Assembly: GCA_001630475.1 (NCBI GenBank)
Contig: KV419411.1
Coordinates: forward strand, 323,894-387,893
Source of the DNA: Sistotremastrum niveocremeum HHB9708
Taxonomy: Eukaryota > Basidiomycota > Agaricomycetes > Sistotremastrales > Sistotremastraceae
Direction: 5' to 3'
DNA: 64,000 nucleotides
This document shows, one piece after another, positions 1-64,000 of this stretch. Position numbers and translations under genes: made by a program. Position 1 is the stretch's first letter, and each line of letters starts with the position of its first letter. The notes under the pieces are model-generated. The model worked only from the letters and a program-made list of their open reading frames with translations. It made no database searches and had not been told where the DNA came from.

Positions 1-357
1 CCTTTCTTCAGGGCATATTCGACAGGTGGGATTTTGGCGTCCAGGGAGGCTACCCAGACGGATTTATGCGTCCTGTAATATTCAGGCTGGGTCAGAGATT
101 ATAAATGAATACATAGTTGCTACGCACTCTTTGTCCTCGAACGAGTACTTCGACACTGGGACTAAAGCCAGATTTCCAGCAGGGTTGGCAACACCCGCTC
201 CAGGACGTTCGAGCTCGACCAGATTTTTCGGGGTGAAGATCTCTGGTCCTTCGCGAAATTTGAACTCTGATTCGGTGGACTCCTTGCCCATGGTGGGCAG
301 CTGCAAAGGTATCTGGGAAGCAGCCGCCAGCCCAACCAGAGCGTGGAACAAGAGCAT
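1..357 (-). CDS. S9-family serine peptidase (dipeptidyl-peptidase 5 / acylaminoacyl-peptidase-like), 5' part
   Basis: Only the N-terminal part lies in the window; the gene runs off the left edge. Proposed exons are 357-128 and 72-1, with a 55-bp intron (127-73) that opens GTGCGT and ends ACAG. The phase closes exactly. The protein starts with a short hydrophobic signal peptide (about residues 1-14, then a cleavage-like AAAS). Next comes a segment of the type FTPKNLVEL...PGAGVANPAGNLALVPVSKYSFEDKE, followed across the intron by THKSVWVASL. From memory this resembles the first propeller blade of fungal secreted dipeptidyl-peptidase 5-like S9 enzymes, which cut dipeptides or acylated residues from peptide N-termini outside the cell. 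The catalytic Ser-Asp-His domain is outside the window, so activity cannot be checked. It is divergent from the heme oxygenase gene, with 234 bp between the start codons. Assignment to S9 is fairly secure; the subfamily is inferred. Confidence 0.75.
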
Positions 358-591
358 GTTGCGCCATCCGCGAACCGAACACGGGCGCTCAACGAGAGCC
401 GCAAGCGGGGATTACCGACGTTTCGGAGCCGTTATGTCCGTTATCTAATCGTCGGCTCGGCAAGCTTTGTCATTCGGCCGGATGACTAGCTTTTGCCCAG
501 AACCTCTGCTGAGCCTCTATCTGGTAGGTTGGGTGATGTGCCTGCGTGTACCGTCTGATTAGGTCAACCCTTGCCTTGACTACCAACCATC

Positions 592-1657
592 ATGTCGAGC
601 TCCATAACTGACTGGACTGCAACAATTGCCACCCTTCTACGAGACGGCACTGCTGTCGCTCATGAGAAAGCTGAGAAGAGCGAAGGCGCGTCGTGGCTTA
701 CTCGAGGCGAGCTGGACAAGGAAGAATATGCAAGATTTCTTATTATGTTATGGTATATATATTCGTACGTTTTTCTGTCGTCTCTCTTTTCAAGAGCTGT
801 TTAACTGTTTGTCTGTAGAACGCTTGAAGAAGGGCTTGACCGCCACTCTTCCAACCCCGTCCTTGCGCCTACCTACAACGCACCCCTATTGTCGCGAGCA
901 GCGGCATTAGAAGCAGATATTCGTCATATCTTGCAGACTTCTGACTGGAAGACCCATCCCATCCATCGAGAAATAGAAACCTCGCCGCCTCCCGCGTTGA
1001 CAGCCTACGTTTCCCGCCTCAAGGCTATCAATGAATCGTCACCGGAGCTACTCCTATCGCATGCATACGTTCGCTATCTCGGCGACTTAAGCGGAGGCCA
1101 GTACATCAGACGGAGCATCGCCAAGGCGTATGGTTTCGATTCGGCCGGAACGGACTTTTACGATTTTGGAAGTCAGGCCGCCACGATGGGTGATCTTCGA
1201 AAGATTAAGGTGTGGTATAGAGACGGTATGAACGAAGGCGTACCTATAGGCGACATTCCCTTGAAAGGTGATTACACCAACTCTTTCGCTCAATTTGACT
1301 TGGTCAACTTATGTCGTTTGACCCTTTTCAGAGTCTCTGGTCAACGAGGCGAGCTTGGCTTTCGTCCTGAACGGGGATTTATTCAAGACTCTCCGCCCAC
1401 CGACCAATCCTCCCAGCCTACGCGTCGATCCTGTTTCAGCCACACCGGTCGCTCATCCCGGAAGCACCTCACCGACTACACCATCCCTCGCTTCTCCTTC
1501 CCTTTCCCTTCGATCTGCTTCACTATCAAGGCAGTCCAGCTTCTCTTTCGCTACTATCCTTACATTGGTGCTTGCTGCTTCGCTTGCACATTTCATTCTG
1601 ACAGTCGGTGGCATCAAGGGTGAAGATGTTCTGCGCAAGTTATTCAGTTTGGTATAA
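592..1657 (+). CDS. Heme oxygenase with C-terminal membrane anchor
   Basis: Three exons, 592-764, 819-1267 and 1332-1657, give 315 aa; both introns (54 and 64 bp) have GT...AG ends and the phases close. Heme oxygenase opens heme to biliverdin, iron and CO. The proximal-histidine motif HEKAE is at about residue 24. The distal helix signature YLGDLSGGQ, typical of the family, is at about residue 145. The C-terminal third is Ser/Thr/Pro-rich and ends in one hydrophobic segment (FATILTLVLAASLAHFIL, about residues 280-300). This suggests a tail-anchored ER or other membrane protein, as in other eukaryotic heme oxygenases. The start at 592 places the family N-terminus directly before the helix with the heme-ligand histidine. 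It shares a short divergent promoter with the peptidase gene. The role in iron recovery from heme is known for the family and inferred here. Confidence 0.93.
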
Positions 1658-2112
1658 CGCATTATCATTATCACCTGGGTTTATGAGGTTATAGTGGCCA
1701 TATATTCTGTCTCATCATACATAGCACATAGGGTATTTTACTGACTCTGTAGTCCTAGAATATAGCACTTTCGGATTTTGTACTTCAAAGCTTCTTTTAT
1801 CAATACATTCTCATATTCCGTTTCTCTTTTGATAGATGCAACCGATAGTTCCGTCGATTCCGCCGCTAATTGAAAGTGAAGCATTGCGATCTCAACCAAT
1901 TAATCGGTGCGAGATCACGAGCAAAAGGCAGGAACAAGATTCGAACCGACGACCTAGAAGTATCGGACTCGGAACGGAGTTGCCATGTAAAGTTGCGCAC
2001 GAGCTGCTGACCAGCGTCTACTAAGAACGATTTTGAGTGAAACAACGAGCCAGGCCGGCCTTGATTGACGGCCTGCTATCCATTGTGTATCTGCATTTCA
2101 TCTCAGATCAGT
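1658..2112. other. Intergenic region with a weak tRNA-like remnant
   Basis: No convincing protein-coding gene. Around 1928-1945 the minus strand reads GGTTCGAATC, a T-loop-like string, but the flanking 5-bp stem does not pair and no acceptor stem can be formed. It could be the tail of a tRNA-derived repeat (SINE-like) or chance. The rest is AT-rich 3' flank of the heme oxygenase and 5' flank of AMP deaminase. Confidence 0.4.
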
Positions 2113-5100
2113 ATGGAGTCGAAATATGACGTTGACTCGTCTCCTCCAACACCGGGAGGCACATCACAGCCTTTAAGCACTGCATCATCTGCGACTGCTT
2201 CAGTCATCGAGCTCTCAATAGTCGATAAAGATGCACACTTTCCTTATGATCAAGAAAAGAAACTGCAGAGTGTAAATCTTTGTTTTTCTATTCCCATAAA
2301 CCTTTCTAAATCGTTTCCGACAGCTTGAAGAAAAGATGTTAGTCCACGGTCGAACTCCCGCTGAAGCTTCATCGTCTTTCTCGCCTACACTCTCTCCCAA
2401 TTTCGGCCCTTCATCTGAACGAAGAGCATCCTCCATCGCGTCCAATACTACCGCTATTGACGGATTCAGAATGGCGCAGATGTCTCCTAGTCGCAATGAC
2501 TTCAGCTTACCACCCGCACATGACTCTCCATTCTATACTGAAGCAGAGGAGGGTTCGTCATTGAGTCATCTTCCACAACCACCGGTACCAGGCCCAATCC
2601 CTGCTCGTTAGTGCCATGTTTCTCAGACCCATTCTTCAAGCTGACCCTCGTGATTACTAGATACAGCCGTGACGGAAGAAGTCAAAGCCATGTACAGCGC
2701 ACTCAACAAATGTCTCGAACTACGCGACAAATACATCTCCATCTCCCTTCAAAATATCGGGGACAATCCTCGCGACTACGACGGCGCTTCTAAACATCCT
2801 GATCCCAAGAAGACCCACGACGCGAATTTGAAACCTTGGAAGATCTATCCTAAGCCACCGCCTCCGCATTGGCATTGGACTGATAAATCCAAAGTGATTT
2901 CTGGAGAACCTGCGCATGAGTCGGAGGAAGAGTTTGATTTCGCCAAATGTGATATTCCGAGAAGTGATGAGTGGACTTTTGAGGTGGACGAAAGGGGAGT
3001 ATATCAGGTGTATGATACCGCGAAAGGTGTGTTTGCATCCCCTCCCTTGATATTCTGCGTTTTGACATCCAATTCCTGGGCCTAGGTTCTGACCCACTCT
3101 TCAATATCCCAACGTTACGAGAGTATTTTGTGGATTTGGACTACGTCCTGAGTGTGATATCGGACGGTCCGACGAAGAGCTTCGCTTTCCGGAGGTTAAA
3201 ATACCTGCAGAGCAAGTGGGCGATGTATAGCTTGTTGAACGAGTCTCAGGAGATGGCTGACATGAAGGTACGTACGCATTATCCATCTTCGGGCCGCCCG
3301 TGATTGATGACTGGCATGGCGCTAGCGTGTACCTCATCGTGATTTCTACAACGTGCGAAAGGTCGATACTCACGTTCATCAGTGAGTCGATATGACTGCG
3401 TGTCTGATGTAGTCGACTAATCATGAATCAAGTTCGTCGTGTATGAATCAAAAGCATCTTCTGCGCTTCATCAAGTCGAAGATGAAGAAGAACCCCGACG
3501 TAAGCCTCAATATTCCGCATCCTCTTTCGGCTGTCAAGCGATTATCAGGACGTCGTTATCTTCCGTGATGGGAAAGAGCTGACACTCGCTCAAGTCTTCG
3601 AATCGTTGAACCTCACAGCGTACGATCTATCAATCGACACGCTCGATATGCACGCACATCAAGATTCATTCCATCGATTCGACAAGTTCAATTTGAAATA
3701 TAATCCGATTGGAGAATCACGATTGCGAGAGATCTTCTTGAAAACCGATAACTTTATTCAAGGGAGATACTTGGCGGAGTTGACGAGAGGTGCGTCATTC
3801 GTTTCATTGATTGATGAAACTCGCAATTGAGCTCTTTCGGTAGAGGTGATGACTGATCTTGAGCAAAGCAAGTATCAGGTATGTAATCAGGCATCCAACT
3901 GAAGGCTCGCTGTTGATTCTGACACCGATAATAGAACTGTGAATGGCGTATCTCAATCTATGGCCGAAGTCAATCCGAATGGGACAAACTGGCGAAATGG
4001 GTAGTCCATAACAAGCTCTACTCCCACAACGTCCGCTGGATGATCCAAATTCCTCGTCTTTACGACGTATACAAGCAGAACGGGTCTGTCAAGAACTTTG
4101 AGGACGTCCTTCGCAGTACGTTGCTGATCTCGTTCGGGGCGACGGTATGACGTCATTGACGACTGAACGATAGATGTCTTCCACCCTCTTTTCGAAGTCA
4201 CGAAGGATCCGGCTTCGCATCCTGAACTGCACGTCTTCTTGCAACGCGTGATTGGGTTTGATAGCGTGGACGATGAATCGAAGGCGGAGCGGAGAATATA
4301 CAAGAAGGTGAGGTTTCAAGGTAAAATCGACACTCGCGCTCAGTATCATTGCTTTTAGTTCCCGTATCCACGGGTATGGGATACTGAACAGTCTCCTCCC
4401 TATTCCTATTGGTACGCGCATCGTCTCTGATCATATCGTATCTTCGTTAACGAAAGCGATGACAGGCTATACTATATGTTTGCCAATATGGCGAGCCTGA
4501 ACAATTGGAGACAAGCTCGAGGATTCAGTACGTCTCTTTGCCGAGATTGCGTTGCGGCCTTGACGAAGCCTCACAGATACTTTCGTTCTACGACCTCACT
4601 CAGGCGAAGCAGGCGACACCGACCATCTGACCTCTGCCTTCTTGACCTCTCAATGCATCTCCCACGGCATCCTTCTTCGCAAAGTCCCCGCGCTTCAATA
4701 CCTGTACTACCTTCGGCAAATTGGCGTGGCTATGAGTCCGCTGAGCAATAATGCATTGTTCTTGGCTTATGAGAGGAATCCGCTGAAGGCGTTCTTTGAG
4801 ACTGGGTTGAATGTCAGTTTGAGTACTGATGATCCTCTTCAGTTCCATTTCACCAAGGTTTGTGATCCCCCAATTTTACTACAGTCGATATTCGTGCTCA
4901 TGCTTGGATAGGAACCTTTATTGGAAGAATATAGCGTAGCCGCGCATGTACGTCTTCGTCTTTCTAACCGAAGATTTCAGAATCTTGATGCTTTCCTAGA
5001 TCTATAAGTTATCACAAAGCTCTTTAGCGGAGCTCGCTCGCAACTCAGTCTTGCAAAGCGGTTTCGAAATGGAAATCAAGAGGCATTGGCTGGGCCAACA

Positions 5101-5344
5101 ATGGTATCTCCCAGGTGCAGCGGGGAACGACATCAATAAGGTATATCATATATTCTTCCTCCTCGGGCTTCGCTGACGAGTAATGTAGACTAATGTTCCT
5201 AATATTCGGCTGGAATATAGACATCAGACTCTGTCTGAGGAATTGGAATTAATCCGGACGAATCAGGATGCGCCGATGGCTCCTTCAACACTTGCTCCTA
5301 CGGCGGAGAATGTCGCTGCTGTGGCCATGGGCAAGAGTAGATAA
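2113..5344 (+). CDS. AMD1: AMP deaminase
   Basis: Sixteen exons can be joined with consistent phase: 2113-2271, 2324-2606, 2661-3026, 3086-3267, 3326-3381, 3433-3499, 3549-3789, 3844-3878, 3935-4115, 4174-4307, 4359-4411, 4466-4527, 4577-4857, 4912-4947, 5000-5140 and 5189-5344. This gives about 810 aa, normal for fungal AMP deaminases. The enzyme converts AMP to IMP plus ammonia in the purine nucleotide cycle. The first ~150 residues are Ser/Pro-rich and poorly conserved. The catalytic part shows the metal-binding [20 protein letters not shown] stretch and [12 protein letters not shown]. It continues with the HSGEAGD segment around the catalytic Glu, and [17 protein letters not shown] with the C-terminal metal Asp. 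The exon 3 acceptor could be 2660 or 2666, a difference of two residues. Cytosolic location is expected for the family. No lesion is seen. Confidence 0.97.
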
Positions 5345-5423
5345 ATTAACTAACTCCTATAGATCTACTTGTTTTCGATATTCTTTTCCCTTTGTAGTGA
5401 TTAGCTCTTAATAATTCGACCTA

Positions 5424-5860
5424 GTGATGGAATGGGCGGCGTGGTCTTCCGACGTCCGTCACCGCACACGCTTTCCGACCGCGACTTCGTCGAAACCCTC
5501 TCATCAAGACCTGGCTCTATCTCAGGCAATCGACTTATGCTGCCTTTGATTCAAGACTCAGGGAATGGCGTTTGTGCTATCAGGTTCCTTCTGGCGACTA
5601 TCGAAACATGCCCGGATGGTCCTTAGCCTCCGCTCGATAACATCCATGAAACAATCTCCCCCAAGACCAGGCTCCTGACGCTCCTGACCATGTACCACAA
5701 GTGCATCCGAAGCCGGGAGTACTATGAAGGACTTCATAGAGCTCATTCATGAGCCTGAGCGCGATGCTAGACACGTCTGTCGACGATGGCGGGCTTCATT
5801 TTAGGGGCGAGGAATGAACATATAGTTGGTATATTGTTCTATGCTGTGGTATGTGGTTCT
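5424..5860 (+). pseudogene. Decayed 5' fragment of an acyl-CoA ligase gene
   Basis: This stretch aligns by eye to 30870-31330, the start of the intact ligase gene and its upstream DNA. Examples are GGCGGCGTG...CCGCAC...GACCGCGAC at 5433-5488 against 30872-30925, and CATCCATGA(A/C)AC(A/G)ATCT at about 5640 against 31108. The run ACCAGG(C/A)...CGCCTGA/CTCCTGA...CCTGA(C/T)CATGTA at about 5664-5692 matches about 31136-31166. TCGACGATGG(C/T)GGGCTT at about 5780 matches about 31257. No open frame survives: stops and indels break every frame. Similarity fades after about 5860, where the intact gene enters its first intron. This is a truncated, non-functional duplicate, most likely from an old segmental duplication. 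Confidence 0.75.
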
Positions 5861-6739
5861 CCTACTTTCAACTTCTGGCTGACCTTGTCTAACTGCCCAT
5901 GTACATCTAGTAAATGCCATCAGCCGAACGGCATCGTTTAGCTCATCGCTGTCGTGGCCTGGGGTTTCCAACGGCGAGCCTTTGTACACAATGTCAGCCC
6001 ACGATGGTTTTCCAACTCGCTCATCCCTTATTCATGCCGGAGCATATCTCACCTATACTTCTTTGCAAACGCACTCCCTCATTCGCGACTACTTCAACGA
6101 CGCCATGGCTGTCATGACCGCTTTCACGGGTGATTGAATGGAGTGCCATGGAGGCCGTCGATGACTTTAGATGGTATGTACTAGGTTGAGATACCTGATA
6201 TCGGTGATCGTGTCTCATGGTGAAATGCAGTTCCTGTACTTCACTGGCGTCCATCCCCCCTGTCCTATTTAAGCCTGCAGCATCCTCGACGTAGGATAAG
6301 TACGTAAGCGCAACTTTGGGACTCGGAATTCACTTACCCACGATGCGAATTCTCTTAGCGGAGCATCGAACTGACTGCTGTCAAGATACCTTTTCAAGGC
6401 TTAAAATGGTAATGCTCGCTGCTTGCCAACGCCGAAGATCTTACAGTTAACTATTGAATATTCATATCTGACATGAGATCCGGCTTTATTCTGATCTACT
6501 GAACGACCTCAACCTCTCACTACTGAGATGAAGTTGTCCGAAACTCTTTAGTGACTTCTTATGTATATCGTGCGAGCGTCTGTTGTCTTTGTCCTACAAA
6601 ATGCCGACGCTGCACTGCCACGGGATGCCAACATCAACACTGCAACACGCAAGCCAAGCAGAATTACGCACAGCTTAATCCAACCAAAGCGCTTAGTTCT
6701 TGGTCTTAACCTTGTTGTTGCGACATCCCATCCAAGACC
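5861..6739. other. Non-coding stretch upstream of the NLR gene
   Basis: No gene is supported. Short open frames on both strands (for example about 6548-6769 minus) lack family resemblance and splice support. The last few hundred bases are presumably the NLR promoter. Confidence 0.5.
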
Positions 6740-9700
6740 ATGACCTCCATTGTCGTTGGAGAAATCCAAGAAGAACTGATCGTTTGGCTGTCCCTTCGAC
6801 GTTTTGTCGACGATAGCAGTTCGTTCAAGAGGGTAACGGATATTCTATCCAAGGTAGTTGGGCGATAATGTCGTACCTTGCCTGACAAATTCATGATGAA
6901 CGACGTGCAGGAATGTCTCTATTCAAAGGTAGCATGGGATGTTCTGAATGACACTATTCGGGTAGCTTGAATTCGCACGATCGTCCATGAGAGTGTGTAA
7001 CTGACCGTCATCGATGTCGTTGCAGGCTCTGGAGATTCAAGGTGACCCGACTTCAATTGCCACAAGTCTCTTGTGTCGCATGGAGGAGACATATAGAGCG
7101 ATGCTGCCTGCCTTGGAAAGAAGGGGAATGACCACAGGCCCATGGTCACGTCGTGAAAGGTGGAGCAGCATTGGGGAGATAGATTGGGATGAATTCGAGG
7201 ACAGTCACGAACATCCCCTCACTTCTACATGGGAGAAAATAGCTGATCTCACTATCACTTTTTGCCATTCCATCCTTCATTGTTTTGTCCAACAAAACAC
7301 GGGTGCGTCGCGGACTCTAACAGACCACAAACACAGCTCACATGCCACACATTGGATGAATTGCAACTTCCAGAGCTGTCATATGAACAGTGTGACTTAT
7401 TGAGCAAGTACACCACCGGATTCGCCGCAGCGAGCAAAGCTTTTCGGTCTACAAAAATTGAGAAGATCCATGATGTCCTGGGTGACATCGAGCCTGTCCA
7501 GGAAGCGATGTTTTACTCTACGGAATCACGCAGTACCGGTGCGTATTCTCTTCGTACAAGGAACTCAGGACGATACTTACATTGTATTCCAGGCAATGCC
7601 GACTCGGAGGACCAAATCTTCGCAAAAAGTCTTCAATATCCCCCGATACCTTCCGATGTGGGATTTGTAGCAGATAAGTCGTGTTTGCCTCAAACTCGAA
7701 AGCATGCCTTGAGTAGATTGTACGAGTTTGCGATGAAGTCATCGACAGGCAAGAACGCATCAATACTCTGGGTCAATGGCGTAGCGGGAACAGGCAAGAC
7801 GTTCCTAGCGCATGGCATCATACAGCGTATGCCAGACGACACGCCAGCTTTCTTCTTCGATCATCTACGTCAGGAAGAGGTGTCGCCTCACTCGTTGTTT
7901 CCCAAGATATCTCGGGACCTTGCAGATTTCTATCCCGCGTGGCGGCAAGCTTTGGCCCGAGCTATACAGACGGCAAAGGTTAATCGAAAAAACTCTACTC
8001 TTGCTCAGCAATTCAAGACTTTCATCAAAGGTCCTGCCAAAGCTGTTCGCTTCTGCCGGCCAGTTCTCATCGTGATAGATGGGTTGGACGAAGCGGGTCC
8101 TCCCGAGCGTCGCTCCGAGTTGCTCAAAATTCTTGCTGAAGACCTACAGGAACTACCATGTGCTTTCCGAATCTTGATCACTTCGCGGCCCGAGCCAGAT
8201 ATTGTGAAGGCATTTGGCAACACCTTTCATCGCTGTTCATCATATGATTCTTGCCACTGCGAAAGCGACAGGAGAACAGTCGATATTACCGACCTTTGTA
8301 TCGATGACGACCGTGATATCCACAGGCTCATCAAGCACCGATTTGACGCAGTCAAAGAAGATCCAGAATATCGTCTGCTCCTTTCTCAGGGCACTCGTAC
8401 CACATTGGTGGCGAAGTCGGGAGGCTTAATTTTGTTCGCTAAAACCGCCTGTGATTTCATTCTCAACGCCGGCTATGACGCTGGTCTAAATGCGAAAGAA
8501 CGACTGGAGAAGGTACTCAGCTTGAACGAAGTACCCGGAATGGATCTTCTGTATCGCACTATTTTAAACGCAACAATCTCGGAAAGTGCCCTTGATCTTG
8601 ATCGGTTCCGCGTTGTTGTGGGGCGCATGATGTGTTGCGCTAATGGGCAGGGATTGCCCACTAGCGCCCATCGCGCCTTCGATCAGCACGGAGAGGACCC
8701 TTATGCTACAGACACTATCCTTCCATACCTGGGTTCCTTGATTCGGAAGGAGAACGTGTATGAGCCCGATGGCTATAGTCTTCCAATTCATGCCGACTAT
8801 AAAGCTCCCCAGTCGGCTGAATCTGATCCAATCGTTCCATGTCACAAGTCCTTGTGGGACTATCTGACCGATAAGAACCGATCCGAGTTCCATCACGTTG
8901 ATCGGTCGCTGCATCAGCTTCCACTGCTGAAAGCGTGTTTGCAGGTGCTCATGAGTGAGCTCGAGACCGACCTTCTTAGGGAGGATGTACTCAACTCCCG
9001 ATCTGGTAATATCACTTTCTCGTCCGAGCCCATGAAAAGGCGCATATCCCCACAGCTTCGATACGCGTGCCTCTTTTGGACCTTTCACCTTTCTCTCGTA
9101 AAATATGACCAAAGCGTCGACTGTATTGTCCGGAAATTCTTGGAAAACAATCTTCTCGATTGGATCTACACGCACCATTTATGCACGACACGGGGTCGGG
9201 GAGCTCATCATGATAGTTCCGAGCTCACTCGTTGCCTAATTATCGCAGCCAGCTGGGCTCAGGTACGTATTGAAAACATCACAACTTACAATGTTCCCAA
9301 TCTTACATATACCATTTCTCAAGCACAACGATGCTGGATCAGGCCTTGCGGAAATTCTTACAGACATTTTCAGATTCTTGAATGACCATTTACAAATCCT
9401 CTCAGATCCTCATATATATGTTTCTGCCCTACCGTTCACTGTCCGCGAAAGCTGGGTTTATAGACAGTACCATTGCCATTATCAAGACGCTTTCGAAGTC
9501 AAATCAGAGTTGCTTGAAACTCCTGCTTACCCAGGGCAGGAAAAGATCATATTTCGGTTTTCAGGTACCGATACCGAGGGACAAAAGGCCGGGGGTTCTC
9601 TTCGGAGTTGCCGGGGAATCTGGTTCTCTCCAGATTCTACCCATTTTGTGGTCAAGGTCTCCGGCGAGCAGAAGTTCTATATGTTGAACTCAGAGAGTCT

Positions 9701-11864
9701 CGACATTGTTTGGGCCCAGGACCTTCAAGGAACTGCTGAAGATTACGCAGCCATTTGTTTCTCCTGTGATTCAACTCGCGTTGTCTGGATTGGAATGCGC
9801 GGGCAAATAATCCAGAGGACTATCGATGGGAAACAAAAGTACTCAAGTCCTCCTATCGAAGACCTTGTCCACTTAAAGCATCAATCTGAACGTCGGGAGA
9901 GCTTCTTCATGACAAACGACAGTCGCTATATAGTCACAGTATGTGATGTTTCGGTCCGTAAATGGTCCATCGAAACAGGAGCCTGTGTGTTGAAAGGGGA
10001 TCTCACACTCTCCCGTCACATGGTAGAATCGCCCCTTGACTGGAGCCACATTTTCATGGCATTCTCACCCGATGGAAAGATCATTTGCGTGATCCAGGAG
10101 AGATTTTTTCCCTACAGTTTTCTCTCAGTCGGTCTCTGGAGTATTGAAACACTGGACCGAATCTGCAACTGGGAGGCCAGAGACGATACACAATCGAGCG
10201 GCACAACTCGGAGTCTTTGCACATTCTCGCCGGACAGTTCTATATTATACGTTTGTCTAGACCATCGGTGGCTTCGTGCGTACGAAGTCATGAGCGGAGC
10301 TCTCATTTGGAATGTGGGAGAAGTAGCCAGTAGCTCCAGTGCAGTTGCTATTGCCGCTTCTCCCGGCAACAAACATCTTGCAATTCTTGAATCTTGTGCC
10401 AGAGAGACAAGGGTCCACATACGATCTGCAGAAACTGGACAATTGAATTTATCATTGGGCAGTCTAATTTCTTTCCCCGAGGCGATGATCATCAGCCCGA
10501 GATATCCAAGTTCACTTGGATTTTCTAAAGACGGGACCAAGATCATGTTTTCAATGAACAGGGAGTCACTCATTTACGTTTGGAATATCGAGGATCTACC
10601 CACCTCACGACCTACTTTGCAATCCCGAAGATCCGAAATACACACCCATCAGGTCTCATCAGATGGCTCAGTGGTGGGCTATGCAACGGAAGGGGGGCTT
10701 GTCGAATACAGGGATACCCAGAGCGGGGCAGTGCGTTTTACTGGACTGCTACCTGACTATACTCAACCCATGGCGGGAGATAGCGTATTGACATTTTCAT
10801 CTGATCCCCTCTGTCTAGCCTATCCCAGTGGGTATGATGGCGCTATAAAAGTAACCAAGTTCATCATGGACACCTGGGAGCCCACAATCAGGACACTGGA
10901 CGGAGGCGTTGGCAGAATTTCTGCACTGTTCTTCTCCGGCTCTTGCACGCACCTTCTCTCGTCATCTAATTACGATGTGCAAATGTGGAACATAGGTGAT
11001 ACCGCTACGAGACGTGAAGTTCAGAGCTATCGGTGGGACCTGCAGGTTAAAGGTTTTCGGTATTTCACCGAGTTTGGTCAGCATGTTGTCCTTTCCGACA
11101 GGGTCCGCCCGCTGGGCGCCTGGAGAACAGACTCGGCTGAAAGGGTAGAAGTGGCAGAAGTGTTTAAGAGGCGTGACTCGAGGGGAAAAGGCAAATTGTC
11201 TCTGACATGCTCATGGGTGCTGGGGCCCATCAATGAACGAAGTGGACGGATGTCTACCGCTCTCTCCTTATCGCCAGGGGATCATCCTTATTCATTCAAT
11301 TCTTACAGAAGAGATACTGCGGTCTTGACACTCCAAGACAATGGGAACAATCCAGCATACGCAGGTAGGGTCTGGGAGATAGCCTTTTCCCTCGATCGGC
11401 GTAAATTTGCTGTGGCTTGCGAGGATCTCGGGATTCGAGTCTGGACTACAGATGACAGGACGGAGGAAGTCATTCAATACGGTGCTCCGTTGTACATTTA
11501 TGAGCCGGGAACCACCATGATTGCATTGACTTCTGATGGTCGCACCCTCGTTTCCGCCAAGAAAACAGGGGATCGAGAGATTCATCGATGGGACATATCC
11601 CGGCCACCGGCACCCCCGCGATTTGTCCCAGGCGTCATTGAGGCTCAGGGCCAATCCCGGGATATCTCATGGGATGGTTGGGTGTGTGATGGCCACTCGG
11701 ACTTGACTCCCAAACCTCGATTATTCTGGGTTCCAGGGAAATTCCGGTCAGGATTCATTTGGAGCGATATTCATCGGGTAGTTGGAGTACCGGAGACTAG
11801 AGTGAAGCTGCATCCGTCTTATCTGAGCCGCGCAACTCGAATTACAGGAACTAAGACTTGCTAG
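6740..11864 (+). CDS. NLR/STAND protein: helical N-terminus, NACHT ATPase, WD40-like beta-propeller
   Basis: Exons 6740-6853, 6911-6928, 7026-7302, 7374-7538, 7593-9262 and 9324-11864 join in phase to about 1594 aa. The 54-bp intron at 7539-7592 is in frame, so retention would also stay open. The first ~200 residues are helical with no domain I can name. The NACHT domain follows: Walker A GVAGTGKT at about residue 254 and Walker B VLIVIDGLDEAG at about 349. ILITSRPEPDI (sensor 1) and a winged-helix-like region come after it. From about residue 735 the protein is a series of degenerate beta-propeller blades (FSPDSTHFVV, FSPDGKIICVI, FSPDSSILYV, FSKDGTKIMF, TSDGRTLVSA). Fungal NACHT-WD40 proteins are nucleotide-switched sensors in non-self recognition and programmed cell death. 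That role is inferred here from architecture. The blades are divergent rather than near-identical repeats, so this copy is not an obviously fast-evolving repeat type. Confidence 0.9.
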
Positions 11865-12387
11865 AGGTGATTCGGGTTGCGTGAATTGTCAGGTAATAGG
11901 TATGGTCAACAAATGTGCCTGATGAGGTCCTGTGTCTTATTTCGATATAGATAGGCTCGATCATTATCTTCTGAGCGAATGGCATGGTAATCCACGCTCT
12001 TACCTCAAGTCCCTGGACCGTATCATTCCGCATTACAAGACAATTTCCATCAATGACATCCCTTAATATAACAATGATGTACTCAAGGATTCTAAAGTAT
12101 AGACGAGGGTATATTCATGAGGTCCAAAAAAGTAATGTCTGGATACCGACGTACTACGGTCGTCATACAGTCCCAGCTTCGTTTAGCGAGGCTGGGCCGC
12201 GTGGACTCGGCTTCCCATGCCGCCAAGTTAAGTCGACCGTTTCACTGACATCTCTCAGAGGATGTGCGTCCGGCCGTCCCATGTATTCCCTTAGCTGTAG
12301 ACATTGTATATCAGACTTTTAAGATATCGAAATACATGTTTCAAGTACTGAGGACGAGAAATCGACGAAAATGGTATCCGGGCGTAT
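11865..12387. other. Intergenic region between the NLR gene and the retrotransposon
   Basis: No supportable gene or RNA. The open frame 11984-12322 (plus) has no recognisable content. Confidence 0.5.
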
Positions 12388-12406
12388 CGGAGATAAGCTA
12401 TCGCAA
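12388..12406. repeat. Left copy of the direct repeat flanking the DIRS element
   Basis: A 19-bp string here recurs exactly at 18219-18237. With the preceding T in both places the match is 20 bp, TCGGAGATAAGCTATCGCAA. The two copies bracket the tyrosine-recombinase retrotransposon. Confidence 0.8.
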
Positions 12407-13171
12407 TCGCGGTTTAAAAAGTTTGTTTACACGGGTCTAATCACCGCGTGCTGACCTTTTTGAGCCAAACTCGGACCCACGGTCCCTCTTCGAACTCCGC
12501 GNNNNNNNNNNNNNNNNNNNNNNNNNNNNNNNNNNNNNNNNNNNNNNNNNNNNNNNNNNNNNNNNNNNNNNNNNNNNNNNNNNNNNNNNNNNNNNNNNNN
12601 NNNNNNNNNNNNNNNNNNNNNNNNNNNNNNNNNNNNNNNNNNNNNNNNNNNNNNNNNNNNNNNNNNNNNNNNNNNNNNNNNNNNNNNNNNNNNNNNNNNN
12701 NNNNNNNNNNNNNNNNNNNNNNNNNNNNNNNNNNNNNNNNNNNNNNNNNNNNNNNNNNNNNNNNNNNNNNNNNNNNNNNNNNNNNNNNNNNNNNNNNNNN
12801 NNNNNNNNNNNNNNNNNNNNNNNNNNNNNNNNNNNNNNNNNNNNNNNNNNNNNNNNNNNNNNNNNNNNNNNNNNNNNNNNNNNNNNNNNNNNNNNNNNNN
12901 NNNNNNNNNNNNNNNNNNNNNNNNNNNNNNNNNNNNNNNNNNNNNNNNNNNNNNNNNNNNNNNNNNNNNNNNNNNNNNNNNNNNNNNNNNNNNNNNNNNN
13001 NNNNNNNNNNNNNNNNNNNNNNNNNNNNNNNNNNNNNNNNNNNNNNNNNNNNNNNNNNNNNNNNNNNNNNNNNNNNGCGCTAGGTATGGTTTTGAGCCTC
13101 TCCCCCTCGCACTCACGCTCACGAGTGCCGCGCTAGCTTTAGATATTGTTGTGCATAGTCTTTTAAAGTCT
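12407..13171 (+). repeat. Terminal repeat A1 of the DIRS element (contains assembly gap)
   Basis: 12407-12501 matches 17728-17822 and 13077-13171 matches 17951-18045, as far as I can read without difference. Between them lie 575 Ns (12502-13076). The equivalent interval in the right copy is only 128 bp, so the N run is either an arbitrary gap size or hides extra copies of the tandem unit seen in A2. Confidence 0.9.
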
Positions 13172-13221
13172 AATACTGTCAATCAAAGATCTTCCCATCC
13201 CTCAGTCATCACCACATTGCC

Positions 13222-14394
13222 ATGACAGAAAATGACCTCACTCAACAACCACAACCAGTCCAACCATTCAATGACGAAGTTATCTCGTCACTCATGGACA
13301 TTGTCACCGACTATGAACAAAATAAAGTCTCTAAAGTCTCGGCTATCCTCCAACTCCAAGCAAAACTCCCACTTTCGTCAACCGACCCCAACTTCTCCTC
13401 TTCTCTCGCCCACTACATGGAGTTCCTCGACAATCATGACAGGCAACGGACCCTGGCAGAGAAGAGAGGAGCCGGAGATCGAGATGGAGACGGAGATGAT
13501 GATCGACGAAGCCGTACGGAAGCTGGAGGCACGAACGGAGATCGAGCCGAAGAAGCTCTTGATCGACACGCAGCCAAGCGCCCGCGACTCACCGGACATT
13601 CCTCGGACGACGAAGAAGACCCTGTTGAGCCGACTGACACCTCCGGGAATGCTTGGGAGATTGACGAACTCCTCAACCCCGTTGTCTTATCCGAAGAAGC
13701 ACGGAAAACACTGGAACGGCATACCATCTGGGGGAAGGATCCCAAAACCCACCTCCTATCCATACTCAAAGCAGCCCTCCGACCTTCATTCCCTTACTCC
13801 GAATGGGATAACATCATCCGAGGAAAACCCATCAACCTCGATAATGTCCTCTCCAATCTTAATGCCATCGTACCCGATAACCGGCAAACCGAACGAATCG
13901 GGACTGTTGAAATTAGACTCAACACTTTCGTCACGTCTAAGAAGGTCATCAGCCATGGAGATTGGGTATCAGCTTGGTCAGCCACAGAGCGAGCTTACCG
14001 TTTCACTATGCCATGGAGAAGAGACGAACTCGAGCGTTACGCACAGTATATCGGACGGATGTTCACAGCCATTCCCGTCTCCGGACATGGTTGCGTCATC
14101 AAGTTCGAACAGGCGTGTCGGACCCGAGTCTCGCAGCAGAATATCTTTACTCTCCAGGATTTCTCCGAGTTCGTCGACCTCCACACCGCCTTCATCGTCC
14201 CTGCCTTTAGTGCAACGACTTCATCGCAAGCTGGCCGAAGTTCAAGTTCAAAGTCTAGGGACCCTTGCAGGCGATGGAACAACAACCGATGCCCCGATGG
14301 ATCCGACTGCAAATACGCCCACATTTGCAAGGCATGCAGATCCGGTCAGCATCGGTCCGGAGATGAGAAGTGTCCGAAAAAGAAGAGCGGTTGA
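13222..14394 (+). CDS. Gag-like protein of the DIRS element, C-terminal CCCH-type zinc finger
   Basis: A single open frame of 390 aa starts at the first ATG after repeat A1. The N-terminal half is charged and low in complexity (Asp/Arg-rich around residues 85-140). The middle is a helical domain with conserved Trp residues (DWVSAWSATERAY, about residues 247-260). The C-terminus has Cys/His clusters: C-RRWNNNR-C-PDGSD-C-KYA-H (about residues 350-366), then C-KAC and a final C in a Lys-rich tail. This would bind element RNA in a virus-like particle or RNP. The pol frame starts inside it at 14363 in the +1 frame, overlapping the gag stop by 32 nt. Pol may therefore be made by re-initiation or frameshifting. 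The gag frame itself is intact. Confidence 0.85.
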   Translation: MTENDLTQQPQPVQPFNDEVISSLMDIVTDYEQNKVSKVSAILQLQAKLPLSSTDPNFSSSLAHYMEFLDNHDRQRTLAEKRGAGDRDGDGDDDRRSRTEAGGTNGDRAEEALDRHAAKRPRLTGHSSDDEEDPVEPTDTSGNAWEIDELLNPVVLSEEARKTLERHTIWGKDPKTHLLSILKAALRPSFPYSEWDNIIRGKPINLDNVLSNLNAIVPDNRQTERIGTVEIRLNTFVTSKKVISHGDWVSAWSATERAYRFTMPWRRDELERYAQYIGRMFTAIPVSGHGCVIKFEQACRTRVSQQNIFTLQDFSEFVDLHTAFIVPAFSATTSSQAGRSSSSKSRDPCRRWNNNRCPDGSDCKYAHICKACRSGQHRSGDEKCPKKKSG

Positions 14395-16529
14395 TTGGGA
14401 ATTGCAAAGAGCAAAGAGGCCTCGTTATGCTCGCGATTGGTTATGGGAAAACCATGAAGTCAGCGAAACACCTTCGTCGACAGCCTCCGAAACTGCTCCC
14501 CCTATTCCGACGGTCCCCATTGCGATCCGAAATGATCCCGTCATCCAACGCACTCTTCGTGACAACCCTTCTCTCTTCAAAATCATCACTCCTATCAATG
14601 TCGATCGCTTCGAACAACTCCTTGCTTCACATCCAAACCGCCCTCTAGTTCAGTCTGTCTGTGCTGGTTTCCGAGATGGTTTTTGGCCTTTTGCCAGATA
14701 CAACCTCTGTGACTATCCTGAAACGTTAGATCTATCCGATCGGCCGTTGAAGGACGAGCGGCACACTCTCTTCGTCGAAGACCAGCGCGACGAAGAACTC
14801 AGAAAAGGCAGGTTCTCGCCCTCATTTGGGAAGGATCTTCTGCCTGGGATGTACAGCATGCCAATTGGTGTAGTGCCAAAACCTAACTCGGACAAGTTTA
14901 GACTTGTCAATGATCATTCAGCTGGAGATCACTCGCTGAATTCAATGATTGCGAAGGAGGATGCTACTATTCAGCTTGATTAGGGATAGCAACGAATACC
15001 GCAAAAACACAGGTACTCGTGGGTACTCAAGTACAGGTACCTGCTTACTAAGCAAACACGAGTCCAGATACGGCCCGCTCTGGGAAAAAAATTCAAAATA
15101 CAGGTACCCGTAGGCAGGTACCTGTGTTTTTTGGCAGAGGGACTCGCGGGTACCTGAGTACAAGTCCACCATTTTGGCCCAAAATCAGAGGCAGATACGA
15201 GTCCACGGCCTGAAAAAAAACCGCAGGTACCTGCGCACAGGTACCTGAGTCCACGAGTATATACTCGTTGCTATCCTTAAGCTTGATAATATTAAGCATT
15301 TGGGCAGGAATTTATTGGCTGCTAAATCCCTCCACCCCTCCATCCCTCTCATTTTATTCAAATCCGATGTCGCGTCAGCATATCGAAACCTGCCAATGTC
15401 ACCATATTGGCAACTCAAGCAAGTTGTCACCATTTCCGGAGAGCGGTACATTGACCGTTGCAACGTATTTGGGAACAGAGCAGCGGGACGACTTTTCTGT
15501 ACCTTCATGTCGCTCGTGTTGTGGATTGCAACAAATGTCAAAGGCATACTGGATATACTCGCGTACATCGACGATTCTTTTGGCTGGGACTTCGCCCATT
15601 GCCTCGAGTTCTACGCGCCATACAACAAACATTATCCATCTCGTCAAGTCCAACTCCTTAAACTGTGGGATGAGCTGGGTATTCCTCACGAAGAACGAAA
15701 GCAATTATACGGCAGCACTTTACCGATCATTGGCTTCAACGTTGACATCGATAACATGTCAGTCGCGATGGTTCCAGATTCCAAAACTCTACTCGTGTCC
15801 ACCATCCGTAATTTTGTTGGACCACCAGGAACTCGCCGAAAACTCCTCGAATTTCAACGCGTAGCTGGATCCATAAACTGGGCTCTGAACGTCCATCCTC
15901 GCCTCAGGGTCGGTCTTTCTTCGCTCTACGAAAAGATGGCAGGAAAGACTGAACCGCTGAAACCCGTGTGGGTAAGCGAGGCTGTTCGTCGAGAACTTCT
16001 GTGGATTGCGGATCATTTGGTGAAGTCCGACGGTATCTTGTTCCTCAAAGCTGCTGCTTGGGAACCGGACGAAGCTGATATCCATGTTTTTACCGACGCG
16101 TCCATGGAGGGTTTAGGTTTCTGGTCGCCTACTTTCGATGTCGCTTTCACCTTCCCAATACCATTTCCAGCCCCCAACAATGCGATATTCTTCTACGAAT
16201 CATTGATCGTTCTGTACGCTATTCGTTGGGTTGCCTCGCATGGTTATAATCATTCGCGTCTCGCCATCCACTCCGACAACAACAACACTGTCCACATGTT
16301 CAACACTTTATCCGCAACACCCCATTATAGTCGCCTGTTGCGTCTTGCTGTTGACGAACTCATCATCCATGACATCGATTTACGTGTCTATCACATCAGT
16401 GGAGTGGATAACAAGATTGCTGACCTCCTCTCTCGTAATGCCCCTGGAGCTGCACTTGCGCTCAGGCCATCAATGAAGATTGATAGTTTTACACCCCCCG
16501 CGCATTGGCTGGGGGTGTTGCAGAAGTGA
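14363..16529 (+). pseudogene. Reverse transcriptase / RNase H of the DIRS element, interrupted by a MITE
   Basis: The frame opens at ATG 14363 and would read to 16529, but a 299-bp insertion (14981-15279) brings a TAG at its first bases. If the insertion and one 8-bp target copy are discounted, the two halves are in the same frame. The upstream half carries the RT fingers (VVPKPNSDKFRLVNDHSAG). The downstream half has the palm with ILFKSDVASAYRNLPM, the catalytic YIDD at about 15565-15576 and the thumb. RNase H follows: the first Asp in HVFTDASMEGLGF, Glu in FFYESLIVLYAI, Asp in AIHSDNNNTV and the last Asp in SGVDNKIADLLSRN. No other stop or frameshift is visible, so the MITE is the only clear lesion. 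Confidence 0.88.
14981..15279. mobile_element. 299-bp hAT-like MITE inside the reverse transcriptase
   Basis: Termini are inverted: TAGGGATAGCAACGA on the left and, on the complement of the right end, TAAGGATAGCAACGA. An 8-bp target-site duplication AGCTTGAT flanks it (14973-14980 and 15280-15287), the length made by hAT transposases. The interior has no coding capacity. It contains several copies of GGTACCTG and its complement (about 15036-15045, 15100-15124, 15150-15158, 15225-15247), like the subterminal transposase-binding repeats of hAT elements. No hAT transposase is present in the window. Confidence 0.9.
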
Positions 16530-17518
16530 GTCCCACGTCCTCACGCGTCCGACCAAAAGATAGGCCCCCTTGGACGCGTGAAAGACTGATCCGAGAAAGA
16601 GCTATCGCTCTCGGATCTGCGGTGGCTGTCTCTACCAACCTCTCCTACACTACTGCTTTACGAGCTTGGATCCATTTCTGCTCTGCACACGATTTTCCAA
16701 CTCAACCCTCTGCCGATACTCTCAGCTTCTTTGTTGTCTATATGAGTCACTACGTCTCTCCGCGTACAGTCGATTCATACCTCTCCGGCATTTGCAACAA
16801 ACTCGAGGCGTATTATCCTGATATACGTAAACTCCGATCCTCCCTACTCGTCTCAAACACTCTCAAAGGATGCAAACGACTCCGCAATGTCGCCGTACGT
16901 CGAAAGCGTGCTCTCACCATTGATGACCTCAATGTCCTTGTGGTTCACTACTCTCCTTCCCACCAACATGACGACCTCCTATTCATGGCAATCATCACCA
17001 CGGGGTTTTTCTCACTCCAACGTCTTGGGGAATTAGTGCAACCTGACGACACAAGGAAACGCGACTTACGGAAATTACCCCTTCGTCACACCCTCAAAAG
17101 AGATGCATCGCAGATTGAATACTTACTCCCCGCTCACAAAGCTGACCCCTTTTTTGAGGGGAACAGGATCATACTGCAAAAATCAAATCAACCTTGCGAT
17201 GCCTACCTTCATCTTACCAATTTCCTTCAATCTCGCGACCACCTTTTTCCTCTTTTTCCCCAACTTTTCCTCACCTCTGCTGGACAAGTTCCAACACGAA
17301 ATTGGTTCATGCTCCGACTTCGCCAACACTTCCCAGACGACATCGCCGGACACTCCATGCGCTCAGGGGGGGCAACAGCCCTCGCTCTTGCTGGGGTGCC
17401 TGATGAACGTATTCAAGCTTTGGGAAGATGGTCATCGGATGCATTCAAAATGTACATCCGGAAGAATCCTGTCCTTATCCAATCCTTCATCTGGGGGCGA
17501 CCTGTCTTCGATTCCTGA
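16505..17518 (+). CDS. Tyrosine recombinase of the DIRS element
   Basis: About 337 codons in a frame different from RT/RNase H, overlapping its end by 25 nt. No ATG lies near the 5' end (the frame opens at TTG 16505), so translation probably depends on frameshifting near the G-run at 16510-16514 or on splicing. The N-terminal part (RERAIALGSAV...YTTALRAWIHFC) is a SAM-like core-binding domain. The catalytic domain shows the first Arg in FSLQRLGELV and the H-x-x-R box HSMRSGG. It ends with the tyrosine in GRWSSDAFKMYIR, about 14 residues before the stop at 17518. These are the R-H-R-Y residues of tyrosine recombinases. It would insert the circular cDNA without a conventional DDE step. Confidence 0.9.
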   Translation: MAGGVAEVSPTSSRVRPKDRPPWTRERLIRERAIALGSAVAVSTNLSYTTALRAWIHFCSAHDFPTQPSADTLSFFVVYMSHYVSPRTVDSYLSGICNKLEAYYPDIRKLRSSLLVSNTLKGCKRLRNVAVRRKRALTIDDLNVLVVHYSPSHQHDDLLFMAIITTGFFSLQRLGELVQPDDTRKRDLRKLPLRHTLKRDASQIEYLLPAHKADPFFEGNRIILQKSNQPCDAYLHLTNFLQSRDHLFPLFPQLFLTSAGQVPTRNWFMLRLRQHFPDDIAGHSMRSGGATALALAGVPDERIQALGRWSSDAFKMYIRKNPVLIQSFIWGRPVFDS

Positions 17519-17615
17519 CATTGACGACAACTCTCATCGCTATACTCATTCCTAAATCCAACAAAAAAAAAAAAAAAAAACAACACCCTCCCTCCCATTC
17601 CCAATTATACCATTT

Positions 17616-17651
17616 TACGGTCCTCTGTCTTCAATGTACCATCATCTTTCG
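17616..17651 (+). repeat. Repeat B1 of the DIRS element
   Basis: About 36 bp (TACGGTCC...TGTACCATCATCTTTCG) that recurs with two differences at 18184-18220. It lies downstream of the recombinase stop and a poly-A-like run (17563-17580). About 76 bp (17652-17727) separate it from repeat A2; this spacer is absent after B2. Confidence 0.75.
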
Positions 17652-17727
17652 CGGGCGGCTCTCTCCGGAGGTCGTCGCGCATCTCGGCTATCCCCTCGCC
17701 TCTTCCGAGAGCACAGCGAGTGATTAG

Positions 17728-18045
17728 TCGCGGTTTAAAAAGTTTGTTTACACGGGTCTAATCACCGCGTGCTGACCTTTTTGAGCCAAACTCGGACCCA
17801 CGGTCCCTCTTCGAACTCCGCGAGTTTTTTTTTCACGCGCCTATGAGTCACGGGCATTAGTCAGTAAGTTGGGGGTCAGCCGGGGCTTTTCTGCCTACCT
17901 AGCGCCGAGCCGAGGGTCCCCCCCTTCTCGCACTCACGCTCACGAGTGCCGCGCTAGGTATGGTTTTGAGCCTCTCCCCCTCGCACTCACGCTCACGAGT
18001 GCCGCGCTAGCTTTAGATATTGTTGTGCATAGTCTTTTAAAGTCT
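17728..18045 (+). repeat. Repeat A2 of the DIRS element, with an internal tandem duplication
   Basis: 318 bp matching the readable parts of A1. Inside it a unit containing CACTCACGCTCACGAGTGCC followed by GCGCTAG occurs twice (about 17931-17957 and 17982-18010). The unit has a short internal palindrome CTCACGAG, so it could form hairpins. Confidence 0.85.
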
Positions 18046-18183
18046 CCCGCCCACCCTCTCCTTTTTTATCACATAGATTTCGCGAGGTACCTTTTCCCCA
18101 TGTGGGTTTTTAACGGCCTCATTTGCTTTTACTCTTTGTTCTGGTCTCTGTCTTATTCTGTTTGACTCTACTACTTATGTATG

Positions 18184-18220
18184 TACGGTCCTTTGTCTTC
18201 AATGTACCATCATCTTTTCG
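18184..18220 (+). repeat. Repeat B2, right terminus of the DIRS element
   Basis: Second copy of the short repeat B. It ends at the point where the 20-bp flanking direct repeat begins (18218-18237). Confidence 0.7.
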
Positions 18221-18237
18221 GAGATAAGCTATCGCAA
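18219..18237. repeat. Right copy of the direct repeat flanking the DIRS element
   Basis: Exact copy of 12388-12406. DIRS elements are described as making no target duplication, so this needs explanation (see findings). Confidence 0.8.
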
Positions 18238-18659
18238 ACCGCATGGGGCGTACCCTGGCGTGCCTGAGCACCGTGTAAGCGACTGCAGCATTGAACACGA
18301 TGTTGAGACGTTCAAACAATGCATTCTCGTAGGCATTGGCCTCATAGGAAAAAAAGTATATATATAATGTGACCTTTCTGAAGACGTTGAACCGATTACA
18401 TAATGGTTCTATGACTCGGCACGTCATCAATGCAACGGAAAAGGCGGACCTGCTTTCTGACCTGTATTCTCTTGCTGTAGACCCCGTGCTGACGCTATTC
18501 TCTTTTAATTACAGATACAGATGAATTCAAGAATTATGCTAAGCCGAACATCTATGGCACCTGAGTTTTCAACCGGGGATACTGTCTAGATGCCGAGGAT
18601 CTCTCAAGACATTCTCGTGGCGATCTTCCTTGCCGACGTGTACCCACTGGTAAGAATAA
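18238..18659. other. Spacer between the DIRS element and the integrase-like gene
   Basis: No supported gene. It contains the 3' flank of the minus-strand integrase-like gene. Confidence 0.5.
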
Positions 18660-19538
18660 TTATAGCTGCGAGACTAATTCTACGACAGTATCTTTCATTA
18701 ATCTAAACGTCGACCATGCTTGCATGAAAGATAATTCCGGGCTCCCAACCCTCCTGTACGCCTCTAGAGCAAGTTCATGAAACCACGGGGGAAAAAACTG
18801 GGTCGCCTCTTCTCCGGGATGGTCAGCGAGAAGAAGATCGATGAGACGAGGATTAACAGGTATAAGTTGATCTGATCCTCCAAAGAGCTCCGGATGCCGA
18901 TACGATTTATTGTGCGAGGCGCCGGATGGACCATTTTTTTCTGGCTGTCGACGAATAGGTCGGTCATTAAAGCCCTCAATATATTTGTTGACCTCTTGCT
19001 GAATAAGGGGGACCCATATCCAATCAACGAGGGCTCTGAAACATTGCAATTTGAGCAATCAGTCCCGACTCTGCGAGTACTTTCAAAACATACCGTTGAG
19101 TACGATCATCTGCTTGATACCCTGAGATCTCAACCTCTCGAGCCCACCACTGAAGCATGTTACGACCAGATTTCTCCAGAAACTGCCGCCAAGATCGTTC
19201 AATGACAATATTCCGTACACTCTTGACGAATGTATGCGCCGGGACCAAGTCCAGGTCCAGATCGGGATCCATCGCGGCTCTTCAAGACATAAATATTCAG
19301 ATTATATTTTCCAAGAAATTCTACAGCTGATTACCGCAGAGCTTTCTGACGAGCATAGAGTCGCCCGGTCTCGGTGCCTTTATCAGAGGTGACAGTCAAG
19401 GGCATACCTAATCATCTGGTTAGTCATGGTTCTCATCTGAAGCCTCACGACGTACCTTCTAACTCCCTGACAAGCTTCAGATTAGAGTTTGAAGGTCCAG
19501 TCCTAAGGACCGCCAAAGACCAAGGACTGGACCAGGAC

Positions 19539-21792
19539 TAGTGTTTCGAAGTCCAGTCACGGCAACCGAAAATGACCGGCAACCGTGACCGGACCGAAGC
19601 GGTCGCAACCGGACTGGCGGTTGCGGTCACACTGGATTTTAAGCGGTTGCGGTCCCCGGTCAAGCATGGTTTCGAAAACTGGTGCAACCGGTCGTGACCG
19701 GTCATGACCGGTCACGACCGATGAAATGTCGGGTTGTATGATAGGATAGACTGCAGATATCTTGAGAGTTTGGCTCGGGATTGTGACTGGGGACGCTTCG
19801 AGTACTAGTAGATCAGAGGAATCGAAGCAGATGTGTGAGGAGGGAAGCATGATGTTCGATGGGAGAGGAGTAATGTCCTGTAATCATTAGATACAGGCGA
19901 CTACAGTAAGACCTGAGCGATTGCAATGACTGTTAGCCTCAAGCAGTGCGAAAAAGGAGGGGACGACGCACAAGAAACTCCTGATGCAATGCATCAGACC
20001 CCTCCCATTACAATCTCGCTTTCATGCCCTCTCAGTCCTCGAAATCCTATACTCAGCAGTATCCTCCTTGATAAAGCGAACGAATGGATGCCAGTGCACA
20101 TGTAAATCGAAGGACCGAAGTCGATGGGAACGGTCACGAAGGAAGGGAAGAAGTCGACAATGGAAAGGTGAGGTGGACATGTAAGAAAAGCGCGTCAGAG
20201 ACGTGGTTGCATGGTGTTGACGCGAGAATTCGGCGATTGCTGTGGGAGCTGAGGGTGGGATGAATCCCAGAATAGAGTGATTGGCCGGCTCATTTCGGTT
20301 TCGAGGGCAGCGATGGTGGCGAAGTGATCGATGCAGTATGAGGGGGGCGCTTTGACGACTGCCGTAAGGTGTGTCCAGAGTGATTGTCACTGATTGAGCA
20401 AGATGAAGGGCAATTCGAGAGCACTTCCAGACGATGCCTCCGCGGAGATCCAATTTAGCGCCCAGCCCCTCCAACCTTGTCGACTACTGTACTTTGACTC
20501 AAATTCTGGAGAGCTATGCGTCCGACTGCCTCCTCCACTTCTCGTTATCGCTATGATGCTCTAGTTAACCTAGCTATACGTCAATCGCTAAGACTATCAG
20601 CCGATTTTGGGTGATGGGACACGCAATCATGCGGTTGAGCGAAAAAGATAGTAAGCGTAGAGTCACTATTACTATTCCTGCTGATATACTCCAATATTCA
20701 CCTACTCTCCTACCAGTATCTACTACTCGACCGGTTCAGATATCCACCCCACTCTCCTATATTGCGCGTGCCCACCTCACATTCGAATAGCAACACATTC
20801 CGACCTGCTATCCTGTCACCTGCTGCGTTCGAACCCGGTAATGAAGGCCTGCTTCGAAGAAGAGCTCGCGATCCAGATTCTGCTGGAAGGAAGTCGATGG
20901 TCGTTCATCAAGATCATAGGTCGGTCGTACAGATTCCATCTCAGGTACGTTCTGCCAATTGCGAGTTCGTTGAAGCATTGCTGACTTCCGCTTCTTCGTG
21001 ATCGACTGGATTTCTCCTACCCAATGTCATCTCCTATCGTGACAGCCTACCTACATCCACCTTCCTATCGTCGTCCACCTCTCGCCGTCTCGTCACCTTA
21101 TTCTACCTTCGACCTCAACGATCTCGCGGCGAGCTTGGTTAAAGTAGGAAGTGTTATGCGATTGGCATTTGCACGAGAGGGTACGGAGCTCATCTTCAGG
21201 TGCGTTCATGTCGATCTCAGACTCACACAACTATTGACCGCTCGCTGCATTCTCTACCCACTCCCATCCTCGACGAGCCGATCCCTCGATTGCACTCAAG
21301 TTGCATCCCATTGATCTCAAACACACAGCTTCCTCCCACCGTCCTTCGCAATACTCTACATCTCATCGACAATTCTCGCGTGCCAAGTTCCGTCTCACGG
21401 TTCGTTCTCATGTCGGTCAGGGTACGACCATAGTACGAGTCGTACGACGTCGACGCGAGTGTCTCGATCTGGTGCTCGGTAAGTATTACATGTGGTTGTG
21501 CGATCTCGAAACAATGTAGAATAGTGAGTATCATGATGTACTTCTATTCGTAGTTACAGTAGATACGAATGTTAAGTTGCATGCATGGAATATGATGCGA
21601 CCGGTTCTGTGACCGGTCAGTGAGGCAACCGGTCCTGCAACTGTAACCGGACCGAGGACCGGCAGTCGCGACTGTAGACCGCGGTCACGGTTGCCGGTCG
21701 AGCAAAATCAGTGCGACCGGCAACCGATACCGGCTGCCGGTCGGCGCCTGCGGCGGGCCAGGGTCCGGTTACGACCGGACTTTAAAACACTA
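19539..21792. mobile_element. Inner hAT-like element E2 (2254 bp) with unique interior
   Basis: Ends are TAGTGTTTCGAAGTCC and, on the complement of the right end, TAGTGTTTTAAAGTCC. The 8-bp duplication ACCAGGAC is at 19531-19538 and 21793-21800. About 190 bp at the left and about 200 bp at the right are packed with ACCGGT / GACCGG / GCAACCGG motifs. The interior (about 19725-21590) is ordinary-complexity DNA unlike the arms. Confidence 0.9.
19725..21590. other. Unique interior of E2, possible captured host sequence
   Basis: Codon-like patches exist. On the plus strand an ATG at 20841 opens MKACFEEELAIQILLEGSRW... up to a GTACGT donor at 20945. Further open patches occur at about 21030-21200 (ending at a GTGCGT donor at 21201) and 21300-21430. 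No combination of splice sites gives one long frame, and I recognise no family. The minus-strand frame 20474-20022 looks like a shadow. No transposase is visible. Alternatives are a captured gene fragment (Pack-type element) or a decayed transposase. Confidence 0.35.
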
Positions 21793-22064
21793 ACCAGGAC
21801 CAGACCGTTTAGGACCGGACTGTCAGTCCTGGTCCTACCTCGTGCTGAGATTTAGGACTGATCTAGGACCAGTCTTTAGGACCACTGGTGGACCGATGCC
21901 CCTACAGCCTCCCACAGGCATCTAGGCAGTGGTCTTTGATGTTATATAGGTAGAACAACTGCAACTGAGTAGATATAGATAGTTAAAACCCTGAAAATGA
22001 ATAAAAATAATCAAAAAGACCGAAGGACCGGACCAGGACCAGTCTTTTTAGGACCGGTCCTGGT

Positions 22065-22520
22065 TAGTGTTTGAAAGTCGGGTCAGGTCAGGTTTTGGGC
22101 ACCTTGGAGGCGATGACCATGACTTCTAGCGGTCATGGTCATGGCAAAATCTCATGACCATGACTGCTAGCGGTCGCGGTCTTGCCAAAGTTGGGTGACC
22201 ATGACCAAACTTTGACCGGTCTTGCGGTCATGACCTCAAAAAAGTCCTAAATCTCCACTTTTTAGTACTTAATCTGGTTTGTTGGACCTCATATATGATG
22301 TATATGACAAGCAGAACACACCAGAATGCCTGGGGAAGGCTCTAGACAATGTTCTACCTATGTTGGTCATGGGGTCTGGTCGTGGATTACCGGGAGGTCC
22401 ATGACTGCAACCTGACCATGAGCCCCAAGGCATGACCATGACCATGGTCTGGTCATTGTGGTCAGGTTCCAGTCAAGTTACAGTTTTTGAGCGGTCGCGT
22501 GACCCGACTTTCAAACACTA
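22065..22520. mobile_element. Inner hAT-like MITE E3 (456 bp)
   Basis: The first 21 bp (22065-22085) are the exact reverse complement of the last 21 bp (22500-22520). The 8-bp duplication GTCCTGGT lies at 22057-22064 and 22521-22528. The interior is made of ATGACC / GGTCATG repeats and has no coding capacity. Confidence 0.93.
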
Positions 22521-23382
22521 GTCCTGGTTGCTGGTCCCACCAAATCCCAAGGACCAGGACCGCAAATCAGTCCTGGTCCCGCCTCAAAAAACGCCAAAGA
22601 CCGGACCGGACCGGACCTTCAAACCCTACTTCAGATACAGATATTCGACTGCGTACTCATTCCGTGCGTTTGGAACGACATAGTAAGCATGGATTTTACC
22701 CCAATAGTCTCTGATACCATAGATATCATAGCCCATGAAGCTAAGCTTCTCGTGCCCATCGACCGCCCACTTCTCATTAGGTCCAATCGAAACAACTTTA
22801 CCCCGGTGAATTTTATTCGTCCGAAAGTCAGGATGGCGAATAACAAATCCCTCAGGTGCGAGCATCTTCATTATATCTCGGACTTCGTTACTGCAACAAG
22901 AATTAGATTGCGGAAGCAAAAGAGCAAAATCAACATACCGAGGGATATGAATACCCTTTCGTCGAAGAGCGTCAGTGACGTAGTTTGGACCACGGCCACA
23001 GGTCGGATCTTCATATATCTCCTCGCTGACGTATTCAATGATCTGAGCTTGTGTTAGACCGTGATTTTTCTTGCGTGCGGTGACGATGTTGAGTTTCAGC
23101 ATGGCACGTCCGAGAGCACTGCGGCTGAGCAGATGTATGAATGTCAGTAGTCAATGACTGAGAGGCAGGGTACGTACGACATGGAGTATTTTGGATGTTC
23201 AAAATCGAGCTCATCGCATATGTCCTTGTAGCCATTGATGCCGCGATTGACATATCCTTGCAGGATTTCCTTGAGTTCGTCGGTGATGGGGACTAGTGCA
23301 ATGGTTCGTCAGACCGTTCGATATATGAGAGGGAAAATAACTGACTGGGTTCGCCATACTGATTAGTACCGTTTCCTGGCAT

Positions 23383-24110
23383 TGGAGGATGGTGTCGACT
23401 GCTCTGTGAGTGCTCAGCTTTTATGCAAAACTTAGGGACCCCCCGGAGTTACCTCTTTTAGTTGTCTCCGATGAAAGCCGGTAGGCCCGAGTGGCTTGAA
23501 CACGAGGTCGCTTGAGGTAGGACTGAATCAGCATCTGGATAAGTCGATCTGACCGAATTCAAGCTAATTATCACACATCCAACATATCACAAGTAATGCC
23601 ATGACAAGATATTCTGAGAAATACTCCGGGACCATGTGTGCCTGGTAGATTTATTGGTCAGGCTGTGGACGGAGATGGGACTCTGGATAATCTGGCATGT
23701 GGATTATGCTCTACCCGACACTGACGTGTGAGACTGACATGTGAGAAATATGATAGCCGTGTGTGTCGGCAATTTAAGCTTGTCCTCGAGGCTCGCTAGC
23801 AGTCCCGAAAGCGCTCTTTAGTTGGAGACGATGTCCTCAAGGCAAGTATATTCCCGTTCTAAGCTCTCGATTGTCGCCTGCAATGCTGGGCATTATTAAA
23901 TTTATCAGTCAGATGCCTCGCTTCAGAAATGCATGAGATATCTGCTTTCACATCTGATCGCACGCCATCCAGTCCCATGTGTGTCCGGTGCTCAAGAGCA
24001 CATTGGGCATCATTGAACTTGTCGACTTAGAGAAAAAAAAAGTTGCAAGGTCAGGCTATAAGTACGACCAGTGATTCCACTCGATCTACAGGATCCCAAC
24101 GATACCAATC
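23383..24110. other. Shared upstream region of two divergent, interrupted genes
   Basis: Lies between the minus-strand integrase-like gene and the plus-strand alpha-kinase gene. No coding sequence is supported. Confidence 0.5.
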
Positions 24111-27100
24111 ATGTCTTCGCATTCTCATGCTCATGCTCATGACCCAGCCCTCTATTGCGCTCATTGCAGCCGATATTTCAAGGCAGCCAAGTTCCATGAC
24201 CGTCTGTGCGATTTCTGTCATCGAATCGACAAGGGTGCCAGTAATCCAACCGATCTGGAGAAATGGAAGGTACGTAGTCACTGTTTAATGCGGTGCTGCA
24301 GCTAACTCACTCGTATCATCAGAAAAATCAATGCCCCTCTTGCGGAATGATTGTCACCACCCTTATCGACCCAGTTTGTGGTCCATGCACGCATGCAAAT
24401 GCGCCTTCGGGTCCACCTGCTTTGCAACCGTCGACTCAACAGCATTCTGTCGGGGACGCCTCTGGTACATCATTTATTTCTGAGCATATTGTATCTAACT
24501 ACCTGTCTGCTCTAGACCAACTCGCTGCTCAGGCTGCCTCGATAGAGTTCGAAGGTCCAGTCCACGTGACTGCAGGCAACCGAAGGTCGTGGTGGGGTCG
24601 TGACTGGACTGCAGTTGCTGGTCATCTGGATTTCTGANNNNNNNNNNNNNNNNNNNNNNNNNNNNNNNNNNNNNNNNNNNNNNNNNNNNNNNNNNNNNNN
24701 NNNNNNNNNNNNNNNNNNNNNNNNNNNNNNNNNNNNNNNNNNNNNNNNNNNNNNNNNNNNNNNNNNNNNNNNNNNNNNNNNNNNNNNNNNNNNNNNNNNN
24801 NNNNNNNNNNNNNNNNNNNNNNNNNNNNNNNNNNNNNNNNNNNNNNNNNNNNNNNNNNNNNNNNNNNNNNNNNNNNNNNNNNNNNNNNNNNNNNNNNNNN
24901 NNNNNNNNNNNNNNNNNNNNNNNNNNNNNNNNNNNNNNNNNNNNNNNNNNNNNNNNNNNNNNNNNNNNNNNNNNNNNNNNNNNNNNNNNNNNNNNNNNNN
25001 NNNNNNNNNNNNNNNNNNNNNNNNNNNNNNNNNNNNNNNNNNNNNNNNNNNNNNNNNNNNNNNNNNNNNNNNNNNNNNNNNNNNNNNNNNNNNNNNNNNN
25101 NNNNNNNNNNNNNNNNNNNNNNNNNNNNNNNNNNNNNNNNNNNNNNNNNNNNNNNNNNNNNNNNNNNATTTCTGAAAATCAGGCAACCGGCAACTGCAGT
25201 CATGACCAGTCGCAACCGTGGTCGCAACCGAGGACCCTTAAGGGCCCTCAGACAGGGTATACCCAGGGTATTTTGGGTGTCAAGTGGGTATTTATGGCCA
25301 TGTATTCACCATATATTGTATCATAGAGTGTTCCTATGCATTAATATACACTATATGACCACTAACAAGACCCAAAAACAATATATAATTGATTAAAATA
25401 ATGGTTTATACCAGTCATGACCTCAGTTGCTGGCCATGACTGGTCAGGCAACTGGTCTTTTTGTGACTGGTTGCCGAACCCTGCAACCGGTTGCAGTTGC
25501 CAGTCATGCAAAATTTTGACAGGCAACCGGACCAGCAGTTATCAGTCACAGGCAAAAACGGAAAAAGTCCAGTCGCAACCGGACTTTCAAACTCTAGTTC
25601 TCCCGCTTCCGAGGAGAGGCTGGAGCTGAACGCCAATTCAGCCCGGATTGGGGAACTCGAGGTGCAGTTGGGCCCGGGTTTCCTAATCCGGTCCTGGCTG
25701 CCCCCGCTGGCCTTGCTCGCGCCACAGCTTCACGAACCCAAAGCATTATCCAAGATCGGCATCATGCTATGTCTCTATCCGGCAACTCCATATCAACTAT
25801 CCGTCTTGAATTTCATTCTCTTGCATATCTCGACAAGGGTGCTGTCGAACCGCCGTTGCCACTCAAGATTGGCGGTTTCCGGACCTGTGCCATCACTTTC
25901 AACTCTGACGAGCGAATCACTACTGCGTGTAATCATCTGTGGACTCTTGGAGACGGCTGGCAAGACACATGGGACCGTATATCATCGATTCAAATCAACC
26001 CACTGTGAGAAGCTCATCTTTTTGATTGTGCTGTGCTTATCTTGCGGTTTTACTAAAGGACGGATCTAAAATACATGTGGGTCGACGGGAAAGTCATGCT
26101 TAATGCACGCTATTTTGCCCTGCACAATGGCCTGCCCGGACTTCCATTGGGTCTCATTTTTGCAGATGCCAACAGCGCAGAAAACAAGGGCTATCTCATT
26201 AAACCAAGCAACTCAAAACAGTATCTCTGCAAGCTATATGTGTTGATTGATGCGGCGCAAGTATTGGTACGTCAAAATTGGACTCTACAGAAGGACCGGA
26301 AGTAACTAATGAGAGCTCGTAACATATAGCGAAGACATCACGAAAGCCTTGCTAACACTACAAGTGTCCTGGACAACTTCAGCAAACCTGAGGTCAACGC
26401 CATCACCTCAAAGCGAGCCAGATCGAATACAGTCACGCCTTCCACCTATGACCCAGTAATCGCTTCGCCTCCTCGAAAGAGGTCAACCAGGGCAACCCAG
26501 TTGCTTCAGAGTACGTTCACCCATTTTCGTTCTGAAAAGCCAAAGTTAAGTGATCAATGTCCAGGTCCTATCCGGAGCCCGTTCACAAACACAAAGCACA
26601 GTTCAAAGCCTCGTTGGCAGTCAATTTCTTTCAATCTTTCATTCATTGTCCCTCATCTGCAACTCTACACAATCCGTACATTCGAGAAGATATATGAGGG
26701 GAAGCTGACTGATCGACCATTCAACACCACCGGATTTACTAAAGATGTCTATAAGGTGGGTACTCAGCTTTTTCAGTGTTACTCAATGTTGAACTCATCG
26801 ATGGCGTCCCAGCTCAAGGTTGACAACAAGATGTATGTCGCCAAGGAGTTCCGCAAGTCCTTCGGCTTCAATAAGGCCGATCAGCAGTCAGCTTTGGAGG
26901 GAGAAAGCCTGCGGTCTTGGGTGCAACGCCTTCTCATTGAGGACTTCATAGCCTTCGCTGCCGAGATGAAAGTCAATGTGTATCGTAAGCACAAATTCTC
27001 TCCAGTTGTGCACGTGAGTTCTGATACATTTGCTACACAGAGTTTCATTCAGCAAACAGTTTCCTTATTCAACTGAGTCGGGCTGCGAACAATGTGACCC

Positions 27101-27810
27101 CGGGGCTAGCTCAACCATCGACCTCGAAAAGTCCATCAATATCAACAGCCCGCACTTCTAGTACTGTCGACCCCCCCAGGGTTTTCTTATGTGAACCATT
27201 CATACCTGAAACAAGCACTCTTCGGAAATTCTCAGGGACCATGAGCGCCGGTACCAACAACGACCTAGCTGGCGCCTCCGCAGATGCGCTAGCCCACTTC
27301 TCGTATGTTGCTACAAAGGGTTCAATAGTTCTCGCTGATTTACAAGGTCAAATTAATTCTTGAGGCTGTATATCGTAGACTGACCGGCTTCTAGGATTCA
27401 TGGACACTACTCGACGCACCGCTGATAATCGACCGGTTTGCATCTTATTTGATAACATGGCTCACTTGTGAGTACTGCCACCAGATTCTAATTTCTTGAT
27501 CTCTAAGATGTCCAAATACAGCGACTACGACACTCGCCTCAAGATGATCGGTGACGGCGGAAAGAACGGAATCGACACTTTCATTAACCAGCACGTTTGC
27601 GGGCCGAAGTGTATCGAACTCGGGCTCAACACCCTGGACCCTCATACCGATGATTCAAAACGCCCCCCTACTTCAATCTCTTCCTTGCTCACAGCTTTAG
27701 ACGTGATTTTGGACTCTGAGGGTAAATTCATTGAAGGTCAGCCTGGGGAGGGTATTTGTGATCAATTACCGGACGGATTGGACATTAGCAGTGAGAGCGA
27801 TTCAGAATAG
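24111..27810 (+). pseudogene. Alpha-kinase family gene with N-terminal zinc ribbons, interrupted by element E4
   Basis: 5' exons 24111-24269 and 24323-24542 encode a His-rich start and Cys pairs (CAHC...CDFC; CPSC...CGPC), i.e. two zinc-ribbon-like modules. Element E4 then intervenes (24543-25596). The rest runs in phase through about 25598-26004, 26059-26266, 26330-26510, 26565-26755, 26813-26984, 27041-27346, 27395-27467 and 27522-27810. The kinase core is recognised from the nucleotide-binding Lys in MYVAKEF (exon at 26813), ANSFLIQ, RKFSGTMSAG and AHFSYVATKGSIVLADLQG. The C-terminal GDGGKNGIDTFINQHVCG is the glycine-rich, Cys/His zinc segment of alpha-kinases. Such Ser/Thr kinases are expanded in agaricomycetes; substrates are unknown. 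Codons 5' of E4 and 3' of it cannot be joined with certainty because no clean target duplication is visible. The copy is therefore called broken. Confidence 0.82.
24543..25596. mobile_element. hAT-like element E4 (contains assembly gap 24638-25167)
   Basis: The left end TAGAGTTCGAAGGTCC and the complement of the right end TAGAGTTTGAAAGTCC are related to E1-E3. Arms are rich in GCAACCGG / CAGTCATGAC motifs. The first 76 bp are identical to 63925-64000. The expected 8-bp duplication is not found: TGCCTCGA on the left, GTTCTCCC on the right. The middle is 530 Ns, so the two ends could belong to two different insertions. Confidence 0.75.
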
Positions 27811-27997
27811 GGTCAATAGACTTGTATGCTTCGCTCGAACGATTCTATTATACCATGTCTACCTCGAAACCATGTGCTATGATGCTATCAACAAACCAAA
27901 CCAAGTGCAAAAGAAGTCAACAAATCAAGAACCTTAATGAGCCCTGAGAGATGGTTTATGATGGTCAAGATCGCATTTAGAACACTATTATAGTCAA

Positions 27998-30340
27998 TTA
28001 CACCATTCTAATGTAGATAAGACTAATATACAATGGACGAATCTCTCGTCTCGACTTCAACACAAACTCAACGTGATCACGTTGAGTTTTCAGACTCCGC
28101 CCATCCGGCATGCTAAGCGAACATTTGCCGAGACTCTTGATCGCGCCATCTCGGCTCCGGTCCAGCCCTCGGCAAATTTGAAGCTGGGACTCTGTGACGA
28201 CCATATACCGACCCCGCGCGCGCACTAGGTCGTCATCGGGTTGAGAAAGGAAGATAAAACGTAGATTGGCTGGTAGCTCCTGAAGCCGTGCGAAGAAACC
28301 CGTCAGGAGTTGACGACGGAGGTTCAAATTCCCGACATAATTGAACCCGTCCACGAGGATGACGAGCGGTCCCACGAAAGAGACACGCCGTGAAAGCTCG
28401 ATCAATGTTTTGATCTGGAGGGAGAATGACCACAGAAATTGTCGTATAGATTGAGTCATCAACACGGACACAAGCGCAGCTTTCCACTCGTCATTACATT
28501 CAGCCAGATCTAATGAGATCTTGGGCAAGAGACAATAGATGGCGTCTGATTTAGGATTCGCTGTTTCGAAGAAGGAGCTTGAACCAAGTCGTCCAAATGC
28601 CGTATAGAACGAGGCGAGTGAATGCGCGATGGCGGATTTCCCGCAGCCTGCGTCGCCGTACACCCACAGCAGACGCTTCCCACTGTTGTCGTAATCATCC
28701 ACCCAGCTTCTGATATACTTGAGTAGAAGATCTCGGGTACCAGGAAAGCAGACTTTGTCGGGATCGAAATTCATGCATTGAAGGCCATCAATATGGATGT
28801 TGTTGAGAATCCCTGCCTCATACAGTGCGGCCACTAGACAAGAATTAATTCAATGAGCTATGTCTGATCAGGATAGTGACGTACATAGCTTGCGAACTTC
28901 GTCCACACGAGCCATGATCAACTTCGAGTTATCGGAGGTCTGCGAAGATATATCTTGGAGGGATAGCAGAACATCATCGATCTTTCTAGTGAGCTCGAGC
29001 GGCAGTTGCGAGGCCGCCTTCATGTCGTCGACACATCGGCGAAGAACGCCCGCGTATTCAGCACCTAGACTGATTGATTGTGAAGTGGATGTAATCGCAC
29101 CACCTAGATTGATTAAAACCGATGAGTTCAATTGCAGAGACATTGGAGGGCACATTACCAATGACTCCGGTAGATATGGCGAGCGGGCGCTCTCTCAAGC
29201 AACGCACCACATCATCGAGATCTACGTCCACCTTCGCATGACGGACATACTGCTCCGTATGTGAGACAATATCTGGAATCTTGTTCCATGCAGCCTCGTC
29301 GATGACTTCCATGCCTTGGGTCGCATTCAAGCGAAAATAGACCCTCGGGATTTCCCGGAAGCGCCTTGAGATCAACTCTGCGGTTTGCTCGCAGTCAGTC
29401 GACATCTTCTGAAGGGTGTTGTTCAACGTAGCATGTGTCGAAAGAATTGTGTTGGGAATATTGAGCATCTCGGGGCCAGTGCCTAGACTAAGCACGCACG
29501 CGACATGCCTCCCAGGATATACGAGGTTGCATTCGTCCAATAAAACATTGATAGGGTTGTTGCAACCCATGTCACTTCCGATGTAAGTATCTGACACAGA
29601 ATTTCCGGTGATTTCGATGTCGTCAAATAGAACTGGGGATGCGCTGGTGGCACGCGCAGCCTCCCAGATCTCGCAATCCGGCAGCTGAAACTTTGGAGCA
29701 GGATATGTACGGAAAAGGCGGGGAATCTTCGCCGTGAAGTTGGCTTTCGACATTGCGCAAACAAACCTGAAGCAATCGTGAGAGCAATATTGGGCGGGAA
29801 GTCGACGAAACGTACGTTTTGCAGTGCATGTCACAGGCCAAACCTGGATTACCAGGACTGTATTTGGCTATGACGTCTCTGATCCCCTGTTTGAAGTTCT
29901 TGGTGCTGAACTTGTTGGTCCCGACGCTCAAAGGAATTCTCTTGTTGTCAAATGCGATGCTGACGAACGCCGCGTATTCACGAAGAGCGTCATCAATTGA
30001 CAAACTAAGTCGGCCTAGAAAGAGGGCGAGGACCCTGATTCAATTATGAGCAAGAATGACAAGGAGAAGATCGTAACAAGACAAACTTACCCTCCCATCC
30101 CGCTCCCCCCTATCATATCAAAGATATCGCAGGGCCTCGTGCGTTGTTCCGTCTTATAGTCAAGTCGTTGAAGGATTTCCTTCAGCATCACAAGCTGCGA
30201 TACGCCTCTGACGCCTCCTCCATCTGGCATGAAACGCGTTAGATGGTATGAGATAATAGTGATATCTCGCGAGTCATACCCAAAGATAGGACCAGCAATC
30301 CATGTTGAGGATCTGGAGCTGCAGTTTCTGCATCAGTCAT
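27998..30340 (-). CDS. Patatin-like / NACHT protein (NLR-type, no C-terminal repeats)
   Basis: Exons 30340-30280, 30223-30091, 30034-29816, 29766-29159, 29103-28885 and 28833-27998 join in phase to 691 aa. The N-terminal patatin-like domain (about residues 10-345) starts with GLLVLSLDGGGVRG, the oxyanion loop of fungal patatin-NLRs. At the nucleophile elbow, where active members read GTSTGG, this protein reads GGSGMGG. Where the catalytic Asp motif DGG/DGA is expected it reads GSDMGCNNP. Both dyad positions therefore look changed. A linker helix region follows, then a NACHT domain with Walker A GDAGCGKSAIAHS (about residue 466). A weak Walker B, LVILVDGFNYVG, lacks the usual second acidic residue. 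The protein ends soon after the sensor region (FIFLSQPDDDL), with no WD, ANK or TPR repeats. Such proteins act in fungal allorecognition and cell death; a regulatory or decoy role is my inference. Confidence 0.85.
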
Positions 30341-31061
30341 GCTTATATCTTCCATCTGAGATGATCGAGCGTATGAGCGCGTTCAGCGCGTTGACTGGCT
30401 TCTAGAGGTTCGCGAGCCACAGTATCAGTAAAAGACTGATCGTGCAGAGCAGTACTTTGAGGCCTCGCACAGCCCAATGTTCATTTCCCACAACCCATGA
30501 GCGCCATGATTTTTGAGAAACTAGAGCAGATTTTAACTTTGGGGCAAAATAGGCAGAGATGCAGTCGTACAGCTGCATGATAAGCGCTTTGTTAAACATG
30601 TCGAATCATGTATCGCATCTGATTGATGTTATAATAAGCTTGGTTGACTTCAAATGGACCGAGACGCCAGACGATTAATTTTATAGCAGCTGTCAAGAAA
30701 AAAGGGGTAATCGGATTCGGATTCCGGAACATTACTCCCTCATGCATACTATACGCCCATTAACGTGCATTAACCAAGGCGTTGCTCAGCTCGAACCTCA
30801 GGTCACTGGCATTCGTTGGACTTGATACATAAAAAATGGGCTTGTTAGCTTGGCTGGCTCTAGACTGTCACCGTGGCGGCGTGCCAGAGGATATCCGTCG
30901 CCGCACCTGCGTTCCGACCGCGACCTCGATATTCATGGCGCCCACGACGAAAGCGCCTCTCGTCATTAGCTGGCTTTATGTAAAGAACAATCAGTCATGC
31001 TACCTCTTAAACGAGACACAAGGCGTACGACCAGCTTCCCCGCTACTTGAACGTAGCAAGC
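30341..31061. other. Intergenic region; part is shared with the relic at 5424
   Basis: No gene is supported. The minus frame 30599-30402 encodes a short peptide with one hydrophobic stretch but lacks other support. About 30870-30985 is similar to 5430-5535, so it belonged to the duplicated ligase block and may be 5' UTR or an upstream exon of the ligase gene. Confidence 0.45.
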
Positions 31062-33251
31062 ATGGTCATCAACAGCCCCCATGGACCTCTACCTGAACTT
31101 CCGCTTGCAAATATCCATGACACGATCTTTAGAAGACCAGGAGCGCCTGAGATACCTGATCATGTATCCCAAATCGATGCGAGGACAGGAGAACAGAGGA
31201 CCAGGAAGGCGTTCATTGAACTGATTCGTGACGGCGCAACGGCGTTGAGCTCGTCTATCGACGATGGTGGGCTTGGTCTTCGAGGCGATAAGGGGCGTAT
31301 GGTTGGCATATTGTCATTCAACTCTTTGGTAGGTGATCTAGTACGTGGAACACGGGCATTAATTTCTTACAGTCCTGTTATTTTGCAGAACTACATCGCC
31401 CTTGTGCACTCCTTGTTCATTATCGCAACCCCTTTCGTCCCGTTGTCAGCGCATTCCACTTCCTCAGAACTCGCCTTTCTGCTCTCAAAATCGGGCGCGA
31501 CACATATCTTCGTCGAATCCACTCTGTTGCCCAAGATGCTTGGCACCATCAGAGATGCCGGGATTTCCGACGACCGCATACTGCTGCTGGACGAACCGCG
31601 AGCTAGTCCCAATTTGGGCGGCATACGCAGCTTTGATAGTCTCATCAAAGCTATTTGCAAGCGGAACATCCCTAGAGCAGATGTGAGGTCGGTTGGAAAG
31701 GATACTCTCGCCTATCTCATGTTCTCGAGTGGAACGAGCGGGCTTCCAAAGGGTAAGTTCCTATCTCGAGTTTGATGAGACCCTTTTCTGAGTTTGGGAT
31801 GTGGCTATAGCTGTTGCAGTATCTCATGCGAACGTGAATACCTCGCTAATGCAATATCTCATGCTCGTAGTCGAAGCTATGAAGGTGATGAAGGTACCGT
31901 TCTTCACGTATATACCTCGAGGCGACATGCTGATTGGGCCCCTAGCTGTCAGCTGTACCTGGAGAGATCTCGAAGGTCCTCGCAGCTCTGCCATTCTCAC
32001 ACACCGCCGGTCTTCACGTCCTGGTGATCAGGTAATCGGTTTGCATTGGCAATGTCGTATTCGTCCGCTGACGTCATGAACAGAGCTCTGCTACTCCCGA
32101 ACACGCTCGTGATACTTCCAAAATGGGACGTCAATATGGCTATCGACTGTATTCAAAAGTGCGTTTCTTTACGAAGGCAAGATGACACCATCTCACAACC
32201 AATCCAGATATCGCATTTCGTCGCTCTTCATTGTGCCATCAATGATCCACACTCTCGTGCATTCCGAACGATTTGCAAAGGCCGATCTTTCATCCTTGAC
32301 TGGCTTAGGCACTGGCGCAGCGCACTTTCCTCCTGCCCTGGGTCAACGTTTACTCTCCAAGCCTGGTCTGGGAAGCTCCAGATTGTCGATTGGATATGGC
32401 TTATCGGAAGCTGTACGTTGGTCTCATCATTTTCCCTCTTTTCCTACCATCTCAGATGATGAACTATAGACTGTCGGCGCTATATATTCGCCTCCGGAAG
32501 GGATCCTAGGCGGGCGGATAAAAGATGTCCCCAAGGATACGACTGGAATATTGGTCCCCGGAATGCAAGCGCGAATCGTGAAAGAGGATGGAACAGATGC
32601 ATCTGTCAACGAACCTGGAGAGTTGTGGCTTAAAGGCCCAGCTGTCACGATGGGATATTGGAACGACGAAGAACGAACGAAGGAGACGTTCCTTCCTGAT
32701 GGGTGGCTTCGCACTGGTGATCGATTCAGGATTGACGAAAGAGGGTACTTCTTGTACGTTTCGAGTCCTTCGCTTCCTTCGTTCGATATCTGATAGCAGT
32801 GTCTTTGACAGTTTCGAAGATAGATTGAAAGACACTCTCAAGGTATCCGGCCTCCAAGTATCTCCAGCCGAAATCGAAGACGTCCTCATCAGTCAACCTG
32901 ACGGGCTCATTATCGACGCCTCAGTCTCAGGTGTATCAGGCTCGCGGACATCAGATGAGAAATCGCCCAGAGCGTGGGTTGTATTGAGTAAATCGGGCAG
33001 GAAAGTTGGCAAAGAGCAGGTCGCGGCGAAATTGAACGCTTGGGTAGAGGAGAATCTGAGCAAATATAAGTGGTTGAGAGGGGGAATTGAATTCGTTGAT
33101 GAGGTGTGCTGCGTTCTGTGTTGTGTTGGCGCATAGATCAAGGGCTGATTATGTCGTCAAACAGATACCGAAGAATGCTGCAGGCAAGGTCCTCAGGCGA
33201 TTGCTGGTGGATGAGTACGAGAAATCAAGATCAGGAAGAGCTCATCTCTGA
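31062..33251 (+). CDS. AMP-dependent acyl-CoA ligase (4-coumarate:CoA ligase-like)
   Basis: Nine exons, 31062-31328, 31389-31752, 31811-31893, 31946-32031, 32084-32158, 32208-32412, 32470-32753, 32812-33103 and 33165-33251, give 580 aa with closing phases. These enzymes adenylate a carboxylic acid with ATP and transfer the acyl group to CoA. Motifs in order: the P-loop AYLMFSSGTSGLPK, then ALPFSHTAGLHV. Next are YGLSEATVGAIYSP (A5 region) and GWLRTGDRFRIDERGYFFFEDRLKD (A7-A8 hinge). The C-terminal catalytic Lys is in IPKNAAGKVLRR. The last three residues are AHL, a plausible weak peroxisomal PTS1, as often found in fungal 4CL-like ligases. The substrate cannot be told. A truncated relative lies at 5424-5860. 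Confidence 0.92.
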
Positions 33252-33781
33252 GCGGCCGTTTCCCGAACTGGTCTCCAGCAGGAAAGAGTGCTCAGTCCCG
33301 ATCTTCTTGATCTCGTCTTGCCAAGGCGCGTGTCGGGTTTCGTCCTCGGCCAATCGAGCAGGGTCATGTTCGATACTGTTACTCCCTCGATGCGGGGAAT
33401 ATGTGGCAGTGCGACGTCGCCTGTAATATTTGTCTTCATTCTTTAACTTTCTTCAACCCGAGGCTTGAAGCTTGTGCAAATATTCTAGTTTTTATCCCTT
33501 TTCCGAGTTCCGCTCATGCGAAATCAAGTGCGAAATTCCGTAGGAGTCTTGATATCAGCTTAGACATTCGTTAGCCTGCTTTCTCATTATTCAACTTCGT
33601 GGTGTTCAATATGCGATGCCTATCTACTGGGTCGTTGCATCAAGTGAGTCTTCAGAGACGCGCACGTTCGAAACTGGCGAGACAGGAAATTTTCATGCGG
33701 CCAATGTCGCAATCGTGACCTTCCGACGAGCCTAGCATCTTGCTTTGCGACCAGTCCATAGTCGTAGGCCGCTGAACTCCC
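33252..33781. other. Intergenic region
   Basis: 3' flank of the ligase and promoter of the methionine-salvage gene. Nothing further is seen. Confidence 0.5.
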
Positions 33782-34897
33782 ATGTCTCAAGAATATTGCA
33801 AGCTCGACCCCGACGATGATCCAGATGCCTTGATAACATCCGATGATCCTCACCACGTACGCCCTCAAGCCATCTCAGTCAGACATCCGACGCTGACATC
33901 AGATAGCCTGCAAATTTGATACCAGAGCTGTGTAGATCGTTCTATCATCTTGGATGGGTAACAGGAACGGGAGGGGGTATCACTATTCGCAATGGGTACG
34001 TTATGTTATGGTCATGTATCACATCCTGCTTCCTCCTGACCCCAAAAATGAATCAGATCTCGTGTATACATTGCCCCTAGTGGTGTACAGAAAGAGCGTA
34101 TCGAACCTGAAGATATCTTCGTCCTTCCATATCCCCAACCTCCTCCATCTCCTACTGGTGATCGCATTTTCCTGCGCAAGCCCACGAAGCCCCTGAAGGA
34201 ATCAGCTTGCACGCCGTTATTCTGGAATGCGTTCGATCTAAGAAACGCTGGAAGTTGTGTACATACGCACTCTCAGCATGCTGTGATGGCAACTTTACTG
34301 TGGCCCGGGAGCGAGTTTAAGATTTCGCATCTGGTACGTTACTATCTTTTGCGGTTTGAGATCGACGCTGATCGCGAACAATAGGAAGTCAGTTTCATTA
34401 CAGATCTCACCCTGATCACTTCTGACGCCTTCGATAGATGATCAAGGGAGTCCGATTAGGTGGCATGCGAAAGGCGCTCTCATATCTCGATACCCTCGTC
34501 GTGCCAATCATCGAGAACACGCCGGATGAAGAAGATCTTAAGGACAGCATGGCAGAGGTGAGTGGCCTATCATCGCATGTTGGTCGATTCGTGTCTTAAA
34601 GGTCAATCACAGGCTATGCAAAAATATCCAGATGCCGCTGCGGTCTTAGTTCGTCGACACGGTGTCTATGTTTGGGGTTAGTCGAATGTTCAGCCATATT
34701 ATAGCAATGATTCATGAGCGTGGCATGCATTTCCAGGCGCAGATTGGGAGAAAGCTAAAACTCAAACAGAGGTATATGCTCGATTCGCGTCCTTGACTTC
34801 GTCAACTAATAACCTCATACAGTGCCTGGATTACCTATTTGAAGTCAGCGTGAAAATGAAGCTAGCAGGATTGCCAACCCTCCTTAACGACCAGTAA
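33782..34897 (+). CDS. MDE1: Methylthioribulose-1-phosphate dehydratase (methionine salvage)
   Basis: Exons 33782-33856, 33907-33995, 34057-34333, 34385-34387, 34438-34557, 34613-34676, 34737-34771 and 34823-34897 give 245 aa, the usual size. The class II aldolase-like enzyme dehydrates 5-methylthioribulose-1-phosphate in the cytosol. Visible family signatures are [22 protein letters not shown] at the N-terminus, [18 protein letters not shown], the zinc-binding HTHSQHA (about residues 124-130) and [13 protein letters not shown] with the third His. Exon 4 is only GAA, one codon. The introns on both sides (51 and 50 bp) have good ends, and the Glu is expected at this point (ISHL-E-MIKG). No lesion is seen. 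Confidence 0.95.
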
Positions 34898-35101
34898 CTG
34901 GCGTGTACACCGTTGCACAGATTACACTCGCATTGTCCAATACATTGAGGGTCATCACCGTGTCACTCTATCTCGGTCACCAGGGACGGCTTCCCGGTAT
35001 TTCAGTAGGACGTTCTATGCCTTCTGTCATCAGGTAGCGGCCCCTTAATGATCATTAGTGCGAGCTGTGTCATAAGGACTCGTCTCCTTTAATTCTATCA
35101 A
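34898..35101. other. Short convergent intergenic region
   Basis: 3' ends of the MDE1 gene and of the first F-box-like paralog meet here. Nothing else is seen. Confidence 0.5.
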
Positions 35102-36392
35102 CTACAGAGTCACTAAGCTAGAACTGACCAGGATTGGCATATCAGAAAATCCGTCGATACGGGCGTCTTGTCGTTGTGTCCAAGTAGCACGGTCAAATCG
35201 TGGAGTCTCTCGAGAATGCCAATCCATGTCGAAATTTCCACTTTTTTGCCCAGTCCTCACCAGTTCAAATCCAGCCTGCCCTATGACAATCATGACGGCC
35301 TCCAACAATTCACATCTGAATAACCCTTTCATCACCCTCTCAATAAATCCAACGAAGACGGAAACTTTGATCGCGCAAGCTCTAAGCATCGGCAAAGATT
35401 GTAAGATTTCGAAAACCCCGATGTCCTAAGGAGCAATCAATACCAAATCTCGAGAACATGAAAAGGGTGAAACAGACCTGGACCAGGATCCAGTGAGGAG
35501 CCGCGGTGAATTCTAATATTTGAAGTTGAGGACAACACCGGACCACCTCGCTGAGTTGGACTGGACCCAGTGCGCAATCCAACACGTCTAGACGCACAAG
35601 ATGCGTGGCATAGGATGCCCAATCCTTAGGAATTGTGAAGTCTGCGAAGATGCGGAGTTTGCGTATACGCGTGCTTTCCATGATGGCCAATATGTTCTCA
35701 TCCAAGTCCAAAGCTTGCAGTTCGACGAGTTTTGAGTGTGTGGAGGGGTCGAATGGAATGTCGGATCCTTCGGCTTTCCTAGACTGGAAAGTGCAACAGA
35801 GATCTTCGAGCGAGCTCTGTCTTTTAAGGAATCGCAGATATGAGGGAGGGATGGGAAGATTATTTGCGAATTGTCGAAGGATGTTTGGAGGCAGGTGACG
35901 ATCCAACAAAAGAAAGAGTTCAGGATCGACCTCGATGATGGATTTGTATTTGCTATCGCGCTCGGAGGCGACATATAGGCTGCATAATCTCGTCATGCGA
36001 GCGAATGGCAGCGCGGAGACCGCCCTGTCCGATGTCCTCCCACGACGTCGAGCGACCCCATACTTCTCAATGCCTAGGTATCGGACATATCCCGCAGCTC
36101 GAGATTGGAGAACTGTGGCGATCTTTTGAGCTTGGGGATCCCCGACGTTGAACAGGACTCGCTCGTAAAGTCGTCGTTCGGCTTCTACCTGAAAAAGACG
36201 AGAAGTCCGAGCGAGTATACATAGCTGGGGCCTTGCATCTCGAACGTCCGTGAACTCTTTCAACAGTTCATCCAGAATCATGGAGATTATTTCTGGAGGG
36301 ATGAATGGGCCGGACTTGAGAGATGGACTGGCTTCGCCGACACCGGATGTCCCAAGCAGAGTTTTGGATTTCTTACCTCGAGGTCGGCCCAT
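35102..36392 (-). CDS. F-box-like protein, tandem paralog 1
   Basis: Exons 36392-35478 and 35425-35102 (52-bp intron) give 412 aa. I chose the ATG at 36392 because all four paralogs begin MG(R/K)xRxKK there; an upstream in-frame extension exists but is not shared. A basic N-terminal tail (MGRPRGKKSKTL) precedes an F-box-like helix set, IPPEIISMILDELLKEF...LCILARTSRLFQVEAERRLYE (about residues 36-95). The rest is LRR-like without a regular consensus. F-box proteins recruit substrates to SCF ubiquitin ligases, and these genes are greatly expanded in agaricomycetes. The target is unknown. It is closest to paralog 3. The terminal exon encodes a conserved block LRACAIKV...CELLEAVMIV. Confidence 0.85.
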
Positions 36393-36513
36393 AGTTCGAG
36401 TTCGCCAGCTTTTTATCGAGCGCTGCACCTGTCCCGGGGCACGTATATGGCTATTTGGAATGCAGGCGCTCGGAAGGAGTGATGGTGGTGGAAAACCAGG
36501 GCGAAATTCAGGC

Positions 36514-36536
36514 GTCACAATGTGACAGAACGCGTT
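36514..36536. promoter_or_regulatory. Conserved palindrome plus ACGCGT box upstream of F-box paralog 1
   Basis: GTCACAATGTGAC followed by AGAACGCGTT, 122 bp upstream of the start at 36392. The same arrangement precedes the other three paralogs. Confidence 0.7.
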
Positions 36537-36665
36537 TCTTGGCGATTTTGGTCCAATAGTGCCAGCGATGCCTTCTTGACCATAACTGAACATGAATTAT
36601 TCTAGTGACTTCAAACTAATTATACTGGCGGGACCACGCTATCTCAAGCTAACATCTAGTCATCC

Positions 36666-37955
36666 TTAGTCACAAATCTTGGTTATACGATCGTCCTGCT
36701 CCAGCGCCCACTCCAAGAGATCAAAGTCATCGTATCGCGCGAAAATCCAATCGTTGTCACATACCCCCGTTTTGGGCTCGATTCCCTTGCTTGCCATCTC
36801 ATATCCGGCTATTTTGGTCACGAATACGAATGATTCTAGCGCTTCACATTTATAGCAGCCTTTCAACATCGCTCTCGGAATTTGTCCCGTCAGCACGGAG
36901 ACAAGGGCGCAGACTTTGAGCTTTTTAAGTGATCCCAAGAGATCAAAGATGAGAGGTGCCTAGCCGGACGTCAATATAGCATAGTCAAATGAGCAGAAGA
37001 AGAAACACACTGGTTCCTGCTCCAATCCCGGCAAAATCGCGAATATTAAGACTTGGAGCTGAGGAGAGCACCGAACCACCTTCGATAATGTTTGAAGATC
37101 CATAGGCCAAGTCATCGCATCAAGCCGTACGAGATTGGCTGCGTACGAGGCCCAATTTTGAGGAAGATGGAAACTTCCAAAGATCCGGAGCTTCTGTATC
37201 CGGGTGTGGTCCATGATAGATAAGACGTTGCGATCCAGCTGCAGACTTTGTATTTCAGTGAGATTGGGATGGGTGGCGTGACTGAGGACCACGTCCGGAG
37301 CCGTTGTATCTGCGAATGTGAAGTTGGAGGAAATGAATTCGATGGAAGTTTGGCGTTTGAGAAATTGCAGGAATGAAGGGAGAAGAGGGAGTGAGCATAC
37401 GAAGCGACGGAGTATGTTAGGCGGGAGGTCGCGATCCAATAGGAGGAACACTTCGGGATCAAGATCGGTTGTGATGAACAATTTGATATCGTGGTCGATG
37501 CTAAGATACAACGAACGTAGTCCCGTCATGAGGGAGAAGGGCAACGCAGAGACGGCTCTGCTGGCTGTTCTTCCCCGACGCCGCACTGCCCCATAATTTC
37601 CGATCATGAGGGTTCGGACGTAGCCAGCAGTTCGAGATCGTAGGATGGCGGCAAGCTTCTGTGCGTTGATTTCTCCAACCATGAATTCGACACTTTGATA
37701 GAGGCGGCGTTCAGCTTCTGCTTGAAGCTGCCGCGAAGACCGTGCAAGTATACACAACTGGCGTGCTTCTTCTGATTCCTGGCCCTCGTCGAACTCGTCG
37801 ACCACGTCTCCAACAATCATAGCAACGATCTCTGGAGGAAGAGAGGGGTTGTACTTTCGAGTCACAGGAATCTCAGACACAGTCGCGTCTGGTAGACCAG
37901 ATTTATTGTTGCCCTGCCGCAGAGTTTTGGCTTTCTTGACGCGGGGTCGACCCAT
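36666..37955 (-). CDS. F-box-like protein, tandem paralog 2
   Basis: Exons 37955-37011 and 36959-36666 (51-bp intron) give 412 aa. Same layout as the neighbours: basic start (MGRPRVKKAKTLRQ), F-box-like segment LPPEIVAMIVGDVVDEF...LCILARSSRQLQAEAERRLYQ, then an LRR-like body. It shares AGYVRTLMIGNYGAVRRRGRT, a block conserved as (A/P)YVRxLxIxxYGVxRRRGRT in paralogs 1-3. The second exon is more diverged than in paralogs 1 and 3 and ends DDRITKICD. The frame is complete with no stop. Confidence 0.85.
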
Positions 37956-38086
37956 GACTCGACTTCGTCTCTATTATTGAACTTTCAGTCAGATTTAGCG
38001 CGTACCCGAGTTCTGTAGAATACCTGGCACGTTTCAAAAGACGGCAAGCCGGTGGTGGTGGTGATCAAAGCAGAGCGATATTGGAT

Positions 38087-38110
38087 GTCACAATTGTGAC
38101 AGAGCGCGTT
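38087..38110. promoter_or_regulatory. Conserved palindrome plus GCGCGT box upstream of F-box paralog 2
   Basis: GTCACAATTGTGAC followed by AGAGCGCGTT, 132 bp upstream of the start at 37955. A GGTGGTGGTGGTG run lies just beyond it, as in paralogs 1 and 3. Confidence 0.7.
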
Positions 38111-38343
38111 GCCAATGACTTTCCACCATGACGTCAATGACGCGATCTCTTAGGATCGACTGAATGTTTTAGTTTCGTGAAAGCTTAAAGAAGGAACGAC
38201 GAGAGCTACAAATATGATACAGGCTGAGAACATATTAAGCACTATAACTTATCGATAATTACAGACGTTCAATGGGATGTTGACTCGTCGTCAAGATGGC
38301 TCTGCGGGTACAGATGCACAGCCTAAGAGAACGAGCCGACTGA

Positions 38344-39625
38344 TCAAACTGGAAGATCTTCGATGCGAGCGTCTTGCCATCCCGTCCAGATAGTGATATC
38401 AAAGTCTTGTAATCGTCGATGCTCCCAATCCTTGTCGAGATCTCCGGTTCTTTGCCCCGTGCTCAACAACTCGAACGCTAACGCCCCGACTACCACCAAG
38501 AATGATTCCAATTTTTCGCACTTTGAGCAAGCATTTATCATCCGCTCAAAGAAGTCATCGAAGGAGGCGAGTGTGATTGCGCAAGCTCTGAGTTCCGGCA
38601 AAAGCCGCAATATGTCGAAGATATCCATGTCCTAGGCAGCACACGATGTAAGATTCAAAGAACCATTGGAAAGAGAGGATGCAGACCGTCAAGAAATCCC
38701 ACTGGGGCGCGACGGTGAACTCCAGTACTTGTAGTCGAGGACAGCACCGGACCACTTCGTAGAGTTTCACTGGCCCCATTTGACAAGTCAATACATCTAG
38801 CCGCACTAGATGTGTAGTGTACAGCGCCCAATTCTCGGGGAGAATAAAGTTGACAAAGATCCGGAGTCTAAGTATCCGGTTTCTGTGCATCAGTGCCAAC
38901 ATCTTTTCATCCAAGCTCGAGCCCTCCAGTTCGACGAGAGAAGGGTGTGTGGCCGGGCTGAATGCGAGTTCGGACTCTTCCAGTTTCTCCAAATTATAAT
39001 TGGAAGAAATGCATTCGAGACAAGGTTGTCTCTCGAGGAAATGGAGATATGAAGGAGGGACAGGGAGGGAATTAGCGAATGTTCGGAGGATGTTTGGTGC
39101 GAGGTCGCGATCCAATAGTCGAAACAGCTCAGGATCGACGTTATCCGTGAAAGTGAAGTCGACTCCAGAGTCGAAAGTCACATAAAGGGAGGACAAATTC
39201 GTCATGCGAGCGAATGGCAACGCCGACACTGTCCTGTTTGTTGTCCTTCCACGACGTCGAACAACCCCATAGTTTTCAATGCCCAGGAACCGGACATATG
39301 GCGCAGCTCGAGATTGGAGGATGGAGGCAATCTTTTGAGCTTCGGGTTCTCCAACAGGGAAACGGATCCGCTCATAAAGTTGCCGTTCGGCTTCGACCTG
39401 CAGCAAACGAGACGTGCGTGCAAGGATACATAATTGGGGTCTTTCGTCTCGAACATCGTCGAATTCGTCAAGTAGTTCATCCAAGATCATGGAGAGAATT
39501 TCCGGGGGAATGAATGGGCCGGGTTTTGGCACCACAGCAGCCTGAGACACCCTAGGGTCGCGCTGACCGGATTTTTTAGGCGCCTGACGCAGAGTCTTGC
39601 TTTTCTTAGCGCTTGGTCGGCCCAT
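38344..39625 (-). CDS. F-box-like protein, tandem paralog 3
   Basis: Exons 39625-38687 and 38631-38344 (55-bp intron) give 408 aa. Very close to paralog 1 along its length, for example PPEILSMILDELLDEF against PPEIISMILDELLKEF and AVSALPFARMT against TVSALPFARMT. This points to a recent duplication that skipped paralog 2. F-box-like segment at about residues 37-95, LRR-like body, and C-terminal LRACAITL...CEKLESFLVV block. Intact. Confidence 0.85.
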
Positions 39626-39757
39626 GACTCAATCTCTCGTCTGTTATGATATTTTGAGGTGTACAGAGGACTTCAGTATGACTTTGAAAAGGACTGACGT
39701 GTGTAATGAGGCTGCAAGCTCGTGACGGTGGTGGTCGAAAGCAGGGTGTAGTCACAT

Positions 39758-39780
39758 GTCACAATGTGACATAGCGCGTT
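39758..39780. promoter_or_regulatory. Conserved palindrome plus GCGCGT box upstream of F-box paralog 3
   Basis: GTCACAATGTGAC followed by ATAGCGCGTT, 133 bp upstream of the start at 39625. Confidence 0.7.
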
Positions 39781-40034
39781 GCCGAACGATTTTTCGGCTC
39801 TCGTGTGCCGTTGGGGATCGAGTACCAAGTCGAGTATCGCAGTTTTATCAAAGCGGGGCCTGAATATCTCAGGCGGACTGGATACATATTATGCGCTTCA
39901 TTTCGTTACATACATTACTAAAGTTTTTGCTTGACCTTATTTCCGCTTCTGTTTTCTTGGCTGGGCTCCGGGGTGCCGGTATGCAGTATGAAAGTCGATT
40001 CGCGATTGCGCAGTCTTGAAATCAGAATGCGAAA

Positions 40035-41292
40035 TCAGGACTGCAGAGCCGCAATACGGAGATCTTGCTCCGCGATCCACTGGGGAAAGTTGAGCTTGTC
40101 AAACGTGACGGCTCCCCAGCGTGCCTCGTTTACTCGCTGTCCTTCTGGCTCTCTTGACAACTCGATCCCCCGATTTCCCACTTTGAACAAGAGGACTTCG
40201 AGTGGTTTGCATTTGGTACAATTGCCGATAAGATCTTGGAGAGCCTTGTCTCCAATGTCAATCGATAGACCTAACGTCGATAGACGCTTCAAGTCTCGCA
40301 GTACATCGAAAACATCGTCCTGGCTGGATGTGAGCATGAGCACGTCGAAATATAGCGTCACGTCAGACCTCAAAGAGTTCCCACTCTTGACCGACTGTAA
40401 ACATCAAAAATCGAAGAAGAGGGGATGCTTTGACGATCTCTCGAAGGACCCTCTTATCGGGATAGGAGTCCATGATATCCAGTTTGATGAGATTCTGTGC
40501 GCAGGAGTCCCAATTGAAGGGCGACCAAAATTCAAGCGATATGGTGAGGAGCTGAACGTCTGGAGCTCCTTCCATAATAGAAGAGACGACATGGTTCATC
40601 TGTCTGGCGTGAATCTCACGAAGACGGGGGTGAGCTTTGAGGACCTTGAGAGATTCCTGAGATATATCGCGATCCTCGAAGCAGTTGATAATCAAGACTT
40701 CGAGGTTAGACTGCTTCCCGAGGAAGCGAAGAGAGGGGATTGTGAGAGGCAATGAGGATCCGAAGTGACGGAGTGTGTCCGTAGGGAGTTCCTTCTCGAG
40801 CTGAACGAACAGCTCGGGATCGACATCCGCTGTGGTCTGAAACTTGTCTGCATCAGAGTCGTGACTGAACACGTTGAGGGATTTTAAAGACGTCATGAGG
40901 TTGAAAGGGAGGGCGGTGGCCGTTCTGAATGTAGATATTTTGTGAGTCCATCGTACGCCGTATCCTTGGATCAACAGATGCTGGACATATGGGGCTGTTC
41001 GTGATCGGAGAGTCTTGACGATGGTCACAGCTGATGTTGCGCCGACAGGGAATGTAAGACGCTCGTAGAGTCTACGCTCTGCCTCCGCTTGAAGCTGACG
41101 TGACGATCGTGCGAGTATGGCTAGTTGTCTTCTGTATTCCTTGATATTGGATACTTGCAACACTATTTCTTCGACTATCCTTTGGACGATGTTCAGAGGT
41201 AATCTCAGCAGGGCTTTCGCTCCAGGGTCCTCTTTGACGCGAGTCGCTTTCCGCTGGCTAGCATTGACTTTCTTAGAGCGAGATTTGCCCAT
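40035..41292 (-). CDS. F-box-like protein, tandem paralog 4 (most diverged)
   Basis: Exons 41292-40369 and 40319-40035 (49-bp intron) give 402 aa. The intron position is the same as in the other three. Basic start MGKSRSKKVNASQRK, F-box-like LPLNIVQRIVEEIVLQV...LAILARSSRQLQAEAERRLYE, then an LRR-like body. Outside the F-box the identity to paralogs 1-3 is much lower, so this is probably the oldest split of the array. Intact frame. Confidence 0.83.
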
Positions 41293-41423
41293 GGTCGTAG
41301 GGCTACTTGCGGCTGAGAATTCTGAAAGAGAAATTAAGCCGCCAATGATATAAAGTAACGTTAAGGCTGACTGTTGTTGTGCTTGCACCGGTGAGCGCGC
41401 TTGGGCAAAGGAGAAAATAAGAA

Positions 41424-41446
41424 GTCACAGCGTGACCGATCGCGTC
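41424..41446. promoter_or_regulatory. Conserved palindrome plus TCGCGT box upstream of F-box paralog 4
   Basis: GTCACAGCGTGAC followed by CGATCGCGTC, 132 bp upstream of the start at 41292. It survives although the coding sequence is strongly diverged. Confidence 0.65.
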
Positions 41447-41693
41447 AGACGCCCGAAAGGGACTCGGACTTATCGGTCATTGACCTTGGTGTGGGTGCCC
41501 AGGTGCCTACAGACGCTATTGTGCTAGCCAGGAGACAGAAAGCAGTCACCCGACGCAGGAATGGCCAGGATGGAAAGTAGGAGACACGATCGGCATAATA
41601 TCAAAGCGAGTAAGTCATATAAGAAAGCGAGTCATGGAAGAACTAAAAGCCGCGAACTGGCGTGCTTGTAACAGATAAAGGAGGATAAAGGGA

Positions 41694-42551
41694 TTAGTCT
41701 ATCTCGACGATGGGCGCTATAATGTCCATCGTATCCTTCTTCTTCTCCTCCATGGATTGCTCTCCTTGGTCAGAGATGGGAACGCACCGGCATGCAAATA
41801 CGGGAATGCCGGCCGCTTCCTTTTGATAATGGTCGATTTCGTCTCGCATTTCGTTGAGTACCTCGCATGTGCTCAGGATCTGGACCACGACAAAGACCTT
41901 CTGGGATTTCAATGTGGAGATGCAGTTGTTATGATGATAGCACTTGAAGACCGCCTGCACTTTCCTTCGAGTCGAACACAGCGCACAAATACGAAGGGAT
42001 TCGAGCCTCGGGAATAGTTCTCTGCAGCTTGAGAGCCCAGGATGAGTGCACGCAGGGATGATGAGCTCGATGACGGAAGAGCACTGGATGCTTAGTTCCC
42101 TGCTAAACTTCGGCCTGACCTGCAAACAGAGAATGCGAGGTTGTAGGATTTGGATGATGGAGCAAAAGTTGGGATCCTCGGCGCACACGATACCTTCGCC
42201 GCGAAGGATCAGCCCTTGCAACTTCGGACATCCTCCGAAACATGGGTCCGCTACGGCTCGATGAACTTTGGCAATGGACTCGGCATTCTCCCACATGCCT
42301 TCGAGCAGAAGGTAGCACACTCGAGACTTGTTGATGTTGGATACACGGCGGACGAATCTTCGCAATCGTTTCAGATTGTCGATCAAGGTCGTGTGGAAGA
42401 GTGCCGATTGACTATGATCCGTCCAATCGGGGCACACCAGGGCAGCTTCCTTTAGCGTGGAGGTGTCTAGACCACTGAACTCGTCGAAGACTGCGAGGCG
42501 TAGCTCTGCGGGAAATTCGTAGAAGTCGAAGCCGACATCGGGCTCCTCCAT
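41694..42551 (-). CDS. F-box domain protein, single exon
   Basis: 285 aa from ATG 42551 (an in-frame ATG 30 bp further upstream exists). Opens with an F-box-like module FYEFPAELRLAVFDEFSGLD...EAALVCPDWTDHSQSALFHTTLI (about residues 8-55), typical of agaricomycete F-box proteins. An LRR-like region follows with no regular consensus. The C-terminus is acidic and Lys-rich (MEEKKKDTMDII). It is unrelated in detail to the four paralogs downstream and lacks their upstream palindrome. Substrate unknown. Confidence 0.75.
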   Translation of the reverse strand: MEEPDVGFDFYEFPAELRLAVFDEFSGLDTSTLKEAALVCPDWTDHSQSALFHTTLIDNLKRLRRFVRRVSNINKSRVCYLLLEGMWENAESIAKVHRAVADPCFGGCPKLQGLILRGEGIVCAEDPNFCSIIQILQPRILCLQVRPKFSRELSIQCSSVIELIIPACTHPGLSSCRELFPRLESLRICALCSTRRKVQAVFKCYHHNNCISTLKSQKVFVVVQILSTCEVLNEMRDEIDHYQKEAAGIPVFACRCVPISDQGEQSMEEKKKDTMDIIAPIVEID

Positions 42552-44019
42552 TCTGAAAGCTTGAAGAGCCCATGTCAGCACATCACAGCCAGAGAGAGGC
42601 TATGAGATCCTACCAGATGAATAGCAACCGGCTTGTGGGTTAAGGTCGAGGCTTTACGATGGACGTTAACTGGGTCTCTTCAACGGGGGACAATGAGCAG
42701 GGAGAATTTGAGGGCATTTGTAAAGAGCGAGAACAAGACTGTCTTTGTTGGAGGCAGACGCTATCATCGAGCGAGTGGTGGACACGAGCATAAAGGAAGA
42801 ATTGCCGATCGGCTGTTGTCGGGTGTGCCGAAGCGGAGACTCGGAATGGACCCACTGGTCGTTGTCTATCGACGTGTATCACTAGTCGACGTCGTCAGGG
42901 TCTCAGGACAAAAGGCTTTGACATCCAGGAGCCAAAACGGATGAATGACAGCGACGAAAAGGTACATCGCAGGAATTTTAGCCGACCGATAAGTCCGAAA
43001 CCCAATCGTAGTCGGTCCAGATTTGAACAGCTTGCAGGAGACTCTGAGGAGAGCATCGACTGCTCAAATCGAGGGATCAGGCGAGTCGAAAAATGTGCAC
43101 TGCGTAACCTGCCTATATGTCAATGCCGGTCAGTGTTGGGTCAGTCTGAGTTGACAGCATCAGCAACGAGCCGAAACAATAAACCATAGCCGGATCCAAG
43201 GGTGTTTGCACGAGAAGTTCTTGAAGTTCTACTGGGACTAGCCAGCGAACATGCTCGGACTAGGGTTCGTCTAGAAGAGCAAGCGCGTCAAATGAGGAAG
43301 ATAATGCAGAAGAAAATTCCACTTCGAGAATTGTTGCAACACGAGAATCATTGACGAGAATTATGACAGAGCAATTCGTAGTGTTGGCTGAAGTCATGGC
43401 TCATCATGTATCAGGGCCATCAATAATGCCTTGAGCTAAAACCATAACTTGACGAGGGACCCCGTTGACCGCACTGAGCTCGCGCAGTCGTTCAACGTTG
43501 CTTGAAAGCTTGAACCAGCTCTTGAACCGCTGGTCGAAGCCGCCGAAGTTCCGACATCCGAAAATATACCCTGCTCTCCTACAGTTGAAGTCTTTCAACG
43601 ACTAGCAGGTCGCTGTAGGCAATCCCATTGCATCGCCTTGACTCTCCATGCTATTTGCTATCAGATATTCTGATTCACAATGACGATCGGAGCTCTGGGC
43701 CTGCCTTTGTGGCTTTCAGATCAGTCTCGACCCAGCCACGCAAGTTGAAGATGCCAACCTTGGCCCAATAGATTCTAAGATTCGAATAGGACTCTATCAG
43801 CATGCCAAAGTTGGATGTTAGAGGAGAGCTGTTATATTATATAGCACTCGAGATCAGTGAGCAATTTTATTGTGATTTTCACAATCGGCAATATCTTTGA
43901 ACGCCGGATGCTGACCTATTCATAGAGTGACGCCTGGGAGTGATTTGTAACCTTGAATGGCTTCTCAGAACAACCGTGCAGCCCTAGTGCAACGTGCCTG
44001 AAGTCTTCCGTGGATAGGG
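42552..44019. other. 1.5-kb region without a supported gene
   Basis: Short frames such as 42633-42944 (plus) and 43598-43404 (minus) show no family resemblance or splice partners. Promoters of the flanking genes are expected at both ends. Confidence 0.5.
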
Positions 44020-46229
44020 ATGAACATTTCCCTTCGCTTTGGCCGTAATGGCTGTCGAATCGGTCAGTCCTCAAGCGGTCTATCTTACCATACCTCCTTA
44101 TATCCTCGAATTCCCAATATAGTATCACGGCTAGGGATTGCGGGCCCTTTCGTATCGTCTGCGTGGAGGCGGGTGTTATCGTCCCGCAGCAAATTCGATA
44201 ATACCTGTTGGCCCCCGATCGATGAGACCAGAGCTAGAACGCTCGTCCTTTGTTTTGATGGAACCGCAGATCAGGTGAGGATCATTGACTCTCCTTCATT
44301 GACTCTCTCATACTCTGGTACCAGTTCGACGATGACGTATGGCTCACTCATTTTTATCGGCGAAGCCTCATCAAAAGTACATAGAATTCCAACATCGTAA
44401 ACTTCTTCCGCCTGTTGAAGAAAGACGACCCCGGACGCCAGATGTGCTACTATCAAGCTGGCGTCGGGACTTATAGAAGGTGCATCACAAGACCGGCTGT
44501 CTCAGCCGTCACTGAATTTCTTTTGACGGATCAGTGTTCATGTCGCCCGACGTGGAATAGCTAAGTACGTCTAATTTTCACGTCCAACATGAAGCCTCGA
44601 ATCTGAAAGCATCGTCTTAGACTACCACTGTTCGTATCAACACGGCGTGAAACTGTCATTTATTAACATCTGTGTTTCCAGCCCCTATTTTATCGAATCC
44701 TTGTGAGTAAACCAATAAGTAAAATCATAGTCTTAATTCACCCCTTTCTAGCATCACAAAAAGACTAGATGAGGCCTTCGCATCTTACCTTCATACTCAT
44801 GTACGTCGCCATCACGAAGCACTTCGTGCCATCGATGACGTCACCGCAGGTTCAAGAAGGCTACAATTTTTGTGAGTGCAAGCTCAACGGCCCGCGAAAA
44901 TATCCGTTCTTCGATCCTCATTCTCAGTCCAGTAATGCAACACTATGCAGTCGGTGATAAAATTTGTTTATTTGGCTTTTCTCGGGGAGCCTATATCGCT
45001 CGAGCCTTAGCCGGCATGCTGGACGGTGTAGGTCTGTTACCTCGGGGTAACGAACAACAGGTTGATTTTGCATGGAAAATGTATCGAGACCACAGCGCGG
45101 AGGGTCTTGTCCGTGTACGTCGTGTTTATTTCCATCGACTGTCGCGGACGCCGAAACGGAGACTAATAAATCTTAGGCCGCCGAGTTCAAGTCAACGTTC
45201 TCAACCAATGTTGAGGTAGAATTTATGGGCGTCTTTGACACCGTCGCATCCGTCGGCCTCATACCTCGTTCACTTCCATTCGCTACTTCTTCCCATGCTA
45301 TTCACACCATGCGACAAGCATTATCTCTAGATGAACGTCGTGCAAAGTTCAAACCCAGCCACTTTCATAATCCTCCCCCAATATCCGATGAAACAAAGCG
45401 TAAAATCAAAGCCACGCAAATAGGAGAAACGTTGGCGCAGCAGGACTCCAAATCGGGAAAGACGACGACTGCGGAAGAGGCGGACGATGGACTGCAAAGG
45501 GGGAAGCCGGATATCAAAGAGGTGTGGTTTGCGGGTGGACATGTAAGCCTTGTGCTCATCCCATGATCTCTGGCTCATTCAACAACAGCGTGACGTAGGT
45601 GGAGGAAATTGGCCGAACAACATCAAGCACAGTCTCGCGATTATCCCGCTACGCTGGATGGTCAGAGAATGCATGACGTCAAACACCGGGATCTTATTCG
45701 ATCTCGCGCATCTTGCCTCCATCGGGCTCACGACAAGCCATCTCCCATTGCTTCCGAAGGTACCCGAACCAGATTCGGCGAAACCGAAGGCTTTATATGG
45801 GCCAGAAGATGCTCTCAGTGAGTCTTCCGATGAACTGAGCCGCAATCGAGCTTGGTGGCTTCTTGAATATTACCCATTACGAACGAAGGAGCTTGACAAG
45901 GACCTCCGGCAAGTACCAGGCTATTCGTGAGTCATCATGATCAGCTGCTCGGGCTTTTCTCATCGTTACGCACAGGGCTCCTAATCTCGGAAGGGGGCGT
46001 GTTATCCCCACTTCGTTCAAGCGGAATCTACTCGTTCATCGTTCTGTTCAATATCGTACGGAGAAGTGTCAGGACTACACCCCGAATGCTTGTTGGAGAG
46101 ATCAGAACGGTCGGATCCGAAGGCTGGATCTACGAGACCCGGATCCGGAGCTTAGAATTCATTGGTGAGTGCTCGACCCATCGTGAAACTTGTTGCATCA
46201 TGATCTCAATCTGTTGTAGGGCAGATTGA
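44020..46229 (+). CDS. DUF2235 alpha/beta-hydrolase (T6SS phospholipase effector-like fold)
   Basis: Exons: about 44020-44274 (start uncertain), 44325-44336, 44385-44479, 44682-44702, 44752-44800, 44850-44871, 44933-45114, 45177-45542, 45589-45926, 45976-46164 and 46220-46229. All internal phases close. Family marks are RTLVLCFDGTADQFDDDNSNIVNFFRLL, the nucleophile elbow LFGFSRGAYIARALAGML (about exon 7), EFMGVFDTVASVG with an acid residue, and GGHRDVGGG with the catalytic His. DUF2235 proteins are common in basidiomycetes and share a fold with bacterial Tle-type lipases; their fungal role is unknown. Two exons are very short (12 and 21 nt). The only in-frame ATG of exon 1 is at 44020, but the first ~60 codons look unlike protein, so the true start may lie in another exon. 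Confidence 0.85.
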
Positions 46230-46408
46230 CCGCGTCTGTGACGTAGAGTTATCTTCGCCTTCTAACTTTCTCATCGGTGTTGTTAACTCTTCTGATATGA
46301 AAGAAATGGTGCCATGACATATGCACATATGTATGCAGAACTGAATGGCCGGATGCTATCAGAAACGCACAATGATTGGTCGAATATGAGACGATCAACG
46401 TTCACATA

Positions 46409-47533
46409 TCAATGATCCGCGGCCGGCGTAGAAGCGCCGGCGGACGGAGAGCCTTCCTGCAATCTCAGCAATGTCTCCTCCAACATCCGGGCTCTCTCAG
46501 CATTAACCCTCTCCTCCGACCCGTCATAGCTTTCAGGCCGACCTCTTTCTGATGAAGCGTTCGGGTGGCTCTGAACGCTTGCCCTTTGACTATTCGCTCC
46601 TTCTGAGCTCCCTGTGTTTCGGCGCATAGTTCTCCTCAAGCTTGCCCTGAGAGCTCCTGCCAACAACAGCGTTGATCCGCGGGTATTCCCATACGCAGGA
46701 GGTGGCACTACCGCAATCATCGAGTCTTCAATATCGCCGGTTCCGCGATATCCCAAGGCCGCTGCATATGTTGGAAGAGGAGGACGATTCCAAGGTGCGA
46801 AAGGCACGCTTGGAGATGATGATCCCATTCCTCCCAGCCCACCCGAGAGCTCTGAACGATGACGGGGAAGGGCGGATCCAGGGTGAAGATGAACGTATCG
46901 CTCGGCGCGAAGACGGAATATAGAACGCTCAATGAAGAGCAGTTGAACGAGGGACCCACAGGCGAAAGCCGTGTGGACAAATATTATGCTCGCTCCCGTT
47001 CCTATAGATTGTGAATTCTGAGGACTTGGTGGGGAGGCTTTGATGACTCGGACTGTGAAGACCCATCCTACGATTGTGCCGGCAAAGATTAGGAGTTGGA
47101 TGATGAATCGTAGGATGGTGGGAAGAGTGAGGCCGAATACATGAGGAAGCGTTTGGGAGTTGTATGAAAAGATCGAGAAAATGGATTTTTTGGACGTTGA
47201 ATGCAGGGATGCGGTGGATGAGGATGTAGTAGCAGTGGTCGTCGTAGGTAGTGTGGTGGCGACCTCTGCAGGGGCTGCAGGAGCAGCATTTCTCGAGGCT
47301 ACTCGTTCAGCAGGATGTGGACCGCTGAACGACTCCGTTGACTCCAATCCTCTATCCGCACTAGATAGATTACTGGACGTAATCGAACTGGCAACAGATT
47401 GCTCTGAATAGCCAATTTCTCCGGATTTCACTGGTAAAGGACCAGCATGGTTGCTCCTACTCGCAGGCCCTGCCACGCCCTCGCGATCCACTTGGCGAGA
47501 CGACTCTGCCACTCCTCCGTTATTTGATGCCAT
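46409..47533 (-). CDS. Two-transmembrane, Ser/Pro-rich protein of unknown function
   Basis: Single exon, 374 aa from ATG 47533. About 130 residues of Ser/Thr/Ala-rich, probably disordered sequence come first. Two membrane segments follow, LPTILRFIIQLLIFAGTIVGW (about residues 155-180) and ASIIFVHTAFACGSLVQLLFI (about 200-222). A long cytosolic tail then carries VPPPAYG, a PPxY-type site that Nedd4/Rsp5-like WW-domain ubiquitin ligases bind. The tail ends with a predicted short helix (EERVNAERARMLEETLLRLQE). I do not recognise a family; the pattern is typical of basidiomycete-specific membrane proteins, possibly an adaptor for ubiquitin-dependent sorting (inference). Confidence 0.75.
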   Translation of the reverse strand: MASNNGGVAESSRQVDREGVAGPASRSNHAGPLPVKSGEIGYSEQSVASSITSSNLSSADRGLESTESFSGPHPAERVASRNAAPAAPAEVATTLPTTTTATTSSSTASLHSTSKKSIFSIFSYNSQTLPHVFGLTLPTILRFIIQLLIFAGTIVGWVFTVRVIKASPPSPQNSQSIGTGASIIFVHTAFACGSLVQLLFIERSIFRLRAERYVHLHPGSALPRHRSELSGGLGGMGSSSPSVPFAPWNRPPLPTYAAALGYRGTGDIEDSMIAVVPPPAYGNTRGSTLLLAGALRASLRRTMRRNTGSSEGANSQRASVQSHPNASSERGRPESYDGSEERVNAERARMLEETLLRLQEGSPSAGASTPAADH

Positions 47534-49883
47534 GACCGAAACTACAACCAACTGGTTGTCTCTGGATAAGATCCTGTAAAAATCGCTAGCTCCTGGCGAG
47601 CGATGAACTGGCACCCGACCACAGTTTCAGGCTGAAAGAGAGTATTGAAAGAGAGTGAAAATAAGAATAGATGTAGAAGAGAAGAAAGAAGGGCAATGTT
47701 CTGTGCAATCAGAGTATCAACATTTCAAGAGCCCATCAATCGAGCCAGCTGGAGTTCAAAGGTTGGTCGTGATGGTTGAGCTCGCCAGCGACGCCTTCTG
47801 CGGAAGCTGGCTGCTTCCGGATGATATCGATTTGATCTTCGTTGCCTTGGTGCTCGACCAGACAAAGCCAAACTCGAGCCTCAGTGGGCGGTGCTTCCTT
47901 GAGGCATCTATAACGATGATTTGCTAGCTGACTGTCTACATTTGCACTGGTGGTCGAATATATTCCGGCGGTTGAAAACGGGATGCTCCTCTAAATTGTT
48001 GGTGCGACGCCAGTTTCTCAATGTGCAGCTATCGCTCGAACAGATTTACTATGAAATACAGAATTTCTGATATGGCTCGTCCAAAACTCATTCGCTGAGC
48101 GCTCCAGGCTCTCGATCATTTGAGCTACGTCGACTTGACCAACCGTCTCAGGAACGCCATCGACGATCAGGGAAATGAACAAGAACCTGGACAATGAGCC
48201 AAACGTGGTTATCGCAATGCCATTTCCAATCCCCCGAAGCGAGTTATATAATCAATACAAGGTTGTTCAAGTGATTCAAATGGCTCTCCTAAATATTTCT
48301 TGGGAACAAGACGCACTGCGCAAACCTGTACCCAACTCTTCGCATCCCGCCTTCCTCGTACCTTCTTGAAATTCCAGTCTGTGGCTCGTCTCATGTCTTA
48401 TCGTGCTCTACACTTCGGGTTCTTCAATCAGAAATATCAGGTCACACGAATTCGCCCTATGTTCAAATGGTCCCCTGACTCCTGGCCGTACTATGTGGCT
48501 ACTCTGGATTGTCCGAAAATCGGAGGCTGACACTCGTCCTCTGACATCTTTGTCGACATCTCGGGTCCCAAGACTTCCTAAGTCATTCGAACAGGTCATA
48601 TAGCTCTACGGCCGCGGACGTGCAGCTAATCCAAACCGCGAGGAAAGCCATACCAAGCCATTCTCTAAATCCGCTAAACCGCTGTTATCGCCCTGACTGA
48701 GGAGATGAATGACGACAGAGATTCGGAAGAAAAGCAATCTTTGTATGAGGCCTGCATATCTGAATGAAACGACCCCTGAGGATCATCCTGTGCCTTGATC
48801 GCCCTGTTTCGATGATCGAAAAAAACTGGACTAGTCGCCGACTTCCTAATGTTAATCAAGGCCATCCTGCTACTCTAATGGCCCAGCACTCCGTTACATC
48901 CTTGGTAAAAGAGTTGCCCAAGGGTTGCTCAAGGGTAACACTACAGACGGCACTGGCATGAAAGGCTAAGCATATAAAACAGCCCGAAAAACTCTGTTGA
49001 CAGGAGGTTCGACGACACCTAATCGGCGATTCGCGTACTACCATTAATTCATCAGTAAAATCACCATCCGTGTCCGTTCACGATTCAACTATATACATTC
49101 TATGTTTACCTTGATCATGCCGCCATTGCCGCAACCGTAACGAACGGCATCGCCGTGCCAACACCCGTTGCACGTCAACTGGAGCCAAGGTGCGCTCCGA
49201 AACAGGCACATTGCATTTCCAGGCACCCATGCCGATTTTATGACGTTGTGCTAAATACAGCTGTCAGTGCTCAAAGGGAGAATTTTGGTACCAGCCGAAG
49301 TGTACAGTACTTGTCTATACATGTAAGTGCCTCAATATAGCCTCTTGTGCGCTCGGCATCCAAAGGCTTGAGACATAGGGTTATGTTTAGCTAGTGTGCC
49401 AAGTGCCGTGAGCTTGGTTCATTACATGTAATAAAATGAAGTTTCTGATACTGTTAGGGTATGGAATTCGACAAAAACAGTCTGCCAAGTGAGACCAAGA
49501 TAGAAAATTCCGACGGTTCAAATACTGAACTGTGCAAGTAATAATATGCACGATTAACTGACACAACTTGTCGTTTTACTTCATAGCAAAAGCCCCTCAG
49601 AGCAAACGAGATTGATTATTTTCCGACATTGGCTCCCCTTTGCCGGCAAGGAGGCCGATCACGATCGATCAATTCTGATCCAGGGGTAAGATCCATATTA
49701 ATCAATTTGCAATCTGCCAAGAGAAGTCAAGTCCGAGGGGCCTGGCGGAGTTCGAATTACGGACCGCGTGCTGGAGGTCATCCGGTTGCGGAGGTGGAAT
49801 CGAGATGTTTATCCGAGGTCTTTTTTGAAGCGGGTTCCACCCAGTTGCCCTCAGCGCCTCTGTCTCCCAAGCACCCACCACAG
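47534..49883. other. 2.3-kb region without a supported gene
   Basis: Frames at 48175-48369, 48300-48530 (plus) and 48865-48674 (minus) are short and unconnected. 48290-48530 could be a decayed exon, but I cannot place it in a family. Nothing repetitive is evident. Confidence 0.45.
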
Positions 49884-50021
49884 ATGCAGCTCCCAACACA
49901 TTTCGCCACCCTTGTCGCCCTCGTCATCGTGTCTGCGAGCACGCTCGTCGCCACTGCTCCCTCGGCGGAACCAGTAGACGATGTAAAACGATGGGGTCCT
50001 CCCAAAGGCCCTGACTGGTGA
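49884..50021 (+). CDS. 45-residue secreted peptide precursor with a Kex2-like site
   Basis: The frame from ATG 49884 encodes a clear signal peptide (MQLPTHFATLVALVIVSAST, hydrophobic to about residue 24, then ATA-PSA). A short acidic spacer, EPVDDV, is followed by KR and the terminal nonapeptide WGPPKGPDW. KR is the dibasic site cut by the fungal Golgi protease Kex2, so a 9-residue peptide with Trp at both ends would be released. A larger in-frame ORF begins at 49629, but its N-terminal part has no protein character. The placement of the signal peptide supports 49884. It has no Cys and no CaaX box, so it is not a normal basidiomycete lipopeptide pheromone or a cyclic dikaritin-type multi-core precursor. 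Short length keeps chance possible. Confidence 0.55.
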   Translation: MQLPTHFATLVALVIVSASTLVATAPSAEPVDDVKRWGPPKGPDW

Positions 50022-51550
50022 TTGCCTTACGTCGTACGTGACACCGTTCTCTGATACCATAGCGAGAGCTGACGATTGTTCAAGGCATTTGAAGCGATCT
50101 GATACGTCCAGATTGCTGCGATCTCACTATTCCGCATTCACATACGTTCTTATAATCTCCATGAGCTCTGTGGGCATTCTGCTGTTTTTTTCGGAATGTA
50201 TTTCAAGTGTATGAGCCAATATGTGCTATCTTTATCTTCTAATCCCTGATCTCGAATAACATTCTTGAGGCTAAAACACCCAATCCCGAGTACGCCGTAA
50301 TCTGCTCTCGCTCATAGAGTCGTGTGTCGTCATTTTCGCGCCAAAGGCCTGTGCACATCTCCCGCTTTTGCATCAGTTGTTAAGGGCAAATTGGACTGGT
50401 ACGGAAACATGCCCTTGTGAAACTACCGAAACGATTCATAAAGCCGACCCTCTGCAACGAAAGAATCCCTCCTTGCTTCAGCGAGTCATCAAGAGTTAGA
50501 GAATCGCTTGGAGGTGGTGGGAAGGCTTCAGAAGCCTAACAATTGATGCTTAAATTAGTTCCATGTGGGAACTGAGAAGTGTCGACGGCGTCAGTAAGAA
50601 ATATATCAACGAGCTTCTGCTATGTCGTGCACGATAAACGATGACATCCGGATGCTTGCGGTCTATGGAGAACCAGCGCGATGTTCACGAAATGCACATG
50701 AGTCGAAACAACGTCGACGTGTCCTGTCACGATGCAAGAAGCCCACTTCGTACCTGCAAGAATAGAACCAATATAGATCGCCGGGCCGCTTATTAGTGAG
50801 CAAACGAGAGAAAATCTCAGGGTCCTATCCACTTCTTCCATAGTTAAACCGACGTTGGAGTTAAAAGAGACATTGATCGACAGAAATGTTGATCGCCATG
50901 CAGTACGATCCGTAGCGTATGCAAACAATTAGAACACGGAACTTTCATGTGGAGCCTCGCCTGGAACGTGTGGAGATGCCGGAATGAGGCAAAGGATCCA
51001 GAAGATAATGCCTCTGAAATATTCGAAACACCGCGGGACCAAGAGGCTAGTACGAGCCTGGAAAAAGTTTGAGAAGATGCCTGCGATCGTTTCATATGGT
51101 ATATCCCGGTCTTTCTGATTGACTTCGTCGTTCTTGGCTGTTTCGCTAGGCTATCAAGGCCTTCGTTCCTGAGGGTCTGGATCCTGAGCTTCATCTCGGC
51201 CTAGCTTTCGGGCCCGAGAGCGCCACCGGGCTGAAAAAAGGCTGTCCAAAGCAGAGATCTGAGCAAACCCACAAGTAAATAAACAAAAAAGGGACTTACA
51301 GATCATCAGGTAACAACTTCCGGAGCTCAGATCTGCGACATAGACATTCTAAACGCGCATTGAGCCCTATCCTACCTTCATGCCCTGATTTCCCTGGCCG
51401 TTTTGTCGATGCCGAAGACGGCAATGCGCTCGGCACTCGAATCGGAGCACGAACCTGTGTGACCGGAAGCATATCGGGATTCGGGAGTTACCCTTTCCGA
51501 TTTCACGGGCGTCCTCGTTATAGCCGATTAACCGGACTTGCCTTGGAACC
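50022..51550. other. Mostly non-coding region with a possible unknown minus-strand gene
   Basis: On the minus strand, 50928-50620 encodes a coherent stretch (DRTAWRSTFLSINVSFNSNVGLTM..., GPAIYIGSILAGTKW). A second frame, 51194-50844, overlaps it upstream. I could not find splice sites that join them, and I recognise no family. It may be a gene fragment or a degraded gene. Confidence 0.3.
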
Positions 51551-52928
51551 ATGACCAGGGCAGAAACCACGACGACGACAAGACATTATATTCAACATGT
51601 CGTGCCTGGCATCCGTATCGCTGGCGATATGGAACAGTGGAATGCTACGGAGCCGACACAAGGGCGGAAGATTGCTCTGGTATGAACCCAGTTTGAACCT
51701 ATTCATTTGAGCGTGTAGATGGACCCTTGTTTGTTAGATCTTGCACGGCGCAATGGGGTGCTGCTTCCTCTGATCGGGTTTGTTTGGAAAGGCTAATATC
51801 TATCTTAGACATAAAGATTATCTGTTCCAAAAGAAGTTGGCAAAGCAGTTACCTATTGATTCTTTCCGATTCGACTTTAGGTAACCGATCATTATGGTGC
51901 TCTTCCGCTCAGACTCTAACCGGATACAGAGCAAACCATGAGACCCCTGGTACATGGAATATCGCTAACTTTGAGGATGATTTAGAGGACCTGCGGATCG
52001 TAGGTGAATATTTGACGAAACAACTGGGGTACCGAATCGCAATGATCGTCGCGCATTCGAGGTACGACCTGAAACTATGTTGGAAGCCTCGGGATTCTTA
52101 GAGTTCTGTTGTTTGTTTAGGGCTACCTTTGTCAGCTCATATTGGATTTGCAACTCGGAGTGGGCCAAATCCGTCGAGGCATTCGTCAACGTATCGGGGA
52201 GATACAGAATGAATGTAAGTGGGCAAAGATATACCCTCGAAATATTAACACCTACCATGTTCAGAAAATATTCGGTGCATCCTACGACCCTTCCGTCTCC
52301 AACATCAGCTAAACAGAGTCTGCCTTGTAGATCGAACCAATCATGAGTTATATGGAGCTCAGTTCAAAGAGCGAGGTAAGAGACTGATTTCAGTCGCGTG
52401 ACTCCTGTGTATTAATAAAGCACAGGCTTCTATGAATGGAAGACTCGCGTCGCTGGCAAGCCAGTCATAGGAATCATTCGACCACAGGACGTCTCGAAAT
52501 TCGGCGCCTGGGATAACTCGTACCTATGGACTGAATTTCCTCAACACATCGACGTTTTGACGATTCATGGATTTCGGGATGACATCGTGCCACCGTTCGT
52601 ATTCCGCCTGATCATGAGGACTTCTGCCAGATATAACACCGACATCGATGTTCTCTGTTCTTTGTAGATATGACGCTATCATTTACGCCCGCGTCTATTC
52701 CTCGAGGTCTCCTGGAACACATACACTACATATGATAGAAGGCGCTGATCACAACTTTATCGGGGTCCGTTCTCTCTCGATATTAGTACGTTGAGATCTT
52801 CCGAGCTGATGGTGTTGATATAGCATTTCGAAGAAGTTATAGAAACCGTAATTGGGTGGTGGGCACTGAGAGGATCCGGTAATCTGAAGACGGGCATTTG
52901 GAATACAGGAGTGAAAGGGAAATTATAG
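51551..52928 (+). CDS. Alpha/beta-hydrolase, S33 serine-aminopeptidase-like esterase
   Basis: Ten exons, 51551-51679, 51738-51757, 51809-51880, 51930-52061, 52121-52214, 52265-52274, 52331-52375, 52426-52594, 52668-52764 and 52824-52928, give 290 aa with closing phases. The fold is recognised from ILHGAMG-HKDYLFQKKLAKQL (oxyanion strand), FRFDFRANHET, the elbow MIVAHSRATF, DVLTIHGFRDDIVPPYDAIIYA (acid Asp) and MIEGADHNFIG (catalytic His). The elbow normally reads G-H-S-x-G; here both glycines are replaced (A-H-S-R-A), which may lower or change activity. Exon 6 is only 10 nt. Related fungal proteins are annotated as esterases or lipases without known substrates; a cytosolic location is likely (no signal peptide). 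Confidence 0.85.
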
Positions 52929-55179
52929 ATTGAACTCCTGACAGATCACTTCCTCGATGAGATTGGGAGTGTAGACAGGAGAGGCGTGTCTACGATAGGC
53001 AATCACTTATCTGCTCGATTCTAACACGAGGCTGACAGCGTTACGGAACATCCAGCCAAGCGCATGCTACTGGAGTCGTAATGGTACTAGTAGACTTGAC
53101 TAAACATGTAGCTCTCTTGCGCCGTTTGGATGCGCTGCTTTTGCTGGTGAGAAAGGTGGATACCTGAGAAAAAAAATAGGCAGCCTTGGGGTGCGAAGAT
53201 AAACAACAGGAGCACAAGTGGCGGTGAACAAAGCGCACGAGCAATCCATTGAGGTCGTCCGACTGAGCAAGGAAAGCTATTTTTAGACCACGGAGTTCGT
53301 CATAGGCTCCCGGAGTTGCCTAAAGAAGACGGAAACGTTAAATTCGAAGCTCCGCTGTTGGTCCTTGTTGGCAGTTCGCTCTGTGAGCGTCAACGACGGA
53401 GACGGAGATGCAGAAGTCGACTTAGTAGACCACAAATAGCGTGCAGAAATTCGGAGAAAAATCGCAGCAGTCACCATACAGACGTAGGATGACACGAAGC
53501 TTGACTGAATGAAGGAATGCAGTCCAAAGTCTTTATAGTTCCTATGAGGAAGCGTGAAGCGCTCAAGCAGTTAATCTCCTGCGACACCGTAGCACCGTAG
53601 ACGCCTTTGCGTGACAGCTGCGGCCCTGTTCGGGAATTGGTGGCTCCGAGGATCGGTTTGGATGAGGTCAAGTGCTCTCAGTACCTTGAATGCTCCTTTA
53701 TCGCCAGTAGAAGACGTGGTTGAACAAAGAGCCAATCAGCAAGCCTCGATAAAGCAATTTTAGCCGCACCGGAGATCGCGGTTCTCTTCATATTGTTCAG
53801 GGCATCGTTGCAATATTATAGCAGATCTGAAGCCGGTTTGCGGTTGAGAGATCTGACCCATAGAATAGAAGAATTTGACAGATATTATTTTGAGTGGCTG
53901 ATCGTGGCATTCAACTCCAGTGTTGGAGGCAATTATGTGCCTTGGGGCGAGCTGATCCCGGCCTCGTGAGCAAGACTGTGGATCATGACGCGCAGCAATG
54001 AGAAAAGAACGATCGGCCCACTACGGTCAATTGGAAAGTTGCCTGAAACCATGCAGATGTGAAAGCCACAAAAATATCTGACGAGTTCGGAGGCAAATAG
54101 TGTTGCCAGAAACAGTTAGGTCCTTTACCTCTTCTCCATTCTTCGCCATGCTGCGCTAGTTCGACACCATTGACATCATTGATGCTTATTAGCAAGCTTG
54201 AACTTCGAGCAACCCCCTTGGGATATTATGTCGGTGAATTTGGCTGATGGCAACCCTGTAGCGTAAAATTGCCTGAGACCTGGACGTGTTACGGGGTGCT
54301 TCTTGGCCGTAGCTGAGTAAAGCTCGACGTCATTTGTCTGCGGAAGGCCTCGATTCCCGACTTTTAGGAAGGCAAGAAGGAGAGTTACGGAAAGGCTTGA
54401 GCCTCTAACCGCACGCTTGCGGGACCGAAGCGACACATGACGACAGGGTCAGCGACTCGATACCAGATCGACGGGGCAAAAATGACAAACACGGAATGGA
54501 GACTGGATATAAGGAGACAATGGATGAACGAGTTGTTAAGCAAGGAACCAAGAGGAGCCGACGATGGCCACGGCTATCCACTCGAGTTCCGACTTCACCC
54601 GCGAGCCCAAACAGGGCCAAATAGTTCAATCTGCGCGCCATCATCTAATAGTGCATTCTATGATGAACACAAGGGAGATCGTCTTTCTCGAGGATTTGAG
54701 TCAGCTTGGATCTTTCCAAAATAGAGCAAATTTCCGAAATGAGCCCGGTACTGAAATCTGCAGCTTCCATACAGAATGGTCAAGTGGGAATTGCTTGCTG
54801 ATCCGCCCTATTCATCCCTTCAGGCCACAGAATTCGGGCTCAGTGTTCACACCTCGTGTCAGGCAGCCTCGCCTGGGCTTAGTATTGCACAGCCTATCGA
54901 CACTGCGTCATAGGTCCAACGCGCGAATATTGCTACTGCTAGGAACACCTGGGATCGTGCTCTTCGGATATCGGATCTTCTCATGCCTCATATATAGATA
55001 GCCAGCGCTTGTCTTGTGAGCTGTCCTATCAATACCCCTACATGTATGGCTTTCTCCTGGTCTGAGGCTACCCTAAACAACCCATCTTCTGAAATACTTC
55101 AATAACAAACGTAGCGCGATTCAAAGGAGGTTTCAACCTCTTGTCCAAGGATAACTAGGCCGCACAGTGACACTGCAAC
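52929..55179. other. 2.2-kb region without a supported gene
   Basis: Only short, unconnected frames (for example 53495-53283 minus and 54437-54724 plus). No repeats or RNA genes were recognised. Its 3' end is the promoter of the copper-fist gene. Confidence 0.5.
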
Positions 55180-56816
55180 ATGGTCAGTCTCCCATGACCG
55201 TCTCGCGCATTTGACTAACCCTTCACATCGACGCAGGTGTTCGTTAACGAGAAGAAATTTGCATGGTATGTTACGTTCGCTCGACGTGCTCCCATTCACT
55301 CACGAACACCGTTCCATAGCCAAACCTGCATCAAAGGGCACCGATCGTCCTCTTGTTATCATACTGATCGACCTTTATTCGAAATAAAAAAGAAGGGTAT
55401 GGCTCTCATTTCTTTGCATGATCCTTTTGTCAATCTTGGAAGGACGCCCTATCACTCAATGCGAACACTGCCGCGAATTGCGAAAGACTAAACAACTGCA
55501 CATAAAATGCCACTGTGATGGACGAGATGACGGATCTGGAGGCGTCAAGAAAGGTTTGTCTGTCCTCATGGCCGTTGCCGTCCGAGACCACCGACTAACG
55601 ATGTTTCGGAAGGCCAAAAGGGCCCATTCCTTCCGGCATTTCCTCTAGGATTAGGAAGCGACGTCGAAGCCACGCTCTCTCCGTCATCTTTAACCTCCAA
55701 GGACAAGGGTCCGTGCCACGCTACTTCCATTGACTTCGGGATCGTCGTACTGACGTCATCGATCTAGTTGACGACGCGCACTTCGGTATTCGCAGAAGCG
55801 ACGCCGGAGATGTTAGTCGGCCTCCGTACAACAAATCGTCCGCTCCCCCGTCGTACTCCGGTCATATGCCTATGGAATCTCCGTCCCAGGAATATCTTCC
55901 TACGTATCACTCGAATATGTCCAGCAACAACGACTTCAATACCTCTTTCGGCATGCCCCCGCAGCAAATATCCCCCGCCGAATCTACCGCCTCCTTCGAC
56001 TCACAACTTCACACACCTCCTAATCCGAGTCAGTTCCTGGGCAGAAATAATTCCGGATATCCGTTCTCCGGCCAAGTCAACAGCACGCCAGTTTTCGCCG
56101 GGTGGCCCGCTCAGCCCGCGCCCCAATGTATGTCGCTTCAAATGTACAATACTTGCGCTTGCGGCGCGATGTGTTCTCCGGGATACACCATTTGTGTCAC
56201 CTGTATGACCGCGTCTACCTCTCTCCCCCCGAACCTTCGATCGATGAACGACATCATGGACGCTTTCTCCCCATTCTCTCCATCTCAGCGAAACGACACT
56301 GACTACGGATGGGCACAATCCATGGGGTCGAACGGTCGTATCGACGAATACATCAACGACCAAATTCCCAGAGGCTTCGCCGTCAGCGGCGAACGTGAAA
56401 AATCAAGAGACATACCATCCGGTTTCGGAGAAGTCCGCCAATCTTCAACCACTCGCGAACCATCAATACACTTCTCATCGAATGGTAATACCAATGTCCC
56501 TTATCCTCCTCTTTCACAACATTCAACCAGCAACAGCGTCCCACAGCCATCACAACAATCCCACCACTCGATACAAGCATCCAGCAATATCAATACCGCA
56601 TCAGCACCCGCACCAGCCTCGGATACCCATCACCGCATTGGTTTCCGATCGAGCTTGAAACGTCGATTGTTGCCTAAACCTTCGAGTGCTAGTGTCGACT
56701 CTACACTTTTACAGTCGCAACCACTAAAGGTCACTCCATCCCACGACGCTCCTCGTTCCGATCGCAGAGACATATACTCTCTCCCCATTGGCATGCCTCT
56801 TAATCATCGTATTTGA
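55180..56816 (+). CDS. Copper-fist transcription factor
   Basis: Exons 55180-55182, 55237-55265, 55320-55396, 55443-55553, 55613-55708 and 55768-56816 give 454 aa. The first coding exon is the ATG alone; the next begins VFVNEKKFAC, the canonical start of copper-fist domains. The N-terminal domain has the zinc ligands CQTCIKGHRSSSC...H and the basic minor-groove motif KKKGRPITQCEHC, then CHC. It is the DNA-binding module of Ace1/Mac1/Cuf1-type regulators of copper (or iron) genes. A long Ser/Gln/Pro-rich region follows. At about residues 225-245 lies a Cys cluster, CACGAMC...CVTC, a candidate copper-sensing module. Whether it activates under copper excess or starvation cannot be decided from sequence. 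Nuclear location expected. Confidence 0.93.
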
Positions 56817-59481
56817 TATGTATTTCATCTCTCCTTTCATCTTTTGCATCTTTATGTCCTTTCTTCTCTTCACAGTTCTGCCATGTCGATGTATTCACGT
56901 TGCACGCATCTCTTGTGATCGTTCCATTGTCTTCTTCACGCTTGCTGTATCCATTCTATCTATGTGCATCTTTCGCTTTATTTTACACGCTTGCATGTCG
57001 GACTGATACACGCATAAAAGTGTAGAGACTCGTCGTAGTTGAATACCAAATCTTGTCAAAAACAAAAAGAGACGACCAGTCGTAGCTCCAGTCGAGGATA
57101 TACTACTAACGACACACTCATACTCGGAGTAATAGTACGGAGTAATCATCATAGTCATTCTAATAATAGTAAGAGCGTTGGAACTCCGATTACGGATCCA
57201 TCGGTTCATGTCAAACATCACGTGCACCTCGTCACGTCACTCGTCACCATCACTTCGACCACCAACTCAACCTGCGCAATGACCGGATGGATGCAGAGAA
57301 GAGCCTCGGGAGGCCTCAAAAGTCCAAGGGAAGGTTTCGCGAGATCAAATGAGGGCATTGAGGGTCTCGAGCTTGAGGGTTTATGATAGGAAAAATTTTG
57401 GATGGGGATGGGAAGCCTCTGGACAGACCAACCACGGTGCGTAGTGATTTATCTGGCTCAAATTCTATCATTCACAAGGATTTCAAGGTATGGACAACGC
57501 GTCTCTTCCAACCCGTCCCCCTCCCCCCCACCTCCGAACATAACCAAAGTCAGTAACCCAAGATCATACCACCGAGCTCGTCAGGCTGAGCTGCAAATCC
57601 TGGCTCGGCTGTTCGTTTCAAACCCCCTCTGCTCGTACTACCTCCCTCCGATGCTTCTCTTCTTCTTTTACTGTGCGTTTCAAAGGACAGTTGAACATTC
57701 TCTTGAATCTCTTTGTCTGGCGGGTCAGTCGGGGTCATAATGTCTAGTAAATTTTCATAGTCTCTCCTTAGATTCCTTCTATGTTCGCTCGTATATTAGG
57801 TAGAATTTTGACAATGTCATTGCCCTCGGTCATGTACATTAGTGAGAATAAATGGCGTACACTATGAAATGAACTATCGATGAACTATCGACTTGGGGTA
57901 GCCTCCATAGCAGTTGCGCGGGTTCGATATCCCTATTTCCGGAACTCCGGGATCACTCGGACATTCCCGTAAGATTCATCCACGACCATGCCGAAGTGAT
58001 CTGCCGAGTGTGAGTGTGTCGCGAGTCGTTTACCCTCGCTCCAGTCGTTGCCTGATTTTCTGTATCAGGGTCCTGAACTTCTTTGATTCCGCCTCGGCGG
58101 GCTGGGCCGGCTCGGGTAGTTTAGTCGGGTTAGGCTCAGACTGTCGACTGACTCTCACGATGATAGCCATCATATCAAGTCTAATTGACATCGTAGCTTC
58201 CCGACCTTCATGCATGTCCCAGCACCATTGCGTCTTGAGTACGACTGTTCCCGAAAGTTTCCGTGGTGGTTCGAGGAAGAAGTCCTGATTACATTTCGTG
58301 CTTTGCGATATTGTCCGAAATGATGGTGCTGGTAATCCGGAACGAGGAATAGACTGAAGGGAGGAACACGCGGCTTCGTGAGAGAAATCGAGTAGAACCT
58401 CATTGCGAAATCAGATGCAATCACTGGCAATCAGATGTCGTCTTGCTCAGAAAGATATCAATCCGCAGGGAGTAGAGCACATGGACAGCCTAGAAAAGTT
58501 GTGTACTAAATTTCTACGACAGAAACGGGATTTGCACGTTGGTAGCGGCGCTTCCTTGATTGTTTTGTAAGATTTGATGCTCCAACATCGCTTCAATCGG
58601 AAAATGAAGGAAGTCTTTTCCGAAATTTCATGGATAATAGCTTCAAATGCCTGAAGGTACAAGCATGCATTTCCGATAGTACTGGAAACTTCAAGGATAC
58701 TTGCAACTCTCGCGATGTGCGATAAAATCGTAAAAAGACCAGAGACGGTACATCGCATCAATCACAAATATCGTATTCAATCCGTTATCAACAGATACAT
58801 ACCGATGTTGTGAGTAATGTGCATATTGCCTGCATTTTCTCGTGCCAGACTCGGAACGAGGGAAACATGAATCTCTGCAAGATCTCGGAGATAGTAAGCT
58901 TGGATGACATGTCGGACTTTCAATCTTGGTCTCTCTCAACTCTGATCAGTGCTAACGATTAATGAGCCGAATACGTGATTTTCCGAATGTCCTTTCATTA
59001 GAGGGAAGCTAAAGCGATCTGGGAATCTGTATCATGTCATTGACTCCTGCTGAGACGCTCAACAATCCCCTACATCGCTTGTTCAGGAGACAATACTAGG
59101 CCTTGTGTTATTTCGGTTCCGAATTTCTTGAGACAGCGGTTAGCAAAGCAACCTTATGAACGCTAGCGCGGTTGCACAAGGTGTCTATTCATATCATTGT
59201 CTTGCGAATGTCTTCTCAATTCAAAACCGTTCCCAAGCATTAAAATGACGTTATTCCTCCAGTGTTCTTTTACTTGATAAAGCTGGAGGCTTCAGGTAGA
59301 ACGTCCGTCATCTCCATAAAAGGATTCATTGTTCTGTCAAAGACACGATGATCAGGCTAGGAGATGGGCGCTTGGTCCGATAAGATTTAACCTATCTATC
59401 GACAGATCATCGATCAGCTTCCCGGTGGGCATTTGGCGTATATAATCCTTGGATCCGGGGCTTTCGTCGTTCATCCCCATC
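56817..59481. other. 2.7-kb region without a supported gene
   Basis: A CT-rich 3' flank (56820-56990) follows the copper-fist gene. Minus-strand frames 58939-58691, 58761-58447 and 58430-58170 lie in a row and could be a decayed multi-exon gene, but the joins are not convincing. Nothing else is seen. Confidence 0.45.
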
Positions 59482-61212
59482 ATGTCGTCTCAACTTCCTG
59501 TCTCTCCATCCATCGGGGTAACTTCTGGACAACTCCTCGTCGCCAACCCCAAACGCTACGTTTTGACCTTCGTATATCACTCGACCTACAATAACAACCG
59601 TCGCCTGAGGACCATTGGATTCTACAGTACCTATGGTCCACACGCTGTCCATGCCGACATAGGACCTCCTAAACGTCCGTATGCTATTGGCATACCAGCC
59701 TTTGGATCTGGATCGAATGGCAACACGTTTTTCTTGGAACCCGGTATGTTTCAATCGATTCGTAGACTACGCATTTCTAATGTCTGTATCAATCGAGGCA
59801 GGCGAGGATATAATTGAAGTACGCGTGCGCATCAGTAGTGCCGGCTTGGATAGTATACAATATCTGACGACCTTTAGTGAGTATCCGCATAGCTTCAAAC
59901 TGCCAGAGATCTCACACGCTAACTGATCACAGAAAAAGAGTCGCCGGTCTTCGGTGTGGCAAGTTCTGCACCTTTGAGTGTCTTTAAGAACGACGGCCTC
60001 GCCCTTGCTGGATTTAACTACTGGCTGGACTCGGGCAAAATTCTTCGGGGTCTCCAGGTACGTTGAGATGTTCCGATAGCTGACGCAAGTCTCGAAATGA
60101 CTGGCATTTTTTTCAGGCCATTTGGCAAGACTATCATGGCCTAGGGTATAAAACACTCGACGAGATACGCGACGAAATCAGCGGCGCTCTTGATGATATC
60201 AAAGGTCCCTCCGACGAGTTGATCACGTTCGAGGCCTTGTCAGAAATCGATGGCTCCTTATTTGATATGCTTTCTCCCAAAGGCAAATCGTTCGTCGCTG
60301 CACTTGAGAGGCTCCTCTCCATTGCAAACTCTCACACTTCGAGCTCGGATGACGAGTTAGACGAGGTGATTGCTGCGCCGGTGAACGAGCTTCTCGCCAT
60401 CCTGAGCGATATGATTGACAAGAGTGAGACCGCGCTATATGCTCTTCGCGAGGGCCGGAAGCGGTTGGTCATCATCAATGACAAGATTGTAGGATTGGCA
60501 GATCGAGCGATTGATCTGAAGTACGCCATGGATGGAATCATCGAGCGTAGTCGACGAGATATCAACAAGGCCCAGTACAAGATCAACGCTGCCATCGACG
60601 AGAGGTGGGAGAAGAAGACTCGGGAAAAGATAGCTTCATTTGACGATAGTCGACTCACGCCGGCTGATCGGTCCCGTGAATGGTTCAGTAGTCTGTCAGT
60701 ATCTTTTTCTTCCATGGTGTTCCGTTACTCATGTTCCTGAATTTGTCTTCGATAGGTTCACAGGGAAAGACCTCAAGAGTGCACGCGTGGCAAAACAGGC
60801 CGAAGCCATGTGGGCGGACGCTCTTATTTGGTTTAAGCAGAACAGGGGTGAGCAGCTCAAGGAGAGGCACGAGAAAGTAATGAAGGAAGCCACCGATCTT
60901 CGCGGCCCCGTCAAAGACCTCCGAGATCGAGTTAAGGAGGCTCTTTCCAAGACTGACAGCGTCTCTGCGAAGCTGTCTGAGGGCTTAGATGCACTCGGTC
61001 GAGTGAAAGATGCTTTGGACCCTATCAAGAACCGATCCAAGGACGCCGGAATCGCCTTCACCTCTGAGTCTCTCAAGAGGAAGCTCGCTGCTATTGTAGT
61101 CTGTATCGACGAGAACCAAATTGCAGTCGGTCGTTTCCTTGCGCTCCCCAGCGCACCAGACCATGCGCTGCGCCGTTTGGAACTCGAATTTAATGATCTC
61201 GAAGGCATTTGA
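59482..61212 (+). CDS. Coiled-coil protein of unknown function
   Basis: Exons 59482-59743, 59802-59876, 59933-60057, 60117-60694 and 60756-61212 give 498 aa with closing phases. About 150 N-terminal residues are beta-rich (VLTFVYHSTYNNNRRLRTIGFYS, FGVASSAPLSVF). The remainder is almost entirely helical with heptad-like spacing (about residues 175-470), including charged stretches such as RRDINKAQYKINAAIDERWEKK and KDLRDRVKEALSKTDSVSAKL. There is no signal peptide or membrane segment. I do not recognise a family. The layout of a small globular head plus long helices occurs in several unrelated groups, so no function is proposed. A decayed copy of its last ~100 bp lies at 62641-62740. Confidence 0.75.
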
Positions 61213-61536
61213 TAGGGGTATCATCATGTAGTCTCAGTCTTTACTTCTGAGTGTCTTCGGTGTATCAATGTATCATCATGCCCGATGACTGTTGCAGAGA
61301 GGGCAGCGGAGTTATAATGTATGCCGGACGTTGCGCAAGATCGCCCGAGAGAAAGGTTTCATGCCTCAATGACTTTTGAAAAAGTGTGCATTCTACGGCA
61401 TCGTGTCCATTCTTCTCTACTACTAATGTCACCCCTGTCACCTTGCATTTTGATTGACTCTACAAAAGAGGTCGGATTATTGAGCATTAATGGAGGGTGC
61501 CTTTGGCTTGCAGTGAAGTGCTCTCTAGGCGTCGGA

Positions 61537-62137
61537 TTACGGCTCAATAGTGATCGTCGTGTTGAGGAAGCGGACAGAAGTCTCGAGTGACGCCTGACAT
61601 GCCAAGAGTTAGGTGCCGGCGAGAGACGACTGCAGGGAAAACATACGCCAATGACTGATGTGATAGCAGCGTTCAGTGTGTAAGTCGTCACTGTGGTGAT
61701 ATCAAACTTTACGGGGTCGATGAAGACTTCAGTGGAGAAGTTTCCCAGACCCTGTATTGCACCAACGGTCAACGAGAAATGTAAATAAGAGAATGAAATG
61801 TGACGTACGGTCGCTACTTTGCCGATACTAGTAAGATCAATGGCGCTTCCGAAAAAGGCACCGGGTGAAATGGGATCAGGAAGGGGATGAACGGCCCATC
61901 CGATAAGCACAGAGTAGTCAGCCCAATTTTGAATATCTTCATTGATATGTTAGTTACGAATATTCGGAAAAGAGTCAATGGAAGGTGCGCACGACTAGCA
62001 GTGTTGAACGTAATGTTGTAGTTGTCGCCCACCTTGGCGGATTGGCCCGAAGTGGATTGAATAGATAGGATCCGCGCGGATATTGAGCAAGCGAGGACCA
62101 AGAATAGGAAGACAGACTGCATGATTTTGTGGAACAT
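61537..62137 (-). CDS. Small secreted protein, tandem copy A
   Basis: Exons 62137-61996, 61936-61809, 61751-61647 and 61593-61537 give 143 aa. A signal peptide (about residues 1-22, MQSVFLFLVLACSISA core) is followed by a compact beta-type domain: VGDNYNITFNTA, DYSVLIGWAVHP, GNFSTEVFIDP and TSVRFLNTTITIEP. NIT, NFS and NTT are potential N-glycosylation sites. No Cys lies in the mature part, unlike most fungal effectors. Tail to tail with the coiled-coil gene. Copy B at 63010-63674 has the same exon structure. Family not recognised; likely extracellular. Confidence 0.85.
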
Positions 62138-63009
62138 ATCGAACGGATATTGATTCGAGAAAGGGAAGGGAAGGGCTTTTAGAAAGTCCACTATAGAACG
62201 GGCACGACATCATTGAGCTCTTATATATCATCCCAGAATTCTTCGGTCAGCGAAGCTTTGGAGGCGCGGAGAATTTAGTGCAAGGTGGGCACCGTCCGCT
62301 CATCGGCGCCGATGATGACAGCACCCTCGTAAACTGCGGTGCTTCGAGCATAGCTAGGATGAGACCGTTCACGAGTTCGCATTTGATAAGAGGAAGTCCC
62401 ACCGGTGCCGTATTGGCGCTAGCGCTTTCGTCAGCTTCAATAAGAAGTACGCTCCATAGGTTCCGCGACATGCAGATCACTTAAGAGCCATGCGACGCTG
62501 ATGAAACGCTGATATCCATGGTTAATACATCGCTGTAGCCACCGTGCGTCGCCTCTAGTCCTAGAGCAAAGTCGCCGAATGGGACATAATATGCAATGCT
62601 GTCGAGATAGAGTTATTCTGAATGCCAGTGTTCCACAGAGTTGTCTTGTCCTCTGCATCGACGAGTGCCAGAATCCTGTGGGTCGTTTCCTTGTCGCGCC
62701 CGGCGGCACGCCTGGAATTGAATTGATAATAACGTGTTGTAGCACGGTTCTCTTCGTAAGAGTAGGTTGTCTGGGCTTTAGTGTAGGTTGTCTGAGCTTT
62801 AGTGGATTGACTCGGGATCAATGTGCGGCACCCTGCCAGGGAGTGCGGAGTTTCAATGTTTCAGTCGGACGATGCTCGGGTTGGGAAAATCTTTTATTTC
62901 ACAAAAAGTGCGCTGGGAGGGCTCAGATTGAGTTTATTCTATCTACAACCATCACCTGAGCGAGCGTAAGTGAACTACGCATTTTAGTTGCCCTTAGGAA
63001 AGTGTCGAT
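62138..63009. other. Spacer between the duplicated blocks
   Basis: Contains the promoter of copy A (62138-62260), an unassigned stretch 62270-62480 with an open minus-strand frame, and the gene relic listed separately. Confidence 0.45.
62641..62740 (+). pseudogene. Decayed duplicate of the 3' end of the coiled-coil gene
   Basis: The plus strand reads VLCIDECQNPVGRFLVAPGGTPG, matching VVCIDENQIAVGRFLALPSAPD at the end of the coiled-coil protein (about 61098-61163), with a similar DNA match (ATCGACGAG...GGTCGTTTCCTTG). The frame then breaks down. It lies about 270 bp from the stop of secreted-protein copy B; the original lies about 325 bp from copy A. The pair was therefore duplicated as a block. 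Confidence 0.75.
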
Positions 63010-63674
63010 TTATTGAACATTTAGCGCCGGGACTTTAGGCTCGCAGTGAACTGCAGTGTGAGCGCTGGACTGTGGCTCAATAATGATGGTCGTATTGACG
63101 AAGCGAACAGAAGTCTCAAGCGATGCCTATACATGCCAATGTTAGTTATCGGCGGGCCGTCGATTGCAGACTACCTACGCCGACGATGGATGTGACAGCA
63201 GCGGTCAGAATGTACGTCGTCACTGTCGTGATGCTAAACTTGGCGGGGTCGATGAAGACTTCAGTAGAGAAGTTGCCATAGCCCTATGTTCAACCGGAGA
63301 TGGATACAAATATTGAGACGGAATCGACTTGAGACATACGGTGGTCACCTGGCCGATACTAGTGAGGTCGATGGTACTACCGACGAAGGCACCGAGTGAA
63401 ATGGGATCAGGAATCGGATGCGTTGTCCATCCGATAATGACGGAATAATCATTATAATTTTGAATATCTAAAGCGCGGAATAATGCGTCAAGACTCGGAT
63501 ATTAGGTAGAGCCAATGTAAGATGCTCACAATCGAGAGTGTTGAATGTAATGTTGTAATTGTAGCCTACTTTCGCATAGTGGCCGGAGGTTGACTGGACG
63601 GATGCGATGTAGGCGGACGAAGACAAAATCACAGTGAAGAGCAGGATAACGGATTGAATGACTCTGCTATACAT
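63010..63674 (-). CDS. Small secreted protein, tandem copy B (C-terminally extended)
   Basis: Exons 63674-63530, 63467-63340, 63283-63179 and 63126-63010 give 164 aa. Signal peptide at about residues 1-21. The body parallels copy A throughout: VGYNYNITFNT, DYSVIIGWTTHPIPDPIS, DLTSIGQV, NFSTEVFIDPAKF, ASLETSVRFVNTTIIIEP. The second and third exons have exactly the same lengths as in copy A (128 and 105 nt). Copy A stops right after IEP; here the frame reads on for another 20 residues with one Cys. Family not recognised. Confidence 0.85.
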
Positions 63675-63924
63675 GACGGGTAGATATTATTAAAGTCGTC
63701 GATGAGAGATTCGATTGTTGTTGGAAGCTCTTGAGGCATTCTACACGAGACTGATGAGACCTTATATATTGTGAGATGAACTTCACGTACATAGAAGGGA
63801 TGTGCATCTTCATAGGATACACCAGTCGATGTTGCCACCGAAAGAACGCTCACGAAGCACGAAGCTTCGACAAGAGAATTCCGCATGAGACCGCTGACAT
63901 TTTCTCACCAAATAGGGGTAGGGC
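63675..63924. other. Upstream region of secreted-protein copy B
   Basis: Presumed promoter. No other feature is seen. Confidence 0.45.
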
Positions 63925-64000
63925 TAGAGTTCGAAGGTCCAGTCCACGTGACTGCAGGCAACCGAAGGTCGTGGTGGGGTCGTGACTGGACTGCAGTTGC
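63925..64000. mobile_element. Left end of a hAT-like element, same family as E4 (runs off the window)
   Basis: 76 bp, starting TAGAGTTCGAAGGTCC, identical as far as I can read to 24543-24618. The element continues beyond the right edge. Confidence 0.85.

Follow-up and report, generated by a model that had tools for sequence, protein, structure and literature searches.

The window, by which we mean the whole 64-kb stretch of DNA analysed here, contains an integrase-like gene on the minus strand whose open frame (22637-23150) is broken by a mobile element, E1 (19483-22628, plus strand). The remainder of the interrupted exon (19456-19474) lies on the far side of E1, followed by a 48-nt intron (19408-19455; GTACGT, CTAAC, TTAG) and by an exon that carries the motif TSDKGTETG. 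When the flanks of E1 are joined, they give an open integrase-like exon that runs up to the 48-nt intron, so that removal of E1 does restore the exon, as the preliminary description of this locus had claimed. E1 is itself split by two further elements, E2 (19539-21792) and E3 (22065-22520), both on the plus strand, which leave its own 420 bp in three pieces (19483-19538, 21801-22064, and 22529-22628). We confirm that three hAT elements of the cut-and-paste type, all non-autonomous, are nested in one fungal gene.

All three elements have the base-exact ends first ascribed to them, with inverted TAGNG termini and perfect 8-bp target-site duplications. The terminal inverted repeats (TIRs) are 21 bp long at 90% identity in E1, 20 bp at 85% in E2, and 21 bp at 100% in E3. 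The duplications are CTTCAGAT for E1 (19475-19482 and 22629-22636), ACCAGGAC for E2 (19531-19538 and 21793-21800), and GTCCTGGT for E3 (22057-22064 and 22521-22528). A TIR that begins with TAGNG or similar is a hallmark of the hAT superfamily. Such short TIRs and the 8-bp duplications are features that E1, E2, and E3 share with hAT elements of the Hermes/Ac type. A finder that requires a TIR pair and a perfect 8-bp duplication returned exactly three pairs in the window (E1, E2, and E3) and none in 40 order-2 Markov shuffles of it. Across the whole genome, the TIR pattern gave 513 matches versus 20 for a reversed control, and a longer pattern with two mismatches allowed gave 533 versus 1.

The E2 and E3 duplications are one 8-mer read on opposite strands, a point that the preliminary description missed. 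This 8-mer occurs six times in the 420-bp E1, three times per strand. That it was struck twice within 420 bp suggests a target preference, although two events prove nothing. Among 42 duplications, G is the first base in 40 of 84 cases, a count that covers both strands and is hence symmetric by construction.

When E2 and E3 are excised, each with one copy of its duplication, E1 is reconstructed at 420 bp. Full-length E1 copies on three other contigs (C41, C68, and C23; L062-L064) are unbroken over positions 1-420 at 99.0-99.3% identity, and two of the three hold an 8-bp duplication. These copies run through the E2 and E3 sites without interruption. Thus, the reconstruction is right, the ~420-bp MITE expected after removal of the nested elements is real, and both nested insertions are independently supported. 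E3, a 456-bp element, has 37 full-length copies among the matches listed in the genome, its own included; its closest relatives are 98% identical, and 26 of the 28 complete copies examined, again with the window's own, have perfect duplications. E1 and E3 are therefore MITEs in that they are short, with TIRs, duplications, and multiple near-identical copies; in this they resemble hAT-derived MITEs such as the families reportedly found in Brassica nigra. A known structured RNA was rejected as a candidate: an Rfam search returned no family at gathering score and three sub-threshold matches, all within E3.

The preliminary description read the order of events as gene, then E1, then E2 and E3, and the activity as recent and probably ongoing. 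What the nest shows is that E2 and E3 inserted into E1. It does not support the full order, because E1 could have brought E2 or E3 into the gene as part of a larger composite; nor is the order of E2 and E3 readable from the nest. Recent movement is supported by the 99% and 98% identity of the E1 and E3 relatives and by the 26 of 28 perfect E3 duplications. Ongoing activity is more than one genome can show.

Such a composite, comprising E1 with one or both of the other elements, would have been built elsewhere and then inserted whole into the integrase gene. We consider this rather unlikely. The duplications give no order by age, all three being perfect, and elements of this size or larger do show TIRs and perfect duplications (E2 at 2.25 kb and a relative on contig C9 at 7.4 kb). 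However, no other copy of E1 was found with E2 or E3: those on C41, C68, and C23 have neither site interrupted, and two partial copies, on C79 (spanning the E3 site only) and C54 (the E2 site only), are without an insert. A further copy, on C32, consists of N inside. It is far less probable, indeed very improbable, that the nest is an artefact of repeats wrongly joined during assembly. Repeats are abundant and two runs of N lie within the window, but the three exact duplications and the unbroken E1 copies elsewhere agree base by base, and joining across the outer (E1) pair of duplications gives back the exon.

No transposase was found in the window's E1, E2, or E3, a difference from the Hermes/Ac type, and the preliminary description had invoked an unseen one. 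A candidate is now available for E2-like ends. The C9 element (C9:16437-23802) is 7.4 kb long, with identical 20-bp TIRs and the duplication AACGGCGC on both sides, and its left 182 bp match the E2 end at 69%, its right 105 bp at 73%. Between these ends lies what seems, as judged by eye from genomic exons, to be an intact hAT transposase: the exons are open when aligned to a relative, and stop codons fall between them. The transposase includes a hATC domain, and the regions of the hAT motifs D, D, RW, and E are present. A query that lacked two small exons identified later recovered nine related proteins from Agaricomycetes at 31-42% identity, the best of which matches Hermes (8.6e-11), a transposase with a solved structure (6DWW). 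C9 is thus the probable source of transposase for E2 in trans.

In C9 the transposase is accompanied by a second, divergent gene, which is another difference from the Hermes/Ac type; this gene has no Pfam match, and the E2 splice pattern described below is absent near the left end of C9. A paper on the fungal hAT/hAT7 group describes DNA transposons that likewise bear a second gene, there a TET/JBP dioxygenase, and states that hAT7 makes 7-bp duplications, unlike the 8-bp duplications and the Pfam-negative gene here (PMC12730594). E1 and E3 resemble C9 in their TIRs only and may thus depend on a different transposase; none was found for E1- or E3-like ends. A second stretch (C39:39300-46285), in which a transposase occurs together with an E2-like right end, was rejected as an autonomous partner, since no left TIR was found in it. 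Two elements of 3.3-3.4 kb, C10:634395-637768 and C21:117500-120827, are also similar to E2 at their right ends.

The nest itself is ordinary, and the surprise is the E2 family. E2 had been taken for a plain non-autonomous copy, its family unnoticed: the 2254-bp element is one of 14 found, 2.06-2.42 kb in length, that have two conserved ends and mostly unalignable interiors. In the window, the left terminal module (~183 bp) occupies 19539-19721 on the plus strand and ends in a 32-bp palindrome (19689-19720), and the right module (~195 bp) occupies 21598-21792, also plus. Column identity is 0.77-0.88 at the ends and 0.34-0.46 in the interior where it could be aligned; identities from lenient-gap global alignment level off at around 0.7 there and were left unused. 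Perfect duplications nevertheless flank 11 of the 14 copies. Forward alignment was better than reversed in 91 of 91 pairs, and a purine/pyrimidine profile is common to the family (weakest in C36). We read E2 as more than a deletion derivative.

Nor is E2 a MITE, since no two of the 14 interiors are near-identical and, at 2.25 kb, it differs in size from the short MITE families. A Pack-TIR is an element with a captured host fragment. When the genome was searched with the window's E2, only its ends recurred among the matches listed, and captured host DNA was rejected for this interior, the one that was searched genome-wide. RIP-like mutation of the interior was also rejected, transitions being about as frequent as transversions in the three best pairs of a quartet of elements (C22, C38a, C54, and C27); in the three pairs with C27, transversions exceed transitions. 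A two-hairpin island in four elements of the family is weak, and we make no claim for it.

Within these interiors we find splice-like signals that face outward on both sides. On the left, the window's E2 has a 59-nt intron-like signal on the minus strand (19913-19971; GTGCGT, CTAAC, CTCAG). On the right, a 5' splice-site-like GTACGT is followed 36 nt on by a branch-point-like CTGAC (20945-20985, plus strand); this donor is 847 bp from the right end, beyond the range of the other copies, and a second donor-like GTGCGT at 21200 (plus strand) is without a canonical branch point. Donor and branch point occur together at a fixed place near the left end, on the minus strand, in 12 of 14 elements (11 if the C36 window is not moved by 130 bp for its insert) and near the right end, on the plus strand, in 10 of 14, versus maxima of 1 and 2 in 200 shuffles, with windows picked after viewing the alignment on which they were scored. 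At the same places on the opposite strands, the count is 0 of 14. Exceptions include C12, where the left intron has no branch-point match, and C22, where a right-hand donor is missing. Past the right branch point, most elements have their first YAG ~100-250 nt from the donor; in C38b and C54 there is none within about 260 nt. In 9 of 14 elements a CCAAT box precedes the left donor; this is weak, with a nominal p of 5e-6 among very many k-mer/position tests, and is not claimed.

Thus, E2 appears to be a hAT element, probably non-coding in its interior, in which the ends and putative splice signals that face outward are conserved and nearly all else has changed. Our overall reading, to which we give a probability of about 0.85, is that of a hAT nest mobilised in trans, with E2 under selection for its ends and its outward splice signals. 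A hAT transposase would recognise the TAGNGTT ends and subterminal motifs, excise the element, and insert it through an 8-bp staggered cut that leaves the duplication. E1 interrupts the integrase-like exon, and E2 and E3 each entered a copy of the 8-mer that recurs within E1. E2, probably mobilised by a C9-type transposase, would belong to a set of old lineages, none seen twice in near-identical form, that are kept by continued conservative transposition. Selection would keep the two terminal modules and the outward splice signals, and the probably non-coding remainder would turn over freely; transcription and splicing of E2 are predicted from its sequence alone.

More tentatively, the E2 class might consist of mobile, spliced, non-coding transcription units: 14 lineages that move conservatively without multiplying, with selection on transposase-binding ends and, on both strands, on outward modules of 5' splice site and branch point, and with the remainder free, or even favoured, to diverge. 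Divergence could be favoured, for example, because identical transcribed copies would meet homology-dependent RNA silencing. Another possible, if doubtful, account is that the interiors are neutral sequence that drifted apart after an old common ancestor, the splice-like signals being relics or an accident of alignment. This fits the absence of an ORF excess in 13 of 14 interiors, the balance of transitions and transversions in the three best quartet pairs, the lack of an Rfam family at gathering score, the lack of any indel bias toward multiples of three in three pairs, and an extra element (L057, with an E2-like left end only and N from position 720) that is without the intron and the purine profile. 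Against drift, the donor/branch-point pairs hold their places in 12 and 10 of the 14 elements despite surroundings that are mostly at alignment background, and their total of 29 matches, overlaps counted, compares with a mean of 4.8 and a maximum of 11 in 50 shuffles. It is less likely still that the interior consists of two divergent protein genes, carried as cargo, that evolve fast and have several exons each, and that they were missed because those exons are short. Conserved intron signals on both outward strands and the second divergent gene of the related C9 would suit such genes, as would frames of 46-102 residues that extend to the right donor in 5 of 14 elements (longest in the window's E2, at 20945) and of 65-77 residues that reach the left donor in 3 of 14. 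However, the longest frame is at most 37 residues to the right donor in 9 of 14 and at most 44 to the left donor in 11 of 14, similarity within the quartet is scattered over both strands and all frames, and seven E2 ORFs gave no Pfam match.

The nest adds a clear case of hAT/MITE activity from a mushroom-type fungus, together with a likely source of transposase. If our reading of E2 holds, an old lineage can be told apart from a young insertion within one family, since the interiors can mostly no longer be aligned, yet 11 of the 14 elements retain perfect duplications. That reading would also mean that selection in a transposon can act on splicing signals by themselves, where neither protein nor RNA sequence is conserved. 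In maize Ac/Ds, non-autonomous hAT elements keep their terminal regions while their interiors differ, and some Ds insertions are spliced via sites inside the element. E2 is like them in its kept ends and differing interiors; unlike them, its divergent copies share an architecture and the positions of splice-like signals hundreds of bases inside the ends. An introner has splice sites at its ends and is removed entire as an intron. The E2 signals instead lie ~345-435 bp inside the left end and ~540-850 bp inside the right. Introners, as described in a published account, create introns in genes and are mobile elements with splicing signals, many families having TIRs and duplications; E2 shares these features, with its putative signals internal and facing outward (PMC9860276).

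The preliminary description had delimited three nested hAT-type elements, E1 (19483-22628) with E2 (19539-21792) and E3 (22065-22520) inside it, and their ends, terminal inverted repeats (TIRs) and 8-bp target-site duplications are all exact. Within the 64-kb window (G000:C18:323894-387893; assembly of 34.7 Mb in 111 contigs, fungal judging by its genes and their relatives), a TIR pair with a perfect duplication occurs at exactly these three elements, and in none of 40 shuffles. We regard comparison with uninterrupted E1 copies as the decisive test of the nest. As had been proposed, removal of E2 and E3 leaves a 420-bp E1, which has full-length matches on contigs C41, C68, and C23 (99.0-99.3%); perfect 8-bp duplications surround the C41 and C23 copies, but not that on C68. 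Joining the outer flanks of E1 also regains the integrase-like exon as expected, running across a 48-nt intron to the motif TSDKGTETG. The Pfam integrase-core match on the interrupted exon (rva_4) is 17.7 bits, under the cut-off of 26. This integrase-like sequence has 13 genome matches, including the window's own, some being fragments of a single locus.

Two further nests like the window's were found among 44 joined elements (fetched locus L020 and E2-family member C38a), a count that leaves out the window's own nest through a script size limit. An E1 copy at G000:C32:108224-110865, divided by ~2.4 kb of N and with differing flanking 8-mers, is perhaps another.

E1 has 8 genome matches. E3 has at least 50, of which at least 37 are full length (own copy counted, among the matches listed; a lower bound, with 40 of 46 candidates scored). 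Thirty E3 copies were fetched, two of them interrupted by N; the 28 complete copies have a perfect duplication in 26 cases, one mismatch in one, and no duplication in one. Genome-wide, the TIR pattern TAGNGTTNNNANGTCC has 513 matches versus 20 for the reversed pattern, and a longer pattern allowing up to two mismatches has 533 versus 1.

When the genome was searched with the window's E2, its ends recurred but its interior did not. The E2 family comprises 14 elements: the window's E2 and 13 others of 2063-2419 bp with both ends, assembled from fetched loci, with one-end-only places omitted except L057 (an extra element with an E2-like left end). Duplications are perfect in 11/14, the exceptions being C18, C24b, and C26. 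Column identity is 0.88-0.77 across the first 180 bases and 0.84-0.85 across the final ~155, versus 0.34-0.46 in the interior wherever most members align; C22, C38a, C54, and C27 retain ~67% identity in parts of it. We nevertheless consider the interiors homologous, because they share a purine/pyrimidine pattern (mostly purine-rich left, pyrimidine-rich right, similar in fine detail, weakest in C36) and because forward alignment beats reversed alignment in 91/91 pairs. Within the otherwise diverged interior of that same quartet, ~845-925 from the left end, are two neighbouring hairpins with nearly constant stems and variable loops.

The family alignment made putative splice signals visible, namely a right-hand AG|GTGCGT and a left-hand GACGCAC. 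Measured from the left end, the minus-strand donor is at 405-435, or at 536 in the insert-bearing C36, and a following YAG predicts introns of 53-74 nt in 13/14 members and 107 in C24b; the left predicted intron of C12 has no branch-point match. On the plus strand, 10/14 have a donor 520-680 bp from the right end with a branch point ~33-38 nt beyond, C18 and C21 have a donor without a canonical branch point, and C22 has no right-side donor. The window's E2 has a strict plus-strand match at 20945, beyond the range of the other copies, and an additional donor at 21200 without a canonical branch point. A YAG follows ~100-250 nt from the plus-strand donor in most members (101 nt for donor 20945); none lies past the branch point within ~260 nt of the donor in C38b and C54. 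In windows defined after inspection of these same elements, and with C36 counted with its shift, a single strict donor/branch-point pattern matches 12/14 on the left and 10/14 on the right. Matches in 200 shuffles averaged 0.085 (maximum 1) and 0.155 (maximum 2), respectively, and were 0/14 on the opposite strand in either window. L057 has a different interior and lacks the signals.

The interiors do not look coding, because 13/14 have no ORF excess (the exception being C12, P 0.025), indel lengths are not in threes in the three pairs examined, and similarity within the quartet is spread across every frame on both strands. The longest open frame reaching the right donor is at most 37 residues in 9/14 and 46-102 in 5/14 (102 in the window's E2), and that reaching the left donor is at most 44 in 11/14 and 65-77 in 3/14. 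Given such short frames in most members, the RNA would probably, though not certainly, be non-coding if the predicted introns are used.

Perfect duplications indicate young insertions, while mostly unalignable interiors indicate old lineages. Together, these suggest that every E2 lineage has probably continued to transpose while not increasing in copy number, its ends and splice signals being under selection. Any splicing may serve nuclear export, evasion of silencing or outward transcription into neighbours. Alternatively, the signals may be left over from an autonomous ancestor with two genes, like the C9 element, which has a divergent second gene but not the E2 splice signals near its left end. 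By titles and abstract openings in the open-licence literature, we found no published account of the E2 family or of a hAT group in which splice signals are conserved but interiors vary, which does not itself prove novelty.

A search for an autonomous hAT had been suggested; a candidate with E2-like ends exists on contig C9, while none was found in the genome for E1 or E3. The hATC domain (PF05699) has 21 genome matches, one inside this 7366-bp element (C9:16437-23802), whose two ends carry the TIR TAGTGTTCCAAAGTCCGGTC and are flanked by the duplication AACGGCGC. Similarity to the ends of E2 is 69% over its left 182 bp and 73% over its right 105 bp. Aligned to a relative, its transposase exon stretches are open, with stop codons falling in between, and contain TSDLWS, TLDN, RW, and CERLFS, which we take to be the hAT catalytic D, D, RW, and E, an assignment helped by a Hermes alignment. 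Among 7996 candidates scored, 9 relatives had 31-42% identity, all from Agaricomycetes (including Lyophyllum, Hypsizygus, and Agaricus); the top-ranking one has a Hermes match of 8.6e-11. The second gene, a divergent multi-exon model (L093; G000:C9:17824-18194), has no other genome match and no Pfam match. Transposase loci on C13 and C39 each have an E2-like right end downstream. Elsewhere, G000:C10:634395-637768 and G000:C21:117500-120827 span 3.3-3.4 kb between matching TIRs and have E2-like right ends, with no transposase match among those listed.

Other features occur in the window. A run of ORFs occupies 13174-17518. The first encodes a CCCH zinc finger; the others resemble, by eye, the reverse transcriptase/RNase H and tyrosine recombinase of DIRS-like retroelements, with no Pfam match. 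Two additional hAT-superfamily ends lie 2 kb right of the nest, TAGAGTTCGAAGGTCC at 24543 and GACTTTCAAACTCTA ending at 25596, separated by an N run (24638-25167). They may be two broken elements, because their flanking 8-mers differ. At 63925-64000, a 30-base 5' end identical to one at 24543 continues past the window edge.
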